51,414 nt of DNA, taken from a virus. The stretch is taken from positions 1 to 51,414 of IMG/VR virus record IMGVR_UViG_3300025728_000004; one strand, 5' to 3'. Below are positions 1 to 51,414 of this stretch, one piece after another. Made by a program: the position numbers and the translations under genes. The first letter of the stretch is position 1, and each line of letters begins with the position of its first letter. Below the pieces are notes generated by a model, which searched no databases, was not told where the DNA came from, and saw only the letters and a program-made list of their open reading frames with translations.

Positions 1-131
1 AGGCGACCCGAAGGCCGCCGTCTCGATTTCGATTACTTGGTAGCGTCACCGATGGTGATAACGCCAGCCGAGGCCTTGATGCTGTTCGCAACCAGATCCC
101 AGTTGGTGCCAGTGGCCAGCTCGGCGCTGGT
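1..131. repeat. Terminal direct repeat, left copy
   Basis: These 131 bases are identical to the last 131 bases of the window. They lie within the 3' end of the capsid gene and its downstream flank. A natural packaging terminus inside a structural gene would be odd, so the repeat is most simply the overlap left when a circular or circularly permuted genome was assembled as a line. A real short terminal redundancy cannot be excluded from sequence alone. Confidence 0.95.
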
Positions 132-1001
132 CGGAGACTTGCCACCGTTGGCGGTGTCCCAGGTGTAGCCCTTGAGACCCATACCGAAGGTGTAATCGGC
201 CTGCATGGTGGTCTCGATGCGCTCCTTGCCGTTGGAGGTCTCGATGTTGGTGATCAGGTCGGAACCATCCATCACCATCGCAGCGCCGTCAGCCAGGCTC
301 AGCACCTTCTGCTTGTTCGGGGTGCCGGCTTCGTACAGAGCCGCGGCGTCGGTGATGATCACGGCCTTGCCCAGAATGTCGACAACCTGCACACCGCTGA
401 AGGTGAACAGCTTCTCGGCGTTGACCAGGTTCTTGCCGATCAGCTTGTGGTACATGGCGCCGGTCATTACCTGCGCGATGAGACGCTGCGAGGCATCACC
501 GAACAGCGCGTGAGCGTTGTTGATGGCGACGTAGTCCACGCCGAGAGTGGCGGACACGTCGTTGGTCGCGGTTGGCTGGTTGCCAATGGCAGCGACCAGA
601 GCGGCGATGGCGGTGTTCAGCTGGTCCGACATGATGGCTTCGGACAGGTTGCGGCTGATCACTTCCAGGGCTTCTTCCGGGTTCTTCTGAACCCACGACA
701 GCTGCGAAGGCTCCCACAGGATCGGACCGAAGCCGCCTGCGATCTTCACCGAGTCGTACTGCTTCTGAGTCAGCGGGGTTGCAGCCTGCGCACCGTTGGC
801 GGCATAGCGATCAACACGGCGCTGAGCGCTGTGCAGGCCAGCCCAGAACGACTCTTGCAGGAAGTCGCCGTCGATGCCTTGAGTGGTCAGGCGGATGGAG
901 CCAGCGGAAGCGGCGTTGAACTTCTCAACGTCCTGCGCCAGGGTTTCGATGGTGGTTTTCTTGAGGTAATCGTTGAATACCTTCATGTTCGACAGGGACA
1001 T
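33..1001 (-). CDS. Major capsid protein (Gp13-like family)
   Basis: This 322-residue protein is the likely shell subunit of the head. It begins MSLSNMKVFNDYL, is rich in Ala, Thr and Asn, and has no enzyme motif. Its middle (residues about 85-110) reads like the capsid families in which a GGFGP-type stretch precedes the core fold, and it resembles the 'major capsid protein 13-like' group as I recall it. The start is supported by GGAG five bases upstream. It lies directly after the scaffold gene in the transcription order terminase, portal, minor head, scaffold, capsid. The 3' end is duplicated at the other end of the window, where the copy is partial. Confidence 0.85.
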   Translation of the reverse strand: MSLSNMKVFNDYLKKTTIETLAQDVEKFNAASAGSIRLTTQGIDGDFLQESFWAGLHSAQRRVDRYAANGAQAATPLTQKQYDSVKIAGGFGPILWEPSQLSWVQKNPEEALEVISRNLSEAIMSDQLNTAIAALVAAIGNQPTATNDVSATLGVDYVAINNAHALFGDASQRLIAQVMTGAMYHKLIGKNLVNAEKLFTFSGVQVVDILGKAVIITDAAALYEAGTPNKQKVLSLADGAAMVMDGSDLITNIETSNGKERIETTMQADYTFGMGLKGYTWDTANGGKSPTSAELATGTNWDLVANSIKASAGVITIGDATK

Positions 1002-1010
1002 ATGTGCTCC

Positions 1011-1754
1011 TTAACTTGCGGTCATGGCCTTAATGGCTGCTACACGATCTGCTTTGCTGCCGCCAAAGTTGCCCTTGGCGCCGGAATTACCGCCGCCACT
1101 GCCCTGTGCGCCGCCGCCATTGGCATCGGAGCTTTTCAGGATGTGGTCGCGGTGCGGGTACTGCGAAACAAGTGTCTCGATGGCTTCGTCGAAGTCGGCC
1201 AGTTCGCCTGGGCGGGAGCGGCTGAAAATCTTCTGGCCCTGGGTGTCATAAGCGACGACCTTGCCTTCCTCGATCTTCAGGTTCTGGCCGAAAGTGGCCT
1301 GAACCATGTCGACCGGCACAGCCAGCTTGTCGGCGATGTACTTGGAGCGGGCGAAACTGCCACCGATCTTCTCGGCATACAGCTGCTGCTCGTAGGTCTG
1401 CGCCTTGCCGGACACCTCGTCCAGGCGTGCTTGCCATGCCTTGTCGCGCTCGGCGTTCGCTTGCTCAACCTGGCCGGCATCCACCAAGCGTTTTTGGTCG
1501 AGATTGGCGATGGTTTCCAGTGCTTTGCGGGCTGCGGCTGGATCACCGATGCCTTCAAATGCGGAAACTGCCGACTCTGCGGCTTCGGCGCGAGTGCGGT
1601 GCGACTTGGCCTCAGCGTTCAGCCGGGTGATGGTGTCGCGGGTGCCTACAGCATCGAACGCAATGTCCTTGCCGTCGTCACCAGTAAATACGGGCTTCCC
1701 ATCCAGGACTTCCGCGTATTGCTTGCCATCGACTTCAACGATCTTGAGCTTCAT
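1011..1754 (-). CDS. Capsid scaffolding protein
   Basis: This 247-residue, charged and largely helical protein has a coiled-coil-like centre (residues about 50-140, rich in Ala, Glu, Lys and Gln). Its C-terminus is Gly/Asn/Ser-rich and then basic (GGGNSGAKGNFGGSKADRV), which is typical of scaffold proteins whose basic tail contacts the capsid subunit. It begins MKLKIVEVDGKQYAEV, the usual opening of this phage scaffold group. Its place immediately upstream of the capsid gene fits assembly of the procapsid. The function is assigned from composition and position; no protease domain is visible, so removal of the scaffold is not explained here. Confidence 0.8.
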   Translation of the reverse strand: MKLKIVEVDGKQYAEVLDGKPVFTGDDGKDIAFDAVGTRDTITRLNAEAKSHRTRAEAAESAVSAFEGIGDPAAARKALETIANLDQKRLVDAGQVEQANAERDKAWQARLDEVSGKAQTYEQQLYAEKIGGSFARSKYIADKLAVPVDMVQATFGQNLKIEEGKVVAYDTQGQKIFSRSRPGELADFDEAIETLVSQYPHRDHILKSSDANGGGAQGSGGGNSGAKGNFGGSKADRVAAIKAMTAS

Positions 1755-1811
1755 TGTTTCTCCTAGCAGGCCATCCGGCCCAGTGCGCCCCGCTCATCCG
1801 AACAGACAGGC

Positions 1812-1840
1812 AATAAAAAGCCCCGACGTATGCCAGGGCT
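1812..1840 (-). terminator. Intrinsic terminator between minor head and scaffold genes
   Basis: Read on the minus strand, AGCCC and GGGCT (1836-1840 and 1819-1823) close a hairpin with an 11-12 nt loop region. The stem is followed by a run TTTTTATT. It sits in the 104-bp gap between the minor head gene and the scaffold gene, so it would reduce read-through inside the head operon unless antitermination acts. Confidence 0.75.
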
Positions 1841-1858
1841 GAATGATTTGGTTTGTGG

Positions 1859-2974
1859 TTACAGGCCGGCTTTGGCGAATGCCGCGGCGTCCTGTTCGCG
1901 CAGTTGATCAAGGGTTAGCAGCTTGCCCTTGTCGTTGTAGAACTGATCCAGATCCAGCCCGCCATCACGCAGCAGCTTGCCTCGCGCCGGGCCCAGCACC
2001 TGATCCTGCCTTGCTGCGCTCTGCGACTTGATCCAGTCGCCGTAATTCGTGGACTGCGGCACCTGGCCATCCATACTCGCCCGCGTGCCTTCTGGCAGGC
2101 CTTTGGACAGCCTCAGCGACTCGTAACTCTTGATGATCGGCATCGAGGTCGACCGGCAGCACCAATGCAGCTTGCCCGGCCCGCTGAGCCAGGGCACTTT
2201 GTGGCCGACTGGCGCATGCCTGCTGTCGTTGGTGTAGACGAGGCGGTCACGCAGCCTGCACGGGGCCGACGTCTTGTTATCCAAGGTGCTGAGCCAGCGA
2301 ACTTCGTCGACAAGGTCGTCGTTTTGCTGGTAGTAGGCCTCGCGGGCGCCCTGCGCGGTGTGGCTGATCGCCGTCCGCACCACCGAATCAAGGTCTCGGC
2401 GACTGCGCTCAATCAGGCCGTCAGCGTAGCCCTCGGCCCTGGTGCCCATGATGCGGCGAACGATCTGGTCAGTGGTCTGGCCTTCGGTCATGCCGATGCG
2501 GATGCCGTCGCGGATCTTCGCCGCCCGGCCCGACTCAAGGTCGCCCATCCATTCCTTGAGCAAGCGCCCCTGGAATGGTCGGCTGAGCGCGATTTCTCGC
2601 ACCTGCGCCAGGTTGACCGTGCTCAGCTGGACCTCGACCAGTACCTGGCCGGGAATGACCCGGGTGAACAGCGCGCCCTGATACTCGACCTCGTATTGGC
2701 CGATGTCGACGACCGACTCAGCCATAACCTCGCCAATCGAGGCATAAATCGACTTGTTCAGCTCCAGCACCGACACCAGCACGGCGTTTAGGTGCCTGGC
2801 CGTGTAGGAGTCCGCACCCAGGCGCTCGATGGCGTCGATCAGCTTGGCGCGAAGGTCGGCATCCACGCTATTCAGCAGCTTGATGACCTTGCGCGCCTCG
2901 GCATTGCTGAGGTGTTGCAGGTCAACCGCATGCCCGATCGATGCCGACTGCAGTTGCTCGTTGACCGTTGCCAT
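1859..2974 (-). CDS. Minor head / head morphogenesis protein (SPP1 gp7-like)
   Basis: This 371-residue protein has a helical N-terminal half and a C-terminal part carrying the signature of the SPP1 gp7/Mu F family. That part has a helix ending in a VVRTAISHTAQGAR-type segment (residues about 195-210), then a W-x-S-x-LDNKTSAPC-R motif with Cys at about 238 and a later conserved Cys-Cys pair near the 'KLHWCCRSTSMPI' segment. These proteins enter the procapsid with the portal and help DNA packaging or ejection. It sits directly after the portal gene (stop and start 1-2 bases apart). Confidence 0.85.
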   Translation of the reverse strand: MATVNEQLQSASIGHAVDLQHLSNAEARKVIKLLNSVDADLRAKLIDAIERLGADSYTARHLNAVLVSVLELNKSIYASIGEVMAESVVDIGQYEVEYQGALFTRVIPGQVLVEVQLSTVNLAQVREIALSRPFQGRLLKEWMGDLESGRAAKIRDGIRIGMTEGQTTDQIVRRIMGTRAEGYADGLIERSRRDLDSVVRTAISHTAQGAREAYYQQNDDLVDEVRWLSTLDNKTSAPCRLRDRLVYTNDSRHAPVGHKVPWLSGPGKLHWCCRSTSMPIIKSYESLRLSKGLPEGTRASMDGQVPQSTNYGDWIKSQSAARQDQVLGPARGKLLRDGGLDLDQFYNDKGKLLTLDQLREQDAAAFAKAGL

Positions 2975-2975
2975 G

Positions 2976-4352
2976 TCAGATCGCCCCTAATGCCGGCCCT
3001 TGATCCTCGATGCGCTGCTTCTCCTTCTTCCAGTCGAGCTCGTCACTGATGACGCCTCGGCGCTGCATTTCGGAGTAGAGCGTTTCGTCGCTGAGCTTGC
3101 CGGAGTTGGCCATGCTGATCAGGTTTGGCAGCGACACTTCAGGCGCGAAGTCGCTGTCGAAGTTGCCGCGCATTTCGACGTGGCCACCGTCACCCAGGCC
3201 GCCGTAATCGGCCAGGATCTGGAGCAGTTGGGCGATGCAGTCAGCGAACTGACCAGCCAGGCGAGCCAGCGGGGACAATTCCTGCGCCGCTTCCTCGTTG
3301 GCCTGCGCCGCCGTCTTCACGGCCTGCTTGTCCTTCTGGAGCAGCTTTGCCCCGGCCATGCGCATATCGTCGACCAGATCGCTCAGTGAGTCGCGCCCGG
3401 CGGTGATTGCCGCACCAGTGTGCTCGACGTACTTGGCGTTGCCGTCCTTCGGCATGCGGGTCGCGCTGGCCGAACTGATAGTCAGCTGGAATTCTTCGTT
3501 GTCGGTGAACACGAACAGCAGCGGGACGCGGGCAACGTGCAGCAAGTTGTCCTGGTCGCTCTGTGACTGCCAGTGCTTGACGTTCAGGTGAGCCAGTTCG
3601 AGCAGTGGCGGCTTAGCCGTCATCGGCCCTGTGCGGCCCGTGTAGAACGTCACCCATGGAATGTATGTAAGGCTGGTCGGCCCCTGATCGTTCTGCTCCC
3701 ATGCGCCGCCCTTGTCGGCCTTTCGGTAGGTTCGCCAGCTGCCAGGCTCCAGCACGCGGACCTGATCCACGCACTTGACGCCGAAGTCACCGTCTGCGAC
3801 CTCGACCGACTCCAGGTAGCGAACCTGCATCAGCTTGCCGCCGGAGAACCGCCAGCCGAGCACCTGGCCCGGCTTGATGATGACGGCGTAAGGGCGAACC
3901 CCAGCAGCCTCTTCCTCGGCGACGGTCTTGTACAGCTTATTGCCCTCAGCATCGAGGGTTGGCTGATGCTCGATCATCGCGTGACACAAGCCTTTGGCCA
4001 GCGCCTCGCGGAACCACTCGACCGACCACGAATTGAGGTCATTGCCGCCAAGGTCGATGTCAGCCGAAAGCAACTTGATCGGATCAGGCACGTCCTCGCC
4101 CAGCTGAAGAGGCTCAGCAAATACGCGGGAAGTGCTGCTGGCAACCGTCTCGGCGTAGGCCGGGAGCAGTGTGGACAGGGCTAGGCGCTCTTTGTAAGTG
4201 TCGTCCTTTTCAGCTGGGTACTGAGGCAGCAAGGCCTTGCCAGCCGCCCGCATGGCCTGAGTCCCGCCCATCAGCGGATCGACAATGGCCCAATACTCGC
4301 GCATGCGGTCTACCGCCGGGAGCTTGATGCTCGGGTCGTCGTTATTGCTCAT
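2976..4352 (-). CDS. Portal protein (DUF4055-like)
   Basis: This 458-residue protein is the likely dodecameric channel through which DNA enters and leaves the head. It begins MSNNDDPSIKLPAVDRMREYW, and has the mixed alpha/beta organisation, YIPWVTFYTGRTG segment and long C-terminal helix (about 330-380, rich in Gln/Ala/Lys) seen in the DUF4055 portal group. Position between large terminase and minor head protein is diagnostic. No ClpP-like or other fused domain is visible. The ATG starts three bases after the terminase stop. Confidence 0.88.
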   Translation of the reverse strand: MSNNDDPSIKLPAVDRMREYWAIVDPLMGGTQAMRAAGKALLPQYPAEKDDTYKERLALSTLLPAYAETVASSTSRVFAEPLQLGEDVPDPIKLLSADIDLGGNDLNSWSVEWFREALAKGLCHAMIEHQPTLDAEGNKLYKTVAEEEAAGVRPYAVIIKPGQVLGWRFSGGKLMQVRYLESVEVADGDFGVKCVDQVRVLEPGSWRTYRKADKGGAWEQNDQGPTSLTYIPWVTFYTGRTGPMTAKPPLLELAHLNVKHWQSQSDQDNLLHVARVPLLFVFTDNEEFQLTISSASATRMPKDGNAKYVEHTGAAITAGRDSLSDLVDDMRMAGAKLLQKDKQAVKTAAQANEEAAQELSPLARLAGQFADCIAQLLQILADYGGLGDGGHVEMRGNFDSDFAPEVSLPNLISMANSGKLSDETLYSEMQRRGVISDELDWKKEKQRIEDQGPALGAI

Positions 4353-4355
4353 GGG

Positions 4356-5843
4356 CTAGATTCTCAGGTCTTGGGTTTGTGTTGGTGCAGGTTTGCGCTT
4401 GGTCTGGGAGACAGAGAAGTAGCGGAAGCTGTCAGCGCCGTGGGATGCCTTGTCGTGTAGCGGCTTGTCTTTCCAGCAGCCGCGCTTGTCGTCCCATTCC
4501 TTGCGGTAGCTCTCAAGGTGGGCGATCCCTTCTTCGCACTTCTCTTCATCGAACACGCAGCGAGGCAGGATCTCCCGAGTCGCCTCGATGCCAGTGTCGA
4601 CGCCGGTCTTTGGCACTACCTGAAACTTCAGGCTGTATTTCACGCCGTCGATCTCATAGCCTTCTTTTGCGATGTCCTTGCGGCTCTTGGCATCGCTACC
4701 AAACTCGCGGTTTTCGATGTCGTGCGGCCCCCAGTGCTCGGAATAGGTGTAACCCTTGTCCTTGAGCACCTTCATGTAATGCCGCAGGCCTTCGCCGCTG
4801 CTCTCGTAGTAGTCGATGACGTGGTACTGGTCGCCGACCTTGCGCACGAACCAGATGGCCGTGGAGTCGCCGACGCCGATGTCCCAGATGGTCATGACCG
4901 GCAGATGCGAGTTATCCGGCAGCTTGCCGATGCGCCCTGCCGCGTAAAGTTTGGTGAACTGCTGGGCGTAGTAGGCGCCCTCTACCGACTGCTGGAAGGC
5001 TTCGACAGGAATCGACGGATACTCGCGCTTCATGTCATCGCCGAGGGTCTTTTCCTTGGCGGTGTACCAGGCGCGCTGCCCGGGGTTCGTCTGGATGCCG
5101 TGCTTGGCCTCCAGATCGTTGAAATAGTCAGTCAGGCGCTGCGGGATAACCGCCGTCGCCGGGTCCAGCCAGTACAGCGGGTTACGCCACCAGCTGAAGA
5201 AGAAGAATTTCCAGTCGAGCAGGCCAAGGGGCGCGCCGGACAGTTGCTGCTTCTCGGCGCTCTGTGAGTAGTCGAAGAAGTAGCCCGCCCTGCCCTCCGC
5301 CGTCGACTCAATCGTGACGAAGCAATCGGCGGCGACAGCCTCGAAGGCTCCGGTGACGATCTCTCTGGCCTTGTGGGGATACTTGGCGCAGATCTTCCCG
5401 AACTCGGATACGTGCAGATACCGTAGAGTCCCGCCCCGGAAGGACGTGGACACGTAGAGCGATCCGCCTTTGCTGAACACAAGCTCGCCAGCAGCATCAT
5501 TGCGAGCAGGGTTAGCGGCCCGTATCTCAGCAGGTAGGTTGTCATACGCATACTTGATCTTCTCCCGGAACAGGCGCTTGGCGTCCGTCAGGGTGTGAGC
5601 GATCAGTGCGCACTTGGCTCCCTCGAACAGCGCGGCATCCAGTTGGAGGATGCAGACGAGGGTCGTGAACCCAAGCTGACGCGCCTTGAGGATGATGTTT
5701 CTGGTGTGAATGCCCTGGAAATAGTCGATCTGCTCCTGCGTCATGCGGAAGCGGACCTTCTTACCGTTCTTGTCGGTAATGAAGTACAGATTGTTCAGCC
5801 GAAAGAACCGATCCCTGAGCAGCTTTAAGTGCTCGGGCTTCAT
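4356..5843 (-). CDS. terL: Terminase large subunit
   Basis: This 495-residue DNA-packaging motor has an N-terminal ATPase and a C-terminal RNase H-fold nuclease. A deviant Walker A (KARQLGFTT) lies at about 54-62 and a Walker B with catalytic Glu in LRYLHVSEFGK at about 141-151. The nuclease acidic residues are visible in TIWDIGVGDST (about 321), HWGPHDIENR (about 372) and the C-terminal HDKASHGADSFRY (about 462). Length and motif order match a full-length phage large terminase. It follows the small subunit by one base, so the two are translated together. Confidence 0.95.
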   Translation of the reverse strand: MKPEHLKLLRDRFFRLNNLYFITDKNGKKVRFRMTQEQIDYFQGIHTRNIILKARQLGFTTLVCILQLDAALFEGAKCALIAHTLTDAKRLFREKIKYAYDNLPAEIRAANPARNDAAGELVFSKGGSLYVSTSFRGGTLRYLHVSEFGKICAKYPHKAREIVTGAFEAVAADCFVTIESTAEGRAGYFFDYSQSAEKQQLSGAPLGLLDWKFFFFSWWRNPLYWLDPATAVIPQRLTDYFNDLEAKHGIQTNPGQRAWYTAKEKTLGDDMKREYPSIPVEAFQQSVEGAYYAQQFTKLYAAGRIGKLPDNSHLPVMTIWDIGVGDSTAIWFVRKVGDQYHVIDYYESSGEGLRHYMKVLKDKGYTYSEHWGPHDIENREFGSDAKSRKDIAKEGYEIDGVKYSLKFQVVPKTGVDTGIEATREILPRCVFDEEKCEEGIAHLESYRKEWDDKRGCWKDKPLHDKASHGADSFRYFSVSQTKRKPAPTQTQDLRI

Positions 5844-5844
5844 G

Positions 5845-6453
5845 TCAGGCGTCCTTCGATAGTTCGTCCATCAGCTTGGATAGCTCGTCGGCATCGTTGC
5901 CGGCAGATTTGGTGTCAAGGTCGTAGGCTTGGCGCTCCAGAGAGACCAGAGTCTTCAGGGTCTCGGCCAACTCCTTCATTGTCTTGGTGCGGCCCGGCAA
6001 ATCGATGATCTTCTGGTACAGATCGTTGCGCTTGTCCTGTCCGTTATCGTCCGGCTCCCGCATCAGCTCGCCCAGCTGCTCGAACAGATCACGGTTGTCA
6101 GTCAGCCCCTCAAGCTCATCCAGCAGCTTGATGGTGAGCCGACGACTACGAGAGATATCCCCTCGGTGAGCCATGCGGATGTTCGCAATAACCTCGGCAT
6201 TGACCTCAATAATCTCCCGCTCGGTATCCGCTCGTTTGGTGGATACCTCGGTGGATACCGTTCGCTTGGATACCAGCGCATCGGCCTTGGCCTGGATCTT
6301 TGCCTTGAGGTCTCTCTCCCATCCATCCCGCTTGGCGCGCTTGTTGATGGCGCCGTGGGTGATCCCCTGGGTTGATGCGATCTCACGGATGGAGAGCAAT
6401 CCAGCCCGGTAGGCTCGTTCAATCGCCTCCCAGTCGGGTTGCTTGTCTGCCAT
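5845..6453 (-). CDS. terS: Terminase small subunit
   Basis: This 202-residue protein has an N-terminal helix-turn-helix (residues about 8-40, with LLSIREIASTQGITHGAINK) for binding packaging-site DNA. A long central helical stretch (about 50-170) serves oligomerisation, and the C-terminus (DADELSKLMDELSKDA) is acidic and may contact the large subunit. The adjacent large-terminase gene confirms the role. The start at 6453 follows a GGAATTCACATG-like context that is not a strong ribosome site; no better start is available downstream without losing the helix-turn-helix. Confidence 0.88.
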   Translation of the reverse strand: MADKQPDWEAIERAYRAGLLSIREIASTQGITHGAINKRAKRDGWERDLKAKIQAKADALVSKRTVSTEVSTKRADTEREIIEVNAEVIANIRMAHRGDISRSRRLTIKLLDELEGLTDNRDLFEQLGELMREPDDNGQDKRNDLYQKIIDLPGRTKTMKELAETLKTLVSLERQAYDLDTKSAGNDADELSKLMDELSKDA

Positions 6454-6514
6454 GTGAATTCCTTGGTGTTGGTATCTCGTCAGCGCACTCAGCGAATGCG
6501 CTCAGGGGATACGG

Positions 6515-6943
6515 TCATGCCTTGATGGTCAGCGTGCGGATCAGGCCGCCGGTTGAGGTGTCTCGCTTCTTGGCTGCCTCCACCGCCTGATAGGCCGTGC
6601 CGCCCATGTCCATTGCAGCGAAGGCGTAGGGCGATCCGCTTCCAATGGCATAAACACGATCCAGCAGGATTGGCGACTTCCACAGGCCTGTGTTGTCATC
6701 CACCGCGACCATCGTCAGGTTTTCACCATCCCATGCGAGGGCGGACGCATCGATATTGCCTTCCGGCTTTGCGCCAAAGCACACGTCAACCAGTCGTTGG
6801 TAATCTGCGACTGCGCCACAGCAGAAGAACTTCACACCCTTCAGCTCGATGCACTTGTCATAGGCGTCATCGGTGATGATGTCGCCTCGCGTGATCTGCG
6901 AGTCGTAGGCGATGATCCCGTCCTTGTAGGCGATGGTCGTCAT
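6515..6943 (-). CDS. Proteasome-like Ntn-hydrolase family protein
   Basis: This 142-residue protein begins MTTIAYKDGIIAYDSQ, with the T-T-I-x-x-K/D pattern of proteasome-beta/HslV-like phage proteins in which Thr2 would become the N-terminal nucleophile. Further family features are GDIITDDAYDK near residue 20, VYAIGSGSPYAFAAMDMG near 100 (the S/G-S-G turn), and a terminal A-x-x-R-D-x-x-T-G-G segment. GGAG lies 10 bases before the ATG. It lies between the holin-like genes and the terminase pair. Whether it is a peptidase is unknown; it could be a degraded or structural use of the fold. Confidence 0.6.
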   Translation of the reverse strand: MTTIAYKDGIIAYDSQITRGDIITDDAYDKCIELKGVKFFCCGAVADYQRLVDVCFGAKPEGNIDASALAWDGENLTMVAVDDNTGLWKSPILLDRVYAIGSGSPYAFAAMDMGGTAYQAVEAAKKRDTSTGGLIRTLTIKA

Positions 6944-6951
6944 GCTCTATC

Positions 6952-6964
6952 TCCGCGCTACGTT
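6952..6964 (-). promoter_or_regulatory. Repeated 13-bp element, copy 1
   Basis: On the minus strand this reads AACGTAGCGCGGA and is followed by GATAGAGC just before the Ntn-hydrolase-like gene. The same 13 bases occur upstream of the NinX-like gene (21931-21943) and inside the split gene at 35455-35467. Each copy is followed by an AT-rich TATAGAGC/TTATAGC-type stretch. That makes it a candidate promoter or regulator-binding element. Confidence 0.5.
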
Positions 6965-6992
6965 TCGCGCATTGTGAATTCGTAGCGCCGTA

Positions 6993-7187
6993 TTACTTGC
7001 TCACGTTCGGCTGGAGCACGACTCGGGCAATCATGACCAGCGCACCCAGGATCGCGTAGATACCGGTCGGCAGTGCCGCCTGCAGTGCTGGCAGCATCTG
7101 TTCGGCCACGCCCAGCGCAGTGATGGCCGCGCCCGCTTGAACGCTGCTCAGCTTCCAGGCGTCTTTCCAGTTGTCGATGAGTTGCAT
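6993..7187 (-). CDS. Small membrane protein, holin candidate
   Basis: This 64-residue protein starts at an ATG preceded by AGGAG. It has an N-terminal amphipathic part (MQLIDNWKDAWKLSSVQ), then a hydrophobic stretch from about residue 18 to 57 that can form one or two membrane passes, and a polar tail (QPNVSK). This composition is like the short phage holins/DUF7940 proteins found in Pseudomonas siphophages. The neighbouring three-helix protein is the other holin candidate, so the pair may work as holin and partner. The endolysin is not adjacent but 22 kb downstream in the same late transcript. Confidence 0.6.
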   Translation of the reverse strand: MQLIDNWKDAWKLSSVQAGAAITALGVAEQMLPALQAALPTGIYAILGALVMIARVVLQPNVSK

Positions 7188-7197
7188 GGGGCGCTCC

Positions 7198-7602
7198 TTA
7201 CGGATTCTGTTGATGGACGGCGTCGGAGACCGCCTTGCGTAGCTCGGCCAGGTCACCGACGATCTCGGCCAGGTCGTTGTCGCGGCGCTTCTCGGCCCAC
7301 TTGAACCAGGCGCGAACCAATACCCACGCCGGCAGGCCGCACACAAAAATGATTCCGCCAATGGCGATCATTCCGGCGTCGTCGTTCACCCAGTGGGCAA
7401 TGCCCAGCCAGCGGACAACGAACGCGCCGCCGCAGATGCTCGACACCGACGTGCTGATCATGGCGACGGTGAACTCGCGCACGGTCTTGGGCAGGGTCAT
7501 CGCCATTACGACGACGGCCGCCAGCACAGCCACGAACCCGAAGGCTCCCAGCTTGTACAGCGCGATACCGCCAGCGGCAGTCAGTGGGCCGGGTTCAGAC
7601 AT
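7198..7602 (-). CDS. Membrane protein with three helices, holin candidate
   Basis: This protein is about 134 residues with three predicted membrane segments (about 15-37, 45-66, 77-100). A charged cytoplasmic tail follows, containing a coiled-coil-like stretch (NDLAEIVGDLAELRKAVSD). The topology fits a class I holin or a holin-associated membrane protein. The start is uncertain: ATG 7602 is chosen because it removes a non-conserved-looking leader, but ATG 7617 is equally possible. It is the first gene of the late operon after the candidate late promoter and terminator. Confidence 0.6.
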   Translation of the reverse strand: MSEPGPLTAAGGIALYKLGAFGFVAVLAAVVVMAMTLPKTVREFTVAMISTSVSSICGGAFVVRWLGIAHWVNDDAGMIAIGGIIFVCGLPAWVLVRAWFKWAEKRRDNDLAEIVGDLAELRKAVSDAVHQQNP

Positions 7603-7708
7603 AAGGGTTGATCTCATACGCCTCAGTCTCGGCGGTGTAATAGGTTCGGCACTCCGCACATATCGCGTCCGCTCGGAGCAAGGACGGTTGCACGGGTGCC
7701 GAATACGA

Positions 7709-7737
7709 GAAAGCCCCGCACGATGGCGAGGCTCTTT
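7709..7737 (-). terminator. Weak intrinsic terminator upstream of lysis genes
   Basis: AGCCCCGC (7712-7719) and GCGAGGCT (7726-7733) pair with one mismatch. Short T tracts follow on both strands (TTTCTC on minus, CTTTAAT on plus). It stands between the operator at 7851 and the first late gene, in the position of the lambda tR' terminator. Confidence 0.5.
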
Positions 7738-7850
7738 AATAGGTGCCGCTAGCCCGAGGGGTGGACGGGTTCGCGGCGGTGCAGCAGTGGGTACAGCAGT
7801 GCAACGTCAGGGGTGACCATGCTCTTTTGTGCCGTTGCTGACAGGTAGTC

Positions 7851-7868
7851 AGTCTCTTGCGAGGGACT
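7851..7868. promoter_or_regulatory. 18-bp operator, class I
   Basis: AGTCTCTTGCGAGGGACT is an imperfect palindrome of the RGTCYCT-N4-AGRGACY family found at eight places in this genome. It is nested within a second inverted repeat, CAGGTAGT (7842-7849) and ACTACCTG (7874-7881). The location ahead of the late genes suggests repressor control of late transcription or of a late promoter. Confidence 0.65.
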
Positions 7869-7874
7869 GTATTA

Positions 7875-8462
7875 CTACCTGACCCGCAACAACGGCAGGA
7901 TGGGTATATCCTCTATCATTTTCTCATCGCTGGCAAGCTCTTCTTCAATTTGATATCGATGCTTTCCGTTGTTGGCGAATTCGCCCTGTAGCTCAATCCT
8001 CTTTTGCTCGACAGCCAGGCGAGCCTCGTCGACATCATCGAAGTAGGCATTAAGCGCAACCTGTCCGTTCATGACGATTCTGGCCACCCACTTTTTCGCC
8101 GTCTTGCTCCAGCTTACCCCTTTTATTCCAGAGGTGTTCCTTTTGCCGGTTTGCGAATTTGCAGCGTTTTGGGCTCTGGTGGCCTTCCGAAGATTCGAGA
8201 TAGCATTGTTCGTTTTGTCCCCGTCGATATGGTCTACATCGGCCTCTGGAAACTCCCCGTGGACGTATAGCCATGCAAGGCGATGGGCCGGGTACCTCTT
8301 CCCCATAATCGAAAGATAGATGTAGCCGGTATCTGAATTTGAGGAGCCCAGCAGTATCCATCTTTTCGGGGACCTCTTTGTCCCTTGGCCGATTAGCTTC
8401 TCGAATACCCCAACAACCGGACTGTAGCGGACCAGCTTCCTAAGTTGATCTTGAGTGAGCAT
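7875..8462 (-). CDS. HNH endonuclease with AP2 DNA-binding domain
   Basis: This 195-residue protein has an HNH_3-type core at about 60-95 (HRLAWLYVHGEF, then DVDHIDGDKTNN and the Asn of ISNLRKA). An AP2-like DNA-binding domain follows at about 110-150 (SGIKGVSWSKTAKKWVARI). This architecture is typical of free-standing homing endonucleases in phages. The DNA is visibly more AT-rich than its neighbours, which suggests recent transfer. It overlaps the stop of the upstream gene (8462) by one base, so it may have inserted behind that gene without disrupting it. Confidence 0.88.
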   Translation of the reverse strand: MLTQDQLRKLVRYSPVVGVFEKLIGQGTKRSPKRWILLGSSNSDTGYIYLSIMGKRYPAHRLAWLYVHGEFPEADVDHIDGDKTNNAISNLRKATRAQNAANSQTGKRNTSGIKGVSWSKTAKKWVARIVMNGQVALNAYFDDVDEARLAVEQKRIELQGEFANNGKHRYQIEEELASDEKMIEDIPILPLLRVR

Positions 8463-9010
8463 CAGGCAGCCTCACTATCTATCAGGCCTTCCGATTCAAG
8501 TATCTGACCAGCAATTACCAGCGCCTCGTTCACCCGGTCATCGAGGCCCTTGCGGATACTTGACCTCCAGCGGTACCGGGTTGAATCCGGCTTGCCATCA
8601 TTCCCCCAGTTGTCGAGGCTGTAGTAGGCCGCCGGCAGGACGTGCGCCGAGCGCTTGCCGTCCTGAGCCCCTGGCACTTGCGGGATTGCCCAGGTCAGAA
8701 CAGCCAGCTCGCGGAACTTCGTCGGAGCCGGCGAGCGAACTGACCGATACAGCGCCAGGATTGCTTCATGCTTCCGGTCTTCATGTGTCGAATACTTTGC
8801 TGTCAGCGCTGACCAATGCTCGGCAGGCAGGCCCTTATGAAGCCGGCCGAATACCCAGCAGTCAGTCAGGAATGCGTCCTCCTTTCCGACAATCGCCCCC
8901 TTCTGCTTTGCCGCCTGCACCTTCGGCTCGAAGTCCTGGCCGCCGGCCCCACTCATGGTTTCCGCTGCCAGCGCCCGGACGACTGCTGCGATTACGCTTC
9001 TGTAGATCAT
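8462..9010 (-). CDS. Conserved-type phage protein, candidate late-gene regulator
   Basis: This protein of 182 residues is not recognised by motif. It has an N-terminal Ala-rich helix, a central region with W, H and R residues (DCWVFGRLHKGLP, about 50-62), and a C-terminal helical part with RYRWRSSIRKGLDDRVNEAL (about 145-165). No zinc motif of lambda Q is present. The position, last in the early block behind RusA and NinG and just before the late control region, is that of antiterminator Q or Roi-type regulators. Regulation is therefore suggested by place only. Confidence 0.45.
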   Translation of the reverse strand: MIYRSVIAAVVRALAAETMSGAGGQDFEPKVQAAKQKGAIVGKEDAFLTDCWVFGRLHKGLPAEHWSALTAKYSTHEDRKHEAILALYRSVRSPAPTKFRELAVLTWAIPQVPGAQDGKRSAHVLPAAYYSLDNWGNDGKPDSTRYRWRSSIRKGLDDRVNEALVIAGQILESEGLIDSEAA

Positions 9011-9013
9011 CTA

Positions 9014-9370
9014 TCACCCCTGATATTCACTTATGCGGACCCGTACTGCTCCGCCCTTGGTTGTTGTTTCGCTCATCATGAGTTGCGGTACAAACAAACT
9101 GTCATCGACGCCCAGCGCGCCTGCGATGCCGTCGAGCAACCCCTTGCAACTGGCCAGAAGGTTGTCCAGGTCGCGGCGGCGCTTGTCCGGCGGTATGAAT
9201 TCAAGTGCCACCAGGAGGCGCCCGGCCGGGGCCTTGATTCCTGATGCCCGACAAAGGATGTGGCAGGTCGAGCGGTACGCCTTGGTCACCCGACTCTTTC
9301 TGCTCCAGTGGACGCGAGCGTTGGGGCTCAGATCCTTGTTTGGCCACGGCAGATCGAAGTAGGCAGTCAT
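9014..9370 (-). CDS. rusA: RusA-family Holliday junction resolvase
   Basis: This 118-residue dimeric endonuclease resolves Holliday junctions during phage recombination. The family's acidic catalytic centre is visible in RRRDLDNLLASCKGLLDG (Asp at about 69, 71, 80) and GALGVDDSLF (about 86-92). The N-terminal strand (YFDLPWPNKDLSPNARVHW) with its Pro-Asn-Ala-Arg element is also typical. The ribosome site is AGGGGTGATAG-like upstream of the following gene; this start overlaps the stop of the upstream Lar-like gene (ATGA at 9367-9370). Its length is normal for the family. Confidence 0.92.
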   Translation of the reverse strand: MTAYFDLPWPNKDLSPNARVHWSRKSRVTKAYRSTCHILCRASGIKAPAGRLLVALEFIPPDKRRRDLDNLLASCKGLLDGIAGALGVDDSLFVPQLMMSETTTKGGAVRVRISEYQG

Positions 9371-9693
9371 GCTTCGTTGCCCGGGTACAGGTTACGTCCA
9401 GCGCGGTCGCTCGACTCGTACAGGCTCGCGTGCCGCTTATCCCTGGCGTTCCACTTGCCGATCGCATCGAACATCACGTCGTCGTAGCTCTCAGCGTCGT
9501 AGATCTCATCCTCGGCAATCTGGCCACTGGCACCGCACTCATGGCAGTAGACGTGAGCCTCAACGCTCAGGCCGTCGTCGCCGTAGTCCGCCAGGCGCTC
9601 AACGTGCCGGATCGGGCTGAAAATGGTCTTGATGATCGTTACGGGCGGTCCGCCGCAGAATGGGCAGTCCAGCATCTTGACTTGATCGGTCAT
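9367..9693 (-). CDS. Lar-like zinc-finger protein (restriction alleviation family)
   Basis: This 108-residue protein has CPFCGG at about 10-15, CHECGA at about 50-55 and the W-N-x-R motif near 82. These together define the Lar family of small zinc-ribbon phage proteins. Rac-prophage Lar modulates type I restriction; many relatives have no tested role. It overlaps both neighbours by four bases and so is translated in a tight early-operon string with the metallophosphoesterase-like gene upstream and rusA downstream. Confidence 0.8.
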   Translation of the reverse strand: MTDQVKMLDCPFCGGPPVTIIKTIFSPIRHVERLADYGDDGLSVEAHVYCHECGASGQIAEDEIYDAESYDDVMFDAIGKWNARDKRHASLYESSDRAGRNLYPGNEA

Positions 9694-11237
9694 GCCGCAT
9701 CCCCCGCCTGATCGTTACGGAAGAACGAGCCACCGATGCAGTGGATCAGCGTCTGCTTGCCGTTTGCGTAGGTGATGTCATGTGTCCAGGTCCAGCCTGA
9801 TGGCGAGTCGGCGTTGTAGCCCATGTTCATCTTGGATGTGGTACCGACCGACCGAGCGCCGTCGACGATCTCGGCCCCGTGGCTGTGACCCTTGACGACC
9901 TTGGCGCCGATATTGGCGAAGCCCTTGGTTGATCCCCTGGCACCGTTCGGCCCCTTGTGCCCATGGAACGAATACTCGATACCGAAGCGGGAGAACGATT
10001 CAGCGGGCTTGAGCCAGCGCAGATTGCCTTGGCGCATCAGCTTGCCCATCCAATGCTGGAACGGGTCGATATAGCCGCCGTCGTGGATCGCCTGGAGCAT
10101 GACGGTCTTTGTTTCGTGGTAGACCAGGGCGTTTTCCAGGTCGTTGGCGTGCTCGGCCTTCTCCAGCCACTGCTTGAAGTGGTCGTGATGGTTCGAGTTG
10201 ACCATGACCACTTGATCGGCCAGGCCGCTGATCTCGTCCAGCACCTTGGCGGTGGCCTGCAATTCCTTGAGCACGCTGGAAGTCCCGCGCATCTGGCGCT
10301 CGAACTTCTCGAAGTATTTGCTGTGATGGCTGGCTGATCCGAAGTTGAGCACGTCATGCGCAACAATGGTCTTTGGCTTGAGCATGGCCGCCAGCTCGAC
10401 TGTAGCCTTCAGCACGCGGCGCTCGGCAACCTCGGCATGGATGTCGCCCATGGTCAGCGCTTCAGCCCGTGGCGCAGGCTCGACGCCCTTGGTGGTGTAC
10501 TTGGTCGCCAGGTCGATAAACGATCCGTCCTTGAGCGGGCAGATCTGCCGGGTGTGTGCATGGTCACCGCTGACCTCGACCACGCAGGCGCCGAGCGTAT
10601 GGTGGAACTGACCCTTGGCCCCGGCATTGGTGTCGCTGTAGTTCTCGACGGTGCAGGCGCCCGTGGTCATGACCAGCTTGGCCGGGCTGCCCATCTTGGA
10701 TGCGACGGACTTCAGCGCGATTTTGGTGTGACCAAGGATCGCCGAGTCAGTGCCGCTCACTGTCAGCCAGCCTTGCAACGGACTGATGGCGGTCGGCTGG
10801 ATCTTGATGTCGGCCAGAACGACCAGACTCTTGGCAATCCGGGTGCGCTCATGCGTCAGGTACGGGACAAGGCGGTCATCCCACCATTCGTCCGTGCCGT
10901 CTTCGTTGCGGCTGGTCGGGTTGCGGTACCGCATCGGGATAACGATCAGTTGAGCGCCGCGCAGTGCACAGTAGAGCTGCAGCGTCTTCATGAACCCGGC
11001 GTGCGCCTTGGTGGCGTTTACCGCGGCGGTGACGACGAAGGTCTTGGAGTTGGTGGCGTCGATGGTCTTGGCAGATGCTTGGGCGACTGGGCGTGCCGGC
11101 GACGGCTCCAGGCCGGTCAGCTTGGCCTTGCGCGACCACACCGTGCGCTCGTTCATGCCGAAGTGCTCAGCGGTCTGCGCCACGGTCATGGTTGCCAGTG
11201 CTTCCTTCAGCTGCTCGTCGGTCGCCTTCGCCTTCAT
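9690..11237 (-). CDS. Metallophosphoesterase-like protein with N-terminal helix-turn-helix
   Basis: This 515-residue protein begins with a resolvase-like helix-turn-helix (residues 7-42, with ALATMTVAQTAEHFGMNERT). The large second part carries the metal-binding signature of calcineurin-like phosphoesterases: GDIHAE (about 268), an N-H-H-D block in VNSNHHDHF (about 345) and GHSHGAE (about 454). Such enzymes hydrolyse phosphodiesters in nucleic acids or nucleotides. The order of motifs and the DNA-binding head suggest action on DNA. Large phage proteins of this kind have been compared with the T5 A1 protein; I could not verify that here. It overlaps its neighbours by four bases. Confidence 0.65.
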   Translation of the reverse strand: MKAKATDEQLKEALATMTVAQTAEHFGMNERTVWSRKAKLTGLEPSPARPVAQASAKTIDATNSKTFVVTAAVNATKAHAGFMKTLQLYCALRGAQLIVIPMRYRNPTSRNEDGTDEWWDDRLVPYLTHERTRIAKSLVVLADIKIQPTAISPLQGWLTVSGTDSAILGHTKIALKSVASKMGSPAKLVMTTGACTVENYSDTNAGAKGQFHHTLGACVVEVSGDHAHTRQICPLKDGSFIDLATKYTTKGVEPAPRAEALTMGDIHAEVAERRVLKATVELAAMLKPKTIVAHDVLNFGSASHHSKYFEKFERQMRGTSSVLKELQATAKVLDEISGLADQVVMVNSNHHDHFKQWLEKAEHANDLENALVYHETKTVMLQAIHDGGYIDPFQHWMGKLMRQGNLRWLKPAESFSRFGIEYSFHGHKGPNGARGSTKGFANIGAKVVKGHSHGAEIVDGARSVGTTSKMNMGYNADSPSGWTWTHDITYANGKQTLIHCIGGSFFRNDQAGDAA

Positions 11238-11674
11238 TGGTCGGCCGCCTTCGCGATGGTGTAGTGCTCTGGATTCTTGCCCGCGTGGATAGCCTTCAGG
11301 CGATCGACGTGAGGCGTGAGGCTATTGATCAGGTCTCGATAGCCGCCTGGGTGCATACGGTCATCATTCAGTTTGCCGGCCGCCTCGGCGTCAACGATGA
11401 TCGCCAGACAGGCCAGGGCGTGCGCCAAGTGAGGCAGGCCGCTGTCCGGGTCTACGCTCTCCCCCTCGAACCATGCGTTCAAGTGACGGCTTGCCGCGTC
11501 GTAGTAGATCGATGCGCGAATGCCTACGGCCCGGAAGTTGGATCGCCCGTACTTCAGCATGCCGTCGAGCAAGCCGAGGCTGCCCAGGGCGGTAGCCGTT
11601 ACAGGCCAAAGGTGAAGTGGGATTTTCCCGCTGCCAACAAGATCCTTCGGATTCGATGGTTTCAACTCGCTCAT
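11234..11674 (-). CDS. dATP/dGTP diphosphohydrolase-like protein (DUF5664 type)
   Basis: This 146-residue all-helical protein has the pattern of the phage dATP/dGTP diphosphohydrolase N-domain family. It has NPKDLVGSGKIPLHLWP near the start, KYGRSNFRAVGIRASIYYDAASRHL at about 62-86, and DSGLPHLAHALACLAIIVDAE at about 100-120. The E/D-x-x-x-D and H residues there would hold metal and purine dNTP substrate. In phages such proteins adjust the purine nucleotide pool; the family name is from memory. It overlaps the DUF4406-like gene, another nucleotide-related protein. Confidence 0.7.
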   Translation of the reverse strand: MSELKPSNPKDLVGSGKIPLHLWPVTATALGSLGLLDGMLKYGRSNFRAVGIRASIYYDAASRHLNAWFEGESVDPDSGLPHLAHALACLAIIVDAEAAGKLNDDRMHPGGYRDLINSLTPHVDRLKAIHAGKNPEHYTIAKAADQ

Positions 11675-12018
11675 GCTGCCACCCGGGCTTCTGCTTCGAT
11701 GATTTCCATACCCAAACGGGTAGCGATCAGCACTTCAAGTTGCGCGCCTTTCGACTGCTCCCAGCCCGGCAGCAGATAGACAGATCCGCACAGACCGATG
11801 CGAGTCAGGTCATAGGCCAGGTAGTCCGCCCATTCAGCGCCATCGACAAGGCCATGCTCGGCAGGATTCTCGACTCTCCAGCCAGAGCACCGCAGCATTT
11901 CGGCGGCCTGATTGAAGGCCGGAAAGTTGAAGTCCTCGATGCCGGTCATTGGCCCGGCTACGTAGATTCGGTTTGCTCGCTCATGGCGAAGAGAAACACC
12001 TGGCTTTACCTGACTCAT
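11671..12018 (-). CDS. DUF4406 / nucleoside 2-deoxyribosyltransferase-like protein
   Basis: This 115-residue Rossmann-like protein begins, after a short leader, with the family signature IYVAGPMTGIEDFNFPAF. It continues with an acidic D-x-x-x-D segment (EWADYLAYDLTRIGLC) and ends with a SKGAQLEVLIATRLGM helix. The fold is that of nucleoside deoxyribosyltransferases, but phage members are uncharacterised. ATG 12018 is preferred to the GTG at 12027 because GGGAG lies eight bases before it. Operator 12068-12085 lies just upstream. Confidence 0.72.
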   Translation of the reverse strand: MSQVKPGVSLRHERANRIYVAGPMTGIEDFNFPAFNQAAEMLRCSGWRVENPAEHGLVDGAEWADYLAYDLTRIGLCGSVYLLPGWEQSKGAQLEVLIATRLGMEIIEAEARVAA

Positions 12019-12067
12019 TCGGTCCACTCCCTGTTTGTTTGCCTACGCGCGCTATCATATCCGATAC

Positions 12068-12085
12068 AGTCCCTCTGTAGGGACC
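12068..12085. promoter_or_regulatory. 18-bp operator, class I
   Basis: AGTCCCTCTGTAGGGACC is a near-perfect palindrome between the small membrane protein gene and the DUF4406-like gene. On the minus strand a weak -35 (TTACGG) and TATCGG flank it with a 17-base gap, so it may cover an internal promoter that boosts the nucleotide/recombination genes. Confidence 0.65.
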
Positions 12086-12107
12086 GTAATAATCAGAATG
12101 CCATCAC

Positions 12108-12311
12108 TTATTTTCGGCGCGCTATTCGCCATTGCTTGAACTGCCAAAATGCGATCCCGGCTGGCCACAGCGCTGTCACACCGGTCATCGTCATCGGCAG
12201 ACCGTAGATATCCCGAAGTCGCCAAACGTGCCCGCCAAAAATGAACTCAACGATCATTCCCGCCCAGGTGATCAGCCCGACGATGGCGTACGCGATCAAA
12301 AAAGCGCTCAT
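12108..12311 (-). CDS. Small membrane protein
   Basis: This 67-residue protein has two hydrophobic helices (about 3-25 and 40-58) and a basic C-terminus (KQWRIARRK), so both ends probably face the cytoplasm. AAGG precedes the ATG. It overlaps the upstream zinc-motif gene by four bases. No function can be given; it is not a clear holin because it lies in the early block. Confidence 0.55.
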   Translation of the reverse strand: MSAFLIAYAIVGLITWAGMIVEFIFGGHVWRLRDIYGLPMTMTGVTALWPAGIAFWQFKQWRIARRK

Positions 12312-12466
12312 GCCTTGTTCTCCCTCGCAAACCGCATCTGCCGCGCCCGACTGCACTTCGCATGACTGCCAGCGGCGCGAGACTTGCCGCACTCGGTACA
12401 TTTGGTTTTGGTGACGTACCAGGGCGATGGCGCTGGCTGCTGGAACATGGATGGGCGGCGGTTCAT
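12308..12466 (-). CDS. Small zinc-motif protein
   Basis: This 52-residue basic protein has CTEC at about 23-26 and further Cys and His residues (SHAKCSRAR), which could form one zinc ribbon. The start at ATG 12466 is supported by GGAAGG seven bases upstream; ATG 12481 is a possible longer form. It is packed between two membrane proteins with four-base overlaps, and its function is unknown. Confidence 0.55.
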   Translation of the reverse strand: MNRRPSMFQQPAPSPWYVTKTKCTECGKSRAAGSHAKCSRARQMRFARENKA

Positions 12467-12678
12467 GGCCGGCCCTTCCATTTCGATTTCGCCTTCTCCC
12501 ACAGCTTCACAAGCGGATATAGGATCGGGAATGTCAGCGGGAACGACAGAACCAAAAGATGGGCAGCCATACCGACCGCGCTCTCGGCGGCGTCGTTTAG
12601 CTCGGTCCAGTAGTTGGTGAATGATCGCTTGTAGAGCTTCCAGAATTCTTTCATGGTCGTTTTATCCACTCCGCTCAC
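12463..12678 (-). CDS. Small membrane protein
   Basis: The product is up to 71 residues with one long hydrophobic segment (MAAHLLVLSFPLTFPILYPL, about 37-56). A charged Lys-rich tail (WEKAKSKWKGRP) follows. The GTG at 12678 overlaps the NinG stop as GTGA, which suggests coupled translation; ATG 12654 would give 63 residues. Function unknown; it may act at the inner membrane early in infection. Confidence 0.5.
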   Translation of the reverse strand: MSGVDKTTMKEFWKLYKRSFTNYWTELNDAAESAVGMAAHLLVLSFPLTFPILYPLVKLWEKAKSKWKGRP

Positions 12679-13271
12679 GCGGTAGCTCTCTTCAGTTCAC
12701 GGGCCAGCGCCCGGTAGTGGGCCTTGATGGCTTTCAGGTCATCGACGGTGTACTTGCGGACGGACTGATCAGCCTCCAGCGCGTCGACAGCCTCCAGGCC
12801 GATGCGCGCGATCAGGCCAATGCGGTAATCCACGGCATTGCCGGAAAGGAATCGGTTGTCCTGCTTGTTTTGGGCGTGGCAGTTGCGCTCATCGAAGCGC
12901 AAGTGAGGCGCCGATCCGACGCTGCGATAGTGCCCGGCATCCACCGCGTTACCGCTCCAGTCCAATGGCTTGCCGCTGGATATGCAGGCGTGCCCGGCCA
13001 GTTGGTCGCGCAGGCGGATGTAGGCATTGAAGGCGATCTGGGTCTCGCGCATGTGCTCGCCGCGGGACTTCAGTCGCTCCTTCTGCGCCTTGACCTCCTT
13101 TCGCCCTACTTCTGCCAGAGCCTTACGCGCCTTCACCTCGTTCACGTCCTTGATGGCCAGTCCGCACTTAGGGCTGCACACGGCCTGACCCAGGCGCTGC
13201 GGAGGGAAGCTGACGCCGCATGCCGGGTTCTTGCAGGTCTTAGGCTTGGGTTGTTTGGCAGGGAGACTCAT
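12675..13271 (-). CDS. ninG: Recombination protein NinG
   Basis: This 198-residue homologue of lambda NinG (Rap) is an endonuclease that promotes recombination between phage and other DNA. It begins with a basic region and a zinc motif, CKNPACGVSF and then CSPKCG (about 14-40). A coiled helix follows, then the family core with HACISSGKPLDWSGNAVDAGHYRS (about 92-117) and RFDERNCHAQNKQDN (about 124-138), rich in Cys, His and Asn. Length and layout match the family. Its start overlaps the previous stop (TGATG). Confidence 0.93.
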   Translation of the reverse strand: MSLPAKQPKPKTCKNPACGVSFPPQRLGQAVCSPKCGLAIKDVNEVKARKALAEVGRKEVKAQKERLKSRGEHMRETQIAFNAYIRLRDQLAGHACISSGKPLDWSGNAVDAGHYRSVGSAPHLRFDERNCHAQNKQDNRFLSGNAVDYRIGLIARIGLEAVDALEADQSVRKYTVDDLKAIKAHYRALARELKRATA

Positions 13272-13483
13272 CAGTAGCCGCCTCGCATGCGCCGCTCTTT
13301 GGCTGCCCGTTTCTTCGCGCCCTTTCCTCGGCCGCCACCCTGGAACGGGTTTTCATTCGGCTGCCCCGGCTCAAGAAGAGCGGGAAATTCCACAACCGAG
13401 ACTCTTGCAAGAGACCCTATAGCAAGGCCAATCCTTCGCGCTATTCCGTGCGATCCACCACCAATAATCAAAACGTCCTTCAT
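13271..13483 (-). CDS. Small hypothetical protein with Gly-rich start
   Basis: This 70-residue protein begins MKDVLIIGGGSHGIARRIG, which resembles the nucleotide-binding loop at the start of a Rossmann fold. It is far too short for a full domain and ends in a very basic Gly/Lys/Arg tail. A DNA- or RNA-binding accessory role is possible. It overlaps the upstream gene by four bases and NinG by one base. Confidence 0.5.
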   Translation of the reverse strand: MKDVLIIGGGSHGIARRIGLAIGSLARVSVVEFPALLEPGQPNENPFQGGGRGKGAKKRAAKERRMRGGY

Positions 13484-14007
13484 GCCGTCTCCCTGAACCC
13501 TTCAAATTCCGCCATTTCGGTCAATCGCTCTTCTGTGAGCGTCGGCCAGTCCTTCAGCACCAGGTAACCGCAGACCTTCGCCCAGAAGTCCTGAAACACT
13601 TCCTCGCCCATCGAGTCGTAGGACAGGCTCTGCGGGCGCTTGATGATCAGCGAACCGATGCCGGGCACTTCGAGCAGGTCTTCTTCGCAGTAGATGCCCG
13701 ACTCGGTTTGCAGCGCCTTGATGGCCGCGTGCGACTGCTTGCCGCTGAATCGGTCGATGTTCTGCGCCAGGATCTTGCCCAGGCCGTGGACCAGCTTGTT
13801 GAACCGCTCGTTGCGCGGCTGCTTCAGGTCGGCTCTGACCTTGGCGTTCCACCGGTAACCCTTCTCGCCCAGGATCGACTTGTCGGCATCCGAGGCCGGC
13901 ACGAACGCCGCCACCTCATTGCCCGTCGCCGGGTCGATCATCTTCCTGAGCATCAGGTAGACCGGCATTGGCTTTGGCTTTGGCGCCGCCTTCGGAGCGC
14001 TAGCCAT
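13480..14007 (-). CDS. DUF1367-like phage protein (ninB position)
   Basis: This 175-residue protein starts at ATG 14007, followed by a Lys/Pro-rich leader (ASAPKAAPKPKPMPVYLM). It then has the DUF1367-like pattern of alternating helices with KGYRWNAKVRADLKQPRN (about 46-63) and a C-terminal SYDSMGEEVFQDFWAKVCGY segment (about 132-151). Such genes lie in the lambda nin-type region next to NinG and RusA and are thought to help replication or recombination. The family name is from memory. The upstream 35-residue gene overlaps its start. Confidence 0.55.
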   Translation of the reverse strand: MASAPKAAPKPKPMPVYLMLRKMIDPATGNEVAAFVPASDADKSILGEKGYRWNAKVRADLKQPRNERFNKLVHGLGKILAQNIDRFSGKQSHAAIKALQTESGIYCEEDLLEVPGIGSLIIKRPQSLSYDSMGEEVFQDFWAKVCGYLVLKDWPTLTEERLTEMAEFEGFRETA

Positions 14008-14107
14008 GCCTGAACACCTCGTCAAACTTGCGCTTTTGGCGCTGAGCCTTCCCAATCAGATGGCCAAGTGGGAGCTGGATTGCCAGCCAGAGAGCGAGCC
14101 CGATCAT
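14000..14107 (-). CDS. 35-residue membrane peptide
   Basis: This very short gene has an ATG that overlaps the upstream stop as ATGA and a TAG that overlaps the next start. The product is MIGLALWLAIQLPLGHLIG followed by a basic tail (KAQRQKRKFDEVF). It has one membrane helix and a positive cytoplasmic end. The exact fit between two genes supports it as real, although it is short. The role is unknown. Confidence 0.55.
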   Translation of the reverse strand: MIGLALWLAIQLPLGHLIGKAQRQKRKFDEVFRHG

Positions 14108-14481
14108 GGCGTCACCTTCCCGGTACCGGCGCATTTGTTGCAGTTGGTCGATGGCGCCTCGTCGATGCCGGTCGATATGGTTCCCCAGCCTTCGCAGTCA
14201 GCGCAGACCTTCTGGGCTTGAGGCTTTTCCGTGCTGTCGGTCATCTGATTGCCGGACAGAAACGCAATAATCTGCTTGCGCTGGTCGTCGTCCTGATTCA
14301 GCCAGCGAGCCATGCGAATGCTTGCCGTGTGCAGCAAGCGCTCAGCCGTTTCGAGCCGGGCAATGGCTGCGTCGTAGTCGGCTGCCATGACGTACATAGA
14401 CATCGACGGGTACAGGGCGCGCATGGTTGGGGTTGCCTCGACCAGGTAGCTGATGTGCCCGTAGCGCTTAACTTCACTCAT
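14104..14481 (-). CDS. Hypothetical protein with C-terminal zinc ribbon
   Basis: This 125-residue protein has a C-terminal pair of CxxC motifs (CADCEGWG near 93 and CNKCAGTG near 114), spaced like a DnaJ-type zinc centre. The start at 14481 has AAGGGTGG eight bases upstream and overlaps the stop of the preceding gene. The N-terminal half is helical. The same CxxCxGxG style recurs in the neighbouring larger gene. Function unknown. Confidence 0.6.
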   Translation of the reverse strand: MSEVKRYGHISYLVEATPTMRALYPSMSMYVMAADYDAAIARLETAERLLHTASIRMARWLNQDDDQRKQIIAFLSGNQMTDSTEKPQAQKVCADCEGWGTISTGIDEAPSTNCNKCAGTGKVTP

Positions 14482-15562
14482 CGCAGCCACCCTTCGCAGC
14501 CTGATCCCGGTCATAGTCCTGATCGCCGCGCTCAACGCATACGCCGGGGCAGTGGGGCTGATCGCATTCGATGCAGGTCTTTTGCTTGGCCGCTTCGATT
14601 GCCGCGATCCGGCGCTTTGCCTTGTTGCCGCTGCCGGGGGTGAAGTCGGGGATGTCATCCGCTGCGTATTGCTTCGGCGCATTCATCACCCCGGCCTCGA
14701 CAGCCCGCTCGATAACGCTCGGCCCGCACTCAGGGCAGTCATGGGCGCTGTCTTCGGTTTCGATGTGGCCCCAGTCGCCGCAGGATTCGCACTTGCCCGG
14801 CTCTACGATGGAGGATAGGGCGGCGTCGATCTCGGCCATGAGAGTTGCCGGCAGGTCAAAGTCTGCTTCGCCTTCGTCGCAATGCTGCTCACGGACTGCC
14901 ATCAGGCATCGGCGCAGCAGCGCATCCCGCTCGGCCAGTCTCTTCTCCAGATCCTTGCTCAAGTCGAAGAACGAGCGGCGCGATTGTTCGGTACTGGCCA
15001 GCTGGGCGCGCACCGAATTGAGGTTGATGGTCAGAATGTCGATTTGCTTGGATAGGTGTTCCTCGACATGCTCGCCAGCTGCAGCGAGCAGCGCAGACTC
15101 ACCATCATCACGCGACTCACCGTCCGCACTGTGAGTACCATTATCACCATCCCACTCCAGCGCGCCGGGGATGGTCAGGTGGGCGGCGGGTTGTGCGTCC
15201 AGCGGGCCGAAGCTTGCGAAGCCACCAACGCCCAGGATGCAGTCGAGGGAGTCGCTGCCGGTGCCGGTGCATTGCGGCACTTCGGGCGACGCATTGGCCT
15301 GCCCATCTTTCCAGGCTGAGCCCAGCGACTGGATGGCGTAGCTGTCCAACTCGGCAGGGAATCGGCCTTTCAGGAAGGTCGCGAATGCTTGCTGATCGCT
15401 CGGCGTCCAGTTTTCCAGCAGGCTTTCAATCGATGGCGGCACCGGTGCGGCCTTGATCATCGAGCGGTATAGGGCAGCAGCAAGATCAGGGTGCATACAT
15501 ACTGCAAGCCGTTGTTCGCTGGTCGGCTCAACCGGTACAAACTTCCATTCTGTAGCGCTCAT
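14474..15562 (-). CDS. Ea-type mosaic phage protein with zinc motifs
   Basis: This 362-residue protein is of the composite early accessory type. It has an N-terminal WKFVPVEPTSEQRLA module, found in many phage proteins that describe themselves only as hypothetical. A central coiled coil (about 170-215, LSKQIDILTINLNSVRAQLA) follows, and then two Cys clusters (CESCGDWGH and CPEC at about 258-280; CIECDQPHCPGVC at about 330-342). Such proteins swap modules between phages. It overlaps the HTH gene upstream by four bases. No enzymatic motif is visible. Confidence 0.55.
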   Translation of the reverse strand: MSATEWKFVPVEPTSEQRLAVCMHPDLAAALYRSMIKAAPVPPSIESLLENWTPSDQQAFATFLKGRFPAELDSYAIQSLGSAWKDGQANASPEVPQCTGTGSDSLDCILGVGGFASFGPLDAQPAAHLTIPGALEWDGDNGTHSADGESRDDGESALLAAAGEHVEEHLSKQIDILTINLNSVRAQLASTEQSRRSFFDLSKDLEKRLAERDALLRRCLMAVREQHCDEGEADFDLPATLMAEIDAALSSIVEPGKCESCGDWGHIETEDSAHDCPECGPSVIERAVEAGVMNAPKQYAADDIPDFTPGSGNKAKRRIAAIEAAKQKTCIECDQPHCPGVCVERGDQDYDRDQAAKGGCDE

Positions 15563-15765
15563 TTCACTACCCCGTATTTAACAAGACACTCCAGCGCGTA
15601 CTGCGCCGGGTAGGACCACTTGATCTTGCCGCCGAGCCAGTCGCCGATCGTTCGGTGACCTACGCCCAATGCCGCGGCCGCTTCCTTCTGCGTCATCCCG
15701 GACGATGCGATCAGCTGCCTGATGTGCGCCGGGTCACTGCTTAACTTGCTTGGGTCCAGCTTCAT
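15559..15765 (-). CDS. Helix-turn-helix regulator
   Basis: This 68-residue protein has a clear lambda-repressor-type helix-turn-helix at about 16-42: IASSGMTQKEAAAALGVGHR then TIGDWLGGKIKW. It is small enough to be a Cro-like or excisionase-like regulator. It sits in an operon immediately downstream of the methyltransferase-like gene and is a candidate for binding one of the dispersed operators, but nothing in the sequence proves which site it recognises. Confidence 0.7.
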   Translation of the reverse strand: MKLDPSKLSSDPAHIRQLIASSGMTQKEAAAALGVGHRTIGDWLGGKIKWSYPAQYALECLVKYGVVK

Positions 15766-16490
15766 GCGGCTTTCTCGCGTTCTTTCGTGATTTCAGTAAT
15801 GAACCGACCCCAGGTGTCTCCCATGGCGGCAGCGATGCCGGGGTAGGTCTTGGATCGCTCAAGCCAGCGATCAGGGCGCGGCGGCAATCTGTTTTGGCCG
15901 GTGTCGGTCTGGTTGTCCCATCGCGGCAGGGTCTTTCCGTTCGGTTGCAGGCACCAGCGCGGCTGCACGTAGTCGGCGGGATCAATCACCAGCTTCGGCA
16001 GGCCTTTGGTTAGCCAGAACCCAGTCCCCTTGCTCGCGTCATCCCCGAAGTGATACGGGTGGACCACTTGGTCTGGCGGGCGGATCGCAGTGTTGATTGC
16101 CGACGTGCCCGGGTTCTCGATGGCAACCGGGAACGGCAGATCAAGCAACTTGCGGAAATTGTCCAGCTCTTCGGCTTGTGCGGCTCGGCGCTCGGCGCCA
16201 TAGAGCTTTTCCGGATTTGGTTTTTGGTGGTAGCCAACGCCCGGGTACTTTTCAAAGTTGGCATCCATAAGCGCCCAGGCACCCGAGCAAGTCAGGTAGG
16301 TGCACATCGGGTGGAGAACTGCGAGATCCCACTGCTTGGCAGTCAGCGCAAACCAGATATCGCCTTGGATGTGGTTTCCACCTTCGCCACGGGCAGGCAG
16401 AAGGTCACAAGTCCAGACTTCATGGCCGTGCCTCTCGAACGCCTTACGGGTCAGCTCGCACGCCGAGTAGCCAATCAGAATCTTTCCCAT
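15762..16490 (-). CDS. Cytosine-C5-methyltransferase-like protein
   Basis: This 242-residue protein has ILIGYSACELTRKAFERHG then EVWTCDLLPA, comparable to motif I and II of C5 methyltransferases. HPMCTYLTCSG (about 62-72) stands in place of the PPC catalytic loop, and VAIENPGTSA (about 118-127) in place of ENV. The target-recognition region is reduced, so it may be a divergent nucleotide- or DNA-modifying enzyme. ATG 16490 is chosen over a start at 16577 because the longer form would read through the operator at 16521-16538. It is the first gene of this minus-strand segment. Confidence 0.6.
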   Translation of the reverse strand: MGKILIGYSACELTRKAFERHGHEVWTCDLLPARGEGGNHIQGDIWFALTAKQWDLAVLHPMCTYLTCSGAWALMDANFEKYPGVGYHQKPNPEKLYGAERRAAQAEELDNFRKLLDLPFPVAIENPGTSAINTAIRPPDQVVHPYHFGDDASKGTGFWLTKGLPKLVIDPADYVQPRWCLQPNGKTLPRWDNQTDTGQNRLPPRPDRWLERSKTYPGIAAAMGDTWGRFITEITKEREKAA

Positions 16491-16509
16491 TTCTCCAACC
16501 CCTGCTTCA

Positions 16510-16543
16510 GGTCCCTTTCTGGTCCCTCTGAAGAGACTATATG
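16510..16543 (+). promoter_or_regulatory. Operator and candidate promoter for parA
   Basis: GGTCCCTCTGAAGAGACT (16521-16538) is a class I operator; an extra half-site GGTCCCTTT lies at 16510. Read on the plus strand, TTTCTG, a 16-base gap and TATATG have exactly the same relation to the operator as the -35 and -10 boxes of the cro promoter. This could make a promoter for the partition genes controlled by the phage operator system. A promoter for the methyltransferase-like gene on the other strand is also possible. Confidence 0.55.
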
Positions 16544-16589
16544 CGATGCTCGCGAATATGCAAAGCGATTTCCGCACAGTCGTGTAATC

Positions 16590-16608
16590 TGTGAGTCAAA
16601 TACTCACA
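16590..16608. promoter_or_regulatory. Partition-type inverted repeat, upstream copy
   Basis: The core is GTGAGT, five bases, ACTCAC (16591-16607), extended to TGTGAGT/ACTCACA. It lies immediately before parA. A related pair, ATGAG and CTCAT, follows at 16609-16625. The same core with the same five-base spacing recurs just after the partner gene. In type Ib partition systems the centromere and operator lie upstream of parA, so this is a candidate binding site for the ribbon-helix-helix protein. Confidence 0.65.
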
Positions 16609-16623
16609 ATGAGAACCGTACTC

Positions 16624-17232
16624 ATGAAGAAGATCGGGCTATGGACGCAGAAGGGCGGGGCTGGCAAGTCAACCAGCGCGGTCACCCTGGCCGGGGCGCT
16701 GGCTCAGAAACACCGCGTTGCCCTGATCGATACCGATCCGCAAGGCAGCGTCGGCCGGTGGGTTGAGATTGCGCAGCTGCCGGCCACGCTCGAGATATTC
16801 ACCGCCGAGCGCCTGTCAGACCTGAAGGGGCTGTCGGGGTTTGACTATGCGGTGATCGACACAAAGGGGGAATTGTCTGCGGACGCTCTGCCCTACCTGG
16901 ACATGGCACTGCTGCCGTGCGCGCCGAGCATTTTCGATATCTGGGCAGCCGCTGACTCCATCGAGCTGATGAAGGCGCACCTGGCGCACCGGCCCGAGTT
17001 CATAGCTGCGCTGTACGTCAATCGCCTGGACCAGAACACCCTGCTTGGCCGGGACATTTCCGAGGCGCTGAACGGCTACGGCCTGCCCGTGCTCAGCGTG
17101 CCCCTGTGCGACCGGATCGGATACCCGACAGCCATCGCCCGAGGGAGAACCCCAACGAGAAGCGGCGACAGCGCGATACGCCTGGAGTCGCTGCGCTTCG
17201 CTGAAGCCGTCAAGAAACTATTGGAGGCCTGA
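16624..17232 (+). CDS. parA: ParA-type partition ATPase
   Basis: This 202-residue protein is a short ParA without an N-terminal DNA-binding domain, as in type Ib systems. The deviant Walker A KGGAGKST is at residues 10-17, Walker A' DTDPQGS at about 38-44, and Walker B in FDYAVIDTKG at about 72-81. Such ATPases bind the nucleoid and move plasmid copies apart. ATG 16624 starts at the first strand (MKKIGLWTQ); ATG 16609 and GTG 16591 are possible longer starts but run through the inverted repeat. The next gene, two bases on, encodes its DNA-binding partner. Its plus-strand orientation is opposite to the surrounding genes. Confidence 0.92.
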   Translation: MKKIGLWTQKGGAGKSTSAVTLAGALAQKHRVALIDTDPQGSVGRWVEIAQLPATLEIFTAERLSDLKGLSGFDYAVIDTKGELSADALPYLDMALLPCAPSIFDIWAAADSIELMKAHLAHRPEFIAALYVNRLDQNTLLGRDISEALNGYGLPVLSVPLCDRIGYPTAIARGRTPTRSGDSAIRLESLRFAEAVKKLLEA

Positions 17233-17234
17233 TC

Positions 17235-17453
17235 ATGGCACTACTCACCACAGCACCAAGCAAGGTCGCCGACAGGGCGCCGAAGATCCTGGCCCAGGCC
17301 AGCAAGCCAGTCGCAGAAGAGAAGCGCCTGAACGTGCGCCTCGATGCCGAGAAACACGACCGGTTCCGCCGGGCCTGCATGCGCAACGAGTCGGACATGA
17401 CGACTGTGATTGATGATTTCATTGACGAGTACATTGCCAAAAACTCACGGTAA
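17235..17453 (+). CDS. Ribbon-helix-helix partition protein (ParG/Omega-like)
   Basis: This 72-residue protein has a flexible basic N-terminal tail (residues 1-30) and a C-terminal ribbon-helix-helix fold. The strand is EEKRLNVRLDAEK (about 29-41), followed by helices HDRFRRACMRN and MTTVIDDFIDEYIAKN. This is the layout of ParG and Omega: the mobile tail stimulates ParA and the folded part binds centromere repeats as a dimer. A GGAGG site lies before the ATG, two bases after the parA stop. Together with the flanking repeats it completes a plasmid partition cassette. Confidence 0.85.
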   Translation: MALLTTAPSKVADRAPKILAQASKPVAEEKRLNVRLDAEKHDRFRRACMRNESDMTTVIDDFIDEYIAKNSR

Positions 17454-17459
17454 TGACAG

Positions 17460-17492
17460 GGCGCACGGTGAGTATGTGACTCACTGTGCGCC
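17460..17492. promoter_or_regulatory. Partition-type inverted repeat, downstream copy
   Basis: Two 14-base arms (17460-17473 and 17479-17492) differ at one position and flank a five-base loop. The centre, GTGAGT-N5-ACTCAC (17468-17484), matches the repeat upstream of parA in sequence and spacing. Extra ACTCAC/CTCAC half-sites lie at 17443-17448 and 17498-17502. It may be a second centromere element; as RNA it could also act as a terminator for the par operon, although no T run follows. Confidence 0.6.
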
Positions 17493-17506
17493 TGGCGCTC
17501 ACTGAA

Positions 17507-17683
17507 TTACTGTTCGGCCTTGCTCATGGCGGCGTCAATATCCGACGCCTGATGTCGCAGGAGGCACGCAATATCGAGAAGTTCTGACGATTTCGAATCG
17601 TCCAAATCACTACCCTGGACGGCCCTCAATGCTGAATCGCACCAATGACGTGCCAAGCTAAACCCTTTGCGCAACACCTCGTT
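17507..17683 (-). pseudogene. In-frame continuation after an amber stop, possible gene remnant
   Basis: Past the TAG at 17684-17686, the same reading frame stays open for 58 codons to a TAA at 17507. The continuation looks like protein, beginning NEVLRKGFSLARHW and ending DIDAAMSKAEQ. That ending is similar to the end of the next gene upstream (GIDAAMSKEGK). Either one gene was cut by an amber mutation, or a separate small gene starts at GTG 17677. Confidence 0.45.
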
Positions 17684-17866
17684 CTAAGCCTTGAGCTTGT
17701 CAATCTCGGCGGTCACGGCCTTGCGGGAATGTCGCCATGAGACCTCGGCAAACGCCTTTATGATCTGATAATTCGGATGGTCCGGCTTTTCGCAGTTGGC
17801 ATGAGTATTCGGATATTCAGCGGCAAACCACGCCTCGAACTCATCACTTCCTTTTTCCGCTCCCAT
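17684..17866 (-). CDS. Small hypothetical protein, possibly truncated by amber codon
   Basis: This 60-residue acidic protein (MGAEKGSDEFEAWFAAEYPN then HSRKAVTAEIDKLKA) is typical of short phage early accessory proteins. The ATG overlaps the upstream stop as TGATG. It ends in TAG and the same frame continues open for 58 more codons, so the full-length form may once have had about 119 residues. Function unknown. Confidence 0.6.
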   Translation of the reverse strand: MGAEKGSDEFEAWFAAEYPNTHANCEKPDHPNYQIIKAFAEVSWRHSRKAVTAEIDKLKA

Positions 17867-18465
17867 CACTTGCCCTCCTTGCTCATGGCGGCGTCGATTC
17901 CGGCATCTACGCCAAGACCGCCTTCGCTATAGATCACGCCAGCAATTCGATACGCCGATCCTGGGATACGACTGCGCAGCCACTGATAGCGCTCGTCGCC
18001 CTTGCGCAGCTTCTCAATGGCCGGAACCACTTCGCCGCTAACGCTGGCCGTAAAATCAAGGCCGAGTGCGTCTTTCACGGCGCGCAGCTCAGGAGCGAGT
18101 CGGCTGTCGGAGCTGGCCAGGAATTCGTTGTGCTCGGTCAGCAGCCGATGTTCATGCTTGAGTCGCTCGACTTCGGCCTTGAGCTGGTCGCGCTCAACCT
18201 CGACAGTCTGCGCTCGCAGCAGGTGGCAGTGAGAATGCAGGCTCAGCCGATCATTCTCGGCAATCAGAGCCAGCACAGCAGCCGGATTGGCGGCTGCGAT
18301 GAACTTGGTGTTCTCCGGCTGGGCGCAATCAGCGATTGAGCGCCATGATTCAACGTAGGTCGTTCCGTCTTCGGTTCGCGCCGGGCAAACATAAGAGCCG
18401 TCGTAACCCCAAGGCCCCTTAGTTGCCTTTTCGGCCAGTTCCTTCAATTTCAAATAATCATTCAT
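17866..18465 (-). CDS. Ead/Ea22-like early accessory protein
   Basis: This 199-residue protein begins MNDYLKLKELAEKATKGPWG, a hallmark opening of the ead/Ea22 group. It continues with FIAAANPAAVLALIAENDRL (about 69-88) and a coiled coil to about 125, and ends with a YQWLRSRI module and a GIDAAMSKEGK tail. These proteins are widespread, modular and of unknown function. ATG 18465 is preferred to GTG 18474 on the basis of AGGGG spacing. Confidence 0.75.
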   Translation of the reverse strand: MNDYLKLKELAEKATKGPWGYDGSYVCPARTEDGTTYVESWRSIADCAQPENTKFIAAANPAAVLALIAENDRLSLHSHCHLLRAQTVEVERDQLKAEVERLKHEHRLLTEHNEFLASSDSRLAPELRAVKDALGLDFTASVSGEVVPAIEKLRKGDERYQWLRSRIPGSAYRIAGVIYSEGGLGVDAGIDAAMSKEGK

Positions 18466-18565
18466 CCCTTCCACCCCTATGTCCCGCTGATCCTGCCTGA
18501 CATCGCGCCAGGCAGGTTCTATTCAGTTTTGCGAGCAACCTTCGCGCCTGGCTATCCACACGGGA

Positions 18566-18733
18566 TTAGGCGCGCTTGTGCTCGACATGGTTGGCGCGCT
18601 TTTGGCTGCCATCAGGGAAAACGATGCGTCGGTCTGCACCCTTGGTCACCCGGACCACCTCGATGCTTGCAGTGACGACCTTGAACCCGTCTGCGACGAG
18701 CTGGTTGACGGTGGCGCGCTGGAGAGGGGTCAT
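18566..18733 (-). CDS. Small hypothetical protein
   Basis: This 55-residue basic protein (MTPLQRATVNQLVADGFK then VRVTKGADRRIVFPDGSQKR) has a beta-hairpin-like C-terminal half that may bind nucleic acid. GGAGGAATCT precedes the ATG, which overlaps the upstream stop by four bases. Not recognised. Confidence 0.6.
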   Translation of the reverse strand: MTPLQRATVNQLVADGFKVVTASIEVVRVTKGADRRIVFPDGSQKRANHVEHKRA

Positions 18734-19047
18734 AGATTCCTCCGGTCGTGAAAGTTTCCGCCGCGCCGCTTGTATGGCGTGCTGAATTGCGAGTCGAAGG
18801 CCCTGGCAACATCGCGAAGGCTCACGTCGGGATTGTTGGCGTAGCCATTCCATAGAACCTCGTCGCCAGCCTTGCCGGAGAGCACGACGGTAATTGCCGA
18901 CGGCTCGCTCTCGATGTCATCCCTTTGCAGATAGTCCGCCATCTTGCGCAGGTAGTCGGCCAGTTCGTTGCGCTTCGCCTGCCCAGCAGCAACGCGGGCA
19001 TTGTGCAGACGACGCGACAGAGGGAAATTGTGGATTTCTGCGCTCAT
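18730..19047 (-). CDS. Hypothetical early protein
   Basis: This 105-residue protein has a basic N-terminal helix (LSRRLHNARVAAGQAKRNEL) followed by a strand-rich middle (SAITVVLSGKAGDEVLWNG). The ATG overlaps the stop of the replication gene upstream as TGATG, with AGGAGG before it. Not recognised; the tight link to replication genes suggests an early accessory role. Confidence 0.55.
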   Translation of the reverse strand: MSAEIHNFPLSRRLHNARVAAGQAKRNELADYLRKMADYLQRDDIESEPSAITVVLSGKAGDEVLWNGYANNPDVSLRDVARAFDSQFSTPYKRRGGNFHDRRNL

Positions 19048-19790
19048 CAGAAAGCCTCCTTGTCGGGTTGCGGATCGCGCTTGATTTTCATCCTTGCCAG
19101 CAGCTGGGCGCGCGCGTCCGATCCGGTCGATGGAATGCCCTGAGCCTCTCGAACTCTGGCATGTCGCTGTTCGGCGTAGTCGTTGGCCAGCTCAGTCTCT
19201 GACTTCTGGCTGTCGTGACCGATCCCGGCCAGGATCTCCCCGTTCAGCGGCTGGCCAGATTGGGCGCGGCGCAATATCACCTCGTAGTTGCGATCAAAGC
19301 GCTCGCGCAGACCCTTGTTGTCCTGCTTGGAGCCGCGAAGGTCGAACAGTCCGGTGGCATTGGCAGCCAGTCGCACAGCCTCATGGCTGTAGGTACCCAT
19401 TAGCGCCTCAAGCCATGCATCCGCCACGGCGGGCATGCCGAAGCTCGCCGGCCCAGGCGTACACCAGCCAATGAACTGGCCGATGCTCGGGGCGAATGGT
19501 GACCCGCTGCGACGGCATTCCTCGACCCCGTAGCGCACCTGGTCCAGGTCGTTGATACCGGCATCCATGAACCCTTTGGTCCAGCTGCGCTTTGCAGACG
19601 ACAGCGCCTTGTCATCGGGCCAGGCCTGTTTCCATGCCGGGAAGATCGCCTGCAATTGGCGGAAAATCTTCTCGACGATCTCCCCAGTCTGGTCGTCCAC
19701 CACACCCAGCGGCTGGGTAGCCACGGGCAACGGCTGGCTGACGCGAAGCTGGCGCGCGGCAGTTGGGATTAGCTGAGTGACGTTTTTCAT
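19047..19790 (-). CDS. Replication protein P-like (helicase loader type)
   Basis: This 247-residue protein matches the lambda P group. Its N-terminal part is loose, followed by a core with EKIFRQLQAIFPAWKQAW (about 39-56), WTKGFMDAGINDLDQVRYG (about 70-88) and FAPSIGQFIGWC (about 98-109). The tail is helical and charged. Lambda P recruits the host DnaB helicase to the origin complex. It directly follows the O-like protein with a four-base overlap, the classic O-P order. Its length is close to lambda P. Confidence 0.8.
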   Translation of the reverse strand: MKNVTQLIPTAARQLRVSQPLPVATQPLGVVDDQTGEIVEKIFRQLQAIFPAWKQAWPDDKALSSAKRSWTKGFMDAGINDLDQVRYGVEECRRSGSPFAPSIGQFIGWCTPGPASFGMPAVADAWLEALMGTYSHEAVRLAANATGLFDLRGSKQDNKGLRERFDRNYEVILRRAQSGQPLNGEILAGIGHDSQKSETELANDYAEQRHARVREAQGIPSTGSDARAQLLARMKIKRDPQPDKEAF

Positions 19791-20572
19791 AGGTCGTCAC
19801 TCGTATCGGTTCGCCAGGATTCGTCGAAGAAGTCAGGGCCGGACGACTTCGGTTTTGCGGTCGGTTGATCAGTGGCAGGCGTTACCTCGTCCTCCCAGCG
19901 CTTACCGTTCAGCCATGTAGCCGGATGGGGAATGAACTGGCCACCATCCTTTTTCCAGTCGGCGGACAGTCGATGCGCCATTACGGCGGTGACAATGATC
20001 TCAGCAAGAGGCTGATCAGGCTTGATCTTCGCCCAAGCTTTTTCCGCATCACCTTTGGCCTTCTTGTTCGGGTACACAGACCAGAAGCGAGCGAAATCAG
20101 AATTCACATCCGCCTTGCCGGGAGCCTTCGCGACCGTTGGTTTCTTCTCAGATAATTCAGTAGAAGAATCCTTTATTAAGTAGTGGTCGGTTTCCCGTAT
20201 AGACGGCGCGCCGTCGCTACGGTCCACCGAATGTTCGGAAACCTGTAGGTTCGGCTCGTAGTGGACGATGATTCGTTTGCCGAGCATCTTGCCGGTGCCT
20301 TCCTCGCGAATGACCTCATGGCTCATGAGGCCCAGCTCCTTCAGGCAAGCCATAGCCTTCCAGTACCTGTCGCGACCGATAGAGAACCGTTCCTGCAGGT
20401 AGGATGCGATTACCTTCCAGTCGCTTGAGCGGGTCTGCAGGTAGATCCAGATAGCCAGGGCATCCGGATTGATGATCATTGCCACCACGTCATTGCTGAC
20501 GGAGCTGTATGGCGCCTTTTTGGCGTATAGCTCGGTCGGGGTAGCCTTCTGGACGTTCACTGGCTTTGTCAT
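19787..20572 (-). CDS. Replication initiation protein O-like
   Basis: This 261-residue protein has a winged-helix N-terminal domain (about 20-105) with IINPDALAIWIYLQTRSSDW and FSIGRDRYWKAMACLKELGL. A flexible linker follows, then the FARFWSVYPNKKAKGDAEKAW module (about 160-180) that ends many phage initiators. It should bind origin DNA, perhaps within its own gene as in lambda; I could not identify iterons by eye. It sits upstream of the P-like gene and downstream of an HNH gene. Confidence 0.8.
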   Translation of the reverse strand: MTKPVNVQKATPTELYAKKAPYSSVSNDVVAMIINPDALAIWIYLQTRSSDWKVIASYLQERFSIGRDRYWKAMACLKELGLMSHEVIREEGTGKMLGKRIIVHYEPNLQVSEHSVDRSDGAPSIRETDHYLIKDSSTELSEKKPTVAKAPGKADVNSDFARFWSVYPNKKAKGDAEKAWAKIKPDQPLAEIIVTAVMAHRLSADWKKDGGQFIPHPATWLNGKRWEDEVTPATDQPTAKPKSSGPDFFDESWRTDTSDDL

Positions 20573-21081
20573 TGCGCATCACCGACAACGCGAGCGCCCT
20601 TGCTGGTGTTGCAAGGCCTGCAAAGCGTCTGAAGGTTCTCGAACGTCGTCTCGCCGCCCCTGGACTCCGGATAAATGTGGTCGGCGCACAATTCCTTGTG
20701 GGTTCCGCAGTAGACGCAGCGATATAGGTCGCGCTCAAACACAGCGGTCCGGAGTGATCCGTCGATTTTCTTCTTGCGGTAGCCTCGGGCGCGCTGGATC
20801 TGATCAGCCGTACCGATCAGGCGATCCTTAAGCATCTGAATAAGAACGCCTGCCTCGCCGTCTCCCTGGCTCGACACGTAGCTCAGAAGGCTATAGTTTT
20901 CGTCCAGGTAGTCGCTGAAGCTCTGGAAGGCCTCACGCTCTTTACGCTTCCAAGCTTCCAGGTAGTCCGGGTAATTGTCGAAATACGAGCCATCAACCGG
21001 GCCTATTCTCGGCGCAGCCCTGACGAATTCAGGACGATCTGACGCAATGCCAGTAGTGACATTTTCCATAACCTTGCTCAT
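20569..21081 (-). CDS. HNH endonuclease
   Basis: This 170-residue protein has a C-terminal HNH domain (about 115-165). CVYCG, then CADHIYPESRGG with the catalytic His, then ENLQTLCRPCN form the zinc-bound beta-beta-alpha core. The N-terminal half is helical and may bind DNA. GGAAG precedes the ATG. Its location ahead of O and P suggests either a mobile endonuclease or a replication-linked nickase; nothing decides between them. Confidence 0.87.
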   Translation of the reverse strand: MSKVMENVTTGIASDRPEFVRAAPRIGPVDGSYFDNYPDYLEAWKRKEREAFQSFSDYLDENYSLLSYVSSQGDGEAGVLIQMLKDRLIGTADQIQRARGYRKKKIDGSLRTAVFERDLYRCVYCGTHKELCADHIYPESRGGETTFENLQTLCRPCNTSKGARVVGDAQ

Positions 21082-21113
21082 ACTTCCACTTCCTTCGTAG
21101 TAAAGTTACATCC

Positions 21114-21144
21114 GCCCCGGCCTGATCCGCCGGGGCATTTTTTT
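21114..21144 (+). terminator. Strong intrinsic terminator on the plus strand
   Basis: GCCCCGGC (21114-21121) and GCCGGGGC (21129-21136) form a perfect 8-bp stem with a 7-nt loop. ATTTTTTT follows on the plus strand. No plus-strand gene is visible before it, other than parA and its partner 3.7 kb away. It may therefore end an antisense or par-derived transcript; on the minus strand it lies in the leader of the HNH-O-P genes. Confidence 0.8.
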
Positions 21145-21153
21145 GTGCGCTCC

Positions 21154-21171
21154 GGTCCCTCTGGAGAGACT
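21154..21171. promoter_or_regulatory. 18-bp operator, class I
   Basis: GGTCCCTCTGGAGAGACT lies between the KorA-like gene and the HNH-O-P genes, ten bases beyond the plus-strand terminator. It probably marks a regulated promoter for replication functions, or a roadblock inside the early transcript. Confidence 0.65.
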
Positions 21172-21211
21172 AGGCTGCACGGTATACCGCCTTGAAACGA
21201 AAATCTAGGCT

Positions 21212-21415
21212 CTACTGATGGACAGCCTTAGCGAGCTCGAATGCTTTCTTGAAACGGCGCACGGACTTGTAGACCGATTGGAAGGTCACACCCACCACCT
21301 CGGCAGCCTCTTTTGCCTTCACGCCTTCCACCAGGACGAGCCTTGCGCCTTGTGCGCCTGGCCCGCCATCTGAATCAATGAGCTCTGACAGTTTGTCGAA
21401 TTGGTCGCTATTCAT
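21212..21415 (-). CDS. KorA/TrfB-like helix-turn-helix regulator
   Basis: This 67-residue protein has the pattern of the TrfB/KorA domain: an N-terminal helix (SDQFDKLSELI), then GARLVLVEGVKAKEAAEVVG and the recognition helix VTFQSVYKSVRRFKKAFE. This lines up with RK2 KorA from memory (ARGVLVDGKPQATFATSLGL). KorA is a global repressor of plasmid genes. GAGGGGTGAACT precedes the ATG. Its presence near a parA cassette strengthens the plasmid flavour of this genome. Target sites are not known. Confidence 0.6.
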   Translation of the reverse strand: MNSDQFDKLSELIDSDGGPGAQGARLVLVEGVKAKEAAEVVGVTFQSVYKSVRRFKKAFELAKAVHQ

Positions 21416-21477
21416 AGTTCACCCCTCTGGTACGAATCACAGTAACCTTGACGGCGCGAATGTTCAACCTGAAAAGG

Positions 21478-21897
21478 TTATTTATTTTCGACCAGCTCAG
21501 CCGGCACGCTCACGACCTCGCCCAGGTTCTCGGCGACGATGGCCCGGCAGGCAGCGATCAGGGCTGTCGGGGATTCCGGATAGGTCGCTTCGATATTGCC
21601 GTGGCACCATTCCTTAACGACTGACCACTGGCTAAACCCCTCATCCGGGGCGAGCAGGGATAGGTTGTATCGATCGATCAATGGGCCGCCAAACCGCCAG
21701 TCAGTGGATGGCGAGTACCTAACAATGGTTGCCAGGCAGCCACCGCGAACGAAGAAGACACGAAGATCATCGCCGAGCTCAGGGTCTCCGATATGCACAA
21801 ACACGCTCTCAACCTTCGCGACCGCCCAGTCAAGCGCCGGTCCAGACAGGTCGCCGCATTGCACCTCAACGGTCCCGCTTAGTATTCCATCCGTCAT
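21478..21897 (-). CDS. NinX-like phage protein (DUF2591)
   Basis: This 139-residue protein resembles the NinX/DUF2591 family. It has SGPALDWAVAKVE (about 18-30), a strand-rich middle, STDWRFGGPLIDRYNLSL (about 62-79) and a C-terminal SPTALIAACRAIVAENLGE segment (about 108-126). The family is common in lambdoid and Pseudomonas phages, and its role is unknown. AGGGGTGATGAA precedes the ATG, and a copy of the 13-bp repeated element lies 34 bases upstream. Confidence 0.8.
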   Translation of the reverse strand: MTDGILSGTVEVQCGDLSGPALDWAVAKVESVFVHIGDPELGDDLRVFFVRGGCLATIVRYSPSTDWRFGGPLIDRYNLSLLAPDEGFSQWSVVKEWCHGNIEATYPESPTALIAACRAIVAENLGEVVSVPAELVENK

Positions 21898-21930
21898 TTC
21901 ATCACCCCTGATTGAAATTGCTCTATATGA

Positions 21931-21943
21931 TCCGCGCTACGTT
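21931..21943 (-). promoter_or_regulatory. Repeated 13-bp element, copy 2
   Basis: AACGTAGCGCGGA on the minus strand is followed by TCATATAGAGC, upstream of the NinX-like gene. It is identical to 6952-6964 and 35455-35467. The following ATATAG-rich stretch could be a -10 box, which makes a promoter reading possible. Confidence 0.5.
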
Positions 21944-21988
21944 ATTCTGACGCCCGAAACGTGGCGCGGCTGAATGCAGTCTGTTAAG

Positions 21989-22372
21989 TTAACAACTACT
22001 GTATGGAATAGCAGTATCAGGTGACGTGGAAGAGACCGCTGAAGAAGTGGTGCTAGGTGACGTGGAAGGGACCGTTATTTTGAGAAGTCCGACGCGACTC
22101 TCTAACCGTCTTCCTGTGTTCCGGTAGGCCGGGCGGCCTTTCCGATGGGATGCAGCCTTGAAATTAACGTGAATCACGTTTTTGCCTGCGCTGGACGCCG
22201 GATCAGTCCGTTCCTGATCCGGGTAGCTATCGATGTCATCAAAGGCTTGTACTGCCTTGGCGGTCATGAGTTCTGCAAGCTGCATTCCGGTCATGTTTTT
22301 TGAAGCCGCCATTGCTTCCCACCGGGCCAGGTTCTCAATTCCGATTACGCTCTCGTAATATTCCTTAGTCAC
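21989..22372 (-). CDS. Hypothetical early protein, operators embedded in its 3' end
   Basis: The product has 127 residues from a GTG start (AAGGAG eight bases upstream). The N-terminal half is helical (YESVIGIENLARWEAMAASK then MQLAELMTAKAVQAFDDI) and may bind DNA or a partner. The last 30 residues are a low-complexity Ser/Thr/Pro tail, because this stretch of DNA holds two operator copies at 22020-22073. The tail probably reflects the sites rather than protein function. Not recognised. Confidence 0.55.
   Translation of the reverse strand: MTKEYYESVIGIENLARWEAMAASKNMTGMQLAELMTAKAVQAFDDIDSYPDQERTDPASSAGKNVIHVNFKAASHRKGRPAYRNTGRRLESRVGLLKITVPSTSPSTTSSAVSSTSPDTAIPYSSC
22020..22037. promoter_or_regulatory. 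Class II operator-like site, copy 1
   Basis: GGTGACGTGGAAGAGACC. One half (GAAGAGACC) matches the class I operators; the other half (GGTGACGTG) is different. The same 18-mer form recurs at 22056 and, inverted, at 23837. It lies inside the 3' end of a coding region. Confidence 0.6.
22056..22073. promoter_or_regulatory. Class II operator-like site, copy 2
   Basis: GGTGACGTGGAAGGGACC differs from copy 1 at one base. The two copies are 36 bp apart start to start, about 3.4 helical turns. The spacing could allow two dimers to contact each other. Confidence 0.6.
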
Positions 22373-22488
22373 CGCCCGAACTCCTTTCCCAGTGGGTGCG
22401 TAAATGCATCAGATTCGGCGATTACGCCTTGGTTAACTACAAAATACCCATCCCTGCCCACATCAAACCCCCTGTGATTAATGATTGA

Positions 22489-22692
22489 TTATGCGTGCTT
22501 CTTTTGCATGAAGTCAGGCAACTCGCCGTGCTCTTCCCAGTACGCCAGGGTGTCCTCGGCTAAAGCCCGAAGGAACACAGAGTGCAGCAGCTCGTTGTCA
22601 TGCGCCATCTTGACAAACCTTTTGTGCTTCTCATATCCAAGACGCATCTTTGTTTGCTTTTCGTGCATCAGCTCTTCTGGTACGTGTGGCAT
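22489..22692 (-). CDS. Small protein, possible ribbon-helix-helix (Arc-like) regulator
   Basis: This 67-residue protein has TKMRLGYEKHKRFVKMAHDN then LHSVFLRALAEDTLAYWEEH. The pattern of one short basic strand followed by two helices resembles the Arc/Mnt ribbon-helix-helix fold. GGGG lies seven bases before the ATG. It is the second gene of the cro operon, the place held by cII in lambda, so a regulatory role is likely. The fold call is tentative. Confidence 0.55.
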   Translation of the reverse strand: MPHVPEELMHEKQTKMRLGYEKHKRFVKMAHDNELLHSVFLRALAEDTLAYWEEHGELPDFMQKKHA

Positions 22693-22716
22693 ATAAACCC
22701 CTTTCGTTCACTATTA

Positions 22717-22920
22717 TCAGTCTGGTGCTGCTTTCTTCTTTGCTTTCGGGAAGTCGCTGAGCTCGATCCCTTTTGCCTTTCCGTCCGGTAGCACAGTGAT
22801 GAGAATGTCTCGCCCGGCCTCTACCGCCTTCGTGATTCCCTGGTGACTAACACCAAGCATTTTTCCCACCTTGGCCGGGCCAAGATCTGCAACCAACTGC
22901 TTTAGCGGAACACCTTGCAT
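22717..22920 (-). CDS. cro: Cro-like repressor
   Basis: This 67-residue protein closely follows lambda Cro in size and layout. An N-terminal strand/helix (MQGVPLKQLVADLG) leads to the helix-turn-helix AKVGKMLGVSHQGITKAVEAG (about 17-37), then the dimer strand RDILITVLPDGKAKGIEL and a basic tail (FPKAKKKAAPD). GAGGGAG precedes ATG 22920. It is the first gene behind the leftward promoter with an operator in its spacer, as expected for Cro. Its DNA targets are probably among the 18-bp operators. Confidence 0.85.
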   Translation of the reverse strand: MQGVPLKQLVADLGPAKVGKMLGVSHQGITKAVEAGRDILITVLPDGKAKGIELSDFPKAKKKAAPD

Positions 22921-22990
22921 AAACGACTCCCTCGCCGGTTGATACCTAATGGTAACTAACAGTTGCGGAGCCTTCAACGGTGTTACGCAA

Positions 22991-23018
22991 ATTTTAGTCC
23001 CTTCGAGGGGTCTTGCAA
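22991..23018 (-). promoter_or_regulatory. Leftward early promoter with operator in the spacer
   Basis: On the minus strand TTGCAA (23018-23013), 16 bases, and TAAAAT (22996-22991) form a good sigma-70 promoter. The class I operator AGTCCCTTCGAGGGGTCT (22996-23013) fills the spacer exactly and overlaps each box by one base. A bound protein would block RNA polymerase directly. It drives cro and the early minus-strand genes. Confidence 0.75.
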
Positions 23019-23088
23019 CTTAAAAATTATTTCATCGAAAGGACTTTACAGGCTCGCAACCTTGAGTTACCTTTTAACCCATCGAAGC

Positions 23089-23127
23089 GGTCCCTTCCGA
23101 GAGACCAGACGACTCGCTCTTTATACA
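23089..23127 (+). promoter_or_regulatory. Rightward early promoter candidate with operator
   Basis: The operator GGTCCCTTCCGAGAGACC is at 23089-23106 and TATACA at 23122-23127 can serve as a -10 box. The -35 region would fall within the operator and is poor (GAGAGA), so an activator or a different start is possible. It is divergent from the cro promoter and faces the plus-strand early genes. Confidence 0.5.
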
Positions 23128-23173
23128 ATCTGCGCAACAACCAATAGACCGCGCCGCCTCTGTCGGCGACCGG

Positions 23174-23230
23174 CGATCAGACAGGCCCGAAAGCCTGCCC
23201 ACGAAAGGGAAAACCCTTTGCGGCTGATCG
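23174..23230 (+). ncRNA. Candidate three-way-junction structured RNA
   Basis: CGATCAG (23174-23180) pairs with CTGATCG (23224-23230) to close a junction. It holds two perfect hairpins: CAGGC-ccgaaa-GCCTG (23182-23197) and AAAGGG-aaaa-CCCTTT (23204-23219). All 18 pairs are Watson-Crick. It would be transcribed from the rightward early promoter. Class and function are unknown; a regulatory or processed RNA is a reasonable guess. Confidence 0.5.
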
Positions 23231-23379
23231 ATGGCGAAAGCCTTAACCGTGCGAATGACCCGGCAAGCGATGCGCCCCGCCACACTCAGGCGGCAATGGA
23301 GTGAGCAGTTTGAATATTCAATAGGTGGCCACTGCCTGCCCAGTGAGCGAGCAATAGGAGATTCCATCATGGACTGACA

Positions 23380-23433
23380 ATGGTGAGTCATCTGCGTGGC
23401 GTAGCAAGCCTGAAGGCTGCGCCCAACACCTGA
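23380..23433 (+). CDS. Possible 17-codon leader peptide
   Basis: The ORF encodes MVSHLRGVASLKAAPNT. Just before it, a strong AGGAG site drives an ATG-GAC-TGA mini-reading frame (23369-23377). Ribosomes finishing there could restart at 23380. It could be a leader peptide that couples translation to the fold of the downstream RNA, or it may be chance. Confidence 0.2.
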   Translation: MVSHLRGVASLKAAPNT

Positions 23434-23627
23434 CAGGCAGCGGAAATCGGCCATCGATCTCACCGCGGATCGGCAGGAACACCGGTAGGCCAACCGAACG
23501 AGAGCGTACAACTTGACGCAACAATCCAGGCCGGTCGCCAGTAGCGCGGCCTGGACCCTTTCGCCAGTGCCGATTCGATGAGTCGGCAGTGGGAAAACTA
23601 CCAACCAAAAACAGCAGGGGTGCAAAC

Positions 23628-23822
23628 ATGAAAGACAAAACGGGTGTAGCCCTCTTGGGCGACGAATTTGAAATTGACGCGCTGAGCCTTCGCGGCCTGT
23701 TCGTAACCAAGGCGATGGGCGACTCGGCTGTATATCCTGGCTCCAGGACGTACCGACAGTCTCAGCAACGCATGCCAGGCAATAGCTCGGCTCGCACCTT
23801 CCACCATCACAGCCGCCTTTAA
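23628..23822 (+). CDS. Possible small protein
   Basis: This 64-codon frame follows a CAGGGG ribosome site that matches the usual style of this phage. The first 40 residues look protein-like (MKDKTGVALLGDEFEIDALS); the end (RTFHHHSRL) does not. It may be a real short gene or a decayed one. Confidence 0.35.
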   Translation: MKDKTGVALLGDEFEIDALSLRGLFVTKAMGDSAVYPGSRTYRQSQQRMPGNSSARTFHHHSRL

Positions 23823-23836
23823 AGCAGAAAATTAGC

Positions 23837-23854
23837 GGTCTCTTCCACGTCACC
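23837..23854. promoter_or_regulatory. Class II operator-like site, copy 3
   Basis: GGTCTCTTCCACGTCACC is the exact reverse complement of the site at 22020-22037. It lies 14 bases before the first plus-strand gene, so a bound protein could act as a repressor, a roadblock, or a translational block on the 5' leader. Confidence 0.6.
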
Positions 23855-23867
23855 GAGGGAAACTGAA

Positions 23868-24110
23868 ATGTTCAACTCCACAGCGAGAGCGGTTTTCGAT
23901 GAACGATTGAAAAAGATCCACGCAATGCCCGCCGGCGACCTGGTTGGCAGCGAGTCTGACCTGAATTACCTGCAGGGGTTTATCTCCTACGCACTCTGGC
24001 GCGGCGACATTGATTACGACGAGTCGACCCAGATGAACAGCAGCCTCACGGCGGCCCGAAGCGCTCGCGTCTCCCGCCTTTGCAGCGCCACCGAGAGGAT
24101 GCACGCATGA
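23868..24110 (+). CDS. Hypothetical early protein
   Basis: This 80-residue protein starts after GAGGG at 23868. It has helices FDERLKKIHAMPAGDLVGSE and LNYLQGFISYALWRGDIDYD and a basic end. First gene of the plus-strand operon; not recognised. The next gene overlaps its stop by four bases. Confidence 0.6.
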   Translation: MFNSTARAVFDERLKKIHAMPAGDLVGSESDLNYLQGFISYALWRGDIDYDESTQMNSSLTAARSARVSRLCSATERMHA

Positions 24111-24301
24111 CTACTTCACCGGTTAAATCACTGATCGACGATCAGCTCGAAGAGATCGAGCGCAGCCTTGGACTTATCGAAGTCAGCACGCAGATCTACG
24201 GACTGCTGGGCATGTCCCGCGACTTCCGGGTTTGCGACCTCCCGAAGAAAATGTATGCCACGCAGAAAGGCAACAGGATTGCCGTGAGAGCTCGGCCATG
24301 A
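24107..24301 (+). CDS. Small hypothetical protein
   Basis: This 64-residue protein (TTSPVKSLIDDQLEEIERSL) has a long acidic helix at its start and a basic C-terminal end. Its ATG overlaps the previous stop and its own stop overlaps the next ATG, so the genes form a coupled chain. Not recognised. Confidence 0.6.
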   Translation: MTTSPVKSLIDDQLEEIERSLGLIEVSTQIYGLLGMSRDFRVCDLPKKMYATQKGNRIAVRARP

Positions 24302-24675
24302 CGCAGACGACTGATGACAAGTTGCGCGAGCTGGCCAAGGCATATTCCCGGCATCGCGAGGCATGGCGAAAGAACGCTCAGGCCATCCGCGAACAGCATG
24401 CCGCCGCCGAAACATTCGTCGACCTGAAGCCATTTCGCAACCGGTACATGAGCGGCGAAACGCACGAAAACGAATGCTGCATCGTGTGGCATGGCTGGCA
24501 CCACGCCGTCAGTGAGGTGCAGACCTACGACGACACCTGGACCGAGGAAGACGACGGCAGCTTTCGGGCCATGGCTCGACTGCTCGATGAGCGCAAAGAG
24601 ATCAACGCCCAAGGCAACCGCATCCGCAACCGCCTGCGCATCATCGGCGACCAGCTGCTGAGGGCTGAGCCATGA
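24298..24675 (+). CDS. Hypothetical early protein
   Basis: This 125-residue protein is helical and charged, with a coiled-coil N-terminal part (DDKLRELAKAYSRHREAWRK) and a second helix near the end (MARLLDERKEINAQGNRIRN). CCIVWHGWHHA in the middle could bind metal. Not recognised. ATG 24298 is preferred over the 22-codon longer frame because of the four-base overlap. Confidence 0.6.
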   Translation: MTQTTDDKLRELAKAYSRHREAWRKNAQAIREQHAAAETFVDLKPFRNRYMSGETHENECCIVWHGWHHAVSEVQTYDDTWTEEDDGSFRAMARLLDERKEINAQGNRIRNRLRIIGDQLLRAEP

Positions 24676-26021
24676 GCACCAGCTACGCAGACAGCGCCCA
24701 GGCCCGGGAGTGGGACCGGCGATACGACGATTACGGCCGACCCAAGGCAGCACCGACCGATCTGTTCCACGACTACGACGCGGCCAACCCGGAGCACTCG
24801 CAGCGCCTGGACGACAGAAGGCGACGGCAGGCCGAGGAAGACAAGGCAAGCGCCAAGCGTGTTTCGGCCGCAGTCGAGAAGATCGGCGACTTCTTTGGCT
24901 TGAATGGAAATGCATCTAACAGTCCCTTGCACGGGACTTTCGACGTACAAGGGGTGAACATGAACGCAACGACTGAGCTGGCCACCGTGCCGCCAAAGGA
25001 AACCGCGCTGGCTGTCTATAGCGCACCGAACGGCCTGGAGCCTTGGCTGCAAAAGATCCGCGACGAGGTTCTGGCTTTCGTTCCAGACACCAGCACCGCA
25101 AAGGGTCGCGCCGCCATCGCCTCGATTGCCCACAACGTCGCGAAGTCGAGAGTGGCCCTGGATGACGCCGGCAAAAAGCTGGTGGCCGAACTTAAGGAAG
25201 TCCCGAAGCTGATCGACGCCGAGCGCAAGCGGATGCGCGAAACCCTTGAGGCGCTTCAGGAGCAGGTCCGCCGACCGCTGAACGAATGGCAGGCCGCAGA
25301 GGATGCCCGAATTGATGCGCACAAGGCCGTGATCGAGCACATCGAAAACACCGACACCGCCGGCATGAGCGCCGCACTGATCGGCGCCAAGATCCAAGAC
25401 CTGGACAGCCTTGTGATCAACCAGGAGCTGGAAGAGTTCGAGGCTGACGCGCACCGGGCAAAGGCTGCCGCTCTGGTGACCCTGCGCAAGGCCCTGGTCG
25501 ACCAGGAACAGTACGAGGCGGATCAGGCAGAACTGGCCCAGCGCCGCGCTGACGACGAAGCGCGCGCCCAGCGTGAGCATGACGAGCGAATCAGAAGGGA
25601 AGCGGCCGAGCAGGCGCAGCGTGACGCCGACGAGGCAGCCCAGCGCGAGCGGGATCAGGCCGAGCAGCGCGAGCGGCAGCTGAAGCAGCAGGCAGAGGAC
25701 GCCGAGCGAAAGGCCGATCAGGCGAAACGCGAAAAGGAAGAAGCCGACCAGCGCGCCGAGCGTGAGCGCAAAGAGGCTGCGACCCGGCAAGAGAAGGCCG
25801 TCGAGCAGGCACGCCTTGATGAGCAGAAGCGTGCAGACGATGCCGCCGCCGAGATTGTCCGTCAGCAGGAAGCCCGTGCAGCCGATACGGCGCACCGCGC
25901 CAAGATCAACCGGTCTGCACTGGAAGCCTTCACCGCCAACGGGTTGACCGAAGCCTGCGCCAAGCAAGCCATCACGCTGATTGTGCAGGGAAAGATCCCG
26001 GCCATCGCCCTGACCTACTGA
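24672..26021 (+). CDS. Coiled-coil recombination-associated protein (DUF1351-like), possible two-gene fusion
   Basis: The 449-residue frame begins with about 90 polar residues of unknown origin. A second part starts at Met97 (ATG 24960), preceded by a typical AGGGGTGA site. This part has an ordered domain (about 110-300), a long Arg/Glu/Ala coiled coil (about 300-400) and a small C-terminal helical domain ending NGLTEACAKQAITLIV. It resembles the DUF1351/Kil-adjacent coiled-coil proteins that accompany phage annealing systems. Operator 24921-24938 lies between the two parts, so the in-frame joining is probably secondary and both the long and the 353-residue forms may be made. Confidence 0.65.
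   Translation: MSTSYADSAQAREWDRRYDDYGRPKAAPTDLFHDYDAANPEHSQRLDDRRRRQAEEDKASAKRVSAAVEKIGDFFGLNGNASNSPLHGTFDVQGVNMNATTELATVPPKETALAVYSAPNGLEPWLQKIRDEVLAFVPDTSTAKGRAAIASIAHNVAKSRVALDDAGKKLVAELKEVPKLIDAERKRMRETLEALQEQVRRPLNEWQAAEDARIDAHKAVIEHIENTDTAGMSAALIGAKIQDLDSLVINQELEEFEADAHRAKAAALVTLRKALVDQEQYEADQAELAQRRADDEARAQREHDERIRREAAEQAQRDADEAAQRERDQAEQRERQLKQQAEDAERKADQAKREKEEADQRAERERKEAATRQEKAVEQARLDEQKRADDAAAEIVRQQEARAADTAHRAKINRSALEAFTANGLTEACAKQAITLIVQGKIPAIALTY
24921..24938. promoter_or_regulatory. 18-bp operator, class I, inside a reading frame
   Basis: AGTCCCTTGCACGGGACT has only the two central-base pairs imperfect. It lies 21 bases before ATG 24960 and its ribosome site. It probably marks an internal regulated start for the recombination genes, although no clear promoter boxes are visible. 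Confidence 0.65.
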
Positions 26022-26028
26022 GGCGCCA

Positions 26029-26172
26029 ATGAACACACCACGACTGACCGCCCAGCTCGACTGGATGAAGGTAGGCGCGTTCGACCCTGAGCAGTTCCAG
26101 GGTGATGACCGCAAAGAGTACGAAGACGAGGCGCTGAAAATCGAGCGCCAGTGGGACAACCAGCCAATCTGA
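26029..26172 (+). CDS. Small acidic protein
   Basis: This 47-residue protein (MNTPRLTAQLDWMKVGAF then DRKEYEDEALKIERQW) has a weak ribosome site but fits exactly between the coiled-coil gene and the ATPase gene. It is of a type common in phage recombination operons; function unknown. Confidence 0.55.
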   Translation: MNTPRLTAQLDWMKVGAFDPEQFQGDDRKEYEDEALKIERQWDNQPI

Positions 26173-26181
26173 GGTGCCGAC

Positions 26182-26820
26182 ATGGCAACTGTAACCCTGA
26201 TCCTCGGCAAGTCCGGCAGCGGCAAGAGCGCGTCAATGCGCAACTTCAAGCCCGCCGACGTGGCGCTGATCCAAGTCATCAAAAAGCCCCTTCCGTTCCG
26301 CGATTCAAAGACATGGAAGCCCTACGTCACGGACGACTGGAACAAGGTCATCGGCGCCACCCGGCAGACGAAGCGGAAGGTGATCGTGATCGATGACTTC
26401 CAATACATCCTGGCCAACGAGTTCATGCGCCGGAGCGAGGAAAAGGGCTTCGACAAGTTCACCGAAATCGGCCGGCACACCTGGAACATTTTCGAGGCGC
26501 TGCTTCATCTGCCCGACGACGTTCGCGTCTACATCCTCAGTCACACCGAGGAAACAGACGCCGGCCAGATCAAGATGAAGACCATCGGAAAGATGCTGGA
26601 CGAAAAGATCACGCTGGAAGGCATGGTCACCATCGTTCTCCGGTCGGTCGTCCAGGACGGCCAGCACTTCTTCAGCACCCGCAACAACGGATCGGACACG
26701 ACCAAGGCCCCAATGGGCATGTTCGAAGACTCCATGGTCGAGAACGACCTGGCGGCGGTTGACGCTGCGATCTGCGCTTACTACGAAATCAAACCTACCG
26801 AAATCACCCAGGCCGCATAG
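26182..26820 (+). CDS. Sak4-like RecA-fold ATPase (recombinase)
   Basis: This 212-residue protein has a Walker A LGKSGSGKSAS at about 8-18, a Walker B VIVIDDFQY at about 69-77, and a sensor region DVRVYILSHTEE at about 113-124. It is of the short single-domain AAA/RecA type called Sak4, which anneals or exchanges single strands with the help of the phage SSB. The next gene, 11 bases on, encodes that SSB-like partner. GAGGTG precedes the ATG. Confidence 0.82.
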   Translation: MATVTLILGKSGSGKSASMRNFKPADVALIQVIKKPLPFRDSKTWKPYVTDDWNKVIGATRQTKRKVIVIDDFQYILANEFMRRSEEKGFDKFTEIGRHTWNIFEALLHLPDDVRVYILSHTEETDAGQIKMKTIGKMLDEKITLEGMVTIVLRSVVQDGQHFFSTRNNGSDTTKAPMGMFEDSMVENDLAAVDAAICAYYEIKPTEITQAA

Positions 26821-26831
26821 GAGCCTTCCAC

Positions 26832-27479
26832 ATGTTCAATCTTGACGCTAACGCCGCACGTTCCGCCGACAACAAGTCCGCCTTCATCGACGAGGCCGGC
26901 AAGTATATCGGCGACTTCACCCGGGCCGAATGGATGGAAAAGAAGGAGACCGGCTCTACCGGGATCGGCTTCACCTACAAGACCCGAGACGGGGCGGAAG
27001 GTAACTTCTACCTGAACCTGAGCTACCAGCACGGCAAGCAGAACGACGGCGGCCACGCGATGATTAACGCAATCATGGCCTGCCTGAAGCTGCGCACAGT
27101 CGGAGCGCCGCAGCCGATCAAGTTTGAAAAGTGGAACAGCGACACCAAGCAGCGCGAAGAAGTGACCGCGCCGGGCTTCCCGGAACTGATGGGCAAGCCG
27201 ATCGGCCTGCTGCTCCAGATGGAAATCGAGAAGACCAGCACCACCGGAATGGAACGCCCGATCATTTACGCGCCATTCAGCGCCGAGTCGGAAAAGACCG
27301 CCTCCGAGATCCTTGATCCTAAGTGCATGGCCCCGGTGAAGCTGGCCAAGATGGTTCAGCAGCTCATGAAAAAACCGGTTCGCGACAACCGACCGAAGCA
27401 CCTGCAGAGCCAGTCGAGCAACGACAGCTACGACCAGGGCGAACCGCACTACGAATTCGACGACATCCCGTTTGATTGA
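26832..27479 (+). CDS. Single-stranded-DNA-binding-like protein (DUF669 type)
   Basis: This 215-residue protein has an OB-like strand-rich core (about 25-150), with YIGDFTRAEWMEKKETGSTG and GLLLQMEIEKTSTTGM. A flexible stretch follows, and it ends in an acidic tip, HYEFDDIPFD. That tip copies the DDDIPF end by which bacterial SSB recruits partner enzymes. It would cover single strands and load the Sak4-like ATPase. The family name is from memory. Confidence 0.78.
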   Translation: MFNLDANAARSADNKSAFIDEAGKYIGDFTRAEWMEKKETGSTGIGFTYKTRDGAEGNFYLNLSYQHGKQNDGGHAMINAIMACLKLRTVGAPQPIKFEKWNSDTKQREEVTAPGFPELMGKPIGLLLQMEIEKTSTTGMERPIIYAPFSAESEKTASEILDPKCMAPVKLAKMVQQLMKKPVRDNRPKHLQSQSSNDSYDQGEPHYEFDDIPFD

Positions 27480-27556
27480 TCGTCACGCCGCATAAGCAAT
27501 AACCCGCCGGGCCATCGCCTGGCGGACTCAAAACCAAGTGAAATCAGGGGTAACCA

Positions 27557-28228
27557 ATGAACGCAATTATTTTCGATTCCGAGACTACAGGCCTGAAAGA
27601 CCCGCAGATGGTCGAAGGCGCCTATCTCAAACTCGCCGACATCCAAACTCTGGGCGTCGTCGAAGAATTCCTGCAGCGCTACAAGCCGTCGAAGCCGATC
27701 GAGCTGGGCGCGCTGGCCACCAGCCACATCTACGACGAAGAGCTGGTCGACTGCCCGCCGCACACCGAATTTGCGCTGCCCGAAGGCACCACCTACATCA
27801 TCGGCCACAACGTCGACTACGACTGGGGCGTGATCGGTCAGCCGGATGTGAAGCGGATCTGCACCCAGGCGCTGAGCCGTGCGCTCTGGCCTGACGCTGA
27901 CTCGCACAGTCAGTCGGCGATGATCTACCTGCACTACAGGGAGCATGCGCGCGGGCTCTTGCAGAACGCTCACGCCGCGCTCGACGACGTACTCAACTGC
28001 CGCCGGCTCCTGGTCAAGATCCTGGAAGAGATCGCCTTGCGCAACGGCGCAGCGGTTTTCAGCTTCGAAGACCTCTGGATGATTTCCGAAGAGGCGCGCA
28101 TCCCGACCGTGATCCGCTTCGGCAAGCACGCCGGATCGAAGATCGCCGACATCCCGGCCGACTATAAGCGCTGGCTGCTCGGCCAGGCCGACGTTGATCC
28201 GTACCTGCGCAAGGCGCTGGCCAAATAA
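27557..28228 (+). CDS. Exodeoxyribonuclease X-like DEDD exonuclease
   Basis: This 223-residue protein has an N-terminal DnaQ-fold domain. FDSETTG (about 6-12) holds the first Asp and Glu, IGHNVDYDWG (about 80-89) the second Asp, and NAHAALDDVLNC (about 137-148) the last His/Asp pair. A DUF3820-like C-terminal module (IRFGKHAGSKIADIPADY, about 182-199) follows. Such 3'-5' exonucleases trim single strands in repair or recombination. CAGGGGTAAC precedes the ATG; the gene ends the recombination module just before a terminator. Confidence 0.88.
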   Translation: MNAIIFDSETTGLKDPQMVEGAYLKLADIQTLGVVEEFLQRYKPSKPIELGALATSHIYDEELVDCPPHTEFALPEGTTYIIGHNVDYDWGVIGQPDVKRICTQALSRALWPDADSHSQSAMIYLHYREHARGLLQNAHAALDDVLNCRRLLVKILEEIALRNGAAVFSFEDLWMISEEARIPTVIRFGKHAGSKIADIPADYKRWLLGQADVDPYLRKALAK

Positions 28229-28247
28229 CCGACCAAGTAACCGACCA

Positions 28248-28280
28248 AAAGGGCGCCCATGAGAGCGCCCTTTCTTTTGG
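28248..28280 (+). terminator. Intrinsic terminator after the recombination module
   Basis: AAAGGGCGC (28248-28256) and GCGCCCTTT (28265-28273) form a perfect 9-bp stem with an 8-nt loop. TCTTTTGGG follows. It separates the exonuclease gene from the next gene by a strong stop, so the genes beyond need read-through or their own promoter. Confidence 0.85.
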
Positions 28281-28287
28281 GTGCCAA

Positions 28288-28779
28288 ATGAACCAATACA
28301 ACGACCTCCGAATGATGGACCGATCGACCCTGGCCTCTGCGCAAGACGCATTCCTGCGCTCTGGCGGCAAGATCGACGTGCTGCAAACCTTCGAATTCAA
28401 ACCGCTACCCCCGCGCATCGAGCCTCGGCTGACGCAGGAAGAGATCGAGCTACGACAGATGGCCGATCAAATCCGAACGCTGAGCGAAACGATGACCAAG
28501 ACGGAAATGGCCAAGCACATGGGCATTTCTCAGGACCGGATAACGAAGGTCTGCAAGCTTTCAGGAATTCAGCTGCGTAATGGATCGGGGCGTAACCCGG
28601 GCAGCAGATCGGAAAACCCGATCGAGGACAAGGTTCTGGTCGATCGGATCAAGGCCCTGGCACAGATTGGCCTGGGCAAGCTCAAGGTGCGGAATCAGAT
28701 CGGCATCGGCTGGCACAAGATGGATCGACTGGTTCACACCTATCGCATCGCCTTCCCTGGGCCTTCTTCGTGCGAATGA
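28288..28779 (+). CDS. Helix-turn-helix protein
   Basis: This 163-residue protein has a helix-turn-helix at about 70-95 (TKTEMAKHMGISQDRITKVC) and a second helical DNA-binding-like region near 125-150 (LAQIGLGKLKVRNQIGIGWH). Its two-site layout suggests a DNA-binding regulator. It lies directly after the terminator. Target unknown; it is one of the candidates for the missing repressor. Confidence 0.65.
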   Translation: MNQYNDLRMMDRSTLASAQDAFLRSGGKIDVLQTFEFKPLPPRIEPRLTQEEIELRQMADQIRTLSETMTKTEMAKHMGISQDRITKVCKLSGIQLRNGSGRNPGSRSENPIEDKVLVDRIKALAQIGLGKLKVRNQIGIGWHKMDRLVHTYRIAFPGPSSCE

Positions 28780-28845
28780 TCCGATCCTTGTCGCGCCAGC
28801 GTGCGCGCCTCACCCAGCACCAACTGCCAGCGAGCGGGCTATCGA

Positions 28846-29304
28846 ATGAAAAAGCGCAAGCCGAACAACATGCGGACCAGGGTCGAGCGTTCCTGCCGGG
28901 CGCTGCTCAGGACCAATCACACTTGCATCGTGAACATCGATCCGAGCGGCAAGCAGTCGCTGTTCAACGTGGCCAACTCCCGGCGAATTGTCAGCCATCA
29001 AATCGGTAGCGCCATCTTTGAAATAGCGCACCGCTGGACGATCTACATCAGCTGCATGTGTATCGATCAGGCCGGGGCTGAATACTGCAAGTCCGTCGAG
29101 GTTTCGCCCGTAGGCGTGCATCTGGCGGCGAACATTTCGGACGTGATCGAGCACTTCTATGTAGAGCTGCGCGATTCCTGCAACGCCCTGCACCTTTCCG
29201 CGAGCGGCTGGATTGCGATTCCCTACGAAACATCACTGGAAGAAAAGCAGGCGGCTCAGCTGTTCGAGGCCGCCGGGGCATGGAACCAAAGGAAGGCGGC
29301 ATAA
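28846..29304 (+). CDS. Hypothetical protein
   Basis: This 152-residue protein has a basic N-terminus (KKRKPNNMRTRVERSCRALL) and mixed strands and helices after it. ATG 28846 follows a GAGCGGG site. The RVERS-CRALLRTNH and AQLFEAAGAWNQRKAA segments are reminiscent of Pseudomonas phage hypothetical proteins. No function can be given. Confidence 0.6.
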   Translation: MKKRKPNNMRTRVERSCRALLRTNHTCIVNIDPSGKQSLFNVANSRRIVSHQIGSAIFEIAHRWTIYISCMCIDQAGAEYCKSVEVSPVGVHLAANISDVIEHFYVELRDSCNALHLSASGWIAIPYETSLEEKQAAQLFEAAGAWNQRKAA

Positions 29305-29305
29305 C

Positions 29306-29701
29306 ATGGCGAAGAGCACGAAGGAGCGGTCAGCGAAGGCCGCGAAGAAGCGCGAGCAGTACGACGAAAAGGAACTGAGGCACAAGGTCCGCCCCGGCAT
29401 TCATCAGGCAATGGACCGCATCCGGGAGCGATCAGGCACCGAAGAGATCAGCGAAGTCCTGCAGCTGGCCATCCTCAAGATGGACGCTATGACTGACGCT
29501 GAATTGATCGAGTTTCTGAAGCCTCCGCGCCACGAAATCACGATAAGCAAAACGTTGCGCGACAAGTTCGACAACGAGTCGCGACGTGAGGCTGGTCATC
29601 ACGGTGATGACAGTGAGTACGAAGTCGTTGAACCGGCCCGCCTGCCGCACGGCCCGGACGAATGCGCCAAAGCCCAACTCGACATCCTCAGCCAGGAGTA
29701 A
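29306..29701 (+). CDS. Hypothetical protein, RHH-like centre
   Basis: This 131-residue protein has a very basic start (KSTKERSAKAAKKREQYDEK) followed by VRPGIHQAMDRIRERSGTEE and ISEVLQLAILKMDAM, which could fold as a ribbon-helix-helix or helical pair. A second LRDKFDNESRREAG block follows. Probably DNA-binding; not recognised. Confidence 0.55.
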   Translation: MAKSTKERSAKAAKKREQYDEKELRHKVRPGIHQAMDRIRERSGTEEISEVLQLAILKMDAMTDAELIEFLKPPRHEITISKTLRDKFDNESRREAGHHGDDSEYEVVEPARLPHGPDECAKAQLDILSQE

Positions 29702-29706
29702 CCCGC

Positions 29707-29862
29707 ATGGAAACGATCTACACCCACCGCCCGACCGGGCGCACCTACTCGCTGGCTCGCACTTCTGCCGAGTTCGCGATCCTGCATCACCTGACGGGCG
29801 GGGCGAAGTTTGTTCGCCGCGGTGACCTGGCCGATGTGAACACCTGGAGCGTGAAGGCATGA
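29707..29862 (+). CDS. Small hypothetical protein
   Basis: This 51-residue protein (METIYTHRPTGRTYSLARTS) has its stop overlapping the next ATG. CAGGAG lies 10 bases before its ATG. Not recognised. Confidence 0.55.
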   Translation: METIYTHRPTGRTYSLARTSAEFAILHHLTGGAKFVRRGDLADVNTWSVKA

Positions 29863-30158
29863 GCAGAATGACAGCAGACCAGGCCCGCGACATTGCCCGG
29901 GCAAAAGACCCAGCCTTTGCGGTGGATACCATCTTGGACGGTATCGCCAAAGCCGCCGAGGCCGGAAACTACAAGTACACCACGCGCGACTACGGGTTTG
30001 GCACAAGCACCTATTGCAACGAGGACCAGTACCCTGAGCTGTGCAAGGCGATCCTCAAGGAGCTGCGAGCCCTTGGTTACCGATGCGCCTGTAAGGCTCA
30101 GGAGCGCCAGCTCGTTGATCTCTGGCTTGAAATCTACTGGGATGAGGCGAAGCCATGA
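29859..30158 (+). CDS. Hypothetical protein
   Basis: This 99-residue protein has an N-terminal helix (DQARDIARAKDPAFAVDTIL) and a C-terminal helical half with several Cys residues. It sits in a chain of four-base overlaps. Not recognised. Confidence 0.55.
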   Translation: MSRMTADQARDIARAKDPAFAVDTILDGIAKAAEAGNYKYTTRDYGFGTSTYCNEDQYPELCKAILKELRALGYRCACKAQERQLVDLWLEIYWDEAKP

Positions 30159-30340
30159 CCGAACAACTGACCGTACACGAATGGGAGGCCGTGCTGAGAG
30201 GCACGCCAGCCGCCGACATGCGCCCAGGCGAGACAATCGCCCGGTACATCCATCGCAAGGTTGAGGCGCTGATCAAGGAGCGGGATCAGCTGCAGGAAGA
30301 CAAGAATGGCCTGCTCGAAGACTGCGCGGGGCTCCTATGA
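30155..30340 (+). CDS. Small hypothetical protein
   Basis: This 61-residue protein (MTEQLTVHEWEAVLRGTPAA) has a coiled-coil C-terminal helix (ALIKERDQLQEDKNGLLEDC). It is coupled to both neighbours by four-base overlaps. Unknown role. Confidence 0.55.
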   Translation: MTEQLTVHEWEAVLRGTPAADMRPGETIARYIHRKVEALIKERDQLQEDKNGLLEDCAGLL

Positions 30341-30555
30341 CCTGCATCCGAATCGAACACGGCTTTATCTGCCTGTCGCCATTCTTCAGGCTGCCGCTAG
30401 CTGATGGGACTCGCGTTTTCATGAGCTGGCACAACTACCTCGGACCGATCTTTTTCCGAGATCGCAATGAGCGCCGCGAGATTGAAGACTGGTATGAAAA
30501 CCCGCGCATCATCGAAGCGCTGGACTGGTTCTGCAAGCGCGGCCACCGAGCCTAA
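30337..30555 (+). CDS. Small hypothetical protein
   Basis: This 72-residue protein is rich in aromatic residues (FICLSPFFRLPLADGTRVFM, then NYLGPIFFRDR). A compact strand-rich fold is likely. Not recognised. Confidence 0.55.
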   Translation: MTCIRIEHGFICLSPFFRLPLADGTRVFMSWHNYLGPIFFRDRNERREIEDWYENPRIIEALDWFCKRGHRA

Positions 30556-30605
30556 CCCCTACCACACACAAGAGCCTGCCGGCGTACGGCGGGCGAGGAC
30601 TTGCC

Positions 30606-30932
30606 ATGTTTAAATTCTTGAAGCGCCTCTTCCGCCGCAAGGCAAAGCCGCAACTTCGCACGCCTGCCCAGCGGGCAAGCACGGGATACGGGGCGAGCTT
30701 AAGCCCAGCATCTGGTCAGCATGACCCAATGAACGACCTGACCAATCCTCTAAACCCGCTCAGTCCATTTAGCCCGATAAATCAGGACAGCAGCTACGAG
30801 CAGACGCGATCGCACAGCAGCTGCTCAAGCCGAAGTCATGACAGCTACGACAGTGGCAGCAGTTGGTCGTCGAGCGACAGTTGCAGCTCGTCCAGCTCAA
30901 GCGATAGCAGTTCGAGTTCAAGCTACGACTAG
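30606..30932 (+). CDS. Serine-rich low-complexity protein
   Basis: This 108-residue protein has a strongly basic, amphipathic start (MFKFLKRLFRRKAKP), which could lie on the membrane. The last 45 residues are almost all Ser with Asp, Tyr and Cys. It lies alone just before the integrase gene. Such Ser-rich proteins recur in Pseudomonas phages and have no known role. Confidence 0.55.
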   Translation: MFKFLKRLFRRKAKPQLRTPAQRASTGYGASLSPASGQHDPMNDLTNPLNPLSPFSPINQDSSYEQTRSHSSCSSRSHDSYDSGSSWSSSDSCSSSSSSDSSSSSSYD

Positions 30933-31010
30933 CCGTCGACGCCTGGTGCCGCCCAGCGCGGCACAGGTCTAAACTGTCGGCCAACTAAACGAATTCGTCA
31001 GGGGTGGCGT

Positions 31011-32180
31011 ATGGCTGCGAAGCGCGGGGTGCGTGCGGCATCGAAAAGCAGTATCGAAATCTCGTTCATGGTCGACGGCAAGCAGTGCCGGGAGCGCCTG
31101 CCGCTGGAGCCTACGCCGGCCAACCTGAAGCGGGCGCAGCAGCAGAAGGCCTCGATTGATCTGGCGATTCACCGGGGCGAGTTTGAATATGCCGAGGCGT
31201 TCCCCAGGTCGAAGCGGGCGGCGTCGGCTGTCGGCCAGTCCGGACAGGTGCCGCTGGGCCAGTACCTGGACGAATGGCTTGAGCGCAAGGCCGGCATTCT
31301 GAAGGCGTCGACGCTGGATGGGTACCGCAAGATCGTTGCGGGGGTGCTGGTCCCGGCGCTGGGCAACCTGGCGCTGGCATCGGTCACGCGCAAAGAGGTC
31401 AAGGCGGCCATGGCCAAGATGTCGGCGACCAACAAGCGGCTGGCCAACGTGCAAAGCTGCCTGCGCTCGGCCCTGAGCGATGCCGTAGACGACGAGCTGA
31501 TCGAATCGAACCCACTGGCAGGCTGGACGTATTCAGTGAAAGGCAAGCCGCGCACCGAGGACGAGATCGATCCATTCAGCCCGGACGAGCAGCGGGCCAT
31601 TCTGGCGGCAGCGACCGGGCAGTATCGGAACCTGTTGCAGTTCGCCTTCTGGACCGGCCTGCGAACGTCGGAGCTGGTCGCGCTGGAGTGGGGCGACATT
31701 GACTGGCATCGAGGGGAAGTGAGGGTGTCGCGAGGGCTGACGGCGGCAGCCAGCGAGGCAGAGACGCCTAAGACAGCGGCCGGGGTTCGTAGCGTGCGCC
31801 TGCTGCCCATGTCGTTCGAGGCGCTGAAGGCCCAGCGCGAGCACACATATATAGAAGGGAAAGCCGTTTTCCACGACCCGAGGCACGGCCGGGCATTCAA
31901 CGGTGACCAGGAGCTGCGCAAATCATTGTGGACGCCGACCATTCGACGGGCAGGCGTGCGCTACCGGAACCCGTACCAGACCAGGCACACCTACGCATCC
32001 ATGATGCTGAGCGCGGGCGAGCATCCGATGTGGGTGGCCAAGCAGATGGGTCACGCATCCTGGCTCATGATTGCGCGGGTATACGGGCGCTGGATTCCAA
32101 CCGATGGCGACTCGTCGGGGGATAAGGCGGCGGCGATGTTTGGGAAGTCTGAGCAGGCCGAATCCAGAAACCACGGATAA
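31011..32180 (+). CDS. int: Tyrosine site-specific recombinase (integrase)
   Basis: This 389-residue protein has an arm-binding N-terminal domain, a core-binding SAM-like domain (about 80-170) and a catalytic domain (about 185-370). The catalytic residues are R in WTGLRTSELVALEW, K in ETPKTAAGVRSVRL, the R-H pair in PYQTRHTYASMM, H in MGHAS, and nucleophile Y in RVYGRW. AGGGG precedes the ATG. It should integrate the phage or resolve its dimers. No attachment core could be identified by eye. Confidence 0.95.
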   Translation: MAAKRGVRAASKSSIEISFMVDGKQCRERLPLEPTPANLKRAQQQKASIDLAIHRGEFEYAEAFPRSKRAASAVGQSGQVPLGQYLDEWLERKAGILKASTLDGYRKIVAGVLVPALGNLALASVTRKEVKAAMAKMSATNKRLANVQSCLRSALSDAVDDELIESNPLAGWTYSVKGKPRTEDEIDPFSPDEQRAILAAATGQYRNLLQFAFWTGLRTSELVALEWGDIDWHRGEVRVSRGLTAAASEAETPKTAAGVRSVRLLPMSFEALKAQREHTYIEGKAVFHDPRHGRAFNGDQELRKSLWTPTIRRAGVRYRNPYQTRHTYASMMLSAGEHPMWVAKQMGHASWLMIARVYGRWIPTDGDSSGDKAAAMFGKSEQAESRNHG

Positions 32181-32198
32181 ATCGAATTCTCTTCTTGC

Positions 32199-32222
32199 GT
32201 TGGTGCACCAACTATCCTATAG
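32199..32222. promoter_or_regulatory. Two adjacent palindromes after the integrase gene
   Basis: GTTGGTGCACCAAC (32199-32212) is a perfect 14-bp palindrome. It shares three bases with ACTATcctATAGT (32210-32222). The position 19 bp after the integrase stop and before the next gene suggests an operator, an integrase-related site or part of attP. Confidence 0.5.
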
Positions 32223-32276
32223 TTCATTCCATGGGAGGCGCAGTGCCGACCGAAACGAACAACGGAGCACAACCAG

Positions 32277-32462
32277 ATGAGCAAATTCACCAACGATTCC
32301 AGCGTTCTCTCCCTGCAGCACAAGCTGGCCGAAGCGCGCTCCAATACCCGCGAAGCCGAAAAAACCGGCTGCTCCGATGACCTGATTTGCGAGCTGATGG
32401 ACGCTGAAGACGCCATCAAATCGCAGCTGCTGAAAATGGGCTGCCACCCACGCGACTGCTAA
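32277..32462 (+). CDS. Small hypothetical protein
   Basis: This 61-residue helical protein (SVLSLQHKLAEARSNTREAE then LICELMDAEDAIKSQLLKMG) is likely a helical hairpin. It follows the palindromic site and precedes a hairpin. Not recognised; it could be a small regulator such as an excisionase substitute, but no DNA-binding motif is seen. Confidence 0.5.
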   Translation: MSKFTNDSSVLSLQHKLAEARSNTREAEKTGCSDDLICELMDAEDAIKSQLLKMGCHPRDC

Positions 32463-32479
32463 GCACAGATCAACACATC

Positions 32480-32499
32480 AAGCCCCTTAACTGGGGCTT
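32480..32499 (+). terminator. Hairpin, possible terminator
   Basis: AAGCCCC (32480-32486) pairs with GGGGCTT (32493-32499) around a 6-nt loop. There is no T run after it, so termination would be weak. Confidence 0.4.
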
Positions 32500-32531
32500 C
32501 GCCAGTACCGAATGATGCTGGACGACCAGAA

Positions 32532-32759
32532 ATGAAGAGTCATAAACCACCAAAGACATCGACCAGTCGCGTCGAGGTGCACGAAAAGAATCTGCTGGCC
32601 CGGGGCGGCCGGAGGCTGAGCGGGATCAAGTTGCAGCCGGATGCCGCCGAGTCTCTGGCGAACCTTGAGGCCAAAGGCGAAAGCGCTACATCCGCAATCA
32701 ACCGCCTGCTGGTGCAGGAATCGAATAGCGTGAAGGCCGGGCAGTCCGGCGACAAATAA
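32532..32759 (+). CDS. Small basic protein, possible DNA-binding
   Basis: This 75-residue protein has VEVHEKNLLARGGRRLSGIK then LQPDAAESLANLEAKGESAT and SAINRLLV. The spacing of strand and two helices resembles the phage ribbon-helix-helix proteins. Tentative. Confidence 0.5.
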   Translation: MKSHKPPKTSTSRVEVHEKNLLARGGRRLSGIKLQPDAAESLANLEAKGESATSAINRLLVQESNSVKAGQSGDK

Positions 32760-32774
32760 ACGAAGGGGTGAGTG

Positions 32775-33422
32775 ATGAGCAAGGAAGAAATGCGCGAAGG
32801 CTTCGAGGCATGGCACTGCGAGCGGTACAAGACCAAGCACACGACCGGCGCGCCGACCCGTGACATGCACAACGGCGTGCGCGCTGAAGACTACGGCTCG
32901 AAAAAGCAGCAGGCGCTGTGGGAATGCTGGCAGGAAACCGGCGGCGACGTGGCCAAGGTCGAGGCGCTGAAGGATGCGATTGAGCGGATCGAACTCGGAA
33001 AACAGGCCGTTGCATTCCTGATGCTCGGCGACATTTTCCACGGTGTCGACGGGCCAGAGGTCGATGACTGGGATATCCAGTACGACCACAAGGTCTGCGA
33101 AGTCCTGGCGCAGTCGAACCCTGGCGCTCAGATTCCGCTCTTCACCCGATCCGATGCCGGAGAGGTTGATCGGCTGAGCACAGTAGTCGAGCAACAGAAG
33201 AACCTTATCGCCGCGCTGCGTGCTGAGCTTCGTGATTCGTACGGAATTGATGCCGCCGTGCAAGAGGAGCATCTGGATTTAGAGGCCGCCGCCAAGAAGC
33301 TGGCCGCGTGCATGGATTATCCGTGGGAGCACATGCCTGAGCAAGGCCGCGCCTCGATGCGTGAGCACGCGCAGGCCATTGTGAGCGCCGCGCTGTCCGC
33401 CAGCGCAGAGGTGCAATCATGA
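32775..33422 (+). CDS. Ead/Ea-type mosaic protein
   Basis: This 215-residue protein begins MSKEEMREGFEAWHCERYKT, with the module 'FEAW...W...W' common in phage Ea proteins, and then QQALWECWQ. A hydrophobic middle (KQAVAFLMLGDIFHGVDG), a coiled-coil segment (about 135-155) and an Ala-rich tail follow. GGGGTGAGTG precedes ATG 32775. Function unknown; it overlaps the next gene by four bases. Confidence 0.55.
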   Translation: MSKEEMREGFEAWHCERYKTKHTTGAPTRDMHNGVRAEDYGSKKQQALWECWQETGGDVAKVEALKDAIERIELGKQAVAFLMLGDIFHGVDGPEVDDWDIQYDHKVCEVLAQSNPGAQIPLFTRSDAGEVDRLSTVVEQQKNLIAALRAELRDSYGIDAAVQEEHLDLEAAAKKLAACMDYPWEHMPEQGRASMREHAQAIVSAALSASAEVQS

Positions 33423-33871
33423 GCAATGCCGATCAGAAGTCCAACTTCATCATGACCTACTCATGGTCTGACGCTGGCATGATCCAGGACGTGGGTTGCG
33501 GCAATTATGTCGAACTTTCAGCGCTTCAGTGTGCGCACGATGATGCTGCGCGGCTTGAGAGTGAGCGCGCCGAGCAGTGGCGTTTAAGGCGCGATGCCGA
33601 GGCCGACCGCGACACGAAGGCCGCTGTCATTGCTGAGCTGCGCGACCAGTTGGGCGAATGCAAGGGCGAGTATGACCGGGCCGTCAACAAGGTGGATGCC
33701 TTGCGGGAGCAGCTGGCCGAGAGGGATACGCTGTTGCGGTTGCTTCACGCCGCAGCAAAAGAATACGCAGATCAGGCGCCTTGCGAGACAAGCAAAGCTG
33801 CCGATGCAGTGCGAAGGCTACGTTCGGCACTGTCCGCCACCGCAGAACAAGCAAAAGGAAGTGACGCATGA
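33419..33871 (+). CDS. Coiled-coil hypothetical protein
   Basis: This 150-residue protein has a short N-terminal domain (NFIMTYSWSDAGMIQDV) and then a long coiled coil (about 40-115) of Arg, Glu, Ala and Leu residues. It is modular like its neighbours and joined by four-base overlaps. Not recognised. Confidence 0.5.
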   Translation: MSNADQKSNFIMTYSWSDAGMIQDVGCGNYVELSALQCAHDDAARLESERAEQWRLRRDAEADRDTKAAVIAELRDQLGECKGEYDRAVNKVDALREQLAERDTLLRLLHAAAKEYADQAPCETSKAADAVRRLRSALSATAEQAKGSDA

Positions 33872-34056
33872 CCGAACAACGCCAACCCTACCGCCGCGCC
33901 GCTGTTGACGACGGTATGAACCTGCCCGATGGAAAAACCTGCGCTGACTGCGCGCACTGCCGGCGGTGCACGATGATGTTCGGGCATATCCCCGAGGATG
34001 AAGTGTGCGACTGGGCGCCGTCGCGCTTTACGCCGAAAAAGGAGATCGCGCAATGA
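33868..34056 (+). CDS. Small zinc-motif protein
   Basis: This 62-residue protein has CADCAHCRRCT at about 25-35 and a later Cys (EDEVCDWAPSRF), consistent with one zinc site. The GKTCADCAHCRRCTMMFG arrangement is common in phage small proteins that bind metal. Function unknown. Confidence 0.55.
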   Translation: MTEQRQPYRRAAVDDGMNLPDGKTCADCAHCRRCTMMFGHIPEDEVCDWAPSRFTPKKEIAQ

Positions 34057-34283
34057 GTGCCAATAAAGAGGAGTGCCAATGCCCAAACTGCGGTCATGGC
34101 TGCATGCGCGAATCGGCAGACGTAGGGGTTGGGGTCATCTACGGACCGTGGGGATGTTCGTGCGGATGGTCAGAGGATGATCGCTACAACCTGCTTGCCG
34201 GCCCGAAGCTTACCGAGCGCGGCGGGATGATCGATCAGTACGGCGGGATAACGCCACGGGAAGCTTTGGAGGATATGCAATGA
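34053..34283 (+). CDS. Small zinc-motif protein
   Basis: This 76-residue protein has CQCPNCGHGC (about 8-17) and GCSCGWSEDD (about 34-43), consistent with two CxxC/CxC halves of a zinc ribbon. It is coupled to both neighbours by four-base overlaps. The end (GGITPREALEDMQ) is acidic. Unknown role. Confidence 0.55.
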   Translation: MSANKEECQCPNCGHGCMRESADVGVGVIYGPWGCSCGWSEDDRYNLLAGPKLTERGGMIDQYGGITPREALEDMQ

Positions 34284-34759
34284 TCGAGGTTCATCGTTAT
34301 AAAGTCGTGAAGATGCTGTCGGAAGACGGCAACAAGATCGGGTACGAGCCGCATGGCCCCGAGATCGTTCTTGCCTCCAGCTATGACACGCTGTTGGCTG
34401 AGCGCGATGCGCTGCGCAAGGATCTCGAATCCCACAAGCGCATGCTTCTGAGCGCCGCCGTGAGCATCGGGACAATTGGCGAGGCCCTGGGCGCTGAAAT
34501 GGATGACGACCCAAGCGAGCTGGAAGGCTTGGCAACTGAGCTGCGCAAGGATGCCGAGTTTCACCAGCAAGTTCAGCGTGGCGCCGGCGAATTACCCCAC
34601 GGCTGGGAAATCTTGATCCGCATCGAGAAGGATGCTGGCAATGCCGAACTGATCGATCCAGAAGGCAACGAGGTCGATTACCCGAGCAACCATGAGTGCT
34701 TGGCCGACTCAGTTTCTGATGCTATCGACGAAGCGCTTTCGGCCGAAAAAAACGGGTGA
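34280..34759 (+). CDS. Ea-type hypothetical protein
   Basis: This 159-residue protein begins MIEVHRYKVVKMLSEDGNKI, followed by a coiled coil (LLAERDALRKDLESHKRMLL). The YDTLLAERDALRKDL module recurs in many phage accessory proteins. The C-terminal part is acidic. Not recognised. Confidence 0.5.
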   Translation: MIEVHRYKVVKMLSEDGNKIGYEPHGPEIVLASSYDTLLAERDALRKDLESHKRMLLSAAVSIGTIGEALGAEMDDDPSELEGLATELRKDAEFHQQVQRGAGELPHGWEILIRIEKDAGNAELIDPEGNEVDYPSNHECLADSVSDAIDEALSAEKNG

Positions 34760-34772
34760 CTAGAAAGGGACT
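34755..34772. promoter_or_regulatory. Weak class II operator-like site
   Basis: GGTGACTAGAAAGGGACT matches 14 of 18 positions of the site at 22056. It overlaps the stop of the gene before it and starts a 141-bp gap without genes. It is a plausible but unproven regulatory site for the genes beyond. Confidence 0.35.
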
Positions 34773-34848
34773 ATCAGTCACGCCAAAATGCGGTTTCAGC
34801 AGCTTTTCAGCTACCACACCGCTACAGGCCGCGGAATACAACGTCCGA

Positions 34849-34869
34849 CCGGGGGTTTAAATCCCCCGG
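34849..34869 (+). other. Perfect GC-rich hairpin in a 141-bp gap
   Basis: CCGGGGG (34849-34855) and CCCCCGG (34863-34869) close a 7-nt loop TTTAAAT, flanked by GTCCGA and ACGAAC. It lies 31 bases before the gene at 34901, within its 5' leader. It could control translation or end transcription weakly, as there is no T run. Confidence 0.5.
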
Positions 34870-34900
34870 ACGAACAACCAGACAGAGAAAGGAGAGGGTA

Positions 34901-35233
34901 ATGTGCATGACAGATCGCGAATTGCTGGAGCTGGCGGCAAAGGGCGCGGGCTACCGAGTTGAGTACGGCCGCGAAGATGGAGAGGTCCACGTAAAAACGT
35001 GGGACCACGGCAACTACAGTCGCTGGAACCCGATCGAAGACGATGGCGATGCATTCCGACTGATGATTAAAATTCGAATCACCGTTGATTTCCGGCCAGA
35101 TACCGATTCCGTCATTTGCTGGCTTCCAGAGCAGGGCGGTGCAACGGTAGGCGCCTTGGGTGATATTGAATTGCGCCGTGCCATCGTCCGCGCTGCCGCA
35201 GAGATTGGCAAAGCCATGCAAGCGGGGAATTGA
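34901..35233 (+). CDS. Hypothetical protein
   Basis: This 110-residue protein (CMTDRELLELAAKGAGYRVE) has an N-terminal helix and then strands. The YRWNPIEDDGDAFRL-like module (here SRWNPIEDDGDAFRLMI) is found in many Pseudomonas phage proteins of unknown role. GGAGAGGG precedes ATG 34901; ATG 34907 is possible. Confidence 0.6.
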   Translation: MCMTDRELLELAAKGAGYRVEYGREDGEVHVKTWDHGNYSRWNPIEDDGDAFRLMIKIRITVDFRPDTDSVICWLPEQGGATVGALGDIELRRAIVRAAAEIGKAMQAGN

Positions 35234-35236
35234 GCG

Positions 35237-35419
35237 ATGGCGACAATTGCCGAAATCCGCGCCATGCTCGAGCGCGGCGAAACCGTGAGCCTTCAGCGCC
35301 GCTATGTCGCTCAGGTTCTGGAAGGGCTTGCAGCAGATCTGCGAGGCACCGAAGTCTACAAAGTTATCCCGCGACCGGGACGAATGACCGATATCGTTAT
35401 GGAGGGGAAAGGTCGATGA
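35237..35419 (+). CDS. Small hypothetical protein
   Basis: This 60-residue protein (MATIAEIRAMLERGETVSLQ) has two helices and a basic end. Its stop overlaps the ATG of the split gene that follows. Not recognised. Confidence 0.55.
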   Translation: MATIAEIRAMLERGETVSLQRRYVAQVLEGLAADLRGTEVYKVIPRPGRMTDIVMEGKGR

Positions 35420-35685
35420 ATAATAATTCAGCGCCACAAAACCAAGAATAGCAAAACGTAGCGCGGATCGATTATAGCAAGGCGCCTGACAGGGTGACCC
35501 ATTACCAGCCAAAGCGGCAAGACCCTGGGGCTCCTGATATGTGGTGCGCGGTCTTCTGGCGCCTAGAAGGTGGAATTGGCGTAGAGGCTTGGCAAGTAAG
35601 CGACGATGACGGATCGCTGCTGCACTTCCCTCAGCCAACCTGGATGTCAGAAAACCATGAGCTGCTGATCGCTCGCAAGCCGTAA
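35416..35685 (+). pseudogene. Phage gene split by an in-frame amber codon
   Basis: From ATG 35416 (overlapping the previous stop) the frame reads 11 codons, meets TAG at 35449-35451, and then stays open for 78 codons to 35685. The part after the amber begins with VARIDYSKAPDRVTHYQP, which matches the usual start of 'IDWSKAPE-THY' phage proteins. The amber is thus inside one gene of about 89 residues. GTG 35494 gives a 63-residue remnant. Mutation, sequencing error or suppression are all possible. Confidence 0.6.
35455..35467 (+). promoter_or_regulatory. Repeated 13-bp element, copy 3
   Basis: AACGTAGCGCGGA on the plus strand, followed by TCGATTATAGC. It is identical to the minus-strand elements at 6952 and 21931. 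It lies just after the amber codon of the split gene, within coding sequence. Confidence 0.45.
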
Positions 35686-35748
35686 CCCCGACCGATCAGG
35701 CGGCCGCGGCCAAGATACGCGAAACCAATAACTGATGAGGTGGCGGGA

Positions 35749-36219
35749 ATGGATACGATGAGCAAGATTCAAAAAGAAATCAAATCGGTATTTAGTGGTG
35801 CTGCTACTTTGGTAGTGGATGGCATCGGCCGTACTTGGTGTGCGGCCGGGGTGATTCTTCCTGTATGTCGAGAGGAAATGGCGCAGTTCTTGAGGTGGTT
35901 TGTTTCCCTGCCTGAAAACGAATACGTCCGCGATGAGGGTCGTACAGATGAATGGATCGAACAGGAGCTTCAATGGCGCCGGGAGCACGGAAAGTTTTCA
36001 GATATGTACACCGAGTGGCGATTCGAAGCATGGCAGGCTCGATCGGAATTTGGCGCGTCGCTATCGGTTCCAGCTGAGGTGGCTGAACTGCTTATCGACA
36101 TTAAGAATAGTCACGGCGCCATGCTGATGAGCTGCCCACCTCAGGACCCTTGGCTGAACAATCGTATCGATGAGCGTATCAGGGCCTGCCTCGACAAGAT
36201 CAAGAATCCGAACCAATAA
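35749..36219 (+). CDS. Hypothetical protein
   Basis: This 156-residue protein, last of the plus-strand operon, has EMAQFLRWFVSLPENEYVRD then EWIEQELQWRREHGKF and YTEWRFEAWQAR, the last a W-rich module shared with Ea-type proteins. GAGG precedes ATG 35749. Unknown role. A terminator follows 11 bases after the stop. Confidence 0.6.
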   Translation: MDTMSKIQKEIKSVFSGAATLVVDGIGRTWCAAGVILPVCREEMAQFLRWFVSLPENEYVRDEGRTDEWIEQELQWRREHGKFSDMYTEWRFEAWQARSEFGASLSVPAEVAELLIDIKNSHGAMLMSCPPQDPWLNNRIDERIRACLDKIKNPNQ

Positions 36220-36230
36220 CTCGACCTGCA

Positions 36231-36246
36231 GGAGCCTTCGGGCTCC
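36231..36246. terminator. Terminator between converging operons
   Basis: GGAGCC (36231-36236) and GGCTCC (36241-36246) form a stem with a CTTCGGG-like tetraloop (UUCG type). There is only a short AT stretch after it. Converging transcripts end here: plus-strand early genes on the left and the late operon's endolysin on the right. Confidence 0.6.
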
Positions 36247-36270
36247 ATATCTCCGACATTCTGCCGACTG

Positions 36271-36765
36271 CTAGGCCAAACCCCCGCCCGCCGCAATGTA
36301 GTGAGCGATCAGGTCGTCAAGCTTGTGCTCGCGCTGGCCGTACCCTGCGCCTGGGAGGCTAGCCCAAATGTTCCGGCACTTGCTGACGGCCACCTCGAAG
36401 CGCCCAGCATGCACGTCGGTAATACCCCGGCATTCCTTAATGTGCTGCAAGGCCAGTCGGTCCTGACTGATCGGGCCGAAGTCCGTCAGCTTGAGCAGGG
36501 CCTTGTAATGCGGCCAGTCCTTTTTCATCTGCTGATAGCGACCGGCAGCCGTCGATTTAAGCCCCTTGCGGTTGACGGTGACCAGGATCTGCGGGTGATC
36601 GGTGTAGCTGGTGAAGATGTTCGGGCTGTCGATACCACCGACGATCACGTCATATCCATCGTTTCGAGTGTACTTACTGGTTGATGTACCCTCGGCGATT
36701 GCGATCATGTCGAGGAAAGCGAGTGCGTTTCGGCTGCCGGCCTGTGCTTCGGTGATTATTGGCAT
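36271..36765 (-). CDS. Endolysin, lambda R-type lytic transglycosylase
   Basis: This 164-residue muramidase cuts the glycan strands of the cell wall. It is clearly homologous to lambda R (GH104): NALAFLDMIAIAEGT with catalytic Glu at about 25, TRNDGYDVIVGG (about 33-44), FTSYTDHPQILVTVN, AGRYQQMKKDWP (about 74-85) and IWASLPGAGYGQREH (about 132-146). There is no signal peptide, so it needs a holin; the holin candidates are at 7 kb in the same late transcript. It ends in TAG and is the last late gene. Confidence 0.95.
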   Translation of the reverse strand: MPIITEAQAGSRNALAFLDMIAIAEGTSTSKYTRNDGYDVIVGGIDSPNIFTSYTDHPQILVTVNRKGLKSTAAGRYQQMKKDWPHYKALLKLTDFGPISQDRLALQHIKECRGITDVHAGRFEVAVSKCRNIWASLPGAGYGQREHKLDDLIAHYIAAGGGLA

Positions 36766-36779
36766 GGTTTCTCCAGGCG

Positions 36780-36805
36780 AAAAAAAGCCCGCGCGATGGC
36801 GGGCT
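36780..36805 (-). terminator. Intrinsic terminator upstream of endolysin
   Basis: AGCCCGC (36786-36792) and GCGGGCT (36799-36805) make a perfect 7-bp stem. On the minus strand it is followed by TTTTTTT. It sits between the lectin-like gene and the endolysin gene, so endolysin expression needs read-through. Confidence 0.85.
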
Positions 36806-36822
36806 GATTGTCATTGCAAAAA

Positions 36823-37539
36823 TTACAAGCCGAAGCGGGCATTCAGCTGCGCAGCGATGGCGTTTATATCCTCATCGGCCAAGGCGCGGCTGTAGCAGCG
36901 GGCGTACGCGATACCACCGCTCAGGCCGACCCCGCTAAAGGCTGACTCCTGGCCACCCAAGGTGTTCCGATTGTTCTGGGCGGTACCGGTAGCGCCTTTG
37001 ACAATAGCGCCAGCCCCCGCCTTGATCTTGGAGTTGGCGCCGTTAAACACCACGGCCAGCACCAACCAGCCAGGGTTGGTTACGCCGCTCTCCAGCCTGG
37101 ACTCGCCGGCATTACTGCCGTAGTAGCCAGCCGTTCCCGGGCCAATAATCTGGTTGCCAGCCGTGAGAATCCTCGACTGGGTGGACGCGAACGTATCGGA
37201 TTTGCAGACGAAGACCAGGCTCAACGGCTGGCTTTCGAGGGTTGCCCCCACGTTGTTGGCGATCTGCTGTGTACCGTCGAACAATGCGGCCGGCTTACCA
37301 CCCGGGCCGCCGGCGAGCGAGAAGGTCGGAAAGTTCCATCCGGTATATTTAGAATCGAAGGTGCGGTCGACGACGGGAGCGGGGCCTGATGCGACCCAGT
37401 TGCTGATCGCGGCACCATTGGCCAGCACCAGATCCTGCGCATCCAGCGTCCAAAGAACGCCGTATTCAAGATTGGGAATTACAGGTGCGCCAGGAAGAGG
37501 TGCGGATAGGACGCCGGGGGCGCGGAAAACCAAAGTCAT
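36823..37539 (-). CDS. Lectin-like (concanavalin-fold) tail protein
   Basis: This 238-residue protein is strand-rich, with the LamG/concanavalin pattern: VDRTFDSKYTGWNFPTFSL (about 56-74), PAALFDGTQQIANN (about 82-95), SLVFVCKSD, then a C-terminal GGIAYARCYSRALADEDINA (about 207-226) that ends such domains. Lectin-like proteins at the tail tip bind surface sugars. GAGAGG precedes the ATG. It follows the fibre gene and was perhaps gained with it. Confidence 0.7.
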   Translation of the reverse strand: MTLVFRAPGVLSAPLPGAPVIPNLEYGVLWTLDAQDLVLANGAAISNWVASGPAPVVDRTFDSKYTGWNFPTFSLAGGPGGKPAALFDGTQQIANNVGATLESQPLSLVFVCKSDTFASTQSRILTAGNQIIGPGTAGYYGSNAGESRLESGVTNPGWLVLAVVFNGANSKIKAGAGAIVKGATGTAQNNRNTLGGQESAFSGVGLSGGIAYARCYSRALADEDINAIAAQLNARFGL

Positions 37540-37551
37540 TTTTTAAACCTC

Positions 37552-39459
37552 TCAGGAAAGTCGAAGAAGACGATAGAAGAACTCGGTAATTAACCGGCCG
37601 CCCTTCGTAATGATCGGGTGAAGATTGTCGGTGTCGATCAGCGGGAATGCGCCAGTACTGGCATAGCCGGGGACGTCACGCCCGAACGTGTACTGCAGAT
37701 CGGAGCAAGGGATACCTTGTGTATAGGCCCAGTTGCGCAACAGCGTGCCGTAGGCCGATATCGGGTAAGTGCTGACTCGCGGCGTCTCCGCCTGCATACA
37801 GAGATGGATATCGGCGCCAGGGGCGACTGCCCTGATCATCCCGACCAGTCCTTGGATGTTTGCAAGGTATTGGTCTGGCGTAACGCTGGTGCCTTGGTCG
37901 TTTGCGCCAAGCATGATCAAGTAGGCATCCATCGGGATAAGGGCGGCAGCAGCCTTCCATTGAGTCTGCCAAGTCGGATCGGTGCTGAACCAGTTGCCCG
38001 AGGTTGAGCCGCTCGCCGCCATCTTCGAGAAGCGGATGCCCGACAGGCTGTTCGACAGGTAAATGCCGAACAGGGTCGGGGTGCCGGAAACCACCTCCAT
38101 GCGAAACTTCCATCCGGTGCCTGCCGGCAGGACCGGGAAGGCAATCTGCTGAGGCCCTGTCCCGGTCAAGGTCAAGGTGCTCCAAGCGTCCGCATCAGCC
38201 CAGCGGTATTGCATCGTGTGTGTAGCGCCGTTACCCAGGTACAGCAGCTTGCCTGCTGTGATGCCCGTGGTGATGCCGGAAGACTCTACCGCGTTGACAC
38301 TTACGTAGTCGCCAATTGCTGTAGAGGTAATCGTTCGGTTGTCGGGGCTAGCAACGCCCAGATTAGAGACAGACCAGGCGCCACCGAAGTAAGTCGTGCT
38401 TGACCTGCTGTACTGAAAGTTCGTATCGCCCAAGGCCGCGCCGTGATTGAAGCCGATATAGCCAGGCCCGGCAAATCCATAGTCCTGCGCCATCGCAAGA
38501 GTGAGCTTATTCAGCCAATACAGGTGGCCGGCGGTGTACGAGTCACCAATAAAACCAACATTCAATTGGGCCCCGGCATCGGCGGCCTTGATCTGCCGCA
38601 GACGCATACGCACGGCTCGCAAGGCTTCGGCGTTGTTGAACTCGGTCTTGGGTGCAGTCCAGGAGGCCAGCCGGCTGCTGAGTAAGCTGAGTGCCCAATC
38701 AGTAGGACCGCCGTCGGTGTCTCGCGCTTGAAGCCACGTGGGGTTACCCACAATGTCTGAAATGGCCACCAAGGCGCCAGCCACCACAGGCTTGCTGATG
38801 CCCGCCTCGGCGAGCACGCTGGCCGTGAGGGAGGAGGTCACCGCAGGCGGAACGAAAGACGGGTCAAGGCTTTTGGTTAGCATCTGAGCGGCCCACGCGG
38901 TGGGGCCGCCATCGGTATCATTGGCCTGAAGCCATGTTGGATTACCAGCCGCATCAGTGGACGATATCAGTACGCCGGGGGCTGTCGGCTTTTGTACGAC
39001 CGAGTTTAACGAGTCGCTGACCGCTTGAACAAACTCGGCGCTTGGATAGGTCTTGCGCTCCTCAGCCACGCCTGCGATGTTCTGGTACAGGATCAGATAT
39101 TCAGCGCTGCTGGGTGATGGAACGCTGAAATATTGCCCGAAAACAGTATTTATCAAACCGAGCGCTGTAGTGTCATAGATCCCGGAGGAAATCCTTGCCG
39201 CGTACTCATTTTCCCGAGCCAGCTGCGCCTCATCGAACGCCGCTTGCTTCGCGTTCTGGGTTGCAATAAACGTGTTGGCGCGGGATACCTGATCAGCCAC
39301 AAACTCGGCCACCATTCCCTTCCACGACCTGAGCGCGACACCCAGGCGGTTCGGAACAGATACCGCGTCGGTGGTCATGAGGAGGTCAAAGTCCTCGGAG
39401 TTATCGCTCAAGTCCTTCGGGGATTTTGAGCCGGGTGCATTTCCGGTGTTGAAAGCCAT
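37552..39459 (-). CDS. Tail fibre with SGNH/GDSL esterase domain
   Basis: This 635-residue protein begins MAFNTGNAPGSKSPKDLSDN, the usual N-terminus of phage fibres attached to a tail tip. A duplicated module of about 40 residues (around residues 165-205 and 225-265; GNPTWLQA-DTDGGPT in both) is followed by an SGNH hydrolase: FIGDSYTAGH (catalytic Ser, about 305), GANDQ (about 513) and DNLHPI (Asp/His, about 613). It may remove acetyl groups from surface polysaccharide. It is probably the receptor-recognition protein. Confidence 0.83.
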   Translation of the reverse strand: MAFNTGNAPGSKSPKDLSDNSEDFDLLMTTDAVSVPNRLGVALRSWKGMVAEFVADQVSRANTFIATQNAKQAAFDEAQLARENEYAARISSGIYDTTALGLINTVFGQYFSVPSPSSAEYLILYQNIAGVAEERKTYPSAEFVQAVSDSLNSVVQKPTAPGVLISSTDAAGNPTWLQANDTDGGPTAWAAQMLTKSLDPSFVPPAVTSSLTASVLAEAGISKPVVAGALVAISDIVGNPTWLQARDTDGGPTDWALSLLSSRLASWTAPKTEFNNAEALRAVRMRLRQIKAADAGAQLNVGFIGDSYTAGHLYWLNKLTLAMAQDYGFAGPGYIGFNHGAALGDTNFQYSRSSTTYFGGAWSVSNLGVASPDNRTITSTAIGDYVSVNAVESSGITTGITAGKLLYLGNGATHTMQYRWADADAWSTLTLTGTGPQQIAFPVLPAGTGWKFRMEVVSGTPTLFGIYLSNSLSGIRFSKMAASGSTSGNWFSTDPTWQTQWKAAAALIPMDAYLIMLGANDQGTSVTPDQYLANIQGLVGMIRAVAPGADIHLCMQAETPRVSTYPISAYGTLLRNWAYTQGIPCSDLQYTFGRDVPGYASTGAFPLIDTDNLHPIITKGGRLITEFFYRLLRLS

Positions 39460-39544
39460 GGGCGTTTTCTCTCATCAGCGCTGGTATTTAATTCCGGCGA
39501 ACTGCCGGTGAAATTTCGTTATGTAAGGCTGTCGCGCCGACTGG

Positions 39545-40006
39545 TTATCCCGTGTACTTGGGCCACTTCTGGGTCATAGCCCTGTCGAAGATTTCCGGGT
39601 TGAGCACGTATTCGGGCGTATGCAGCCAGTCCTTGTCGATCAGAGGGCGCCTGAAGAGGCTGACGACTGCTTGGACTCGCCAGCGGCTGATGCCGACCAG
39701 CAGCGGGCCTTGGTACATGCCCTTGAACTTGCCTTCATAGGTGTCGAACCCAAGCGGGGTCTTGAGCGGGCAGTCGAATGGCAGAGTCCCTAGATTCAGG
39801 GTGTATTCGAACCAGGCCATGAACAGCTGGGCCTCGCCGTCGTCAAACTCCCAGGTGAGGGTCACGATGTCCGGCGTGTTTCTGAATCGAATACGATCAA
39901 TCGATTGGCCGCTCTGCAGCTCCGTACTGACGGTGGGGCTTACCTGGTTGAATCCATAGTTATCATCGCGTAGCGGATACGGCAGACCTTCGGGGTAGGC
40001 AATCAT
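39545..40006 (-). CDS. Tail-associated protein
   Basis: This 153-residue protein has strand-rich TVSTELQSGQSIDRIRFRNT then TLTWEFDDGEAQLFMAWFEY, WRVQAVVSLFRRP and a C-terminal PEIFDRAMTQKWPKYTG. It is located between the J-like tip gene and the fibre gene. Such short proteins often form part of the distal tail. Not recognised in detail. Confidence 0.65.
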   Translation of the reverse strand: MIAYPEGLPYPLRDDNYGFNQVSPTVSTELQSGQSIDRIRFRNTPDIVTLTWEFDDGEAQLFMAWFEYTLNLGTLPFDCPLKTPLGFDTYEGKFKGMYQGPLLVGISRWRVQAVVSLFRRPLIDKDWLHTPEYVLNPEIFDRAMTQKWPKYTG

Positions 40007-40015
40007 GGCCTGTCC

Positions 40016-43000
40016 TTATGCGGGCGCCGGGGCGCTGTCGTAGGTGTAAACGCGGGCGTCATAGGGCATGCCCTTGAGTGCAACGTTTCCGTTTGATGGG
40101 TTCGAGCTGGTGACCAGGACCGGATAGGCCCACTTGCTCGACGGGCCGACCAGGAGCTGAGGCAGCTGCAAGGTCATGCTGGTGTCGGGCACGAAGTCCA
40201 TATCGGGGATTTGCATGTGGTATTCGTCTATCGCAGTCACTAGGAAGGGACCCGAGAGAGAGCCATCGGCACGACTGATCCCGACTTTGTAGTTTTCTGG
40301 CACCGACCAATCGATAGGCTCCGTCGACTCCAGCAGGAAGCCACCGGAGACCGCCGTGACGCTGCGCAACTGCGCGCTTTGGCACAGGCCCGGCGTATCG
40401 CTGGCCACCGCACAGAAGCTCAGGTAACCGCTGTTCATGCCGGCTAGCTCGGTTTCCCAGCTATAGGTGTCTTGGCGGAACAGTTGGTGACCGCGGCGGC
40501 GCATGCCGAACTGGTAGGCGCGATTCCGATCACCAACACCGGGCAGCTTGACCTTCTCGACCTTCAGCCCTGCATCACCCGGCCAGCGGCAGGGCACGGT
40601 TTCCCAGGCCCATGTCAGGTTCGAGTAATACTCAACGTCGACCCCGTCGAAGTCGTTGATTGATGGCAGGGGCCCGTCGATCTTGAGGCCTTTGGTCATG
40701 TTCTGCGGTGAGTAGGTCTGCGTTTTAGGCCCGTAGGTGATATCGAATGCCGCCCTGGGCTCGTCGCGCACCAGACTGACCAAGCCGTTCTTGATGGTCA
40801 GCTCGGCAAAGCCACAAGCCAGCGCATTGTTCAGCCGGTCCTTGGCCGTACTGGTGTCGTCGATCACCTCGTCGTAATACTGGCCGGCGGCCTCGAATAC
40901 CGTGTGCAGGCGATCCCATTCAGGCAGGTCGATATCGGCATCGGTGTAGCCGAGCGATTTCAGGACATGCAAGCACCAGGGCGCGATGCCACGCGTGGGT
41001 TGCGGTGCGGTCCAGGCGCCTCCGGTGTAGATCGGCAGAATCCGAGTGCCAATCAGATTGACCTGGCTTTCCGACTGGGCCGACAGGCGATCGCCGCCGC
41101 GGATCTGAAGCGCTACGACTGTCATGCCCGGGTAAGTGGCTGGGCGGATCTGGCGCAGGCTGCGCAGCCCGTACCAGCTGATATCGTCCTGCTTTTCCGA
41201 GTCGATGCGGCCGGGCTGGCTGACGAATCGTTTCTTGATCCGTGCTTCGGGGCGCATCGGGTAAGGCAGGGTCGCGCGATAGGTGAAGCCTTGCGCATCT
41301 CGCGTGCCGCCCCAGTGCTCCTTGTCTAGTACAGTCCATGCTCCGGCCGCATCCATATCGCGATACTCGAAGGTATGGAACGACCGTATCGCATAAATCT
41401 GCCCTTCCCGGCCGATACCGCACAGGCCGTTGCCGTGAAATACCGTCCATTCCAGCTCAGTGACAAGCTCGCCCTTTGGCGCGCAGCCGAATGGGCCTCG
41501 GTAGCCGCCCTGCATGTTCGACGGGTCCAGAGTGACCAGCCCGTTGACGGTCTCGTTCAAAATGAAACCCGGCCAGCCCGAATCGGTTGCGCCGGCCGAG
41601 GTCAGGCGCTCTACAATCATCAAGGTCGAGCTGAAGGCGGTGATTCGATAGCGCAAGCCGCGCGGGCCGATGGTGGCCAGCCCAGAACCAAGGGCCAGGC
41701 CGACAACGGGCTGCCCGCCATCGTAGTTCAGGGTCATTTGCGTCGGAACTTCAGGCGTCCCAGCGCTGGCCGGCGTGCCGGTGGTATTCGTTGGGCTGCT
41801 GCCGAGAATATCGGAGCCGCCAGACGCAACCATTGTCTCGCCGCCGAAGGTGCCGAACTGAGTGATCAGCAGGCGACCGGATGAGGCGCTGGCGATGAAT
41901 GGCGCCGAGCCTTTTGCGGTGTTAAAGGCTGAAACCAGGCCGGCCAGGTCAGTGGTTGCCGTGGTCAGGTTGACCGCGTAAGGCGTGCTGCCAAGCGTCA
42001 CGGTGACCGATAGCGGTGTGACATCGAAGTCGTAGCGCGACGGGATGCTCGAGCCGAGGATTGTCGAAGCAGTGCCCGAGGTCGGCGGCACGGCTGGCGC
42101 ATACGGCGTAAAGCTGTTGACGACGTAGTTGCCGGCGTTGGCCCCTGCCACCTCTATCAGCATGCCTGGAGTCGGATTAAGCATTTCCAGCGGGCCTTGC
42201 ACGATGTCACGGCCCGCGCCGCCATCCACAACCGTGTAGATGTAGGGCGACAACACGCGGATGATCAGGCCGCTTTCCCAGTCGACGGGGAAGGCTCCAG
42301 CGCCGGCCGGAATTCCAATATTTGCGCCGTTGAACTGATAGGCAGAGGCTGTCGCAGTCTGCGTCAGCGCAGTGGCCACGGTCATTTCCAAGCCGGCCGA
42401 GCCATTGGAACTGGCCCCGACTTCATCGACGCTATACCAGAGCATCGAGGCGGTATTGCCTGACAGGTCAGCGCCAGGCGGGTAGATATTGCAGATGGCG
42501 TCAGAGCCCAGCGAGATAATCGGGGTCTCGCCGATCTTGATGTCGCTGGTGGTGACTTGCACGTCACCGGCCGAGACGTAGAGCAGCATTTCGGTCCACT
42601 GCTCGCGCGGAGCTGCAAACCAAGGACGCGGCACAGACAGATACGCAGGGAACAGCTTCTGACGGCCAGCCAGGTTACGCACTGGGTCGCCGATCTTTAC
42701 CTTGTTGCCCTTGGCGCTGGCCTCGTCGATCGGGTCGCCCTGGGCGGTGCCAGCCATCGAGGGAGCGCCCGGCATCTTCGGCATAAGCATTTTGCCGACG
42801 GCCTTCACCCCCTTGAACAGCAGGGCGGTGATGGTGAAGGGGTCGGTGCCCTTCGGCTCGTACCAGATCTGAACGTGATGAGAAGGCTTGAACTTGACCT
42901 TGTGCCACAGGTGAGCATCGATCATTTCGCCGTTGAGCGAGATACTGATCGGCTGGACCGGGCCGCGAGTGTACGTCACGCCCTCTTCTAGCTGGCCGAT

Positions 43001-43090
43001 TATCCACTCTTCTAGCGTCATTCGACGATCAGTCGAGAACGTGGCCAGCGGCTGGCAGTCGGCCAGTTTATTCGGGAAGAACTGGATCAT
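40016..43090 (-). CDS. Tail tip / host-specificity protein (J-like)
   Basis: This protein has 1024 residues from ATG 43090, which overlaps the NlpC/P60 stop as ATGA; a longer frame begins at 43117. The N-terminal part has IIGQLEEGVTYTRGPVQPIS and a hydrophobic ITALLFKGVKAVGKMLMP helix, as in tail proteins of the lambda J class. The centre holds strand-rich domains with VTAVSGGFLLESTEPIDW and a long region with tail-hub-like repeats. It joins tape measure and fibre and likely helps fix host range. Confidence 0.85.
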   Translation of the reverse strand: MIQFFPNKLADCQPLATFSTDRRMTLEEWIIGQLEEGVTYTRGPVQPISISLNGEMIDAHLWHKVKFKPSHHVQIWYEPKGTDPFTITALLFKGVKAVGKMLMPKMPGAPSMAGTAQGDPIDEASAKGNKVKIGDPVRNLAGRQKLFPAYLSVPRPWFAAPREQWTEMLLYVSAGDVQVTTSDIKIGETPIISLGSDAICNIYPPGADLSGNTASMLWYSVDEVGASSNGSAGLEMTVATALTQTATASAYQFNGANIGIPAGAGAFPVDWESGLIIRVLSPYIYTVVDGGAGRDIVQGPLEMLNPTPGMLIEVAGANAGNYVVNSFTPYAPAVPPTSGTASTILGSSIPSRYDFDVTPLSVTVTLGSTPYAVNLTTATTDLAGLVSAFNTAKGSAPFIASASSGRLLITQFGTFGGETMVASGGSDILGSSPTNTTGTPASAGTPEVPTQMTLNYDGGQPVVGLALGSGLATIGPRGLRYRITAFSSTLMIVERLTSAGATDSGWPGFILNETVNGLVTLDPSNMQGGYRGPFGCAPKGELVTELEWTVFHGNGLCGIGREGQIYAIRSFHTFEYRDMDAAGAWTVLDKEHWGGTRDAQGFTYRATLPYPMRPEARIKKRFVSQPGRIDSEKQDDISWYGLRSLRQIRPATYPGMTVVALQIRGGDRLSAQSESQVNLIGTRILPIYTGGAWTAPQPTRGIAPWCLHVLKSLGYTDADIDLPEWDRLHTVFEAAGQYYDEVIDDTSTAKDRLNNALACGFAELTIKNGLVSLVRDEPRAAFDITYGPKTQTYSPQNMTKGLKIDGPLPSINDFDGVDVEYYSNLTWAWETVPCRWPGDAGLKVEKVKLPGVGDRNRAYQFGMRRRGHQLFRQDTYSWETELAGMNSGYLSFCAVASDTPGLCQSAQLRSVTAVSGGFLLESTEPIDWSVPENYKVGISRADGSLSGPFLVTAIDEYHMQIPDMDFVPDTSMTLQLPQLLVGPSSKWAYPVLVTSSNPSNGNVALKGMPYDARVYTYDSAPAPA

Positions 43091-43470
43091 TTGTAGTACA
43101 CCACTCGTTGATAGCACGACTCGAAGTCGCGCACGGGGCGAATTCGGGGGCCGCCCGGGTTGGTGTCGAACACCCTCAGCTGGCCGTCCAGATGCACGAC
43201 CACGCCGACGTGCTCCAGGTACTCACCCTTGAAGGCTGCCGCAATGGCGCCTGGCTCGGGCTGGCACTCGCCCATGCCGGACTTGAGGTCGTGATAAGCG
43301 ACGGTGTTCGCGCGCAGCTTGGCCCGACCCACACCGCCCAGCGAGGGCAGCAACGGCAGGCCGAACACTTCATGCCGCACAGCAATGACCAGCCCATAGC
43401 AGTCGTAGGCCAGGGGGCCGCGCGCCTCGTCCTCGTAGGGGGCTGACAGGTACTTGCCGATATCGATCAT
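43087..43470 (-). CDS. NlpC/P60-like tail peptidase
   Basis: This 127-residue protein has the NlpC/P60 cysteine-peptidase pattern: PLAYDCYGLVIAVRHEVFG with catalytic Cys (about 25), EHVGVVVHLDG with catalytic His (about 86), and polar third residue after it. These tail proteins cut peptidoglycan when the tail contacts the wall. ATG 43470 overlaps the upstream stop as ATGA. It equals lambda K in position. Confidence 0.85.
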   Translation of the reverse strand: MIDIGKYLSAPYEDEARGPLAYDCYGLVIAVRHEVFGLPLLPSLGGVGRAKLRANTVAYHDLKSGMGECQPEPGAIAAAFKGEYLEHVGVVVHLDGQLRVFDTNPGGPRIRPVRDFESCYQRVVYYK

Positions 43471-43949
43471 ATGTAGAGCAGCCCAGGCGCGACACTCGGG
43501 GTCAGCTGCTCCCGCGGGAACGCCGTGCTGAGCAGATCGAACAGGCCGCACGTCAGCGTGGCCACGGTCGTTTCGTACTGGCGACTGAGCAGCGACATGC
43601 GATAACGCTCGGCCGGATAGGTTAGATCGCCTTCGAGGTAGCGCCGACAGGTCAGCGTCACCCGGGCGTTGGCAGCCTTGGCCTGCTCGATCTTGATTTG
43701 GACCGCCCCGGACACGTTGTCGAGGGCGAGAATGATGCTCTGAAAGCCGGAGTTGTCTTGGTTGGGCAACCCCTGCTCCAGGGCCATAGCGGTGAAGACG
43801 AGCACCCGAGCATCCTCAGTGCCGCAGACGCGATCCTCGTAGCCATCGCAGAGCAGGATCGGCGTAGGCCAGATCGAGCACGTTGCCTCGATGGTGTTGA
43901 TCGGTAGCGCACCGCCCGAGGCGTAGCAGACGTTGATCGGGTTGCTCAT
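43467..43949 (-). CDS. Tail assembly protein (DUF1833-like)
   Basis: This 160-residue protein is strand-rich, with CYASGGALPINTIEATCSIW, LALDNVSGAVQIKIEQA and YLEGDLTYPAERYRMSLLSR segments, matching the DUF1833-type tail proteins that follow the tape measure in many siphophages. It occupies the place of lambda M/L. An operator lies 13 bases before the ATG. Confidence 0.75.
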   Translation of the reverse strand: MSNPINVCYASGGALPINTIEATCSIWPTPILLCDGYEDRVCGTEDARVLVFTAMALEQGLPNQDNSGFQSIILALDNVSGAVQIKIEQAKAANARVTLTCRRYLEGDLTYPAERYRMSLLSRQYETTVATLTCGLFDLLSTAFPREQLTPSVAPGLLYI

Positions 43950-43961
43950 CCTGCCTCCAGT

Positions 43962-43979
43962 GGTCCCTTGGTAGGGACC
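43962..43979. promoter_or_regulatory. 18-bp operator, class I, inside the tail operon
   Basis: GGTCCCTTGGTAGGGACC is the most symmetric member of the family. It lies in the 46-bp gap between the tape measure gene and the next tail gene. On the plus strand CTATAGT follows directly, which could be a -10 box reading back into the tape measure gene. A repressor roadblock in the late operon is another option. Confidence 0.65.
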
Positions 43980-43995
43980 CTATAGTATCACTGTG

Positions 43996-46956
43996 CTATG
44001 TGCCTTGTGGCTTCAAACCGTACTTCTCTTGGTTTACCTGGTGCAGCTCTCTCTCGCCGCGAATGTTGGCCACGCAGATGTCGATCACGTCCTGCTCGCC
44101 GAGCTGGCTGCGATTGACCTGGCCGGCTCGACTGGCATCCTCGTGCAGATTGACTACCATCGGCCTCTCCTGTGCCGGAACGCCATTGCTGGCCGCCGTC
44201 GAAGAACTGCTGCCGCTTGACGCTGAGCGCCCGGCCGAGACGTTGCCATTGCGCAGAGCCTCAACCGATGCCACGCCGCCAAACTTGCGAATGTCTGATT
44301 GTGACCAGACGATCTCGCCCTTGTGGACGGTGCCCGCCGGATCGTTCACACCGCCTGCGCCGGTATAGCCGCCGCCGGAGAAACCAACTCCAGTAATTGC
44401 TGCCACGTTGGCAAGGCCGGCAGTGATCGCCGCGCCAGCGGCTGCGAAACCAAGCACCGGGCCGATGATTGGGATTGCCGCGAGCGCGGCATACGAGTCG
44501 GTTGCCGACTTATAGGTGCTGATCGTCGTCTGAGCGATTGCAGCAGCCTTGCCGATAGCACCAAGCCGACTGTTTCCCGACTGGCTCAGCGCGGCCATAT
44601 TCCCGAAGAAGTCAGCGCTTGCACCCATGATCGCGCTGTTTTTCGCTTTCTCGATCTGCTCGCGCCCTGCCTGCGCCTGCTTGTCGATGTTGGCGACGCG
44701 CTCGGCATAGGTCTGCTCATTGATCGCCTTGAGGTCCAGGTAGGCTTTCTGCTTCTCAAGTTCGGCCATGCGCCACGCATCGACCTCGGCCTGCTGAGTA
44801 TTCAGCCGGTCAATCTCGCTGTATGCGCCGCCCACGGCCGCATCAAGTCCGGTAGTGGTTGGCGCCTTACTGACGCCTTCGATTGTCCCTGGCTTCTGGG
44901 CTGAATTGAGGTTGATGTCGCGGATATTGATCAGCGTTTCCAGGCGCTTGGCGGCTTCGGTGTTGCCCTGGCGCTCGTATTCTGCCATTTGCGCCGCATC
45001 GTCCAGGCCAGACTTCAGCTGGTTCGCCTCGCGCAGCTGTCCGGTTAGAGTCAGCAGCTTTACCTGGTCATCGTTCGCCTGCTTGATGCCCTTCTGAATC
45101 TCGGCCTCGCGCTCAAGCCCGGCATTCTTCTTCAGCTGTGCAGTGATCAGATCCTGGCTGGCCAGCAAGGACTTCTGGTCAGCGGTGAGCGTTTGCTTGC
45201 CTTTGATGTTGGCAAGCTGCTGCTCCCACTTGATCAGCGCCTGGGCCTGGGTCCCGAGCTTCTCGGTGGCGATGCCTTGACCATTGATCGATGAGAGTTG
45301 CTGGGCGAGAACGGCGTTGGTCTGCCGCGCCGAATCCAGCATCTTCAGTCCGGCGTCTTCGGTGTAGGCCTTGTTAGCGGCTGCCTTGGGCTCCTTGAAC
45401 TTGTCGCGAATAGCCTTTTCAGACGCATCGGCGTCGGCCTGGGTGATCGTGTATCCGGCTGCGCGAGCTGCGTTGATGCGCTGCTGATCTTCGAGCAGGG
45501 CCTTGTTCAGCCTCTGCTCGCGACTGCCGGCTGCTTCGACGCCCTTCTGAAAGTCCTCGTAAGCCTTCTGCCCGTCGCGCTGAATCCTGGCCCTATCACC
45601 TTCGGCCTTGCCTTGATCAGCAAGCAGCAGCTTCTGCTTCTCCAGCAGGTTAAGCCGATCCTGTAGGAACTTGGTCGAATCGCTGCCTTCGCCGAGCGTA
45701 TCGGGGAACATTCTCGCCGCGAAGCTGGTCTTGCGATCCTCAAGCAGTTGCTTGGTATTGGCGATCTGCTCATCGAGCGACTGCTGACGGCCGACACCGA
45801 GCATGGCATCCCAGCCACTCTTTGCCGCGCCAGTGACCGAATTCCAAGCCGTTTCGATGGTGCCAAGGCTCTCCTTGATGGTCTTGGTTCGCTCCTCCAG
45901 AGCCTTCGCGTAGGCTGCCTGGGCAATTGCCGCGGCCTGCTCCTTCTCGCCCATTTCTTGAGCTGCGCGCACCTGCTCGTAAACCGATGCGGTCAGGAAG
46001 TTGTATTTGTCGTTGAGCGTGGCCAGCGTCTTTACTGGATCTTCCGCCAGGGCAGCGAACTCGGCGACAGTGGACGACACCGCCTTGCCGGTCGCGCTCT
46101 CGAAGCCAATGGCGGCTGCGGCGATCTGTTCAAAGCTGGAGCTGGCGATCTTGCCGTTCGATGCCAGTAATGCCAGCGTCTCGGCCGCCTTCCCGGTTGT
46201 GCCGACGGTCGCGCTGATGGTAGTTGCCATGCCGGCCATGGCCAGCGCCGACGTGCCAGAGGCGTTGCCGGTGGTGATGATCGCCTGTCGGAAGGCGTCC
46301 GCCTCTTGAGAGCCCTGATAGTAGGCCAGGCCCAGCGTGCCGACTGCCGCGGCAGCCACGGTGAACGGGTTGATCAGGCCGAGGACGTAGCCACCCATCG
46401 CCTTGGCCGCCGGCCCAGCGCCGCCGAACATATCCTTGAGCTGACCGCCCTGCTGCAGGAACACGGTCAGCGGATTCTGGCCGCCCTGGAGCGACGTGGC
46501 GATGTCAGTGAATTGAGCCGGAACGCCGCGCAGAGCTGCTGCCGTCTGCTTGGCGGTGTTGCCGGTGCGGGTCAGTGAGTCATCGAAGCTGGTCAGGCCC
46601 TTGCGGGTCTGGTTGATCTTCGCCTGGTATTCGTCATAGGTAGCAGTGTCGAGCTTTCCTGACTTGCGATGCCTGGCCAGGTCCTGCTCTTGCTTGTCCA
46701 GTTCGCCCAAGCGGCGCACCACCGGGTCAATCTGCCCCAGCAGACGCTCAAGCTCGTCGGCCTCATCCTCAATGGACTTGGTGGCCTTCTCGGCGCCCTT
46801 GCCCATCTTCTCCATGCCTGCGCCGGCTTTGTTCAGTGCCGGCTGGATGCTCAGGCCCGCGTCTTCCAGCGCCTCAAGCGCCTTGCGCGTGTCCGCCGCC
46901 TTTACTTCGGCGTCTCGGCTGTCCAGCTCAATGACGAGGCGGGATGTTTGGGCCAT
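43996..46956 (-). CDS. Tail tape measure protein
   Basis: This 986-residue, Ala-rich and largely helical protein has long coiled-coil stretches (about 20-140 and 440-800) and a hydrophobic region near residues 210-290 and again near 850-890 (AALAAIPIIGPVLGFAAAGA). Length sets tail length and the hydrophobic parts can enter the host membrane. GGAGAAAGGCA precedes the ATG. It follows the tail chaperones and the lipoprotein gene, as expected. Confidence 0.92.
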   Translation of the reverse strand: MAQTSRLVIELDSRDAEVKAADTRKALEALEDAGLSIQPALNKAGAGMEKMGKGAEKATKSIEDEADELERLLGQIDPVVRRLGELDKQEQDLARHRKSGKLDTATYDEYQAKINQTRKGLTSFDDSLTRTGNTAKQTAAALRGVPAQFTDIATSLQGGQNPLTVFLQQGGQLKDMFGGAGPAAKAMGGYVLGLINPFTVAAAAVGTLGLAYYQGSQEADAFRQAIITTGNASGTSALAMAGMATTISATVGTTGKAAETLALLASNGKIASSSFEQIAAAAIGFESATGKAVSSTVAEFAALAEDPVKTLATLNDKYNFLTASVYEQVRAAQEMGEKEQAAAIAQAAYAKALEERTKTIKESLGTIETAWNSVTGAAKSGWDAMLGVGRQQSLDEQIANTKQLLEDRKTSFAARMFPDTLGEGSDSTKFLQDRLNLLEKQKLLLADQGKAEGDRARIQRDGQKAYEDFQKGVEAAGSREQRLNKALLEDQQRINAARAAGYTITQADADASEKAIRDKFKEPKAAANKAYTEDAGLKMLDSARQTNAVLAQQLSSINGQGIATEKLGTQAQALIKWEQQLANIKGKQTLTADQKSLLASQDLITAQLKKNAGLEREAEIQKGIKQANDDQVKLLTLTGQLREANQLKSGLDDAAQMAEYERQGNTEAAKRLETLINIRDINLNSAQKPGTIEGVSKAPTTTGLDAAVGGAYSEIDRLNTQQAEVDAWRMAELEKQKAYLDLKAINEQTYAERVANIDKQAQAGREQIEKAKNSAIMGASADFFGNMAALSQSGNSRLGAIGKAAAIAQTTISTYKSATDSYAALAAIPIIGPVLGFAAAGAAITAGLANVAAITGVGFSGGGYTGAGGVNDPAGTVHKGEIVWSQSDIRKFGGVASVEALRNGNVSAGRSASSGSSSSTAASNGVPAQERPMVVNLHEDASRAGQVNRSQLGEQDVIDICVANIRGERELHQVNQEKYGLKPQGT

Positions 46957-46972
46957 TGCCTTTCTCCAGGTA

Positions 46973-46995
46973 TTAAAAAACCCGCCGGAGCGGGT
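46973..46995 (-). terminator. Intrinsic terminator after the lipoprotein gene
   Basis: ACCCGC (46980-46985) and GCGGGT (46990-46995) form a perfect 6-bp stem with a 4-nt loop. On the minus strand TTTTTTAAT follows. It would end transcripts of the lipoprotein gene before the tape measure gene. Confidence 0.85.
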
Positions 46996-47013
46996 CTTGT
47001 GTATCGGATTCGA

Positions 47014-47472
47014 TTAGATGCCAGCCGTGATCTGCTCCATGAGCATTTCCTCCAGGCCGCCGCGGGACACGCACGTCAGATCCATGTTTTGCGACACCTC
47101 GCCCGGCCGGTAGTCGCCGGCAATGGTCGCCTTAACCACGTAGCGACCCTGATAGGCGATAACGCCCATCGTCACTTTGGTGGCGGTGCGATTGTCGAGC
47201 AGGTAGTCGAGGCCCAGGGTCTTGCCGCAATCGGCGTCCCTCGGGGTCAGTCTGACTTGCTTGGGCGCGGTAGAGATAACGCCGGCAGCATCGTCGAAGC
47301 TAGTGATCTGATAGCCATCGGCAACCAATGCCCGCTTGGCAGACAGCAGGATCTGCTCTTTGCTGGCCTTCGTGCTGCTGACGGCGCCAGCGCTTTGAAT
47401 GGTCGGCGCTTGGTAGGTGGCTGCGCAGCCACTGATAAATACTGCCGCGGCAATCGCGATCCCGATACGCAT
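47014..47472 (-). CDS. Lipoprotein, candidate moron / superinfection factor
   Basis: This 152-residue protein has a lipoprotein signal peptide: MRIGIAIAAAVFISGC, with the lipobox ISGC and Cys16 as the lipid-bearing residue. The rest is a small alpha/beta domain with two further Cys residues. ATG 47472 is chosen because GGGAG lies 7 bases upstream and the signal starts there. It is placed between tail chaperones and tape measure, with its own extended -10 promoter and terminator, which marks a moron. Blocking of superinfection is a common job for such lipoproteins but is not shown here. Confidence 0.72.
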   Translation of the reverse strand: MRIGIAIAAAVFISGCAATYQAPTIQSAGAVSSTKASKEQILLSAKRALVADGYQITSFDDAAGVISTAPKQVRLTPRDADCGKTLGLDYLLDNRTATKVTMGVIAYQGRYVVKATIAGDYRPGEVSQNMDLTCVSRGGLEEMLMEQITAGI

Positions 47473-47497
47473 AGGTTTCTCCCTGGATGATGCCGTC

Positions 47498-47506
47498 ATT
47501 TTAGCA
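47498..47506 (-). promoter_or_regulatory. Extended -10 promoter for the lipoprotein gene
   Basis: TGCTAAAAT on the minus strand has the extended -10 pattern TG-N-TAAAAT and lies 26 bases before the ATG. No good -35 box is seen, which is usual for extended -10 promoters. Confidence 0.5.
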
Positions 47507-47522
47507 TCACCCGGGGCGCGCC

Positions 47523-47840
47523 TCAGTCGTCTTTCTCTGCCAGGCAAAGCGCATCGAGGGTATAGACCACCTCGTCTATCTCGCTGCGAGGCATGGCCGG
47601 AGGGTGCGCCTCCAACCAATCCGATATTTCCCGGGCCGACAGCGGCAGTGGGAAAACGCCAGACATCGACGAGATGAACCGGCGGCCGCGAGTGATGTTT
47701 CGGAACGTGTTCAGCAGATAGTTGGTCATCGGGTCCGTTTCCGGCTCATCCGGGACCGCCATGCGGAGCCGCTGGTAGATCAGCCGTCGCTTTTCGGTGT
47801 CGCCGGCCCACTCTCTTTCCCACTCGAAGCGGGCAACGAC
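47523..47840 (-). CDS. Tail assembly chaperone, -1 frameshift extension (G-T type)
   Basis: The frame is open from the slippery site at 47846-47840 down to 47523. After the shift it adds about 105 residues to the upstream chaperone (VVARFEWEREWAGDTEKRRL, then MAVPDEPETDPMTNYLLNTF). An ATG at 47762 could in theory start a 79-residue protein alone. Lambda makes gpG and gpG-T in the same way; the fusion carries the tape measure during tail assembly. Confidence 0.78.
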   Translation of the reverse strand, partial: VVARFEWEREWAGDTEKRRLIYQRLRMAVPDEPETDPMTNYLLNTFRNITRGRRFISSMSGVFPLPLSAREISDWLEAHPPAMPRSEIDEVVYTLDALCLAEKDD

Positions 47841-48250
47841 TTTCCCACGGTGTCAGCCAAGGCCTTTTGCGCCTCGACTGCCGACGCCGAAGCCTCGCGC
47901 AGGACGAACAGGAAGAATTCGAGGTTGGCATCGAGCATCTGCTCGGCAGCCCCGGCGCTGTACGCCAGCGGGTTACCGTCCGCATCCTGCACGCCGGCCC
48001 AGTCTTTGACGATGAACTGGCCCAGCAGTCGGCACTGGGTCTGGTGCTCGGTCGTCTCGCCGTCGATCACGCCCACGACGCCTGTTCCGAACTGGGCGTC
48101 AGCATTGCGCAGCTTGCGGCGTTCGCGCTCAAGGGCGACCGCGTATTCGGGGTTATCAATTCGTGCCAGCAACACTTTGGTGTCGTCGTCATAGGCGACC
48201 CACTTGGTTTCCGAGGTGTTCTGGTCTTTCTTGGTCAGTCGCAAAGCCAT
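47780..48250 (-). CDS. Tail assembly chaperone (G type)
   Basis: This 156-residue protein begins MALRLTKKDQNTSETKWVAY and is helical after an N-terminal strand-rich part. The unshifted product ends at 47780. At codon 137 (AAG of GTG-GGA-AAG) the ribosome can slip back one base to give a protein of about 242 residues. Its place between major tail protein and tape measure is the standard position. Confidence 0.82.
   Translation of the reverse strand: MALRLTKKDQNTSETKWVAYDDDTKVLLARIDNPEYAVALERERRKLRNADAQFGTGVVGVIDGETTEHQTQCRLLGQFIVKDWAGVQDADGNPLAYSAGAAEQMLDANLEFFLFVLREASASAVEAQKALADTVGKSLPASSGKESGPATPKSDG
47840..47846 (-). other. Programmed -1 frameshift site GGGAAAG
   Basis: In the chaperone frame the minus strand reads gtG-GGA-AAG-tcg, an X-XXY-YYZ heptamer identical to the one used in lambda G-T. 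A second GGGAAAG at 47821-47815 is in the wrong register. The -1 frame is open across both genes. Confidence 0.85.
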
Positions 48251-48269
48251 GGTTATTCCTCACGCCACG

Positions 48270-48308
48270 CCGAAAAAGGACCGCCCCGGCTGGCGTTGGT
48301 GCCGGGGC
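48270..48308 (-). terminator. Intrinsic terminator after the major tail protein gene
   Basis: GCCCCGGC (48283-48290) and GCCGGGGC (48301-48308) form a perfect 8-bp stem with a 10-nt loop. CCTTTTTCGG follows on the minus strand. It separates the abundant tail tube protein from the chaperones. Confidence 0.82.
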
Positions 48309-48328
48309 AGTCAAGGGGTGAATCGGTG

Positions 48329-49489
48329 TTACGAAACGGTGATGGTCGACGTGCTGAGCTTCGTGCCGTCGTACTTGCTGGTCGCGGTAATGGTCGCCGA
48401 GCCGGATGCCACGCCAGTGACCAGGCCGGTCGAGCTGACAGTCGCCTTGCTCGGTGCGCTGCTGGTCCAGTTGACGCCTTGCGGTGCGCCAGCCGGTGCC
48501 ACGGTCGCGGCCAGCTGCTGAGTGCCAGCGACGGCGATGGTTGCAGTGCCTGGGGCCACGGTGACGCTGGTCGGTGCCACGTATGGCGCGCGGGTGATGG
48601 TCGGCGCCTGCTTGGCCACGGTGTAATTCAGCGTCACCTCGATCAGGTCGCGCTTGCCGCCGCTCGGCAGCTCACCGTCGACTTCCACCGCCGGGAAATT
48701 GAAGGTGTACTTGTTGCCGACGCTGTCGGTGATCGGGAACTCGACCGCAACCGTTTTCCGGGTGAAGGTGTTTTTCCAGATGCTCCAGGCCGTTGCCGAC
48801 CAGGCCAGCGTGATGGTGCCGGTGATGGCCGCCTCGGTGGCGATCTGCGCGCCAGGGCCCATCTTGTCGGTGCCGATGCAGCGCTGAGCCTGCAGGCCGT
48901 TGTCCAGGCTGATGGTCATGGCCGAGACACAGGCCTGACCTTCCAGCGATACGCCATCGACAAGGAGCGTACCCACGTTGCCATTCGACAGAAATGGGGT
49001 TGTGGTCGGGGCCGCTGGAGCGAGAACGATCGGCGCGTCGCTGTCGGTGTAGTCCAGACAGGCAGTGCCGAAGGTGACAGTGATCTTGCCGTCGCTCGGG
49101 ATGTCCAGGGCGAACGTCGGGATGTGCACGCCCTTGAATAGGGAGTAAACGCCCACGTCCATGTAGTTCTTGGCGATGCTGAAGGTGTGGCGCACGTCGC
49201 CTACGGTCAGCACGTTGCTGGCCCAGGCGCCATAAAACGCAGCCTCCAGCAGCTTGTCGAAGCTGCCATAGGACAGCTCGGCGGTCAGGTCGCCGCCGAT
49301 GTCGGTACTGGTCACGACCGAGCCCTGGCTGATGCGCGAGTCGGTGATCTCGTCGCTGGTCGCCGTGTTGACGGTCGGAGTCATGGCATTGCCGGTCAGC
49401 CTTAGCGTGTCCCAGGTGCCGGAGCCGGGAGTAACGCCGGGCGTCACCTCGGGGATGATGTAACTTGTGACTTTGGCGCCGCTCGACAT
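48329..49489 (-). CDS. Major tail protein with C-terminal Ig-like (Big_2) domain
   Basis: This 386-residue protein begins MSSGAKVTSYIIPEVTPG, the usual start of siphophage tail-tube proteins. A tube domain of about 300 residues is followed by a bacterial Ig-like domain (about 305-386), with VTVAPGTATIAVAGTQQLAA and VNWTSSAPSKATVSSTGLVT. Such domains sit on the virion surface and may bind sugars. ATG 49489 is chosen because GGAGA lies before it and the longer frame (49513) would reach into a terminator. Confidence 0.88.
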   Translation of the reverse strand: MSSGAKVTSYIIPEVTPGVTPGSGTWDTLRLTGNAMTPTVNTATSDEITDSRISQGSVVTSTDIGGDLTAELSYGSFDKLLEAAFYGAWASNVLTVGDVRHTFSIAKNYMDVGVYSLFKGVHIPTFALDIPSDGKITVTFGTACLDYTDSDAPIVLAPAAPTTTPFLSNGNVGTLLVDGVSLEGQACVSAMTISLDNGLQAQRCIGTDKMGPGAQIATEAAITGTITLAWSATAWSIWKNTFTRKTVAVEFPITDSVGNKYTFNFPAVEVDGELPSGGKRDLIEVTLNYTVAKQAPTITRAPYVAPTSVTVAPGTATIAVAGTQQLAATVAPAGAPQGVNWTSSAPSKATVSSTGLVTGVASGSATITATSKYDGTKLSTSTITVS

Positions 49490-49512
49490 AGTGAGTCTCC
49501 AGATTGCGGACA

Positions 49513-49537
49513 TAAAAAAGCCCGCGCGCGGCGGGCT
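49513..49537 (-). terminator. Intrinsic terminator upstream of the major tail protein gene
   Basis: GCCCGC (49520-49525) and GCGGGC (49531-49536) close a 5-nt loop, extended by flanking A-T pairs. TTTTTTA follows on the minus strand. With the terminator at 48270 it brackets the tail-tube gene on both sides. Confidence 0.82.
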
Positions 49538-49559
49538 GTAGTTGGTGCGTTGCGCTGGA

Positions 49560-49952
49560 TCAGCCGGCGCGGAAGCGGATATTCACGTTGACCTGATAGA
49601 AGCCCTCGAACTCGCCGGCCGGGATCTGGCTCGCCTCCAGGCACTCGAGGTCGCCCGATTGCCAGTAGGCAAAGTGTGCTTCGAGCTGATCCGACAGGAC
49701 GTTGAGCGCCTTCATGCCAGTGCCTGCCCGGGCGAAGCATTGGATGCTGATCTGGCCAGGCTTGCGGGTGTACGGCTTGTCAGCCATGCCAGCCATGAAA
49801 GCCGTTGCGTGCTGGATGTTCAGGCGGCACCAGAGGCCGTCGGCTGGCGGCGTGTAGGTCTGCGTGTTCGGGTAGCCGATGTTCGACTGCGGCAGGCCCG
49901 TGAAGGCGACCATGCGCGCCGTGATCAGCTTGCGGATGTCTTCGTATGTCAC
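49560..49952 (-). CDS. Tail terminator protein (DUF4128-like)
   Basis: This 130-residue protein begins MTYEDIRKLITARMVAFTGL, then PADGLWCRLNIQHATAF, KPGQISIQCFARAGTGMKAL and a C-terminal EFEGFYQVNVNIRFRAG. This is the alternating strand and helix pattern of proteins (lambda gpU-like) that cap the tail tube and join the head. It overlaps the upstream gene by four bases. Confidence 0.78.
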   Translation of the reverse strand: MTYEDIRKLITARMVAFTGLPQSNIGYPNTQTYTPPADGLWCRLNIQHATAFMAGMADKPYTRKPGQISIQCFARAGTGMKALNVLSDQLEAHFAYWQSGDLECLEASQIPAGEFEGFYQVNVNIRFRAG

Positions 49953-50329
49953 TTGTAGACCTCGCTCACGCCGATGAATGACAGGCCGTAAATACCGGTA
50001 GGCGCTTGGCTTGAGTGGCCGTTTTCGAGGCGTTCAGCATATGGCAGGTTGTTCTGTATGAAGACCTGGGTGTACGGCTTCAAGCCGGACAAGACTGTCA
50101 TCCCGCGACTGATCGTTTCGTTACCGCTCGGATCAACATCAACCGAAGTCGCATAGACCGGCGATCCAATGCTGACGATGTTATTTCCGCGGAATCGCCC
50201 GGTATCAACCGGTGATTTCTGGATGATCTCGCCGAGCAGTGCCAAGGCGATAGTTCTGACCTGCTTGCTTACTTCCTCGTCGATCTGCTCCGCGAAGGCG
50301 CTCGGCGGAAAGCTCCAGCCCTTGCCCAT
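49949..50329 (-). CDS. HK97 gp10-like head-tail joining protein
   Basis: This 126-residue protein has an N-terminal helix (AEQIDEEVSKQVRTIALALL), followed by the gp10 signature KSPVDTGRFRGNNIVSIG (about 39-56) and NLPYAERLENGHSSQAPTG (about 94-112). The family links head and tail in HK97-type phages. The start overlaps the previous stop (TAATG). Confidence 0.85.
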   Translation of the reverse strand: MGKGWSFPPSAFAEQIDEEVSKQVRTIALALLGEIIQKSPVDTGRFRGNNIVSIGSPVYATSVDVDPSGNETISRGMTVLSGLKPYTQVFIQNNLPYAERLENGHSSQAPTGIYGLSFIGVSEVYK

Positions 50330-50715
50330 TACGGCGCCCTCAGTTGTATCTGGTAGGTAGCTGACGCCGGATCAACCTGAACGCCCTTGACCAGGTAGCT
50401 GACGCTCTTGGTCCGGTCGGCAAGATCTGGCGCCGTTATCGTGTGGCCCTCGGCTGGCCGATCGGTTAGCTCATTGGTCAGCGCAATCAGCTTCAGGTCA
50501 CCCGACAGGATGTTGACGTTGTCGATGCGCTTGGTTTCGTACTCAGCCATCACGCCGCGACCGGTGTAGGTCACGGTGACGGCCGTTGTCGTTTCCTCGA
50601 TCGGGTCATAGACGCCCGGCCCCTGATACGAGCCAGTGAACGCCGACACGGCATCGGCCAGCCTCCCGTCGAAGGCCTTGGCCAGTTTGGTCTGAAGCTT
50701 GTCCTGTAGGCCCAT
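50329..50715 (-). CDS. Head closure / head-tail connector protein
   Basis: This 128-residue protein has a short N-terminal helix and then strands: YDPIEETTTAVTVTYTGRGV, NILSGDLKLIALTNELTD, VSYLVKGVQVDPASATYQIQ. The pattern and its place between connector and gp10-like genes match head closure proteins (SPP1 gp16-like). GAGGGGCTGAGC precedes the ATG. Confidence 0.72.
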   Translation of the reverse strand: MGLQDKLQTKLAKAFDGRLADAVSAFTGSYQGPGVYDPIEETTTAVTVTYTGRGVMAEYETKRIDNVNILSGDLKLIALTNELTDRPAEGHTITAPDLADRTKSVSYLVKGVQVDPASATYQIQLRAP

Positions 50716-50717
50716 GC

Positions 50718-51095
50718 TCAGCCCCTCACCATCGGAATGGAATTGGTGCCGGTGGTCCAGGGATAGATCAGCGCCAGGGCGAAGTTTTCACCGGAAGACA
50801 GCGAGACAGAGCCCTGAACGTAGGTTTCGCTGACGGACGTGCCAGAGGTGGCCGATACCGTCTCGCTTACCGTCTCGCGGTCGGTGGACTTGTACAGGCC
50901 ACCCGTAGAGGCGATCTTTGCAACTTGGGCGCCGGCCTGCTTGATCTCGGCCGGTACTTCGGCGGGGACAGGACGCTTTATCTTGCTGGTCAGCCAGGCA
51001 TTGGCCTGCATCACAGACAGGACCGGATCACCGGCACCCGCCCAGCCCGACCCCAGCAATGTGTCAACGTCTGCAACAGTGATGAAGTCGGTCAT
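50718..51095 (-). CDS. Head-tail adaptor protein
   Basis: This 125-residue protein begins MTDFITVADVDTLLGSGWAG, helical at first (VMQANAWLTSKIKRPVPAEV) with a Ser/Thr-rich loop and a C-terminal helix ending YPWTTGTNSIPMVRG. This is the usual form of the gp6/gp15-type adaptor next to the portal. It follows a 53-residue gene and the capsid gene. Confidence 0.75.
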   Translation of the reverse strand: MTDFITVADVDTLLGSGWAGAGDPVLSVMQANAWLTSKIKRPVPAEVPAEIKQAGAQVAKIASTGGLYKSTDRETVSETVSATSGTSVSETYVQGSVSLSSGENFALALIYPWTTGTNSIPMVRG

Positions 51096-51098
51096 GGG

Positions 51099-51260
51099 TT
51101 ATTCCTTGACGATACCGGGCTTGCCGGACTTGATCGGCTCGGGGTGCTTGTAGTCATCCGGCGCGAACTTGGCGTCGATGATCTTGTAGCCCTTCTGGCG
51201 CAGTTCAGCCTTGCGCTCAGCGGTGACCGGATGCTTCTCGTAAACGACTTTCTCGTCCAT
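51099..51260 (-). CDS. Small head-region protein
   Basis: The product has 53 residues (MDEKVVYEKHPVTAERKAEL then YKIIDAKFAPDDYKHPEPIK). GGAG precedes the ATG. It is the first gene after the capsid gene in the transcription order. It resembles the short basic proteins often found there (HeH-like or head-tail accessory); no function is known. Confidence 0.65.
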   Translation of the reverse strand: MDEKVVYEKHPVTAERKAELRQKGYKIIDAKFAPDDYKHPEPIKSGKPGIVKE

Positions 51261-51283
51261 GGTGGACTCCTGGAAGGTGGGTT

Positions 51284-51414
51284 AGGCGACCCGAAGGCCG
51301 CCGTCTCGATTTCGATTACTTGGTAGCGTCACCGATGGTGATAACGCCAGCCGAGGCCTTGATGCTGTTCGCAACCAGATCCCAGTTGGTGCCAGTGGCC
51401 AGCTCGGCGCTGGT
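51284..51414. repeat. Terminal direct repeat, right copy
   Basis: These 131 bases are identical to bases 1-131. They hold the C-terminal codons of the capsid gene for a second time. The unique circle is 51283 bp. Confidence 0.95.

Follow-up and report, generated by a model that had tools for sequence, protein, structure and literature searches.

In phage lambda, nut sites (boxA plus boxB, which act with the N protein) are present in both the left and right early leaders, and lambda bar is a regulatory minigene that consists of a Shine-Dalgarno sequence, an AUG, one or few codons and a stop codon. The immunity RNAs of P4 and P1 belong to structured leaders between an early promoter and its genes. 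The HK022 put site is an RNA of ~70 nt with two stem-loops and is present as putL and putR (PMC9378689). At rRNA, boxA is associated with SuhB and the Nus factors in a complex that has been argued mainly to promote rRNA maturation (PMC4807359). The minigenes of LEE1 (EHEC) and axe-txe are cis-acting parts of leaders (PMC8708949).

Here, we analysed virus record IMGVR_UViG_3300025728_000004 (51,414 nt; hereafter the window, to whose whole length all positions refer), which is a lambdoid Pseudomonas phage. One of its early leaders contains a boxA and three RNA elements (A, B and C), with a minigene embedded in B:

23115-23127, plus strand: boxA (CGCTCTTTATACA) of the rRNA-leader/nut type
23147-23297, plus strand: element A, a structured RNA of ~150 nt (model R1, 150.5 bits; covariation)
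23316-23562, plus strand: element B, a structured RNA of ~245 nt with a minigene (homologues, covariation)
23356-23360, plus strand: Shine-Dalgarno sequence AGGAG of the minigene
23369-23377, plus strand: minigene ATG GAC TGA (Met-Asp-stop), an ORF of two codons
23559-23596, plus strand: element C, a hairpin UUUCGCC...GGGAAA just upstream of the first gene

The described systems each resemble this leader in part. The host rrn boxA leader shares the core GCTCTTTA, its position soon after the promoter and a long structured untranslated RNA behind it, but in the phages this RNA belongs to swappable phage families and is not rRNA, and in loci with A an upstream hairpin of the boxB kind does not appear to be general. 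The lambda nut site has its place in the pL leader and its boxA in common with the window, whereas in A several helices take the place of the short boxB hairpin, and we found neither an N-like gene family near A nor a partner site on the pR side. HK022 put is also a structured RNA just after pL with no phage protein partner identified, but A is led by boxA, is about twice as long, contains a closing helix plus several further helices and is present as one site per locus. The minigene has the same parts as those of LEE1 and axe-txe (i.e. Shine-Dalgarno sequence, AUG, one or few codons and stop), yet it lies inside a covarying RNA and is kept across scores of phages while its codons change. As in P4 and P1, a structured leader is located between an early promoter and genes; however, A coexists with CI repressors, and neither a terminator-like site nor a conserved target pairing was seen.

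In the open-access literature searched, no early antitermination system is described for these Pseudomonas phages, and the elements themselves are undescribed, although an absence from open-access papers is weak evidence. No Rfam family matches the window at its gathering score (a match being defined by gathering score or E ≤ 1): the only hit is narK, with E 1.4 and on the wrong strand, and neither A of locus L008 nor B of locus L137 gives a match.

Organization of the early region

The region around the leader contains the following features:

22717-22977, minus strand: Cro-family protein (Pfam PF09048, E 2.7e-10), first gene of the leftward operon
22951-22967, no strand assigned: operator-like site GGTAACTAACAGTTGCG, an inverted copy of 23055-23071 (repeat I2), beside the leftward promoter
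23045-23073, plus strand: probable leader promoter TTTACA-17-TACCTT, read from the sequence, with a weak -10
23055-23071, no strand assigned: operator-like site CGCAACCTTGAGTTACC (repeat I2), overlapping the probable leader promoter
23628-23822, plus strand: first plausible ORF behind the leader, of 64 aa and without a PHROG match

The leftward run consists of genes for Cro (whose start is likely the ATG at 22936), a NinX-like protein, an HNH endonuclease and O- and P-like replication proteins, and the rightward run of genes for a phrog_1376 protein, Sak4, SSB, an exonuclease-type protein and an integrase. The gene layout of both runs therefore identifies 23128-23627 as the leader of a pL-type (N-side) early operon, located between the probable promoter and the recombination/integrase genes. 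Cro homologues in related loci are likewise oriented opposite to element A. The initial annotation had described a hairpin-rich leader behind the rightward promoter: a promoter does precede the leader, but on the pL/N side rather than at pR, because the leftward run is the one with the Cro, O, P and Nin-type genes, and the structured leader stands with its beginning moved upstream to the boxA at 23115.

The promoters between the operator-like sites at 22951-22967 and 23055-23071 probably form a divergent pair, and the leader transcript probably starts at ~23080. In homologues that score at least 9/12, the median distance from the -10 to boxA is ~50 nt.

A 19-bp sequence (GGTGACGTGGAAGRGACCG) is present in three perfect copies at 22020-22038 (+), 22056-22074 (+) and 23836-23854 (-) of the window, which bracket the cro-leader segment in inverted orientation. 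It occurs in only eight of 347 loci, all near relatives of the window in that region, and is a candidate operator or recombination site of the window lineage. Elsewhere in the window, a match to a ParA-like partition protein (phrog_164) is located at 16591-17232 (+), opposite to the direction of the adjacent genes.

Conservation of boxA and element A

Our results agree with the earlier statement that no credible gene fills this stretch: relatives are mostly unannotated there, the first plausible ORF begins at 23628, and homologue lengths fall into all three classes modulo 3 (14/12/21 for A and 17/20/10 for B), on which ground a protein-coding reading was rejected, though antisense frames are often stop-free. 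The hairpins claimed for the stretch are also present, and their description was an understatement. By folding energy, the 500 nt have a z score of -2.26, with 1 of 100 shuffles as stable (z -2.71 for the antisense strand). Among the single hairpins only C stands out by energy (z -4.71, 0 of 200 shuffles as stable), and B alone is not unusually stable (z -0.79). The excess of hairpins by energy alone is thus modest, and the decisive evidence is comparative.

A covariance model built from 47 sequences gives the window's A 150.5 bits and the next-best place in the window 12.4. The consensus A consists of (i) a closing helix CGCAUU/AAUGCG with a GCC/GGC extension, which is imperfect in the window itself; (ii) a 7-bp helix around two hairpins; (iii) a further hairpin of the GGUG-AAA-CGCC type; and (iv) a final CCGCC/GGCGG hairpin. 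In the MAFFT alignment of A, 95.5% of the cells are paired and two-sided changes number 79 (17.6 ± 3.2 in shuffles), in a model-fitted alignment of 60 sequences they number 159 (33.2 ± 4.4), and in B beyond the minigene (47 sequences) 96.4% of the cells are paired with 118 two-sided changes (31.1 ± 5.1); the sequences being related, these counts are not numbers of independent events. Sliding the partners lowers the pairing from ~96% to ~20-40% in A and B (20-38% in A when slid by 1-3 columns). Covariation in homologues had been set beforehand as the test on which the claim of an RNA structure could fail. It is strong in both A and B, so this refutation fails and the leader is a conserved structured RNA.

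Loci were found by the exact strings GCCTCT..GGCGACCGGCGA and ATAGGTGGCCACTGCC, whose conservation is therefore by construction. Because of this selection, the CCGG-CGA-CCGG hairpin of A is no evidence; the minigene and most covarying pairs fall outside the search strings. Element A was found in roughly 150 IMG/VR and phage loci, one copy per locus, with no second copy in the window. Under stricter filters, it is present in 15 of 99 genomes of one Pseudomonas genus, the centre genome included, and in none of the 194 other genomes of the order (195 searched, with only the centre genome positive). A loose-pattern scan of genome contigs gave a strong A match in 11 of the first 100 loci, those with titles being all Pseudomonas, and a search of plasmids for A gave no match.

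All 144 loci examined contain a boxA ahead of A (CTCTTT(A/C) in 137 and GTTCTTTAACA-like near-variants in 7), mostly located 39-47 nt upstream of the GCCTCT motif, or ~105 nt where there is an insert. The Pseudomonas rRNA leader boxA is CCGCTCTTTAACAA in the one genome sampled and has the core GCTCTTTA in common with the phage boxA; the window's boxA deviates from the consensus after this core. On the pR side boxA is not in excess, with 6 minus-strand sites in 1377 kb versus ~10 expected. A boxB-like hairpin before boxA does not appear to be a general feature of A loci (mean MFE -7.6 versus -6.0 in shuffles; 22% individually at p ≤ 0.1). Unrelated RNA families were also seen behind the same boxA in related phages (L154, L169, L202 and others).

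Element B and its minigene

Some match to B is present in 121 loci. Its 5' part contains a strong Shine-Dalgarno sequence followed 7-10 nt later by an ATG, and in 76 of the 78 distinct B loci that have both, a minigene of 1-4 codons before the stop results (1 codon in 14, 2 in 45, 3 in 15 and 4 in 2). The same holds for 12/12 divergent B copies. The encoded residues (e.g. MK, MD, M, MKR and MWK) and the stop codon are variable, and the shortness is constant. In six further loci the B domain lies behind another 5' part, and the minigene is still located just before the B domain. Exceptions are L006, L159 and L166, which have no ATG, and L168 and L210, with 84 and 41 codons; B of L152 contains an insertion. 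Over the same loci, 1345 contexts combine a Shine-Dalgarno sequence with an ATG, and in 131 of these the ORF is no longer than 4 codons. B accounts for 74 of the 131, and outside B such short ORFs number 57 of about 1,270. B thus contains what defines a regulatory minigene, i.e. a Shine-Dalgarno sequence, AUG, 0-3 codons and stop, conserved as such.

Loci such as L131, L188, L172 and L330 contain the terminal B hairpin (CCCGGTCTGTCGCCAGTAGCGAGACCGGG type) alone, without the rest of B. A second type of minigene, CACGGAGGATTGGCAGCC ATG TAA, is present in L008, L049, L077, L082, L097, L098 and others. About 100 nt downstream of it lies a terminator-like hairpin (AAAGCCCGGT..ATCGGGCTTTTTT), which apparently overlaps the beginning of the following ORF. 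This combination looks like an attenuation cassette.

Element C and modular organization of the leader

Element C is a hairpin whose stem varies between the constant flanks UUUC(A/G)C ... GGGAAA; it is located after A or B and lies mostly 17-34 nt ahead of a gene start. Of 134 A loci, 51 contain its motif no more than 700 nt from A. A and B are present jointly or separately; where both are present, B follows A on the same strand at a distance of ~160 nt to about 2 kb, and B can sit among operon ORFs, far from A. Parts of the leader were found by blastn in 28 phage records, mostly unannotated (26 Pseudomonas phages and 2 unassigned phages). Three loci (L154, L169 and L202) contain cro/operator DNA near-identical to that of the window, including a site similar to 23055-23071, yet carry a different RNA behind boxA; A is therefore not fixed even in the window lineage. 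Upstream of B, boxA sites form 14 clusters, which include several clear boxA-RNA types and some that are probably due to chance. The first genes behind A are diverse (the largest cluster comprises 12 loci), so A is not a gene-specific riboswitch.

Judged by these comparisons, the leader is a series of predicted, swappable folded RNA modules common to many Pseudomonas phages. The initial annotation missed the boxA and the minigene, and also that A, B and C are modules independent of one another. Two perfect 10-nt complementarities between A and B (repeats I15 and I16) were rejected as conserved A-B pairing: their B side tracks the B subtype, and its sequences are also present in phages without A.

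Potential functions of the leader

The boxA, the embedded minigene and the absence of a terminator-like site from the window's leader argue for cis control of early transcription and translation. Most likely, A would be a cis-acting, boxA-dependent antitermination or RNA-folding signal, with no N-like partner found, and the leader probably keeps early transcription going. We favour, with moderate confidence, a non-coding leader that combines antitermination by boxA and A with the B minigene as a ribosome-docking element. In this scheme, boxA in the nascent RNA would bind host NusB-S10 (and SuhB/NusA/NusG), as in rRNA leaders; A, folded behind boxA, would stabilise or complete the Nus complex and so do the work of a nut or put site, no phage N protein being found nearby; and, across both the long untranslated leader and the early operon, the polymerase would then be resistant to Rho and to pausing. 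A ribosome would load on the B minigene, terminate at once and stay or recycle there, where it could shield or remodel the leader in cis and set the expression of the next gene. Antitermination is the main claim, and the exact effect of the minigene, for which docking is a putative role, is the least certain step. A bolder version is possible but rather doubtful: A as a protein-free antiterminator that uses the host rRNA boxA machinery and is one of several interchangeable boxA-RNA types, and B as a ribosome-operated switch in which a start-stop minigene, not a peptide, gates the early genes.

Apart from a repressor-like cluster (68 loci), no protein family is common to A loci in a search that could miss short or distant proteins, and the largest neighbour family reaches at most 44 loci. 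Two points are weaknesses of antitermination, namely the lack of a sense-strand terminator excess and of a pR-side boxA. The operon strand shows no enrichment of terminator-like sites (80 versus 160 antisense in 376 kb), and internal terminators were dropped as support; the window's operon contains one such site (28271).

A and B are compact and covarying, and the presence of either depends neither on the other nor on the genes that follow. These properties would also suit trans-acting sRNAs cut from the leader and directed against the host or superinfecting phages, with boxA only guarding their transcription from Rho, a role that has been proposed for rRNA; svsR, an sRNA of a lambdoid prophage, does limit phage infection (PMC12803456). 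However, svsR derives from the 3' end of cI, a different place, neither A nor B is ended by a terminator-like site in the window, and the Shine-Dalgarno sequence in B, with a stop following at once, speaks for a ribosome role in cis, so that an sRNA source seems improbable. We also give little credence to a leader that boxA only guards and in which A, B and C set mRNA stability or translation in cis, with no operon-wide antitermination. Such a role would fit the reported cis action of leader minigenes (LEE1, LEE4 and axe-txe; PMC8708949), the usual position of C 17-34 nt ahead of gene starts and the location of B amid operon ORFs distant from A, but not the strict tie of A to boxA rather than to any particular downstream gene.

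The initial annotation had noted that there is no CI gene and proposed an RNA-based switch, by analogy with P4 and P1, in which short RNAs processed from such leaders control immunity. A switch of this type would end early transcription by a short leader RNA and replace CI. Indeed, no cI lies between cro and the leader in the window and five relatives (L129, L147, L156, L186 and L195), in which cro is about 235-247 nt from A, no repressor was found among the part of the window's ORFs that was scanned, and the structured leader lies directly behind the promoter. Among the 88 A loci with at least 3.5 kb upstream, however, 82 contain a CI-type repressor upstream of A, so the RNA normally coexists with CI; moreover, the leader has no terminator-like site, and the B-side sequences of I15 and I16 follow the B subtype and occur in phages lacking A. 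The leader is therefore unlikely to be an immunity switch, and an RNA of the P4/P1 type that replaces CI strikes us as very improbable. Although cro directly adjoins the leader in its lineage, without an intervening cI, the window encodes an integrase.

With antitermination by boxA and A as the preferred reading, the leader is a defined, testable RNA in which boxA, the closing helix and the minigene start or stop can each be disrupted. The minigene is an unusually clear example of an ORF that is kept by selection while its product can scarcely be of importance, so that a regulatory function of start-stop translation can be tested directly. Should A need no factors other than the host Nus proteins, it would stand beside HK022 put as a phage antiterminator based on RNA, and such an antiterminator would be common in Pseudomonas prophages.
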